Shown here: positions 1-26,055 of the stretch, in pieces | Position numbering within the stretch: the stretch's first letter is position 1 | Layout of the letters: every line of letters begins with the position of its first letter | Source of the DNA: a virus | IMG/VR virus record: IMGVR_UViG_3300020445_000059 | Location: 1 to 26,055 of that record | DNA: 26,055 nt | Strand: one strand, 5' to 3' | Position numbers and translations under genes: made by a program | Notes under the pieces: generated by a model | Database searches by the model: none | What the model was told of the DNA's origin: nothing | Seen by the model: only the letters and a program-made list of their open reading frames with translations

Positions 1-473
1 CTATGATTCTCAAAGTTTTCCTTCTTAATCTTCTTAACATCTGCCTTGAGAAACTCCTTACAGATATACTTGGGGACATTCTCAATGTCTTTCTTACTCC
101 CTGGTCCGAATGCTTTGAATACTTTATTAATCTCATTGAAGTACATCTCAGGAGATACACAATGTAAGATATATGCTGCCTGTCTCTCCTGTTTCAGGAT
201 ACTACCAATTTTATATACCTTTAACTTAACCTTAAGTGGGTCATCCTTTGAGCTTTCGGTTACCAGATCAATCTCTACATTCTCTCCACCTACTAGACCT
301 AGGTTAAAGTCAACAGCGTCAAGAATACTAAAGTCGCAACGTAAAAAGGATGCATCAATAGCCTCATGGTATGTAAAATCCATGACAATATTCTTAATAT
401 TATATGTCTTGTCATTAGACATAGTAATATCAAGTTTCTTTAATTCGTATTTTCTTGATTCCGAATTTGCCAT
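1..473 (-). CDS. Baseplate hub protein, gp27-like, 5' part only
   Basis: This reading frame starts with ATG at 471-473 and stays open to the left edge, so only the first 157 residues are visible. The start overlaps the stop of the upstream 990-aa gene as TAATG. The visible part is rich in beta strands. Its layout resembles the N-terminal tube domain of T4 gp27: a segment like VMDFTYHEA, then an FSILDAVDF stretch, a polar strand with ENVEIDL, KLKVYKIG, and a strand ending near FKAFGPG. T4 gp27 has comparable elements in the same order. gp27 forms the trimeric hub joining the gp5 spike to the tail tube. Position after the tape-measure genes fits the T4 hub cluster. The gp27 match was made by eye and is distant; another tail or baseplate structural protein is possible. 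Confidence 0.45.
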   Translation of the reverse strand, partial: MANSESRKYELKKLDITMSNDKTYNIKNIVMDFTYHEAIDASFLRCDFSILDAVDFNLGLVGGENVEIDLVTESSKDDPLKVKLKVYKIGSILKQERQAAYILHCVSPEMYFNEINKVFKAFGPGSKKDIENVPKYICKEFLKADVKKIKKENFENH

Positions 474-3445
474 TACATCATGTTAGCGACATCAGTTGTG
501 AATTCAGGTACCAAACCAAACTTAGGCATTAGATATGGATCCGCATCCAATCTATTCTCTGTAGGAATTATAACCTCAGAGTCACCACCACCGCCACCAA
601 CGACAGTAGGTTTAGTATTAACTTCCTCTTTTATGACTGTACCTGCTGTAGCTGCTACCTCTTCTTGCTTCTTAATTAACTCCTCATTCTCCTTAAGTTG
701 TGCTTCATCTAATTGTGTACCAGACGTAGAACCTGTATAAAGTTCTCCCATCTTAGTACCAAACTCCATAAGAGCTTTCTCTAAGTCATCTATAGGTTTC
801 TGTTTCGCTTCTGCATCTGCTATTAATTTCTTTCTCTCTTCCTTTGGAGTAGTCTTCCACTGGAAGAATTGTGCTGCCTTTGGATCTGCAGCAATGCTAT
901 CGATGAGAGAAGGATCCACCTTCTTACCATGTCCTCTCCTATTACCACCAGACTTGAGATTAGCATGTTTAGCAAGTGCGTATGCCAACTCAGGTGACTT
1001 AAGTACCTTTTTAAACTCAGCACCACTAGGTGATAGATGAGGTTTCTTCTGTCCCCATCCAAACCATCCACCTTTATCATCTACACGTTGAAGACTCTTA
1101 ATAATAAAGTCATTAGCAGTCCTAGTATAACTTGCACCATACTCAGTGTCCCCGATCTTGAAGTGATTAGTATGCTTCTGTCCACTTCTATATGTCTTTG
1201 CTTCATCATCCTTAAACATACCACCTTCACTAAACATTTTGAGTGTAGGTTTGAAATGTCCACCCTCAGAGAATGGTAATGCATATCCACCAGCTGCTGC
1301 TTGACGCATCCTTAAGCTGGTAAGTCCACCATTCTTCTTAGTAGCAGGAGTATTAAATGGTACCACATAAGCACCACCTGCTGCATACTGTTTATATCCT
1401 ACCCACTCAGTGCCATGACCAATAAAGGATGTGCTTCTACCACCATCAAGTGATACAGGATATCCAGACATAGGACCGTTAATCCATCCACCTTTAGCGA
1501 AACCAAAGAAACTCTTAACCTTATCAAATCCTGACGTAATCATATTCTTAACGCCAGATGCTCCCGCAATTCCCTTATTCATAAGGTTCATAGCAGCAAG
1601 CACATCAACCATCTTAGTGAAGTTACCAACAATACCATCTTCACCGATGAATACCTTTAATAACTCTACCCTAAAGTTAAACTCACTCTCTTTCTTTTCT
1701 TGCTCTGCTTTATCTCTACCAGCTCCACCACCTACATCAGCACCTAACATTGATAGAGGTACACCAAATGCATTAGCAATAGGTGCTAGTGCATTACCTA
1801 ATAGACTCTTCAGTGGTGCAGGTAAAAACTTACCAAACATTCTACCTACCATACCAATAGCAGATATAATACCAATACCGATTGCTTTAAATGGTAACAG
1901 CATTACTTCTCCAATGCCCTTGCCCATCTCTCCAACTCTCTTCAGAGAAGTAGCAACAAGTTTAATTGGACCTGCTGTCATCTCACCACCACCTGCCATC
2001 TGAGGTATTGGGGATGGTACCACAACAGGACCTCCCATTGCTCTCTGGGTGGCTTCTGCCATTCCTCCCTGGTCCCCACTCTTATCCTTAGGTGCGAAGA
2101 ATTTAAGTACCTTAGTAAGTGTCTGTAATACAAATAAGAATGGTGACAACATCATCTTCAGTCCACCACCAACCCACTTAGCGATCTGTGGTAGATAAGG
2201 TTCTACAATATCAAGGAGAGTATTAAAGACATCTGCCATGCCCTGAAAAAATTCAGTCATGGGTTCCTTGATTGCACCAATAACAGCGTTAAAGGTGTCA
2301 CTAACTTGACCAATAAATCTCTGTACAGGTTCAATAAGTGGTTCTAGCATGCCACCTATCGCTTTACCTACAGGTGCTCCTACCATACCACCGAGAGCAC
2401 CACCAACCATACCTAATCCAGGTATACCAGTTGCATTACCAAGCATGTCACCTAGTTTAGCACCTGCCATCTGACCAACAGCAGCACCACCACCTGCTCC
2501 AATAGACTCTGCCATACCAGCACCATCTAACTGAGCACCAGTAAATGCCATAGTTGCAGCACCAAGACTACCAACCATCCTCGCCATACGAGTTGATTTG
2601 AATGCCTTGAGCTTATTCATAAGCTTTCCTTGCTTATGCATATTCATAATGCCCTTACCTAGGGACATTACTACCCAAGCAAGTGCCTTAACTGTATTGA
2701 CTGGACTCTTTAAGAATGCCAGACCAATAAACAATGGTGCAGCAGATGCTACAAACTGTATAGCACCAAAGAATCCCTTCAATGATAGGGGATTCTCCAT
2801 AAATTTAGTGAATCCATCAAGACCTGACCCCACCAGCATCGTGGTGACTTTGAATACAAACTTACCTAATGCAAATAGTCCCTTAGCAAGTTTCTCAATC
2901 TTTCCAGGATTATTAGCAATCCAATCCAGTGCTTTGTACATGACAAAGAACTTGAGGAAGAAGGTTGCAAACTTTACAAGTGCTCCCCAAATACCACTGA
3001 ATGCTTTCTTAGTACTCTCTTTAAACGTTTCTCTTATCTTCTTAAACAGAGGAGATTCTGCTCCCTTCTCTGCTGCATCTCTCTTTGCTTTTTCATCTGC
3101 CTTCTTTCTTTCCCGTGCTGCTTGCTTATCCCGTGCGTCTTTCTCTTTCTTTAATTGCTTCTCTCTCTTTATAAGTTCTTGATTGTCCTTAATCTGCTCA
3201 GATACAGATGCCTTAAGAGATGACACCATTGCTGCTGAGTTAGCAGATATACTATTAAGTACTGACCCAAGTGAGTTGATACCAGATACAACTGATGCCA
3301 TACCCACTGTCATACTATTTTCAATTTCTCCTAACCGCTTGGCAGCAGTCATAGGAGTATATTTCTTTGCAGCACCAGACGTGCCTTTATAAGATATCAT
3401 CTTATAGAGACCTGCCTTTTCTATCTTAACTTGTGGTGCTGCCAT
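473..3445 (-). CDS. Large tape-measure-like tail protein (990 aa)
   Basis: A 990-aa protein built like a tail tape measure. Residues 80-130 are a highly charged coiled coil (Lys/Glu/Arg-rich). Residues 151-260 hold several hydrophobic helices, including an ALDW motif at 172-175. A Gly/Ala-rich hydrophobic stretch follows at about 310-365. The C-terminal third has repeated small motifs of the type FAKGGW, YAAGGAYVVPF and FSEGGHF, a pattern common near the C-terminus of phage tape-measure proteins. It lies three bases after the 1001-aa gene and its stop overlaps the hub gene start as TAATG. It shares overall order and short motifs with the 1001-aa protein (TFFL...ALDW...GKF), so the two look like diverged paralogues. 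The expected role is inside the tail tube or at the hub. Which of the two sets tail length cannot be told from sequence. Confidence 0.6.
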   Translation of the reverse strand: MAAPQVKIEKAGLYKMISYKGTSGAAKKYTPMTAAKRLGEIENSMTVGMASVVSGINSLGSVLNSISANSAAMVSSLKASVSEQIKDNQELIKREKQLKKEKDARDKQAARERKKADEKAKRDAAEKGAESPLFKKIRETFKESTKKAFSGIWGALVKFATFFLKFFVMYKALDWIANNPGKIEKLAKGLFALGKFVFKVTTMLVGSGLDGFTKFMENPLSLKGFFGAIQFVASAAPLFIGLAFLKSPVNTVKALAWVVMSLGKGIMNMHKQGKLMNKLKAFKSTRMARMVGSLGAATMAFTGAQLDGAGMAESIGAGGGAAVGQMAGAKLGDMLGNATGIPGLGMVGGALGGMVGAPVGKAIGGMLEPLIEPVQRFIGQVSDTFNAVIGAIKEPMTEFFQGMADVFNTLLDIVEPYLPQIAKWVGGGLKMMLSPFLFVLQTLTKVLKFFAPKDKSGDQGGMAEATQRAMGGPVVVPSPIPQMAGGGEMTAGPIKLVATSLKRVGEMGKGIGEVMLLPFKAIGIGIISAIGMVGRMFGKFLPAPLKSLLGNALAPIANAFGVPLSMLGADVGGGAGRDKAEQEKKESEFNFRVELLKVFIGEDGIVGNFTKMVDVLAAMNLMNKGIAGASGVKNMITSGFDKVKSFFGFAKGGWINGPMSGYPVSLDGGRSTSFIGHGTEWVGYKQYAAGGAYVVPFNTPATKKNGGLTSLRMRQAAAGGYALPFSEGGHFKPTLKMFSEGGMFKDDEAKTYRSGQKHTNHFKIGDTEYGASYTRTANDFIIKSLQRVDDKGGWFGWGQKKPHLSPSGAEFKKVLKSPELAYALAKHANLKSGGNRRGHGKKVDPSLIDSIAADPKAAQFFQWKTTPKEERKKLIADAEAKQKPIDDLEKALMEFGTKMGELYTGSTSGTQLDEAQLKENEELIKKQEEVAATAGTVIKEEVNTKPTVVGGGGGDSEVIIPTENRLDADPYLMPKFGLVPEFTTDVANMM

Positions 3446-3448
3446 TTA

Positions 3449-6400
3449 TTAACAGAGTGTCAACGATGGGGATGGTTTAGTGTAAGTAACCACAGTATTT
3501 CCACCACCACCATTATTTATTACCGTATCCGTAACTTGCTGATGGAAAATGGTAGGTGGTGTAATGAAGTTACTGCGATCCTTGTCGCTCCTTGCTTTGA
3601 GCATCATCTGCTCAACTTGATGTTGCTGTGCATCTCTACTCTTTGTCATCTGAGAGATATTAACTGCTGCAATATTATCACGACTTTCTGGTGGATTACC
3701 TAGATTAAAACCTGCACCACCACCAGGAGTACCAAAGATACCACTCTCACCAAACTTACCTAATGTCTCTTCAAGTTTGGATAGTGTTTCCTGTGTATTG
3801 GTTGGTTTCTCCTTAGGAGTAATCTCTTCTGCTTCCTCACCTGCTGGTGGTTTAACTGTCTTAACTGGTTTAGTCTCACCTTTACCTGAGAGATTCTCCC
3901 AGTGCCATGCTTCATGTCCATCTGGATCATCAGTCGCATATCCTGGAATCTGACCGAATCCAAACTTCTTAGCATTCTGTCTCAACCACTTATAAGCACC
4001 ATCTGTATACCACAAGTCAACTGCACGACCAAGACCATGATTAGAGGTGCCTGGTGCTGCTGCTGTTCCTGGTCCCAACTCATTATAAAGTTCCTGCTGT
4101 CTTGCATAAGACCTATATGAAGAGTTAATCTTAAAGTGAGTACCTAACTTAAATCCATCAGCAGCTGCTGCATCCATCATTGCTTTGAATTGTGGTGCAA
4201 TAGCATTAGACAAACTATGTCCATACCCAATAGATGTTAGTGCCTCAGGTGGTAAGTAACCATTCTGATATTCACCACCAGCAGCAAACTTCTGCCAATC
4301 TTTATTTGGATCCTGAGCCCAATCCCTATTCATAATAATAGGGTCTACATATTTTCTTGCCTTTCTATTATGCTCAGATACCCCACCACCTGATGCTTTA
4401 GGTTCTACAACTTCAACAGGTTCTGGTGCATTCCAACTCTTAAAGATATCAATGGTCTTAATGACCATCTTATTAAAGATGTTGCCAGTCTCTAGTAATT
4501 GTTTTTGTAGCTCCTCATTTCTAAGCTCTTCTTCTGTCTTACTATTCTTTAAATCTCCTGTATTAATAGCCTTAACTGACGCAGCAGCACTTCCTAATCC
4601 TTTACCTGCAATAACTGCACTACCACCTGTACCAAATAATTGTGCAAGTCTACCAATATCTCCACCGATGAATGCCATTGCTGGTGCAGCAGCAAATCCT
4701 AACATGGATATACCACCTACTACACCACCAAGCATCGCTCCACCGATTGCTTGCATAATACTCAACTGAGGACCTACAAGTCCTCCTCCTGCTGCCATCT
4801 CTGGGGGCTTAGCATCAACTTCTCCACCTTTTGCTCTACTCATACCATCAACATCCGTTAGTCCGAACGTTAAGAAGTCTACCACACCTCCAGCGATACT
4901 GCCAGGGTTCATTAACCTTTTTGCATTATTAACTATCCAACCTACGGTCTCACCTATAATTTTAAATGATGCTCCCGTAACAAACTTAATAAAGTCCCAC
5001 ATTATCTTCAGTCCAGGCTGAAGTATAGTCCAGAGTGTAGAGAATAACTCACCTATCTCACTTAACCATTCTCCTCCACCAGCTGATTGCCAAACAGTCT
5101 TTATATAATCTCCTAGTAATGAGAAGTACCTTCCAATAGGTTCAAATAATGGTTTAAGTACTGGTGCAAATGTCTTACCTACCCACTCACCTAAGAAACT
5201 ACCAATAGCATTACCAACCATAGGTGCAAAAGGACCTAGGAATGGACCTAGTAGTGCAGTACCAGCAGCAGCACCTAAAATACCACCTGCTGCCATACCT
5301 GCACCTGCACCAACTGCTGAAGTTGGATCCTCTCCTGATGCTAATCCACCTAGTGCTCTAGTAACACCACCTATACCTGCTAATCCCTTCTGGAATCCAG
5401 GTTTCATGAAATTCTTCTGTAATCCTTTGGCACCCTTCTTAAACCCAATCTTTCCTCTCTGGGCTAATTTCTGGAGACCTGTCTTACTTCTTGGTTTATA
5501 TTGGGTCTGGAATCGACCCTTCATCTCAGATTCATACAGGTTAGAGGACATCCCCTTACCTGCTCTCTTACCTCTCTTCCTGTCTGCTCTCTGAGCAGCC
5601 TTCATATTAGCTTGGTATTCTTCTTTAGTGTATATTACACCCGTCCTTCTATCCCTATACCCGTTAATACGTGTCTTGCGGTCAACTGCTTGCTCCGCTT
5701 GCATTGTACCATGAGTATCAAAGACATTGCGTAGTCTCTGAATATCATTAATTGCCTTCCAAGGCATAATTAGGTACTGTGCAGCCCTAAGTGCAGCAAT
5801 ACCACCGATTAATTGGAAAGCACCAAGTAATCCTCTTAATGACCTCTTAACTGGTCCTTCACCAAAATCCCTACCTACTAGATTAGTAAGACCATTAAGT
5901 ATTCCGTTCACACCAAACCCTATGATCTTGGCAATAAACTTACCAATCATAAAGATTGCTTTAAAAGTCTTAGTAATCCTCTCAGGATCTGCTTTAGATA
6001 ACCAATCTAATGCTCCATAAGCTAAAAAGAAAGTGAATATATTGGTCAGTAGTTTACCAATACCTTCTAAGAATGACTTAATCGGACCCTTAGCTGCTGA
6101 CTTAGCAGCATCTATTCCCTCTTTCTGTGCTTCTTTCTCACCTGCTTCGGCAGCATCCTCTGCTTTATTTCTTTTCTGTTTCTTAAACTTTTTCTTTAGA
6201 GAATTTAACATGGACTTGAAGGTTTTCTTCTCCTCCTTATTCTCGTCCTCTAATTTATTTACTTGTTGTCGCCCCTTATTTGCTAACCATTCACGCTCAA
6301 ACTTAATAAGCTCATGTGCTTGCGAGAAATTCTTAGCAACACTTTCCGTAGTTGTACCAAGACTATTGATACCTTTGCCGATCGATGCAAACCCTGCGTC

Positions 6401-6454
6401 AAGAGGATTCTTAACTGCTACAGGTTTGATTTTGACAAAACTACGAATTGCCAT
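3449..6454 (-). CDS. Tape-measure-like tail protein with M15 (VanY-like) peptidase domain (1001 aa)
   Basis: Residues 45-120 form a charged coiled coil. Residues 131-240 are hydrophobic helices with ALDW at 148-151, and a Gly/Ala-rich membrane-like segment lies at about 380-425. From about 735 to 855 there is a peptidase M15/VanY-type domain: SSYRSYARQ (778-786), SNHGLGRAVDL (804-814) and HEAWHWE (847-853). By family knowledge H806, D813 and H851 would bind zinc and E848 would be the catalytic acid. All are present, so the domain looks active and probably cuts peptidoglycan peptides during infection. A second domain of unknown role follows and ends in a Gly/Asn-rich tail. The start overlaps the stop of the 61-aa gene (TAATG). 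Tape-measure function is inferred from architecture and from position just after the chaperone pair. Confidence 0.65.
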   Translation of the reverse strand: MAIRSFVKIKPVAVKNPLDAGFASIGKGINSLGTTTESVAKNFSQAHELIKFEREWLANKGRQQVNKLEDENKEEKKTFKSMLNSLKKKFKKQKRNKAEDAAEAGEKEAQKEGIDAAKSAAKGPIKSFLEGIGKLLTNIFTFFLAYGALDWLSKADPERITKTFKAIFMIGKFIAKIIGFGVNGILNGLTNLVGRDFGEGPVKRSLRGLLGAFQLIGGIAALRAAQYLIMPWKAINDIQRLRNVFDTHGTMQAEQAVDRKTRINGYRDRRTGVIYTKEEYQANMKAAQRADRKRGKRAGKGMSSNLYESEMKGRFQTQYKPRSKTGLQKLAQRGKIGFKKGAKGLQKNFMKPGFQKGLAGIGGVTRALGGLASGEDPTSAVGAGAGMAAGGILGAAAGTALLGPFLGPFAPMVGNAIGSFLGEWVGKTFAPVLKPLFEPIGRYFSLLGDYIKTVWQSAGGGEWLSEIGELFSTLWTILQPGLKIMWDFIKFVTGASFKIIGETVGWIVNNAKRLMNPGSIAGGVVDFLTFGLTDVDGMSRAKGGEVDAKPPEMAAGGGLVGPQLSIMQAIGGAMLGGVVGGISMLGFAAAPAMAFIGGDIGRLAQLFGTGGSAVIAGKGLGSAAASVKAINTGDLKNSKTEEELRNEELQKQLLETGNIFNKMVIKTIDIFKSWNAPEPVEVVEPKASGGGVSEHNRKARKYVDPIIMNRDWAQDPNKDWQKFAAGGEYQNGYLPPEALTSIGYGHSLSNAIAPQFKAMMDAAAADGFKLGTHFKINSSYRSYARQQELYNELGPGTAAAPGTSNHGLGRAVDLWYTDGAYKWLRQNAKKFGFGQIPGYATDDPDGHEAWHWENLSGKGETKPVKTVKPPAGEEAEEITPKEKPTNTQETLSKLEETLGKFGESGIFGTPGGGAGFNLGNPPESRDNIAAVNISQMTKSRDAQQHQVEQMMLKARSDKDRSNFITPPTIFHQQVTDTVINNGGGGNTVVTYTKPSPSLTLC

Positions 6455-6639
6455 TATAGCGACATTCCAGATTGAGCTTGACTATTCCGTCTTTCCTCCT
6501 CAGCTATGTGTGCCATAAGTAAACCGACATAAACGTCACGTTCCCAAGGCATCATATTTTCTAAGTCTTCAAGTGAATATTTGTGATGTTGCATTAATGC
6601 AAAGTTAGTCTTGTAGTAATTCTCAAGACTATTGTGCAT
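6454..6639 (-). CDS. gp51-position small protein; probable tail-chaperone extension
   Basis: A 61-aa acidic helical protein. It has a tyrosine-rich start, then YSLEDLENMMPWERDVYV and HIAEEERR. The pattern (a short helix, then L-x-x-MPWER-x-x-Y, then an acidic EEE tail) resembles small ORFs that follow the first tail-chaperone gene in many phages, where they are made as a -1 frameshift extension. The ATG is six bases after the gp26 stop, and the frame stays open upstream through a slippery heptamer in gp26. It may therefore be made both alone and as a gp26 fusion of about 298 aa. By position it matches T4 gp51, a hub assembly catalyst, but T4 gp51 is much longer, so that name is tentative. No good ribosome binding site precedes the ATG, which favours expression by frameshift or coupling. 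Confidence 0.55.
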   Translation of the reverse strand: MHNSLENYYKTNFALMQHHKYSLEDLENMMPWERDVYVGLLMAHIAEEERRNSQAQSGMSL

Positions 6640-6644
6640 AAGGG

Positions 6645-7349
6645 CTACTCGAAAAAAGATGCTAGTCCTTCTAATACTAAATCACTGGTTACCTTAGTCT
6701 TAGGGTTATATACAGGAATTGTATGAGAGAGTTTAGGCATAGTTTCAAAGAAGTTTTGAATCTTTGCAAACTGCTCACTATTCAAATTCTCTAGGAAGTC
6801 TAATGCTTCTGCTGGAGTGAAATCATCATATACTTCTTCCTTATCATAAACCTGCTCAATACAATTAGCAGCAAGTTTAAAGATATCCTCTAATCCAGGT
6901 GTTTCAGACATATTCTGTGAGATGAATACATCGATTGACGGATATTTCATAATAATACCGACCCCATCACCTACTTCAATTTTAGTAGTGTGACCTTCTG
7001 GGATTTGGACTTCCACGTCTTCTAGGGGGATTTGAATTTCCACCTTAGTTTTCTCATCATCTGGTGCGATAATTGTAAATTCGCTAACTTCACCAACTGC
7101 CTTAGAACGAATCTTAAGGAAGATATACTCAATCTCGAAGGTTGCAAGTTCTTCAACTTTTCCCTTCAAATTGGTACAATTCTTGATGATAGTCTTCACT
7201 GCTTTCATCATTTGCTTGTCGTCTTTCGACTCCATTGCAAGATAAAGCAATTTCTCTTCTTTTACAAGAAAAGGTCGATAATGTACTTTTTTGCCTGTAA
7301 TAGGCAACTCCATCTCATACTCAGGGATGGCTAATTTAGGTAAAGGCAT
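6645..7349 (-). CDS. gp26: Baseplate hub assembly protein gp26 (T4 gp26 family)
   Basis: A 234-aa protein recognisable as the T4 gp26 family (T4 gp26 is about 208 aa). It opens with MPLPKLAIPEYEMELPITGK and then YRPFLVKEEKLLYLAMES, the most conserved part of the family, followed by the IEYIFLKIRSKAVGE segment. gp26 takes part in assembling the baseplate hub and is not known as an enzyme. The last codons read TCT TTT TTC GAG TAG on the minus strand, which contains a T TTT TTC slippery heptamer in register. An SD-like AGAAGGA lies eight bases before the heptamer. The gene is preceded by a 28-base gap holding a palindrome that overlaps the end of the gp54-like gene. Read with the downstream 61-aa gene and the tape-measure genes, it behaves like a tail assembly chaperone. 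Confidence 0.85.
   Translation of the reverse strand: MPLPKLAIPEYEMELPITGKKVHYRPFLVKEEKLLYLAMESKDDKQMMKAVKTIIKNCTNLKGKVEELATFEIEYIFLKIRSKAVGEVSEFTIIAPDDEKTKVEIQIPLEDVEVQIPEGHTTKIEVGDGVGIIMKYPSIDVFISQNMSETPGLEDIFKLAANCIEQVYDKEEVYDDFTPAEALDFLENLNSEQFAKIQNFFETMPKLSHTIPVYNPKTKVTSDLVLEGLASFFE
6651..6657 (-). other. Candidate -1 programmed ribosomal frameshift site (T TTT TTC)
   Basis: The minus-strand heptamer TTTTTTC sits in the X XXY YYZ register of gp26: its codons are TTT TTC, both phenylalanine, and they re-pair as TTT TTT after a one-base slip. The gp26 stop comes one codon later. The -1 frame reads CGA GTA GCC CTT and then the ATG of the 61-aa gene, with no stop. Upstream, AGAAGGA lies eight bases before the heptamer, like the stimulatory SD of dnaX. 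Downstream, AGTCTTG and CAAGACT (minus strand, 6607-6630) can form a perfect 7-bp hairpin, though 20 bases after the heptamer, farther than usual. Confidence 0.7.
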
Positions 7350-7377
7350 AACGAATGCATTAATATAAGTTATTTAG

Positions 7378-8106
7378 CTAGCTAAATCCAGCTACTTCTC
7401 CTTGGTCGATATTTAGTCCAAGTATGTCACTAACAGTGCCAAATGGGTTAACTACCTTATCTTTAGTATCTGCTTTCCAAGGAAGTAAGTCATTTTGAAT
7501 GGTATCAAACCTATGTCTCTCATATGCAAAGGTAACATCCAACTTAATTAGATCTGCTTGAGCATTATTGAATTGGTGTCCAGACATATCTACAGGAAAT
7601 GCTCCAAACATCTGCCATACAGCAGAAGACCTATTCATTCTACTCTCATATTTAACATCATTTATATATCCTTCCATCTTTACAGGTGCTGCTAATTCCC
7701 ACTTAGCAACAAGAATATTACTTACATATTCATCATAGAATGTGACTCTATTCTCTTGATCAGCAGCAGTTAAATTCATCCATTGGTCAAATAACTGCCT
7801 ATGAATCATATCTTTAGTAACAATGAATGAACAGGTAAATTCACTAACTGCTTGACCAGTTGCATACTTGTGTTGGACACCGACTGCTTTAATAGATGAT
7901 GTAGTAACCCTTCTACCAGGTACTGATACATCATCAGCAAACATATCTATTGCTTGTGCTAGTTCAGTCTGCCTTGACCTGAGGTCAGGATTTCTTGTCC
8001 AAACTACAGCAGGAATTGGAATTCTAACTTCATACAGGTTACTCCGAGATGGCTCTTTATTGCCACTCATAACCGTGTCTAGGAAGACATTAAATCCTGT
8101 TCTCAT
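7378..8106 (-). CDS. Baseplate tail tube initiator, gp54-like
   Basis: A 242-aa protein of the tail-tube/tube-initiator fold. Near residue 60 it has DVSVPGRRVTTSSIKAVG and then a YATGQAVSEF strand, a pattern seen in tail-tube-like proteins of phages and related injection machines. Near the C-terminus DLIKLDVTFAYERHRFD resembles the corresponding segment of T4 gp54 (DVTFAYRVM). gp54 sits on the hub and starts polymerisation of the gp19 tail tube. T4 gp54 is 320 aa, so this is shorter. The ATG overlaps the stop of the upstream 159-aa gene (ATGA). A second tail-tube-like protein or a gp19 paralogue is the main alternative. The hub/tail neighbourhood supports gp54. Confidence 0.6.
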   Translation of the reverse strand: MRTGFNVFLDTVMSGNKEPSRSNLYEVRIPIPAVVWTRNPDLRSRQTELAQAIDMFADDVSVPGRRVTTSSIKAVGVQHKYATGQAVSEFTCSFIVTKDMIHRQLFDQWMNLTAADQENRVTFYDEYVSNILVAKWELAAPVKMEGYINDVKYESRMNRSSAVWQMFGAFPVDMSGHQFNNAQADLIKLDVTFAYERHRFDTIQNDLLPWKADTKDKVVNPFGTVSDILGLNIDQGEVAGFS

Positions 8107-8582
8107 TTTAGTCTACTCCATATAACTCGACTTGGAACCTCCAAGATCTTTTTAAGACCCTTAGGTCTCATAACGAACTGCTCCACTGGTATAGGAGTCA
8201 TATCTTCAAAGTTATCACGTGGTACTTCGTACACACTTGTACAACTATTCATAAAGTATTTATGGTGGCAACGCATAGGATATGAAATACTACCAGCTGC
8301 CCAGCTGGCACCTACTGATTTACGTGTACTAGGACGTAAATAGTGTATATTACCACCAGAGAATTGCTTCTTATCATAGTCTACATCAGTTATTTGTACC
8401 ATTGGGAAGGTATCCCAGAATAGTAAATCTGGTGTCTGAGCACTATAATTGAAGAAAATAATATCACCCACGGTAAAAGCACCAGTATAAGACTGTAGTC
8501 CAAACTGGAGTTGCTCACGGTACCACGACTTACTACGAAAGGCACCACCTGCTAAATCTTTTACGTCTGTGAAAATGCTCAT
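8103..8582 (-). CDS. Conserved phage structural or assembly protein, unassigned (159 aa)
   Basis: A 159-aa protein without signal peptide or membrane segment. It begins MSIFTDVKDLAGGAFRSKSW and contains VGDIIFFNYSAQTPDLLFWD followed by FPMVQITDVDYD and GGNIHYLRPSTRK. A strand pattern of the form 'F-Y, then L-x-x-W/Y-D-x-F-P, then G-x-N-x-HYL' recurs in T4-like phages in small proteins near head/tail assembly genes, but I cannot attach a secure T4 name. It is coupled by ATGA overlaps to gp4 upstream and to the gp54-like gene downstream, so it belongs to the same late virion unit. A hub accessory such as gp28, or a DNA-end protein, is possible. Neither can be shown here. Confidence 0.55.
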   Translation of the reverse strand: MSIFTDVKDLAGGAFRSKSWYREQLQFGLQSYTGAFTVGDIIFFNYSAQTPDLLFWDTFPMVQITDVDYDKKQFSGGNIHYLRPSTRKSVGASWAAGSISYPMRCHHKYFMNSCTSVYEVPRDNFEDMTPIPVEQFVMRPKGLKKILEVPSRVIWSRLK

Positions 8583-9016
8583 TTAATATTTAAGTGATTT
8601 TCAGTTAATATAAGAAATGTCATCCCCCTATCCATACACCAAGACCTAGCTGCCTTCCATTTAGCAGCATTCACGTTATATGTCTTAACTTCACTTAGAA
8701 ACGTCCGAGACTTCTGTTTCCTGCGTTTCGGTGGTTTAGTCTGTACATAAGGTTTAATTTCAATGATTGATTTCGCAAGTCGTCCGTTCTTCGTGATTGC
8801 TTTAACATAGAAATCGGGATAATAGCGATGCACACGATTATCCAAGGGACTACGATAAGGTATAACGTATTCTTCACTTCCCCACTCCAAAACATTTGCG
8901 TTACCATCACACCATAGCATAAATTTGCGTTCCCACAAACTCCTATAAATAATATTGGTAGGATCACCCTTATACTTATGTTTGTTTGATGGTTTGTAGC
9001 GTCCTTTATAACTCAT
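8579..9016 (-). CDS. gp4: Head completion protein gp4 (PD-(D/E)XK fold)
   Basis: A 145-aa protein closely matching T4 gp4: YKGDPTNIIYRSLWERKF (15-32), then a WGSEEYVIPYRSPLDNRVH segment and YYPDFYV. It carries a nuclease-type core, with PD at 67-68 and E86-I-K88, as in PD-(D/E)XK enzymes. By family knowledge gp4 acts late in head maturation, before tail joining; whether it cuts DNA is not settled. The frame is open further upstream, but the start at 9014-9016 (MSYKGRY) gives the conserved N-terminus and leaves 46 bases to the divergent gp48 start. A plus-strand late promoter lies inside this gene. Its own late promoter may lie inside gp48 at 9173-9180. Confidence 0.88.
   Translation of the reverse strand: MSYKGRYKPSNKHKYKGDPTNIIYRSLWERKFMLWCDGNANVLEWGSEEYVIPYRSPLDNRVHRYYPDFYVKAITKNGRLAKSIIEIKPYVQTKPPKRRKQKSRTFLSEVKTYNVNAAKWKAARSWCMDRGMTFLILTENHLNIK
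8944..8951 (+). promoter_or_regulatory. Late promoter for gp48-gp53 (TATAAATA)
   Basis: The plus strand reads CCTATAAATAATATT, a perfect T4-type late -10 element of the kind used by gp55/gp33-dependent polymerase. It lies 111 bases before the gp48 ATG, inside the gp4 coding sequence on the other strand. No other gene starts in this direction nearby, so it should drive gp48 and gp53. Confidence 0.65.
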
Positions 9017-9062
9017 GCCATTAGTATATCCCAGAAGTAAACCGTTAGGTGTCAATAGTAGA

Positions 9063-9923
9063 ATGAGTCAGGAAGCAATCAGCGAAGATGCTGGCTTTCC
9101 GACAAAAGTGATTGATTATCTAAAATTTGACATATTTGACCACAAAACTGGTGCAGGTATCGATAACGGAACTATTTATTTGTATCTCCCTCAAGCTTTA
9201 AGTGAAGGTTATGGAGTTACTTATAATACTGTTCGTTTAGGTGCTGTAGGTGCTGCTGGTATTCAAGCTGCTAGAAACTTCGGTCCAGAAGGTCCAGGTG
9301 AAGGGTTTGGAGAGCAGATGAAAGCTGCTGCCCAAGCAGGTAAGACAGGAATTGTATTTAAAGCAGGAGAAGCTCTTATTAATACTGTCATTGGTAAGAG
9401 TGGTATGGGTGATGGTAACCTTACTGCTAATGACCTCGCTGCATTATCAACAGGTCAGGTATTCAACCCATATGAAGAAGCAGTATTTAAAGGTCAAGAT
9501 AAATTCAGAGACCATAAATTCTCATTTAAACTGGTACCAAAGAATGCCAGTGATGTAAGAGAAATATACGATATCATAAATGTACTCAGAAATTCAATGC
9601 TACCTGGTAAAGGTCCAGAGCACTGGTTGAGTATTCCAGAATTCTTTAGAATCTCTATTGTCAGACATGTTGACAGTGGAATGAGTGAAACAGTTTCAAA
9701 TCCTGGAACTGGATCTAAAATGGGTGTGCTTAACAAATTGATGCAATTCCCAACTAAATTAGTCCTAACCAACATGGCACTTAACTTCTCACCTGAAGGA
9801 GGTTATTCATCACTACAAACGCACAATCCTGGTGGCGATGAACTAGATTATGGTCCTGCTGCATATCAAATGGATTTAAGTTTCCAAGAGACTGCATTCA
9901 TCACCAAGGAGTCCTTCAAATAA
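9063..9923 (+). CDS. gp48: Baseplate tail tube cap gp48
   Basis: A 286-aa protein matched to T4 gp48, the protein that caps the baseplate end of the tail tube together with gp54. HKFSFKLVPKNASDVREIYD fits the gp48 segment where T4 reads KVFTWDLTPRSTEDLMAI. The C-terminal strand LTNMALNFSPEGGYSSL with QMDLSFQETAFITKESF matches the end of T4 gp48. The frame can be extended upstream to 9015, but that would overlap gp4 and lacks the family N-terminus, so MSQEAISEDAG at 9063 is preferred. The stop overlaps the gp53 start as TAATG. A late promoter lies at 8944-8951. The protein is a little shorter than T4 gp48 (364 aa) because the Ser-rich middle is reduced. Confidence 0.8.
   Translation: MSQEAISEDAGFPTKVIDYLKFDIFDHKTGAGIDNGTIYLYLPQALSEGYGVTYNTVRLGAVGAAGIQAARNFGPEGPGEGFGEQMKAAAQAGKTGIVFKAGEALINTVIGKSGMGDGNLTANDLAALSTGQVFNPYEEAVFKGQDKFRDHKFSFKLVPKNASDVREIYDIINVLRNSMLPGKGPEHWLSIPEFFRISIVRHVDSGMSETVSNPGTGSKMGVLNKLMQFPTKLVLTNMALNFSPEGGYSSLQTHNPGGDELDYGPAAYQMDLSFQETAFITKESFK
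9173..9180 (-). promoter_or_regulatory. Candidate late promoter for gp4 (AATAAATA)
   Basis: On the minus strand the sequence reads CAAATAAATAGTT, which fits the relaxed NATAAATA late consensus reported for marine cyanophages. It lies 157 bases upstream of the gp4 start, inside gp48. It is a weaker match than 8944-8951 and could be chance in AT-rich coding sequence. Confidence 0.4.
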
Positions 9924-10813
9924 TGTCAAAATATTTTTCCTACTTACCAGATGTCTATGTAAGGACTTCCTCCTATAGGACTAATAACGTGGATCCACAC
10001 GTTTTAGCGAAAAACCTCTTTAGGAGAATTAAAATTCGTGAAGACCTAGATGACGCTATTTTGGGTTTTACTCAATATACCATTGGTAACAATGAAAGAC
10101 CTGACCAAGTAGCATCCAAATTCTACGGAAATCAGAATTATGACTGGGTAATCCTCTTATGTAACAATATCATAAACACTTATATGGAGTGGCCTATGAC
10201 AGAGGATGAATTGTATAAAATGTGTGCGGAGAAGTATGGAGAGACCAAAGTCGAAAATACCCATCATTGGGAAACTCAAGAAATTAAGGATATGCGAAGA
10301 AGGACAGTCGTTAGAGGAGGAATGGAAGTACCTGAAGATTGGACATACAGACGATATGATGGCACATGGGTCGAAAAAGACGATTTGGTCGTTCCTATCA
10401 CTAACTACGAATACGAATCAAAGCTTAATGACCAAAAAAGAAACATTTACCTTTTAAGGGAAGCTTACGTTTCTGACTTTATTGACGAATATCAGCAATT
10501 AGTCTCATATCTTCCAAATCCAGAAACTGACCCAGATACGCAAGCTAAGAAATCTGTGAAAGTTAACCAAGAAGCGTTTGCTGCGGTAAAACCAACATAT
10601 TCGACAAATATCGGATTAACGAGTTCTATCGAATTTGCTTCAGAAGCAGATTACTCATCTAGGGAGTTTGACACCTCTGCTGCAACTATCGGAGAAGGAC
10701 AGGCATTAGCGGATGGTACCACAACAGTAACTACCTCTACAACGTCAGATAGCAATACAACCACTTCTAACCAATATGGTTCATCAGGGACACCTGGAGG
10801 TGGGTCATATTAG
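9923..10813 (+). CDS. gp53: Baseplate wedge protein gp53
   Basis: A 296-aa homologue of T4 gp53, a wedge subunit that joins wedges around the hub. The family core is clear: MSKYFSYLPDVYV at the start, QYTIGNNERPDQVASKFYGN, then YDWVILLCNNIINTYMEWPM, a LysM-like segment used to recognise gp53. T4 gp53 is about 196 aa. This protein has about 100 extra residues, ending in a Thr/Ser/Gly-rich low-complexity tail with runs such as TTTVTTSTTSDSNTTTS. The start is coupled to the gp48 stop (TAATG). A bidirectional terminator follows 37 bases after the stop. In T4, gene 53 lies next to gene 4, and the neighbourhood is partly kept here although the strand differs. Confidence 0.88.
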   Translation: MSKYFSYLPDVYVRTSSYRTNNVDPHVLAKNLFRRIKIREDLDDAILGFTQYTIGNNERPDQVASKFYGNQNYDWVILLCNNIINTYMEWPMTEDELYKMCAEKYGETKVENTHHWETQEIKDMRRRTVVRGGMEVPEDWTYRRYDGTWVEKDDLVVPITNYEYESKLNDQKRNIYLLREAYVSDFIDEYQQLVSYLPNPETDPDTQAKKSVKVNQEAFAAVKPTYSTNIGLTSSIEFASEADYSSREFDTSAATIGEGQALADGTTTVTTSTTSDSNTTTSNQYGSSGTPGGGSY

Positions 10814-10849
10814 GTAAAAATACTTAGCGACCCTACAGGACAAAAAAAT

Positions 10850-10870
10850 ACCCCCGATTTTTTCGGGGGT
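10850..10870. terminator. Bidirectional intrinsic terminator between gp53 and the His-rich gene
   Basis: ACCCCCGA and TCGGGGGT form a perfect 8-bp stem with a five-T loop. On the plus strand it is followed by TTTGCTT; on the minus strand by TATTTTTTTG. It lies between convergent genes ending at 10813 (plus) and 10900 (minus), so it probably ends transcription from both sides. Confidence 0.85.
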
Positions 10871-10899
10871 TTTGCTTGAACAGAAAGTCGAATTATATA

Positions 10900-11277
10900 T
10901 CAACATTCGTGCCACTCTAAGTTTTTCCAATACTTGTAGCGTCCACCGTGATGATGGTCACCATACCTCCACTTCCTATACTCAACCCATGTCTCACACC
11001 TTCTAACTACACCATTGTATCTTTCAGAGTCAGACATGAAGTGATGATGTTTATGAGGAGAGTGCCATCCCATACCACCAGATGATTTGGGATGATAGTG
11101 CTCCTTCCTACCCCATCTAACAGGGTGGTCGTTATAATTAAAACCACTATGATGATGATTATAGTGGTAATGATGGTCTTCTGTAAATGGCTCCCAAAAC
11201 TCTGCCCATGTAAGAGCAGATGCTGGTTGAGAGATGAGTCCCAAAGCAAGGATGGGTGCCATTAACAGTTTTTTCAT
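10900..11277 (-). CDS. Secreted histidine-rich protein
   Basis: A 125-aa protein with a clear signal peptide: MKKLLMAPILALGLISQPASA, cut after the ASA. The mature part has about 18 histidines, many in clusters (DHHYHYNHHH, HKHHHF, DHHHGG), many Tyr and Trp, and two cysteines near the end (RRCETW and the final residue). Histidine clusters suggest binding of Ni, Zn, Cu or Co, but no known metal-protein family is recognised. The ATG overlaps the gp32 stop as TAATG, so it is translated from the gp32 message. The gene is last in the unit and is followed by the bidirectional terminator. An exported protein made at the same time as gp32 would act in the periplasm of the infected cell. The function is unknown. 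Confidence 0.7.
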   Translation of the reverse strand: MKKLLMAPILALGLISQPASALTWAEFWEPFTEDHHYHYNHHHSGFNYNDHPVRWGRKEHYHPKSSGGMGWHSPHKHHHFMSDSERYNGVVRRCETWVEYRKWRYGDHHHGGRYKYWKNLEWHEC

Positions 11278-12191
11278 TAGTCTTCTGAAGCAAGAGATGC
11301 GAAGTAACTAAGGTCAGGTGATTCCCCTCCCTCGATTTCTTCTACTCTAGCACCAAACCCACTCTTTTGGGGTGGGGTAGGGTCCTCTTTTACAACTGGA
11401 CTACTAAGAGGTACCAATTCCTCTTCTTCTTCGTTTGTCCTGACCCTAGCACGTGATGTCTTACCTAGGACTAAGTTAAGACGTGCTTCCAACTCTTCAA
11501 ATGATTTGAAATTCTTGGCATCAGTAAACTCTTTAAGAGAGTATTCTTTCTTCCAAGTTGCTTCGAGTTGCTCATCACTAAGTCCACCTGCTACAGATGG
11601 GACATCAAATTCGCTCTTATCATAATTCCAAAAACCACCGATAGTTTGAATCTTAATCTTAAAGTTTGCACCCTTCCATAGGTCAAATGGATTGATAGGT
11701 TGCTCATCTTCAAACTGTGGTTGCATCGCTGAGGCAATCTTGTCGTGAATCTTCTTACCGTATTTGTATAGGAAGACTTTACCTTCATTCTCTGGATGCA
11801 ACTGGTCTTTGATAACCAAGATGTTACTGTAGTAGGAGAGTTTCCTCTTCTGCTTACGAGCAGTATCTTTGTCTGCATCTAGTCCACTATTCCATAGAGT
11901 CCTGTTAAGGTCTCCGACTGGATCCTTTTGGTTAAGGGTAGTGAGAGAATTCTCAATGTACCAACCGCCTGGTCCTTGGAATGCGTGACTCCATACCTGT
12001 GCCCAAGGGAGATCTTCTCCATCTGGCTCTGGAAGGAATCGAATTACGGCATAACCGTTACCTGACTTGTCCACCTCAGGTTTCCAGAGTCTCTCATCAG
12101 GACCTGCACCTTGGGGTTTGGACATCTTCTCAATCTGTTGTGTAAGCTTGCCAAATTGACCAGACTTACTCTTGAGGCTTGCGAATGACAT
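11277..12191 (-). CDS. gp32: Single-stranded DNA-binding protein gp32
   Basis: A 304-aa gp32 homologue. It coats ssDNA and coordinates replication and recombination. Recognisable parts are FQGPGGWYIEN (71-81), KRKLSYYSNILVIKDQLHPE, NEGKVFLYKYGKKIHDKI and GANFKIKIQTIGGFWNYDKS. The basic N-terminus (LKSKSGQFGK) stands where T4 has its cooperative-binding segment. The C-terminus is acidic (VEEIEGGESPDLSYF), as expected for the protein-interaction tail. The zinc site of T4 gp32 (H64, C77, C87, C90) is mostly lost: H69 remains, but the cysteine positions read S82, D90 and G93. A sigma70-like promoter lies at 12234-12262, and the ribosome binding site is ACGGAG, six bases before the ATG. An AATAAATA just upstream is probably too close to act as a late promoter. 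Confidence 0.93.
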   Translation of the reverse strand: MSFASLKSKSGQFGKLTQQIEKMSKPQGAGPDERLWKPEVDKSGNGYAVIRFLPEPDGEDLPWAQVWSHAFQGPGGWYIENSLTTLNQKDPVGDLNRTLWNSGLDADKDTARKQKRKLSYYSNILVIKDQLHPENEGKVFLYKYGKKIHDKIASAMQPQFEDEQPINPFDLWKGANFKIKIQTIGGFWNYDKSEFDVPSVAGGLSDEQLEATWKKEYSLKEFTDAKNFKSFEELEARLNLVLGKTSRARVRTNEEEEELVPLSSPVVKEDPTPPQKSGFGARVEEIEGGESPDLSYFASLASED

Positions 12192-12233
12192 GTGTTTCTC
12201 CGTTATTTATTGTGTGATATTTACTACTGGATA

Positions 12234-12262
12234 ATAGTAGCATACTATTTAGGCAGTGTCAA
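12234..12262 (-). promoter_or_regulatory. Sigma70-like promoter of gp32
   Basis: On the minus strand TTGACA (rc of 12257-12262), 17 bases, then TACTAT (rc of 12234-12239). The -35 is perfect, the spacing is ideal, and the -10 matches four of six bases. It overlaps the last codons of the upstream gene. Transcription would start near 12227, giving a leader of about 35 bases before gp32. This fits early or middle expression by host polymerase. Confidence 0.6.
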
Positions 12263-12608
12263 CACCCTGTTTTATCTGTTCTCTCCAGAATCTCAACTTC
12301 TCTTCCATAGTGTCTAGGATAACAGTAAGGTTGAGACCAGGTGCATAAGCACCACTCATCTCCTCAATCCTATCCTTAATTTCTTTAGCAGTCTCATCAT
12401 CGTTGACACTGTGTGCTGCTAGTTGTAGTCTTGCGTAGAATACTTTCTGTTTAGCAATCAACTCTAGTGTCTTCTCGATGTGGTCAAGTCTTTCCTTTGG
12501 AGAGAAATCTTTAAGTCCAGAGGACATCTTTAACAGTTCAGTATAACAGTCCTGTATCTCTTCTAACTCTTCCTTTACTATTTCAGATTTAAAAAAGTCG
12601 TCCTTCAT
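12249..12608 (-). CDS. DUF1825-like conserved protein
   Basis: A 119-aa helical, charged protein. Its start, FFKSEIVKEELEEIQDCYTE, fits the DUF1825 family (PF08855), whose members begin FF-x-SEIV-x-x-E. The next part (ERLDHIEKTLELIAKQKVFYARLQL) has the family's helix and Q-x-x-[FY]-x-R pattern. DUF1825 proteins occur in cyanobacteria and their phages, and their role is unknown. The ATG overlaps the gp33-like stop (ATGA). The gp32 promoter lies at the 3' end of this gene. Position between gp33-like and gp32 suggests a link with replication or transcription, but that is inference only. Confidence 0.65.
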   Translation of the reverse strand: MKDDFFKSEIVKEELEEIQDCYTELLKMSSGLKDFSPKERLDHIEKTLELIAKQKVFYARLQLAAHSVNDDETAKEIKDRIEEMSGAYAPGLNLTVILDTMEEKLRFWREQIKQGVDTA

Positions 12609-12850
12609 AGGTTTAAAACTCCTCGTGATGTTCTCTTAATATAATTTAGTTGCTGTGCATCCCACTTAATCTTATCCTTGAGTGGTTTAGAGACTAACTT
12701 GTTGACAGTTTCAACTTCAATCTCAAACTCTTCACATACTGATGCGACAGCTTCAATATAGTTAATTAGGCCGTTGGAATCTTTCACACGCTCCTCTACA
12801 AGTGCGGTAAACTTCCCCTGTGTCATAAATTTTTCTTCAATTTCCTTCAT
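12605..12850 (-). CDS. Late-transcription accessory protein, gp33-like
   Basis: An 81-aa protein similar in size and pattern to cyanophage gp33. It has NGLINYIEAVASVCEEFEIE, then VETVNKLVSKPLKDKIKWDA and the end QLNYIKRTSRGVLNL. gp33 bridges RNA polymerase and the sliding clamp and permits activated late transcription with gp55. Here it would serve the TATAAATA promoters of this window. T4 gp33 is 112 aa, so this is shorter. Closeness to gp32 agrees with the T4 order 33-59-32, with gene 59 replaced by the DUF1825-like gene. The ATG at 12850 overlaps the upstream stop (ATGA); an internal ATG at residue 9 is an alternative start. Confidence 0.6.
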   Translation of the reverse strand: MKEIEEKFMTQGKFTALVEERVKDSNGLINYIEAVASVCEEFEIEVETVNKLVSKPLKDKIKWDAQQLNYIKRTSRGVLNL

Positions 12851-13470
12851 TGTATAACGTCCAACTTAAGGTGAGATACACCAGCAGCATTGATGTTGCC
12901 TGTAGGAAACCAATTAGCTGCAATCGTTATCCTATCCTCGTCTGATGTGTTAGGCCATGCCCTGTGTCGTATCATGGGTGGAAATACAAGAAACTTACCA
13001 GGTTCTGTGGGTTCCTTAAAGGTAAGCATGTATTTGTCTTCCTCAAAATCACCTAAAGGATAGATGTTTGTGTAATGGAAGTATGGATTGGGGTAAAACC
13101 ACTGAGTCATATCGTCAGCATGTCCAGTGCAATAGTAATTGCTACTAAACATACAATTATAATGAGTGTGGTCGTAAAAGAATTCGTGTGGTTTGTTTAG
13201 GTGAGACCATGCTGCATTGCATACCAATTTGTTAGGAATTTTTAAGTCCTCTGCAACTTCGGCCATGCAGTCTTGCAACCATGCGAAAAGATCACCGAAG
13301 CCTTCGTAGTTATAAAGGTCACTTCCACCTACACCATCATCATGCACACCTTCCCAGATGTGATTAGTGTTGTTAGGTTTATAGTTTAACTTCTTAACTG
13401 CTTCAACTATCTCTTCATTCTTATCGTAGTAAAACCTGTAGAATGGTACACCTAATACGTCCTCACGCAT
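12847..13470 (-). CDS. 2OG-Fe(II) oxygenase-like protein (PF13759 type)
   Basis: A 207-aa protein with the facial triad of 2-oxoglutarate/Fe(II) oxygenases: H101-x-H103 in FYDHTHYNCM, H169 in FPPMIRHRAWPNTSDEDR, and R180 for the 2OG carboxylate. The order 'HxH, YY, then G-x-x-x-x-FPP-x-x-x-H, then R-I-T-I-x-x-N' fits the PF13759 family seen often in cyanophages. The substrate is unknown. Starting at 13470 (MREDVLGV) gives an 8-bp overlap with the exonuclease gene and an SD-like GAGG upstream; the frame is open further upstream to 13506. It shares the transcript with gp33-like and gp32. An activity on a protein or small metabolite cannot be separated by sequence. Confidence 0.75.
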   Translation of the reverse strand: MREDVLGVPFYRFYYDKNEEIVEAVKKLNYKPNNTNHIWEGVHDDGVGGSDLYNYEGFGDLFAWLQDCMAEVAEDLKIPNKLVCNAAWSHLNKPHEFFYDHTHYNCMFSSNYYCTGHADDMTQWFYPNPYFHYTNIYPLGDFEEDKYMLTFKEPTEPGKFLVFPPMIRHRAWPNTSDEDRITIAANWFPTGNINAAGVSHLKLDVIQ

Positions 13471-14131
13471 TCTTAATGTCCTCGTGGTACTCCTTAATCC
13501 AATCAATCAGGAGGTTTATATAAGGTATCTTATCATACTTTTGGACAACTTGCATCGTACCGTCTTCAGCGACTGACATTGTAACAAGCTTGTCTACCTC
13601 TACACCAGTCATCTCATAGTACATGTAAGCATACGCTGCTTCTTGTACGAAATACTTCTCTAAGTATTCCTCTTTCTTGAGAGTCTTAGTAGTCTTGAAG
13701 TCAATTATAGCAAGCTCATTATCAAACTCAGCAATGCAATCCACCCTACCAGCAATACATAGATTGCGAGAAAAAAGAGGGGCCTCAATAGCGTGAATAT
13801 TAGTAATCCTATCAAGAGTCTCACGAGCAGCCCTAAAAAGGTACGTGGGAAGACCCTTGCTCTCCTCAACTTTTTCCAATTCATTTTTAAGATAACACTC
13901 CACTAAGTTATGGTATTGTGTCCCTCTCCATGCAGAGGAACGTCTAATCTCTTCTGCCTTTGTAAAACCTACACGGTTTTGCCATGCAAGTATACCTGCC
14001 TTAGATTGGTGTGATACGACAGTGGTAACACTGGGCATCCAAGTGTCGTCAATCTTATAGAAGCGACCTTGGTCAAGAGTCCTACTTGTAACCTCCTCAA
14101 GAGGTTTAGCAGGACCAACATAATTAAACAT
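13463..14131 (-). CDS. RecB-like exonuclease, MGME1/Cas4 type PD-(D/E)XK
   Basis: A 222-aa single-domain nuclease. Motifs in order are WRGTQYHNLVE with H74, GRVDCIAEF with D131, IIDFKTTK with D144 and K146, and QEAAYAYMYYE with the Q-x-x-x-Y of RecB-type nucleases (Q163, Y167). All catalytic positions are present. Such proteins in cyanophages resemble mitochondrial genome maintenance exonuclease 1. A likely job is trimming DNA ends or degrading host DNA to nucleotides. The start ATG overlaps the phoH stop as TGATG. The upstream TTG that would give one more residue is not needed. It sits between phoH and a 2OG oxygenase. Confidence 0.8.
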   Translation of the reverse strand: MFNYVGPAKPLEEVTSRTLDQGRFYKIDDTWMPSVTTVVSHQSKAGILAWQNRVGFTKAEEIRRSSAWRGTQYHNLVECYLKNELEKVEESKGLPTYLFRAARETLDRITNIHAIEAPLFSRNLCIAGRVDCIAEFDNELAIIDFKTTKTLKKEEYLEKYFVQEAAYAYMYYEMTGVEVDKLVTMSVAEDGTMQVVQKYDKIPYINLLIDWIKEYHEDIKNA

Positions 14132-14898
14132 CAAGTAATTCCTAGATTGATTTTGCTAATAAGATATTCCTTTATGAAACCAGACCTTACAATGTCTGGT
14201 ATCTCAAACTCAACCATCGAGAATGATGGCATCTGTTTGCATATCTTCATGAATTCTAGCACACCAGTCCTCTCATTGGTCTTAACTAGGTCAGACTGGG
14301 AGTAGTCTCCACAGAATATAATCCTAGAGTCATTACCAACACGAGTGATGATACTATCTAATTCGTGGAAGTTTAAATTACTAAACTCATCCACAATTAT
14401 AATTGCTCTGTCAAGTGTGACACCACGTAAGAATGATGTAGACCAGAAGGAAATAGAATCCTGGCCACGTAGGTTGTCATACAGCCCGTTAAATGTGACC
14501 TCATCTGGCATATTAAACATGTATTTCACCATGTTACGGTATGGTATTTGATAGAGGTCACTCTTATCCTCATGGTCTCCAGGTAGGAAACCAATCTCTC
14601 GTGTAGGCACAAGAGACCGCACCATATAGATCTTGTCATATGGTGTGGCAGGGTCAAGTACTTGACGTAGTGCTAGGTATAGACTGATAAATGTCTTACC
14701 AGTACCAGCACAACCATGCAATATTAAATTCTTACCTTCACCAAACGCATCAAATACTTTGGTTTGATTGTCTGTCAACGGCTCGATCGTCCTGAGATGA
14801 TCGATGTTGATAGGTTTGCGTTTCATCTGTCTCTTAGATAAAGTGCTCCCATTAGGGGTGCCACCGTTACCATTCTTCCTCTTACGTGCAACTGCCAT
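14131..14898 (-). CDS. phoH: PhoH-like ATPase
   Basis: A 255-aa PhoH-family P-loop ATPase. Walker A is GCAGTGKT (62-69), Walker B is AIIIVDE (165-171), and the sensor region reads RIIFCGDYSQSD. The first 30 residues are basic and Gly/Asn-rich and may contact nucleic acid. phoH is common in marine phages. The E. coli gene responds to phosphate starvation, but the phage role is not established and may concern RNA or DNA metabolism. It follows the 76-aa gene with one base between stop and ATG, and its stop overlaps the exonuclease start. A possible late promoter lies at 15106-15113. Confidence 0.92.
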   Translation of the reverse strand: MAVARKRKNGNGGTPNGSTLSKRQMKRKPINIDHLRTIEPLTDNQTKVFDAFGEGKNLILHGCAGTGKTFISLYLALRQVLDPATPYDKIYMVRSLVPTREIGFLPGDHEDKSDLYQIPYRNMVKYMFNMPDEVTFNGLYDNLRGQDSISFWSTSFLRGVTLDRAIIIVDEFSNLNFHELDSIITRVGNDSRIIFCGDYSQSDLVKTNERTGVLEFMKICKQMPSFSMVEFEIPDIVRSGFIKEYLISKINLGIT

Positions 14899-14899
14899 A

Positions 14900-15130
14900 C
14901 TATAGGAACCTCGAAAGGTTGGCAGTTGGATGCTTCTCTTGCACCTTACTCATTACTTCTTTGAATCCGTCTGATTGTTTGGGGTCACCATAGGTTACTC
15001 CACCAGTACCTTGACTCCAGTCCTTATCCCAGTCGGGATTTTCTTCTTTCCACTTATCATAAGCGGCCATAGACATGGAGAGTTCTTTAGTTTCGCCTGT
15101 AGATTTATTTATAACTGGGTATGTTGGCAT
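14900..15130 (-). CDS. Small conserved protein of unknown function (76 aa)
   Basis: A 76-aa soluble protein that begins MPTYPVINKSTGETKEL and is rich in Lys, Asp, Ser and Trp. It has no cysteines and no recognisable catalytic motif. Its start, M-P-T-Y-x-V, recalls small regulatory zinc-ribbon proteins, but the cysteines of that family are missing, so that relation is only a resemblance. A longer frame to 15166 exists, but the ATG at 15128-15130 overlaps the thyX stop as TAATG and is preferred. The place between thyX and phoH suggests co-expression with nucleotide metabolism. The function is not recognised. Confidence 0.6.
   Translation of the reverse strand: MPTYPVINKSTGETKELSMSMAAYDKWKEENPDWDKDWSQGTGGVTYGDPKQSDGFKEVMSKVQEKHPTANLSRFL
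15106..15113 (-). promoter_or_regulatory. Candidate late promoter upstream of phoH (TATAAATA)
   Basis: The minus strand reads CAGTTATAAATAAATC, an exact TATAAATA. It lies inside the first codons of the 76-aa gene, about 210 bases before phoH. It could drive phoH and the genes after it late in infection. It may also be chance, since the codons V-I-N-K produce the motif. Confidence 0.4.
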
Positions 15131-15837
15131 TAGTCTATTCGTAAACAGGGTTGAGTGTCTTCCCATCCGTCATTGTAGTTACAATCACAGTCATCAACGT
15201 CTGGGCACCATCCTAATGCTTTAGAGATGGTTGGGAAGTTGCATATGAAATGGTCACGACATAAATTTGCCACGTCCATGTGCTCCTTCTGGGTGCCATT
15301 GGCAGTGCGTAATTGTATATAGTGCATCCAACTCCTTACAGAACCAGACATATAAACACGAGTAGGAGTAGCCAAGGGGAGAACAAATCTCGCAGACTCT
15401 TTTGCAACCCCAGCAGAAAGTAATTCGGTGTAGAGGGCTTGTCCTTCGGAGAAGTATTGTTTAATTCGGCCTTGTAAAAAGGCTCGCTCGGTTTCTGGGA
15501 TGTCATCGATACTATTCTGTCTGTTTTTTAAATCTTGTCTCCTTAGTTCTGGTACCACTGCTGGCTCAAGGAGGTTAGTGTCTGCATACCTTTGAGAGAA
15601 CTCTTGGAATGTGAATGACCTGTGTCTCAGTATCTGTGCAGCAATAGCACGAGTGGTATTAATCTCTAAGGTCATGTGTGCTTGCTCAAAGATAGACCAG
15701 TGTCCATGCTTGATACAATACTTCAGTAACCCCTCAACCTTTGGATTGTCTTGGTTGTTAGGGTTAGATACTCTTGCGATGTATCCTATAGTTTTTTCAG
15801 CGTCAGGTGTTACCGTGACGAGACATACTTTAGTCAT
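15130..15837 (-). CDS. thyX: Flavin-dependent thymidylate synthase ThyX
   Basis: A 235-aa ThyX that makes dTMP from dUMP with FAD, NADPH and methylene-tetrahydrofolate. The signature RHR-x7-S is complete: RHRSFTFQEFSQRY at 71-84, with S81. The preceding HGHWSIFEQAHMTLEI and the later RSWMHYIQLR segments are also typical of the family. The C-terminus has an Asp/Cys-rich tail (CPDVDDCDCNYNDG), unusual for ThyX and possibly metal binding. It overlaps the upstream small membrane gene by 8 bases. With pyrE and glutaredoxin nearby, it supports phage DNA precursor supply. Cyanophages of this type carry thyX in place of T4 td. Confidence 0.95.
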   Translation of the reverse strand: MTKVCLVTVTPDAEKTIGYIARVSNPNNQDNPKVEGLLKYCIKHGHWSIFEQAHMTLEINTTRAIAAQILRHRSFTFQEFSQRYADTNLLEPAVVPELRRQDLKNRQNSIDDIPETERAFLQGRIKQYFSEGQALYTELLSAGVAKESARFVLPLATPTRVYMSGSVRSWMHYIQLRTANGTQKEHMDVANLCRDHFICNFPTISKALGWCPDVDDCDCNYNDGWEDTQPCLRID

Positions 15838-16075
15838 TCTTATTAAATAATATCCTTGATACTACATATAACCCTAGAGCAGTCCAGTAACTGAGGGTTG
15901 GGAGTGCAAATATACCTGGTATACATGCATTCCATACTAGCATAAGCACTAAAGGTGCTACTGTCAAGTTTGCTATTGCTGTCATTGCTTGCTTACCCAT
16001 CTCATAATTCTTTTCATCCTCTGTCATTTCCTCGACAGGTTTCTTTGCCTTACGAGGATCAAAGTATACAGTCAT
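15830..16075 (-). CDS. Small membrane protein (81 aa)
   Basis: An 81-aa protein with a charged N-terminus (MTVYFDPRKAKKPVEEM) and two likely membrane helices, at about 34-54 (TAIANLTVAPLVLMLVW region) and 60-75 (YWTALGLYVVSRILF). By the positive-inside rule the basic N-terminus is probably cytoplasmic. No family is recognised. The ATG overlaps the stop of the 2OG oxygenase upstream (ATGA), and its end overlaps the thyX start. It could be a membrane anchor or an effect protein, but nothing in the sequence decides this. Confidence 0.6.
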   Translation of the reverse strand: MTVYFDPRKAKKPVEEMTEDEKNYEMGKQAMTAIANLTVAPLVLMLVWNACIPGIFALPTLSYWTALGLYVVSRILFNKND

Positions 16076-16548
16076 TGTATCTCTCCGTTAAAGTTAATTA
16101 CGACCCTTCTCTTTTCATCAGTGCAACTAACACCAGTGTGCTTGATGTTAGAGTCGAATATCACTACTCTATTTGCTACACTCTCTACTATATCACCTGT
16201 TTCAAATTTTGTATAGCCGTTGTTAGTGTTGACATAAAAAATAGCCGTCGTCTTATCAGGGCAGTCATTATGATACCCATACAACTCAGGCTCCTTTGTC
16301 CTTACATTTAGATTTGCTTTCACTCCTACTCCATCCTTGACTAGACTCTTGTATCCTATCTTCATACAGAGAGGTGCAACCCAATCAAAATATTGCATCT
16401 CAAACTCCTTATAGAATACATGAATGAATTGATATCTTTCATCAGGTATAGTATTAATCCCATCATTAAAATGCCAGCTAAAATAAGGTGACATCATAAA
16501 GGATTGCAACTCATCAAACCCCTCGTAAAAGTTATCCAGTAATATCAT
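16072..16548 (-). CDS. 2OG-Fe(II) oxygenase, short type (158 aa)
   Basis: A 158-aa protein with the core of a prolyl-4-hydroxylase-like 2OG-Fe(II) oxygenase: Y92-H93-N-D95 in LYGYHNDCPDKTTAIFYV, then NTNNGYTKFETGD, H137 in FDSNIKHTGVSC and R148 in DEKRRVVINFN. H93, D95 and H137 would bind iron, and R148 would hold 2-oxoglutarate. The substrate is unknown; such phage enzymes may hydroxylate proteins or small molecules. It overlaps pyrE by 17 bases, with no strong ribosome binding site, so it is probably coupled to pyrE translation. It is one of three such enzymes in the window and is not a close copy of the other two. Confidence 0.8.
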   Translation of the reverse strand: MILLDNFYEGFDELQSFMMSPYFSWHFNDGINTIPDERYQFIHVFYKEFEMQYFDWVAPLCMKIGYKSLVKDGVGVKANLNVRTKEPELYGYHNDCPDKTTAIFYVNTNNGYTKFETGDIVESVANRVVIFDSNIKHTGVSCTDEKRRVVINFNGEIQ

Positions 16549-17077
16549 CTAGTTTAAACAGTGATATAAATTCTATCTTATTATGATCCCAGATCTCATG
16601 GTCTTCCATACGATCAACAATACATACCACACGATTAACAGTGTAACCTGCACCACGTAACACATTGACTGCCTTCATAGCACTACCACCTGTAGTAGTG
16701 ACATCCTCTAGGACTGTAACAACAGCACCCTTCGGAGGTTTTGGACCTTCAATCACTTCCTTTGTACCATATCCTTTAGGATTCTTCCTAACAATAAGAG
16801 CATCGATGTGACCACCCTTATAGTATGCTCTCTGTGCAACACCACAGACTAATGGATCACCACCTAGGGTAAGACCACCAACTGCTACCGACTTAGGATC
16901 TAACTTCTTATAGATCAATGATGCTAGGAGTGCACTACCTTCACAGGATAGTGTCACAGGTTTGCAGTTAACATAATGCTCTGACTCTTTACCAGATGAT
17001 AAAGTAAACTGTCCATGTTTATATGCTCTCTCCTTTAGAAGTTTGAGCAGTGTCGCCTTGTGCATACTATCTGTCAT
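16532..17077 (-). CDS. pyrE: Orotate phosphoribosyltransferase
   Basis: A 181-aa type I phosphoribosyltransferase of the PyrE family, which joins orotate to PRPP to give OMP in pyrimidine synthesis. The PRPP motif is VTVLEDVTTTGGSAMKA (120-136). The flexible catalytic loop is RKNPKGYGTKEVIEG (97-111). The N-terminal GQFTLSSGKESEHYVN segment is the usual OPRT start. The length is slightly under that of bacterial PyrE (about 213 aa), with a reduced C-terminus. The ATG overlaps the stop of the upstream 103-aa gene (ATGA). With thyX and glutaredoxin it forms a nucleotide-supply set. All key residues seem present. Confidence 0.93.
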   Translation of the reverse strand: MTDSMHKATLLKLLKERAYKHGQFTLSSGKESEHYVNCKPVTLSCEGSALLASLIYKKLDPKSVAVGGLTLGGDPLVCGVAQRAYYKGGHIDALIVRKNPKGYGTKEVIEGPKPPKGAVVTVLEDVTTTGGSAMKAVNVLRGAGYTVNRVVCIVDRMEDHEIWDHNKIEFISLFKLDDITG

Positions 17078-17385
17078 TTCTTTTTCTTCTTAGGTTTAAT
17101 AGGATTCATAGGATTCTGAAAGGTAGCAGGTTGTCTAGTCCCTGAGGTGTAAGACATCTTCTGCATCACATCACCAAACAGATCATAGTATGTGTCAAAG
17201 ATACCTACTGATTCCCCCATTACTATATCAAACCATGTGTCACCATCCTTCTTCAACTCTAGCAGATATGCATTGGTTGGCAACGTCTTATCATTCGCTG
17301 CGTCAGGTGTGCAACCAGTCTTTATGATTGAACACCCCATACCTGCCATGTTGATGTCAACAATCTGCTCTTCGGTTAGTTTCAT
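17074..17385 (-). CDS. Conserved phage protein of unknown function (103 aa)
   Basis: A 103-aa soluble protein that starts MKLTEEQIVDINMAG and holds two cysteines in GMGCSIIKTGCTP. The middle has acidic and aromatic residues (DTWFDIVMGESVGIFDTYYD). The C-terminus is very basic: PIKPKKKKK. The Lys tail may contact nucleic acid. I do not recognise a family. It sits directly before pyrE with an ATGA overlap. Its start at 17385 overlaps the stop of the DUF6433-like gene. Its place in a tightly coupled operon suggests it is real and made together with pyrE. Confidence 0.6.
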   Translation of the reverse strand: MKLTEEQIVDINMAGMGCSIIKTGCTPDAANDKTLPTNAYLLELKKDGDTWFDIVMGESVGIFDTYYDLFGDVMQKMSYTSGTRQPATFQNPMNPIKPKKKKK

Positions 17386-17822
17386 CTACCTCTGCCACCC
17401 CACTCTATAGAAGGGAATGCTTCTTGGACTGCTGCCTTAGTGATACGATATCTCTTGTGCAGTGTCTTGTTAATTGCTTTTATTAATACCTCTGCCTCAC
17501 TCTCATGTAGACCTTCAAGCAGTTGAATAAACATACTCTCTACCTTCAGTGGTTTCAAGTTGTCATCACCACCTCTAAAGAATCGATAGAGTTTCTTAGA
17601 CTCCTTCTCTAGTAGTGTATGCTCTGTGCCTTTAGGTGCATCGTTCTTACGATAAGGTACGTCCTCACCTAGAGGGACACGAGGTTGCAAACTCTCATCA
17701 AAGTTTATAATAAAGATCGATCTTAAACCAGGAGTATTATTATCCTGTAGGATCTTAATCTTCTGTGCTTTCGTCTTGGCATTGTGAGCCTTCTGAAGCA
17801 CCTCAGAAATCATTAGTCTCAT
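17382..17822 (-). CDS. DUF6433-like conserved phage protein (146 aa)
   Basis: A 146-aa protein with the layout of a family common in T4-like phages: MRLMISEVLQKAHNAKTKAQ, then a helix followed by PGLRSIFIINFDESLQP, VPYRKNDAPKGTEH, and KLYRFFRGG with ESMFIQLLEGLHESEAEVL. It ends in a basic segment that reads like a DNA- or RNA-contact tail (KRYRITKAAVQEAFP...). I associate it with DUF6433, whose function is unknown. The ATG follows the upstream TM-protein stop by three bases. An alternative start at MISEVL is possible. Confidence 0.65.
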   Translation of the reverse strand: MRLMISEVLQKAHNAKTKAQKIKILQDNNTPGLRSIFIINFDESLQPRVPLGEDVPYRKNDAPKGTEHTLLEKESKKLYRFFRGGDDNLKPLKVESMFIQLLEGLHESEAEVLIKAINKTLHKRYRITKAAVQEAFPSIEWGGRGR

Positions 17823-17825
17823 AAC

Positions 17826-18068
17826 TTACTCATCTTCATCGTCTAGTGTATCATCTTCGTCAGTTATACGCAAGTATATTAACTCAGTTGGGTCAACTTG
17901 TCCACCGTCTGCTGTCTGCATCTCAGGATGCATAACAACTGCTGCGTAGTCTGCTCTTGCCTTCCACTCATCAAAGATGTCTTTCAGGTTCCATGATACC
18001 ACAAAACCTAATAAAAAACTACCTATAGTTAGGAAGAATGCGATGTAATAGAATGAAACATCGGACAT
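17826..18068 (-). CDS. Small single-pass membrane protein with acidic tail (80 aa)
   Basis: An 80-aa protein with one membrane helix at about 7-27 (YYIAFFLTIGSFLLGFVVSW) and a soluble tail that ends in a run of acidic residues (ITDEDDTLDDEDE). The ribosome binding site GGGAG lies close upstream of the ATG. It has no recognised domain. The acidic tail would face the cytoplasm if the N-terminus is outside. It starts a run of overlapping genes leading through pyrE. A 26-base gap separates it from the AT-hook-like gene. Confidence 0.6.
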   Translation of the reverse strand: MSDVSFYYIAFFLTIGSFLLGFVVSWNLKDIFDEWKARADYAAVVMHPEMQTADGGQVDPTELIYLRITDEDDTLDDEDE

Positions 18069-18094
18069 AAGAATTTCTCCCTTACTATTTGTTT

Positions 18095-18448
18095 TTATTT
18101 AGTAGACTTTCTTGGTCGCCCAGGTCTACGTGTTTCATAATAATCTTTTGCATCATTAATAAGGGTCTCGAAGTATTTTCTAATCTTACGTGCCTGTGGC
18201 TTAGGTAGATTACTATAAGCCTCAGTCATGTATTTGTCCCTTGCAATGTACTGTGTTAATTCATCAGACACTTGCTTAAGCTCACCCATTGAAGATGACT
18301 CTATTAATTCAGCAGTTTGTTTGCGTGTCCACTTGTTACCAGTTAGATACGACTTCATATTCAATAGGAATCTACCATTGAACATCGCTTCGTCGATTGC
18401 TCTGTCAATAATAGTATAGAGTTCCTCTGAGTTAGCGTCACTCATCAT
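18095..18448 (-). CDS. Helical protein with AT-hook-like C-terminus (117 aa)
   Basis: A 117-aa mostly helical protein. Its C-terminal residues RRPGRPRKSTK contain the P-G-R-P-R-K core of an AT-hook, a motif that grips the minor groove of AT-rich DNA. The rest (DANSEELYTIIDRAIDEAMF ... KYFETLINDAKDYYE) has no recognised domain. It may bind phage or host DNA, or regulate transcription. It has two ATG codons in a row; the first overlaps the glutaredoxin stop as ATGA. I see no catalytic motif. Confidence 0.6.
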   Translation of the reverse strand: MMSDANSEELYTIIDRAIDEAMFNGRFLLNMKSYLTGNKWTRKQTAELIESSSMGELKQVSDELTQYIARDKYMTEAYSNLPKPQARKIRKYFETLINDAKDYYETRRPGRPRKSTK

Positions 18449-18708
18449 ACAAATTTTCCCTCTCGAAGGTATTTAATAGTTTCGGTGCAACCACCCATCT
18501 TTTGTCCCTGTATGATAACTTGGGGGAAGGTAGCGGTCTGTCCAAACTCTTGTTTGAATTGCTCCCTTGTAAAGTTAACATTCAAAACGTATTCTGCAAA
18601 GGCCCACCCCTTGCTTTTGTAAACTTCCTTAATCTTTGTGCAAAATCCGCAACCTGGTCTTGTATAGATTGCTGTATTGCCTGGTTGAATTGTAGGTATC
18701 TCGGCCAT
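18445..18708 (-). CDS. Glutaredoxin
   Basis: An 87-aa glutaredoxin. The active site is C20-G-F-C23 in YTRPGCGFCTKIKE, followed by the cis-proline region TATFPQVIIQGQKMGGCTET, as in known Grx proteins. It reduces disulfides with glutathione and can feed ribonucleotide reductase, which agrees with pyrE and thyX on the same strand. The gene begins 23 bases after a strong terminator that closes the upstream beta-barrel gene. No good ribosome binding site or promoter is evident between them, so its message may depend on read-through or a promoter I do not recognise. Confidence 0.92.
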   Translation of the reverse strand: MAEIPTIQPGNTAIYTRPGCGFCTKIKEVYKSKGWAFAEYVLNVNFTREQFKQEFGQTATFPQVIIQGQKMGGCTETIKYLREGKFV

Positions 18709-18730
18709 AATTATTAGTAGTGGAAAGAAA

Positions 18731-18754
18731 AAAGGGTCTCTATTGAGACCCTTT
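18731..18754 (-). terminator. Terminator after the beta-barrel gene
   Basis: On the minus strand AAAGGGTCTC, a four-base loop and GAGACCCTTT form a perfect 10-bp stem followed by TTTTCTTTCC. It lies 27 bases after the stop of the gene at 18781 and before the glutaredoxin gene, so it should separate the late unit from the metabolism unit. Confidence 0.85.
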
Positions 18755-18780
18755 ATATAGTTGCGTATTAAGTTACTGTC

Positions 18781-19170
18781 TTAGAAAGTAAACTTAACGC
18801 CTGCTTTTGCACCCCAGTTAACTAGAGAGTCACCAGTGCTGTCCTCGTCTGTGATACCAGAGATCTCACCGTATACAGATGTTGCATCAGCGATTGCGTA
18901 TGCAGCACCAACTTTACCAGAGAAGTCTAGGTCTGTATCATCAGCAGCTTCGCTGTGGTTTACAGCAGGACCACCTTGTACGTAGTATGCAAGCTTACCA
19001 GATGTATTAACTCCTTCGTAACCTACATGAATGTCTGTAGTTGCAGAAGAATACTCACCATCAGGGTAAGAAAGGTTGCTCTCAACATTCACATATGGAC
19101 CAGCAAAAGCTGCACCAGCGAGTAGGAATGGAGATGCTGCGATAGCAGCGATTGTTGATTTGATTGACAT
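18781..19170 (-). CDS. Exported small beta-barrel, porin-like protein (129 aa)
   Basis: A 129-aa protein with a signal peptide (MSIKSTIAAIAASPFLLAGA, cut after AFA). The mature part has alternating polar and hydrophobic strands (TDIHVGYEG, KLAYYVQGGPA, SGKVGAAYAI, SVYGEISGI) and ends NWGAKAGVKFTF, with the terminal Phe of an outer-membrane beta-barrel. Mature length is only about 106 residues, so it would be a small barrel of about eight strands. It is a bacterial-type envelope protein in a lytic phage. A late promoter (19290-19297), a structured leader and a terminator make it an independent unit. A longer frame with a TTG start exists, but the ATG at 19168-19170 gives the proper signal peptide. 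Alternatives are a virion protein or an exclusion factor. Confidence 0.7.
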   Translation of the reverse strand: MSIKSTIAAIAASPFLLAGAAFAGPYVNVESNLSYPDGEYSSATTDIHVGYEGVNTSGKLAYYVQGGPAVNHSEAADDTDLDFSGKVGAAYAIADATSVYGEISGITDEDSTGDSLVNWGAKAGVKFTF

Positions 19171-19206
19171 GTTTTTGTTTAAAGTATCTCGCAAGGCAAT
19201 AAAAAA

Positions 19207-19257
19207 CCTGCGGATGATAGCACCCCCGACATGGGGTACTGTTGTCTTCGACGCAGG
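19207..19257 (-). other. Structured leader RNA upstream of the beta-barrel gene
   Basis: On the minus strand CCTGCG (19252-19257) pairs with CGCAGG (19207-19212), enclosing an inner ACCCC/GGGGT hairpin (19222-19237). The outer stem is followed by TTTTTTATT, like an intrinsic terminator. It lies between the late promoter at 19290 and the ATG at 19170, so a transcript of about 85 bases could end here. The complementary plus strand folds better still, with an extra 8-bp arm using G-U pairs. No tRNA or known riboswitch fits. Confidence 0.5.
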
Positions 19258-19289
19258 GGTACGATTGTTTCGAGTCCTTTGTTAAGAAG

Positions 19290-19297
19290 TATTTATA
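19290..19297 (-). promoter_or_regulatory. Late promoter of the beta-barrel gene (TATAAATA)
   Basis: The minus strand reads ATAGTATAAATACTTC, an exact TATAAATA, in the non-coding gap directly after the stop of the 80-aa gene. It lies 119 bases before the beta-barrel ATG. Being outside coding sequence makes it the best-supported late promoter in the window. Confidence 0.7.
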
Positions 19298-19300
19298 CTA

Positions 19301-19543
19301 TCACTCCTTTCGGTTTCCCGTCAAGGGGGGTTGTGACAGTTCGGCAAGTGCCTCCAGTTTCAGGAATTGCTCGTTGAGATTGTAGTAAAGCTTATAGTTT
19401 CTAGTAGTTACATAGTAACCCACGATGTCATTGCCATCGCAGTTGTAGCCATAACCTTGTAGAGGTTCCTCTACTCCGTCAATACGAAACGTTTTAGTCT
19501 TACTACCTAGGTAGTGTGAGAATTTTTCATCGAGATTAATCAT
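19301..19543 (-). CDS. Small protein of unknown function (80 aa)
   Basis: An 80-aa soluble protein beginning MINLDEKFSHYLG, rich in Tyr and Asn (GYGYNCDGNDIVGYY, then NYKLYYNLNEQF), with one cysteine. No domain is recognised. The frame is open to 19573, but the ATG at 19541-19543 overlaps the stop of the 127-aa gene (GATGATTAA) and matches the coupling used elsewhere, so I prefer it. It is last in the late unit that begins with the 1325-aa protein and is followed by the beta-barrel promoter. Confidence 0.55.
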   Translation of the reverse strand: MINLDEKFSHYLGSKTKTFRIDGVEEPLQGYGYNCDGNDIVGYYVTTRNYKLYYNLNEQFLKLEALAELSQPPLTGNRKE

Positions 19544-19919
19544 CCTTCTCTGGTGTTTTGGTAAGTTTAGCACGAAGTTCTGCTTCCTGCTCGTCTGTTA
19601 AGACATTGTTATTTATCAGGGAATCCTCACCTTCTTCCTGTCTTGGGTCAATGTATTCGGCCATTGCTTCCAAATTCTGCTGCAAATCTGGTGAGGGTGC
19701 CCATGTAGCTCCCTTTGGTTTGTAGTCAAGTGACTGCACCTCTGCCAATGGACTCCTCCAATACTTCTGCATCTTCTTGAGCATCTTTTTCTTACCCTTA
19801 GGGTCATCTTTATACTTCTCGATGATCTTTTTAAGAGTCCTTAACTCTCTTGAAGATTTCTCAAGAGATCTCTCTGCTGCGATCTCACCTGCTGTGAAAC
19901 CATCGAATCCTTGTGCCAT
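19536..19919 (-). CDS. Charged helical protein of unknown function (127 aa)
   Basis: A 127-aa protein with a strongly basic coiled-coil-like middle (RTLKKIIEKYKDDPKGKKKM) and an acidic C-terminal third (DPRQEEGEDSLINNN). It lacks a signal peptide, membrane segments and known motifs. The ATG lies two bases after the stop of the 1325-aa gene, so the two are made together. It might be an assembly chaperone or small structural partner of that protein; this is inferred only from position. Sequence alone gives no function. Confidence 0.55.
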   Translation of the reverse strand: MAQGFDGFTAGEIAAERSLEKSSRELRTLKKIIEKYKDDPKGKKKMLKKMQKYWRSPLAEVQSLDYKPKGATWAPSPDLQQNLEAMAEYIDPRQEEGEDSLINNNVLTDEQEAELRAKLTKTPEKDD

Positions 19920-19921
19920 AA

Positions 19922-22900
19922 TTACGGTGCTGCTGTGACTGATGTGACTGTTACTTTAAACTTGACTCTAAACTTAGTCCTATCGGTACCTGAGTACCAT
20001 ACGACTGAGTTTTTATTGTGAGACTCCTGATAGAAGGCTTCTTTAGGACTCCTCTTCACGACATCCTCATTCTCCCACCAACTGACGACCCTACCCTGAG
20101 GGAAGGAGAAGTTAGACTCTTGATCGGGATAGTATGGTGTCTGTGTTGGATCCTCAGTGATTGGATCCCTCTCTGGTGGCCATGATAGCACAAACTCTAC
20201 TGCTTTTGTGTAACCTGCACCAACATTGATAACATCTATCAATTGGATGACTGCTTGCCAGTAATGAACCTGCTTAGATTCAGTAACAGTGTCAACCAAT
20301 ACAGGATAGAAAGTTATACCGACACGTATCTTACATGCGTCTGCGTAACTAGATCCTCCTGTGCCATGAAAATTGTCAAGAGTATAGTCATGGATGAATG
20401 TTATAGGTGAGAAGTAATTGGTCCTATTCCAAGTGCTAGTGACAGCATTAGTATATTGTGTACCAATACTGTTAGCACCTAGATTATACCACGGTACCTT
20501 CCCTCGTGCAAACGTGGTAGGTGCTGCCTTAATAAGTATGTCCTTATTGGCTGCTGAGATACCAGATCCTTGAAGGGTTTCAAACCTAGTGAAGAGAAAC
20601 TCTTCTAAGAGGTGGTTGTATGTACCAGTTACACTCCTGTAAAGATATGACTGGAGTATATCTGATGACTGGTATGGATTCTTATCGTATGTATATCCTG
20701 TATCAATATATCCACCAGTAATACTAGGCATCAGGTTGTTGTTAAGCATCCTAGTGTTGCCTGGCAACTGTGGATTCTGTTGCATGGTACCATGCATCCT
20801 AACTGGTGCACCTTGTGCCCAAACATATGTGTATGGATATCCAGGATCAGGGACTGTATCCTCAGGCCATGCAACGTTAACACCATTAATATAATGCCAT
20901 CCTTGAGCATTGATACCTGAGGTATGCGTTGGTGCTATTAAACCTGCTGATATATTCTGGACTGCTTGGAAAGGACCATAAGTTACTGGGTTTTGTGGAT
21001 CAGTTGTGTTGTCAGTATATAATACTCGATCACCCCTAGTGTAGACAGTACTATTAGTCCATGCTGTTGGTGCAGGTAACGTGTCTCCATACTTAGAGCC
21101 AGCCTCCCACTCAAACTCTTGTCTGTTAGTAGGACGGAATGAGAATGCTATACCTGTGACCTCACCTTCACCAGCAGGTGCTTGAATCTGTTTAACAGTT
21201 GGGTTGCCTCCAGTAGATCCAATAACATTATCATGTGATAGTGTGCCTAACCTTAGTTTAAAATTACTATCAAACTCTGTGGTCTCAAGATTATAGAAGG
21301 CACACTCAAGTGCTATGTCTCCTGTAACAGGACCAGAATCTATACTAACCAACTGTAAGGTGAGAGTATCATCTGTTGCTAGTGTGATGTCCTGATCATA
21401 TAGATCTGCACCTAACTTGGGCCAAAACTTTGCTTCGTATTGCTTCGTGAAAATATCAACACCATTCTTCTTCATCTTCATGGTGAATTTCATACAGTCA
21501 CCAAACAATCCACCAACTATGCCACCCATTGATATAAACCTGAAGCTACCACCACCAGGTGCTGCCTCTATAGTCTGATCATCATGTAATCTAATAGCAT
21601 ACCCTCCTGTGCATGTATCACACTCCCAATCCACATCATTAGTCTGGAAGTTAGGTAGTTTCTCACCACAATCCATACGTCTGACCATGACATCCTTGAA
21701 GGACTCCTTAAGTATTCTAGTATCACACTTGGTCTTGGTATCAATCTTCCTGAATACCTTAGGTGGTGCTTGCACACCATAGACATAGCATTGGACACCT
21801 TCATACTTGAAACCACCATAGGTCCACCCAAGTCTATGCCAGAATCTTAAATCATTATAGTCATCATCACCATTAAGAAGATCCTCCCAGTGTTGTTGTG
21901 ACTTACCATGCCACTTAGTATGCTCCTTGTCATTAGGATTCCATAGTCTATCACTAAACATACAGTAGTTATTCTGTGATGAATTGATACCTGTGCCTCG
22001 GAATCCTCCGTCGTATGGAGCATTCAATGGTTCAAATGTTATCTCTTGGTTAGCAGTCAGTGTATTTGTATTAGCACCATTAGGTATCAGGAAGAATCCC
22101 ATTGTCCCACCCCTATACTGCTTCATCTTTGCAGTTGGTACGTATGCAGAATACATTTCAAGACCACCTCTAGCACTGGTGACTACAATCCTTCCCCATT
22201 TAGGACCAGTCTCATCTGCTAGGTAGAATCCTGTAGCACTATTGTAACTAGAGTCACCCTTCTCAACGTCCATCTCTATGTTGAGGTCAGCAATAGGATC
22301 TGCTGGTATCCTGTAAGCATATCTGTCTGGTATCTTCTTAGGTAATCCTCCGATGAAGTCACCATCAATAGCATACTTGTGATCGAATGGATTAGAGCTA
22401 AAGAATCTATGCAATGACTCTGCTTGCTCACCCTCTGCTAGGTAACTATTCATAGCAGTAGCAGTAGGGAATACGTGACCTATAACCTCACCAGATCCCA
22501 TGCCATTAGCATTCATCATTGCTCTCTCACCTGCACCCTCAGAGTCTGGTGATCCTGGGTTAGTAGTGAGGAATGTATCTACCTTACTACTTGAATAGAA
22601 TCTAAACAATTTCCTAGTGACACCAGGTATCTCATCCCTAAGCACCCAGAATAGAGGTGCTGTCTGAGTTAAACTATACCCTGCCTTAGCACCTTGATTA
22701 TCATAGGCATGATCTCCATTTATATTTGCATTAGTGATGATGAAGTTAGCATTACAATCAGTGCCATCCAAATCCCTCATGCATATTCTAGTATTGTTAT
22801 CAACGATACTAAACCCACCAGAGTTACCATTCATAGTGATAGATGTGGTACCTGCTCCAGTAATATTAAGTGTCTTAATCTCTTCACCAGATCTACCAGT

Positions 22901-23899
22901 CCTTGTCCATGTCAAACCACCCATCTGTATAGTGTCGATGGCGACATCATATGTCCACGGTCTATCATTCCATTGGAGTTTAAGTACCACCGTTGCGGTA
23001 CCAGTACCAGTTGCAACTAAGTTTCCACTAGCATCAAACTGAACACTAAGAGTCCCATTGCTAAGAGTTGACTCGTAGACAGGTATCCTATCAGGGAAAC
23101 AGTTCTCTACACATATCTCAGACTTGTTACCACTCCATCCTTGAGGCCAGTATGCTTCACAGTCTGCCTTGGGTGGCTTCCATCCACCACCAAAGTAAGG
23201 TCTGAACATACACTCAAGTGCATTACGTACACACTCATTCCATTTATCATCCTTGTCTGATCTGATCTTACAATATAATTTCTCTTTAGTTTCTATATTC
23301 TCCCACCATCCTGGTGGTCCTTTACCATCTTGTGAGTAGTCAGGTAACTCTCTTGCTTTTGATTTCTGTAGGAGAGAGAACACCTCATCACATTGATCGT
23401 CTGGGTCACCAGTAGTAACGATCCATGTCATATCTCCTGTAGTAGGCCACTTAATTGTCAGAGTGGGAGTGGGATGCTTCAACCCAATGAGATCCAACAC
23501 TGGACCTGGTCCATCTATTAAAGGTATCCTAAGAGTAGGAGGTGGTGGTGGATCTATAGGAGGTGGTGGAGTTAGAGGTGGTAGTGTTGGATAACATCTA
23601 CCAACTAACTGTTGAATAATTTCAGGAGGTGTAAGAGGTTTCTCTTTTTCAGGTGGATCAAATGTTGGTGGTGGAAAGAGTTGGTCTAATGGGTTAGGTT
23701 CTAACTCAGGTGGTAACGCATAACATCTTCCAACTAAATTTCTTATTACATCTCCAGGCTCTGGACCTGGTGTTGTGCCTGAGGATCCAGTCCCAGGTGG
23801 AGTCGCAGGATTAGCTCCGTCAAGAGGATTTGGTACCAACAATGGTCCCATATCATCGTAACATCTTGCTACTATATCTCTAATATCCTGAGCAGACAT
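19922..23899 (-). CDS. Large virion appendage protein with DUF4114-like domain (1325 aa)
   Basis: A 1325-aa protein without signal peptide. The first 120 residues hold three Pro-rich repeats, each with an I-x-x-x-[VL]-[AG]-R-C-Y core (cysteines at 13, 59 and 102) followed by segments such as EPNPLD. Residues 160-270 are Cys-rich. At 431-446 and 496-511 (LFRFYSSSKVDTFLTT and LHRFFSSNPFDHKYAI) two repeats look like DUF5648 units. Residues about 545-700 resemble DUF4114: GFFLIPNG (601-608) and WEDLLNGDDDYNDL (671-684), the acidic core that may bind calcium. The rest is beta-rich. I infer a tail fibre, whisker or other surface adhesin, since domain mixing of this kind is typical of such proteins. 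It follows the 2OG oxygenase after 24 bases. Confidence 0.65.
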   Translation of the reverse strand: MSAQDIRDIVARCYDDMGPLLVPNPLDGANPATPPGTGSSGTTPGPEPGDVIRNLVGRCYALPPELEPNPLDQLFPPPTFDPPEKEKPLTPPEIIQQLVGRCYPTLPPLTPPPPIDPPPPPTLRIPLIDGPGPVLDLIGLKHPTPTLTIKWPTTGDMTWIVTTGDPDDQCDEVFSLLQKSKARELPDYSQDGKGPPGWWENIETKEKLYCKIRSDKDDKWNECVRNALECMFRPYFGGGWKPPKADCEAYWPQGWSGNKSEICVENCFPDRIPVYESTLSNGTLSVQFDASGNLVATGTGTATVVLKLQWNDRPWTYDVAIDTIQMGGLTWTRTGRSGEEIKTLNITGAGTTSITMNGNSGGFSIVDNNTRICMRDLDGTDCNANFIITNANINGDHAYDNQGAKAGYSLTQTAPLFWVLRDEIPGVTRKLFRFYSSSKVDTFLTTNPGSPDSEGAGERAMMNANGMGSGEVIGHVFPTATAMNSYLAEGEQAESLHRFFSSNPFDHKYAIDGDFIGGLPKKIPDRYAYRIPADPIADLNIEMDVEKGDSSYNSATGFYLADETGPKWGRIVVTSARGGLEMYSAYVPTAKMKQYRGGTMGFFLIPNGANTNTLTANQEITFEPLNAPYDGGFRGTGINSSQNNYCMFSDRLWNPNDKEHTKWHGKSQQHWEDLLNGDDDYNDLRFWHRLGWTYGGFKYEGVQCYVYGVQAPPKVFRKIDTKTKCDTRILKESFKDVMVRRMDCGEKLPNFQTNDVDWECDTCTGGYAIRLHDDQTIEAAPGGGSFRFISMGGIVGGLFGDCMKFTMKMKKNGVDIFTKQYEAKFWPKLGADLYDQDITLATDDTLTLQLVSIDSGPVTGDIALECAFYNLETTEFDSNFKLRLGTLSHDNVIGSTGGNPTVKQIQAPAGEGEVTGIAFSFRPTNRQEFEWEAGSKYGDTLPAPTAWTNSTVYTRGDRVLYTDNTTDPQNPVTYGPFQAVQNISAGLIAPTHTSGINAQGWHYINGVNVAWPEDTVPDPGYPYTYVWAQGAPVRMHGTMQQNPQLPGNTRMLNNNLMPSITGGYIDTGYTYDKNPYQSSDILQSYLYRSVTGTYNHLLEEFLFTRFETLQGSGISAANKDILIKAAPTTFARGKVPWYNLGANSIGTQYTNAVTSTWNRTNYFSPITFIHDYTLDNFHGTGGSSYADACKIRVGITFYPVLVDTVTESKQVHYWQAVIQLIDVINVGAGYTKAVEFVLSWPPERDPITEDPTQTPYYPDQESNFSFPQGRVVSWWENEDVVKRSPKEAFYQESHNKNSVVWYSGTDRTKFRVKFKVTVTSVTAAP

Positions 23900-23923
23900 A
23901 AACTATTTTATCCTACACTATAT

Positions 23924-24550
23924 TTAGAGCAGTGGAATGAGAGAAAATGAATCGTCAGGGACTGAAGGCTCATCTAAGATATCAAATCCTATTGTGATCC
24001 TAGGTCCACTGTAATCATTATTCACTACTACTTTATGAACCCTATCACCTGGTCCAAAATATATGTTACCTACACTATTGTTTATAAAGTATTCTTCTTC
24101 CCCCTTGAAGACTGTTGTAGTGTCCTTAGGATCGATACTTACATACCCATGCCAAGGATAATCATGTCCATGCCAATCTAATACTTCATTAGGAGTGTGA
24201 TAATTTATCCACGACTGCATCCACAGTGGTTGACCATCCTCCATCTTACATGTGACAGGATTCATACTGTTTCTAACTATAGTCCTGATATCTCTGTAAA
24301 GTAACCAGAATAAAGGACTAGGTGATGTCAATGCGAACACATTATAAAAACTAAATCCAGACTGGTGCTCAGTCTGGCTTAGAGTTGAGTCATGATTAGG
24401 AAAGGTATTCTTAAACACTCTATAGGCACGAGCAACCTGATGTTTTAATTCTTCTGGTTGCTTTACTACTACTTCAGATTTATACAGACTCCAGTCCTTA
24501 CCGTAATCAATTCTTACTGGTGGTAGGTTTCTAAATTCAGTGGGGGTCAT
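23924..24550 (-). CDS. 2OG-Fe(II) oxygenase-like protein (208 aa)
   Basis: A 208-aa protein with the core of a 2OG-Fe(II) oxygenase: H127-G-H129-D in DWHGHDYPWHGYVSID, then GNIYFGPGDRVHKVVV with H172, and R184 in SGPRITIGFD. The HxH or HD pair, distal His and Arg are as expected for iron and 2-oxoglutarate. The N-terminal half (FRNLPPVRIDYGKDWSLYKS) has no family assignment. The ATG lies inside the end of the short membrane-peptide ORF, so both may be coupled. It lies between the halogenase-like gene and the 1325-aa virion protein. The substrate is unknown; modification of the neighbouring proteins or of a host metabolite are both possible. Confidence 0.75.
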   Translation of the reverse strand: MTPTEFRNLPPVRIDYGKDWSLYKSEVVVKQPEELKHQVARAYRVFKNTFPNHDSTLSQTEHQSGFSFYNVFALTSPSPLFWLLYRDIRTIVRNSMNPVTCKMEDGQPLWMQSWINYHTPNEVLDWHGHDYPWHGYVSIDPKDTTTVFKGEEEYFINNSVGNIYFGPGDRVHKVVVNNDYSGPRITIGFDILDEPSVPDDSFSLIPLL

Positions 24551-24623
24551 ATCTATTGATGACTGAATAAACTATCGCTGTTGAGATGAGGATGATAATA
24601 ATCCCTGTTAATAATAAATGCAC
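24537..24623 (-). CDS. Very short membrane-peptide ORF (28 aa, GTG start)
   Basis: Between the halogenase-like and 2OG oxygenase genes, a 28-codon frame starts with GTG at 24621-24623 and stops with TGA at 24537-24539. An SD of AAGAGG lies five bases before the GTG, an ideal spacing. The predicted peptide has a hydrophobic core of about 20 residues (LLLTGIIIILISTAIVYSVI) and a short charged end (NRYDPH), like a single-pass membrane peptide. It fills the 74-base gap and overlaps the next gene by 14 bases in another frame. No upstream ATG is in frame. Conservation in relatives would be the proof. Confidence 0.5.
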   Translation of the reverse strand: MHLLLTGIIIILISTAIVYSVINRYDPH

Positions 24624-24624
24624 G

Positions 24625-25866
24625 TTAACCTCTTGTGTATGGTGACCAGTCTGGATCTATCTTACCAAGCCAATGTGTTGCTGGTATAGATTCATAGTCA
24701 TGTCCTAACAAATTGTAATAACAATTCATCACGGATGGGAAGGAGAAGTAACTATAGTTATATGTCTTACCATACATCCTAGCGTTTGCCATAGATGAAT
24801 TCATACACAGTTGTCTCCAGTTACCCTTCTCACCCATCTCTATAATATTATTTAACGTCCTCTTATGAATCATTAAGTCAGGACTATTCCATAACTCCTT
24901 AGCATACTGCCAGAAAGGTGTGTCATATACTGATCCCTGAGAGTAATGGTATAAAAGGAAGGCAGCATTCTCTTCAATGTCTCTCTGATTCTCCTTAACA
25001 ATAGTATCAAGAGGTATCCCTTGATTAATATGCTGCATCGTACGGTCTGCCCATACCATATAACCTGTGACAGATGTCGCTTCCATTGGTTCAATGAAGA
25101 AGTATTTGTTTCCATTGAGGAAGATCCTATCATCTATGACAGGATTCTTTGCCATGTAATTGTGGAAAGATCTCCAACCAATAATAGTATGAGAACCAAA
25201 CTGCTCTTCAAAATTCTTTAGTGCATCTTCATCAGATGTTATCTCAGTATTGAATAGGTAACCAACTGAAGTCCTACTCTGTAATGGTATACGGAAACAC
25301 CACCCATCTTTAGTAGCAATAGTCTTTGTTGTGCAGAAGACATCACTATAGGCATCAGTCTCGGCCAGTAGTACTCTGTTGAGAGGATTTATCAGCGTCT
25401 CGTAGTTCTTGAATGACTGTGAGGTGCATTGCTTACCACTGAAGGGTGATCCTCCACAATCATAGATGTAATTGGCATCAATATTATATCCTACCTTACC
25501 TTCCTTGAGTGTAAAGTATTGTCCCATGTCATCACAGAATTTCTGGGGATCAAAGTGCATTGAGACTCTATGCATTCCAAACTCATGGAACCATGACTTA
25601 CCTGTCTCACCCCATCCTTCATAGTCTATACCTGTCTTGACTGTTTGATCCCAGTCTGCACTCTTCCATGTAGGCCAACAGCGTGGGTCTGATGTCTGAA
25701 AATCTACTAACAAATCTAACATGTTAGGCCACGACCCTGATCCTACAGGTTCAATTGGTGAGTCGGGATCATAATGAATTTCAATCTCGGTCTTAGGATA
25801 GTGTGCCTTCCATGCCATCGCAGTTATAATACCTGCTAATCCTTTACCAATTATAGCAATCTTCAT
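24625..25866 (-). CDS. Tryptophan-halogenase-like flavoprotein
   Basis: A 413-aa protein of the flavin-dependent halogenase family. The FAD Rossmann motif is IGKGLAG at the start (GxGxxG at 7-12). VKTGIDYEGW (76-85) carries K77 at the place of the catalytic lysine of PrnA. The WxWxIP motif appears as GWCFRIPLQSRTSVGYLF (188-205), with Phe for the second Trp. FFIEPMEATSVTG (256-268) has E262 at the place of the catalytic Glu. The family usually has 500-540 residues, so this is short, mainly at the C-terminus. The substrate is unknown. The ATG directly follows the U-tract of the psbA terminator, and no SD is visible. The Rossmann motif just after the start supports this start. It lies downstream of psbA. 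Confidence 0.82.
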   Translation of the reverse strand: MKIAIIGKGLAGIITAMAWKAHYPKTEIEIHYDPDSPIEPVGSGSWPNMLDLLVDFQTSDPRCWPTWKSADWDQTVKTGIDYEGWGETGKSWFHEFGMHRVSMHFDPQKFCDDMGQYFTLKEGKVGYNIDANYIYDCGGSPFSGKQCTSQSFKNYETLINPLNRVLLAETDAYSDVFCTTKTIATKDGWCFRIPLQSRTSVGYLFNTEITSDEDALKNFEEQFGSHTIIGWRSFHNYMAKNPVIDDRIFLNGNKYFFIEPMEATSVTGYMVWADRTMQHINQGIPLDTIVKENQRDIEENAAFLLYHYSQGSVYDTPFWQYAKELWNSPDLMIHKRTLNNIIEMGEKGNWRQLCMNSSMANARMYGKTYNYSYFSFPSVMNCYYNLLGHDYESIPATHWLGKIDPDWSPYTRG

Positions 25867-25871
25867 AAAAA

Positions 25872-25893
25872 AAGAGGGTCATTAGACCCTCTT
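25872..25893 (-). terminator. Terminator after psbA
   Basis: AAGAGGGTC and GACCCTCTT form a perfect 9-bp stem with a four-base loop. On the minus strand it is followed by a run of T that ends at the ATG of the halogenase-like gene. It lies 21 bases after the psbA stop and should end psbA transcripts, with leakage giving the downstream message. Confidence 0.85.
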
Positions 25894-25914
25894 ACTATAA
25901 CACATGAATTGGAA

Positions 25915-26055
25915 TTAGCCAACAGCAGGTGCGATTAAAGCAACTTCACTGGTCTCAGCAGATGCTAAGTCAAGTGGGAAGTTGTGAGCATTACGCTCGT
26001 GCATTACTTCCATTCCTAAGTTTGCTCTGTTAAGCACGTCACCCCAAGTAGGAAC
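25915..26055 (-). CDS. psbA: Photosystem II D1 protein, C-terminal end only
   Basis: The right edge cuts this gene; the last 46 codons are visible. They read [20 protein letters not shown], then [20 protein letters not shown] and end in IAPAVG, which is the C-terminus of D1. The Mn4CaO5 cluster ligands H332, E333, H337, D342 and the carboxylate of Ala344 (standard D1 numbering) are all present. The CtpA processing site lies after DLA, leaving a short extension. Cyanophage psbA keeps photosynthesis running during infection as host D1 turns over. The stop is TAA at 25915-25917, and the terminator follows. The 5' part and promoter are outside the window. Confidence 0.97.

Follow-up and report, generated by a model that had tools for sequence, protein, structure and literature searches.

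Evidence for a probable -1 programmed ribosomal frameshift joining gp26 and gp51 in the tail assembly chaperone gene of cyanophage-type T4-like phages

The locus described here raises the question of whether the short gene that follows gp26 in T4-like phages of the cyanophage type is a gene in its own right, or the second half of gp26 read after a change of frame. Cyanophage gp51 has about 20% of the usual length, and in cyanophages and marine vibriophages the first ~200 residues of gp51 are missing (Sullivan et al., 2010; PMC3037559). The window (the whole stretch of DNA analysed, 26,055 nucleotides, positions 1 to 26,055 of IMG/VR record IMGVR_UViG_3300020445_000059) belongs to a T4-like phage of the cyanophage type; its best named DNA match here was P-TIM40 (~69% identity). 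Judged from the sequence, the gp26/gp51 junction very probably carries a -1 programmed ribosomal frameshift site, which would fuse gp26 to gp51 within a tail assembly chaperone (TAC) gene. The shortness of cyanophage gp51 would then be explained, because the missing residues would be gp26, supplied by the frameshift. The junction is made up as follows.

6645..7349, minus strand: gp26 ORF, the putative short form of the chaperone (TAC-N, equivalent to lambda G); assigned by PF12322, phrog_150, an AlphaFold2 model and structural matches
6651..6657, minus strand: slippery heptamer T TTT TTC, in the correct register and conserved as T TTT TTC/T
6645..6647, minus strand: 0-frame stop TAG of gp26, one codon (GAG) after the heptamer
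6454..6650, minus strand: -1 extension (RVAL plus the gp51 ORF), the putative C-terminal domain of the long form (TAC-NC, the T in GT); assigned by phrog_634, the phrog_150 C-terminus and pN/pS
6639-6454, minus strand: 61-aa gp51 ORF, from the ORF reading
6637..6639, minus strand: ATG of the 61-aa ORF; in the clade of the window it may act as a separate start, and most lineages do not conserve it

The gp26 gene (234 aa; minus strand, 7349-6645) ends in GCA TCT TTT TTC GAG TAG. As the first-pass annotation had claimed, T TTT TTC lies in register one codon before the stop (6657-6651, minus strand), and the -1 frame is open through four codons into the 61-aa gene: a slip gives FF-R-V-A-L-M with no stop, and a fusion of 233 + 4 + 61 = 298 aa, the length predicted. 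All the coordinates that it gave at this junction were correct. The bare string TTTTTTC is not rare in the window (7 seen, 4.6 expected), but an in-frame T TTT TTY was found once in 8,058 codon positions (30 genes tested), at the end of gp26. The heptamer stands above chance because it is conserved in relatives, not because of this single occurrence. Conservation was scored over 203 junctions with a complete gp26, taken from viral contigs and named phages and forming 68, 39 and 20 clusters at 90, 80 and 70% amino-acid identity, respectively.

The peptide encoded in the -1 frame matched phrog_634 (baseplate hub assembly catalyst; E 6e-31) and, in addition, the C-terminus of phrog_150, a profile that gp26 itself matches over the first part; the 61-aa ORF on its own is annotated as 'baseplate hub assembly catalyst'. 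Its pN/pS was 0.10-0.11 in two clades, as against 1.3 or more for the main segment in the other frames, and the linker of five codons that leads from the slip to the first Met position gave 0.24-0.26. By these ratios the -1 frame is under purifying selection at the protein level past the 0-frame stop. The frame was open in the relatives, where a -1 stop would have spoken against a fusion. In several clusters (for example MED4-213, D479, L130 and L142) a -1 stop abuts the heptamer, so that a slip at the heptamer is the only way for a ribosome to arrive at the conserved FFR[VI]AL.

Two readings give the 61-aa ORF a start of its own. Under the first, both routes operate in the clade of the window, a frameshift fusion together with a free 61-aa gp51 made from the ATG; this adds to the frameshift and does not exclude it. 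The window-type subclade, with 17 distinct downstream sequences, has kept the ATG, but the sister subclades carry CTG, TTG or TTC in its place and keep the domain, so that a free gp51 is not generally needed, and we consider this reading unlikely. Under the second, gp51 is only a separate small protein, translated from its own ATG or by termination-reinitiation, and the heptamer is incidental. In the window the ATG follows the gp26 stop at a distance of 5 nt, as is normal for coupled translation, and the records annotate gp51 as a gene of its own. The missing ribosome-binding site of gp51 was dropped as an argument against a separate start; many genes of the window phage have no Shine-Dalgarno sequence, so its absence is uninformative. 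What makes a separate gp51 very improbable is that 26 of the 39 clusters have no ATG within 12 codons after the slip, that 16 of the 39 have no ATG, GTG or TTG either in that stretch or farther upstream in this frame, that the residues preceding any Met are conserved, that the heptamer is invariant, and that T4 gp51 is a fused protein.

Several irregularities were noted in deposited records (loci L082, L091, L089, L216 and L086). The annotated gp51 starts of S-RSM4 and HTVC008M are internal Met codons inside the conserved domain; the gene models of S-SSM4, S-CAM4 and CC2 have no gp51 and leave the conserved coding stretch unannotated. In the clade adjoining that of the window (L013, L029, L047, L056 and their kin) the gp51 ATG is replaced by CTG or TTG, and the strong downstream hairpin is also missing.

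All 203 junctions carried T TTT TTY (T TTT TTC in 175, T TTT TTT in 28), at a distance of 0 or 1 codon from the stop in every case; relatives without a slippery heptamer were looked for among these junctions and none was found. The codon preceding TTT was AGT, AAT, TCT, GAT or GCT, encoding four residues (Ser, Asn, Asp and Ala) with a third base that is always T, and the first Phe codon was always TTT. From codon usage, the naive probability of such conservation is ~1e-17, a figure that assumes independent clusters and is made optimistic by their relatedness. The heptamer was also present in ten further named phages checked by hand, several from distant hosts: BUCT608, avDM12, S-CAM4, ACG-2014f, P-TIM40, Caulobacter Cr30, Sinorhizobium phiN3, Agrobacterium OLIVR5, S-PM2 and Citrobacter Ci1. 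Two other gene ends of the window, each with an in-frame XXXYYYZ before an ATGA overlap with the next gene, served as controls.

12605-12850, minus strand: T TTA AAC at the end of the late-promoter regulator gene
18445-18708, minus strand: G GGA AAA at the end of the thioredoxin-domain gene

Both control genes overlap the next gene in the -1 frame. As frameshift sites both were rejected: T TTA AAC was freely lost among 80 relatives and G GGA AAA among 66, and each is probably due to chance. The gp26 genes of the T4 type also encode Phe-Phe at this position, within GAG TTC TTT or GAA TTC TTC, with G TTT TTT at locus L223; their -1 frame contains no gp51. The loss of the control heptamers, together with a T4-type Phe-Phe that lacks the heptamer, means that neither the overlap geometry nor the conservation of Phe-Phe explains the invariant heptamer. 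That TTT TTC is kept merely for the Phe-Phe of the protein, its slippery appearance and the open frame being due to chance, is accordingly a reading to which we give hardly any weight: Phe-Phe is indeed invariant in the gp26 alignment, T4-type proteins included, but the base before TTT is T whether the codon stands for Ser, Asn, Asp or Ala, the T4-type phages lack the heptamer as just described, and purifying selection acts on the -1 frame. An indel from sequencing or assembly, splitting a single gp26-51 gene, T runs being indel-prone, is refuted for practical purposes by the number of independent records, since the same split occurs in more than 200 contigs and in cultured phage genomes with diverse flanking sequence.

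Candidate stimulators of a slip were examined on both sides of the heptamer. The downstream one is the following.

6591..6645, minus strand: stem-loop, probable frameshift stimulator (z -4.1; codon-preserving resampling)

A hairpin of 7 bp had been described at this place; it is real and larger, with nested stems (6645-6591). The 71 nt from just before the heptamer folded at -16.3 kcal/mol (z = -4.1), and 0 of 200 shuffles were as stable. The spacer from the heptamer is 5 nt to an outer G-C clamp and 11 nt to the first long stem. In a codon-preserving test, in which codons were resampled with the -1 protein unchanged, 0 of 150 resamples of locus L001 (identical to the window) were as stable as the hairpin, and z was below -1.65 at 68% of 66 junctions. 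The signal was confined to one stretch, which begins 9 nt from the start of the heptamer (mean z -2.95); eleven other stretches gave mean z values from -0.94 to +0.33 in the same test. Two clades have different stems at the same place, and the hairpin is weak or absent in L013/L047/L056, HTVC008M, L102, L193 and L206. Covariation was weak to modest because most stem pairs never vary, and the case for the hairpin therefore rests on the codon-preserving test. On that basis the hairpin is a probable stimulator, common but not universal among the clades. Upstream, the SD-like AGAAGGA reported in the first-pass annotation is present 8 nt before the heptamer (6672-6666), but a role as stimulator was unsupported: in a synonymous-codon test an internal Shine-Dalgarno gave z +0.97 at L001 and a mean of -0.64 over 68 junctions, and the element is missing in several relatives.

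The assignment of gp26 was made by profile searches (PF12322, E 2e-69; phrog_150) and from an AlphaFold2 model (mean pLDDT 85.4). The best structural matches of the model (VIA-align, residues 1-95) were 3fgx (Z 8.1) and 2ob9 (HK97 TAC; Z 7.7), followed by YqbN 3klu (Z 7.2) and 5ir0 (Z 5.4), with the next row at 4.7; a Z near 8 is modest by the tool's own note. YqbN is a TAC family protein (PMC9603447). Foldseek alone gave no significant E-value with the model, and gp26 had no match when searched as a sequence profile against PDB chains. That the top rows agree points specifically to a tail assembly chaperone fold (HK97 gp13, YqbN) as that predicted for the N-terminal domain of gp26. The genes on either side were assigned as follows.

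7378..8106, minus strand: upstream tail tube protein gene (phrog_45, E 9e-39)
3449..6454, minus strand: large downstream gene whose profile matches include endolysin and tape measure (phrog_1200, E 4e-21; phrog_16823, tape measure, E 3e-16; phrog_167, E 3e-9)

The window thus has the gene order tail tube, chaperone, tape-measure/endolysin-like gene, and the order is similar in the KVP40, Cr30 and phiN3 records. The earlier statement that tape-measure-like genes follow directly holds in that the next gene matches tape measure, but its endolysin profile matches are stronger.

The first-pass proposal of a G/GT-like -1 frameshift that fuses gp26 to the next small gene is strongly supported by the heptamer, the selection on the -1 frame, the hairpin, the fold and the gene order. 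In the mechanism envisaged, most ribosomes would stop at the gp26 TAG and yield the short chaperone, TAC-N. The downstream hairpin would pause a fraction of them with T TTT TTC in the P and A sites; these would slip back one base, both tRNA-Phe re-pairing with TTT TTT, and would then read beyond the stop for a further 65 residues (RVAL plus gp51), the product being TAC-NC, a long chaperone of 298 aa. If the pair behaves like lambda G/GT, the two forms, present in a set ratio, would cover the tape measure and bring in subunits of the tail tube. The slip, its efficiency, the role in assembly and the action of the two forms as G and GT are what we infer from these features.

Many other tailed phages make their tail chaperones by a slip of this kind, and a conserved -1 frameshift of tail assembly genes was reportedly described by Xu, Hendrix and Duda in 2004. 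The present site resembles lambda G/GT and P2 E/E' in having a slippery heptamer close to where the short ORF ends, a small -1 extension, a position between the tail tube and tape measure genes and a TAC fold in the short form; it differs from them in that the proteins belong to PF12322, the heptamer is T TTT TTY, a strong hairpin lies directly downstream and the phages are T4-like myoviruses of the cyanophage type. It also resembles the TAC gene of Vandenendeviridae and Andersonviridae myoviruses, where a -1 frameshift occurs at a poly-T site with an invariant GTTTTT and the -1 frame is open in all members (PMC12846349), although those are different phage families and GTTTTT is not T TTT TTY. 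According to two citing papers, the chaperones of T4-like phages were identified by Vladimirov, Gautam and Davidson (2022; doi 10.1016/j.virol.2021.11.003): the PRFect paper (PMC10885494) cites that work for separate short and long genes in 'some T4-like phages', and in the paper on phage Adele (PMC12846349) it is the source given for slippery poly-T sequences in T4-like TAC-N genes. As seen through these citing papers, frameshifting in some T4-like phages has probably been reported already. The novelty of a gp26/gp51 frameshift, implied in the first-pass annotation, is reduced to that extent (PMC12846349); a literature search that covered the 2022 work via its citing papers found no paper naming cyanophage gp26/gp51 as a frameshift pair.

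In T4 itself the arrangement is another one. The title of the 2022 work argues for a mechanism other than frameshifting. T4 genes 26 and 51 lie on opposite strands, and both products match PF12322 and phrog_150, as short and long forms of one chaperone from the same families as here (phrog_634 included). T4 gp51 (249 aa) combines a gp26-like domain and the C-terminus in one protein; when the two sequences were compared directly, the -1 peptide aligned to residues 200-244 of T4 gp51 (FKLLVNPDEI in T4, FRVALMHNSL here; E 7e-5). Thus the long form of T4 is a separate, fused gene on the other strand, whereas here it would come from the same gene by frameshift, the -1 gp51 ORF having 61 aa and no gp26-like domain. 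Aeromonas phage 31.2 has the T4 arrangement; the frameshift arrangement is found in KVP40 and CC2, which belong to Straboviridae as well. The idea that a frameshift ties T4-type hub assembly to G/GT would apply to many T4-like phages, but not to T4, which has no heptamer and carries gene 51 as a separate, already fused paralogue.

The Ackermannviridae-type gp26 homologues end in GTT TTC, CTT TTC or ATT TTC, not in T TTT TTY (L087, Serratia phage 2050H1, 1501-1700; L213, Vibrio phage K362, 2040-2300; L225, Klebsiella phage 0507-KN2-1, 1960-2220). The -1 frame of these loci is open through a gp51-like domain (MPWHLD...), in most cases unannotated, and their sequences suggest a likely frameshift at a different, non-canonical slippery site.

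The simplest history would have the frameshift as the ancestral state, with a gene duplication taking its place in the T4/Biquartavirus lineage; in the tree of the gp26 family, long branches and open forks allow T4 gp26 and gp51 either to be sisters or not. A joint account is put forward tentatively, as possible but somewhat doubtful as a whole: the frameshift would be ancestral and still the commonest T4-like route to the long chaperone, duplication in T4/Biquartavirus would have frozen the fusion as gene 51, and the short 'gp51' of cyanophages, pelagiphages and vibriophages would be no separate gene but the -1 half of gp26, helped by a downstream hairpin. The frameshift would change how a near-core T4-like gene has to be annotated, correcting its model across hundreds of genomes of marine phages, and would tie the hub assembly factors gp26 and gp51 to the general tail-chaperone mechanism. 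Within Straboviridae, it would offer a natural experiment in which a frameshift can be set against a duplicated gene.
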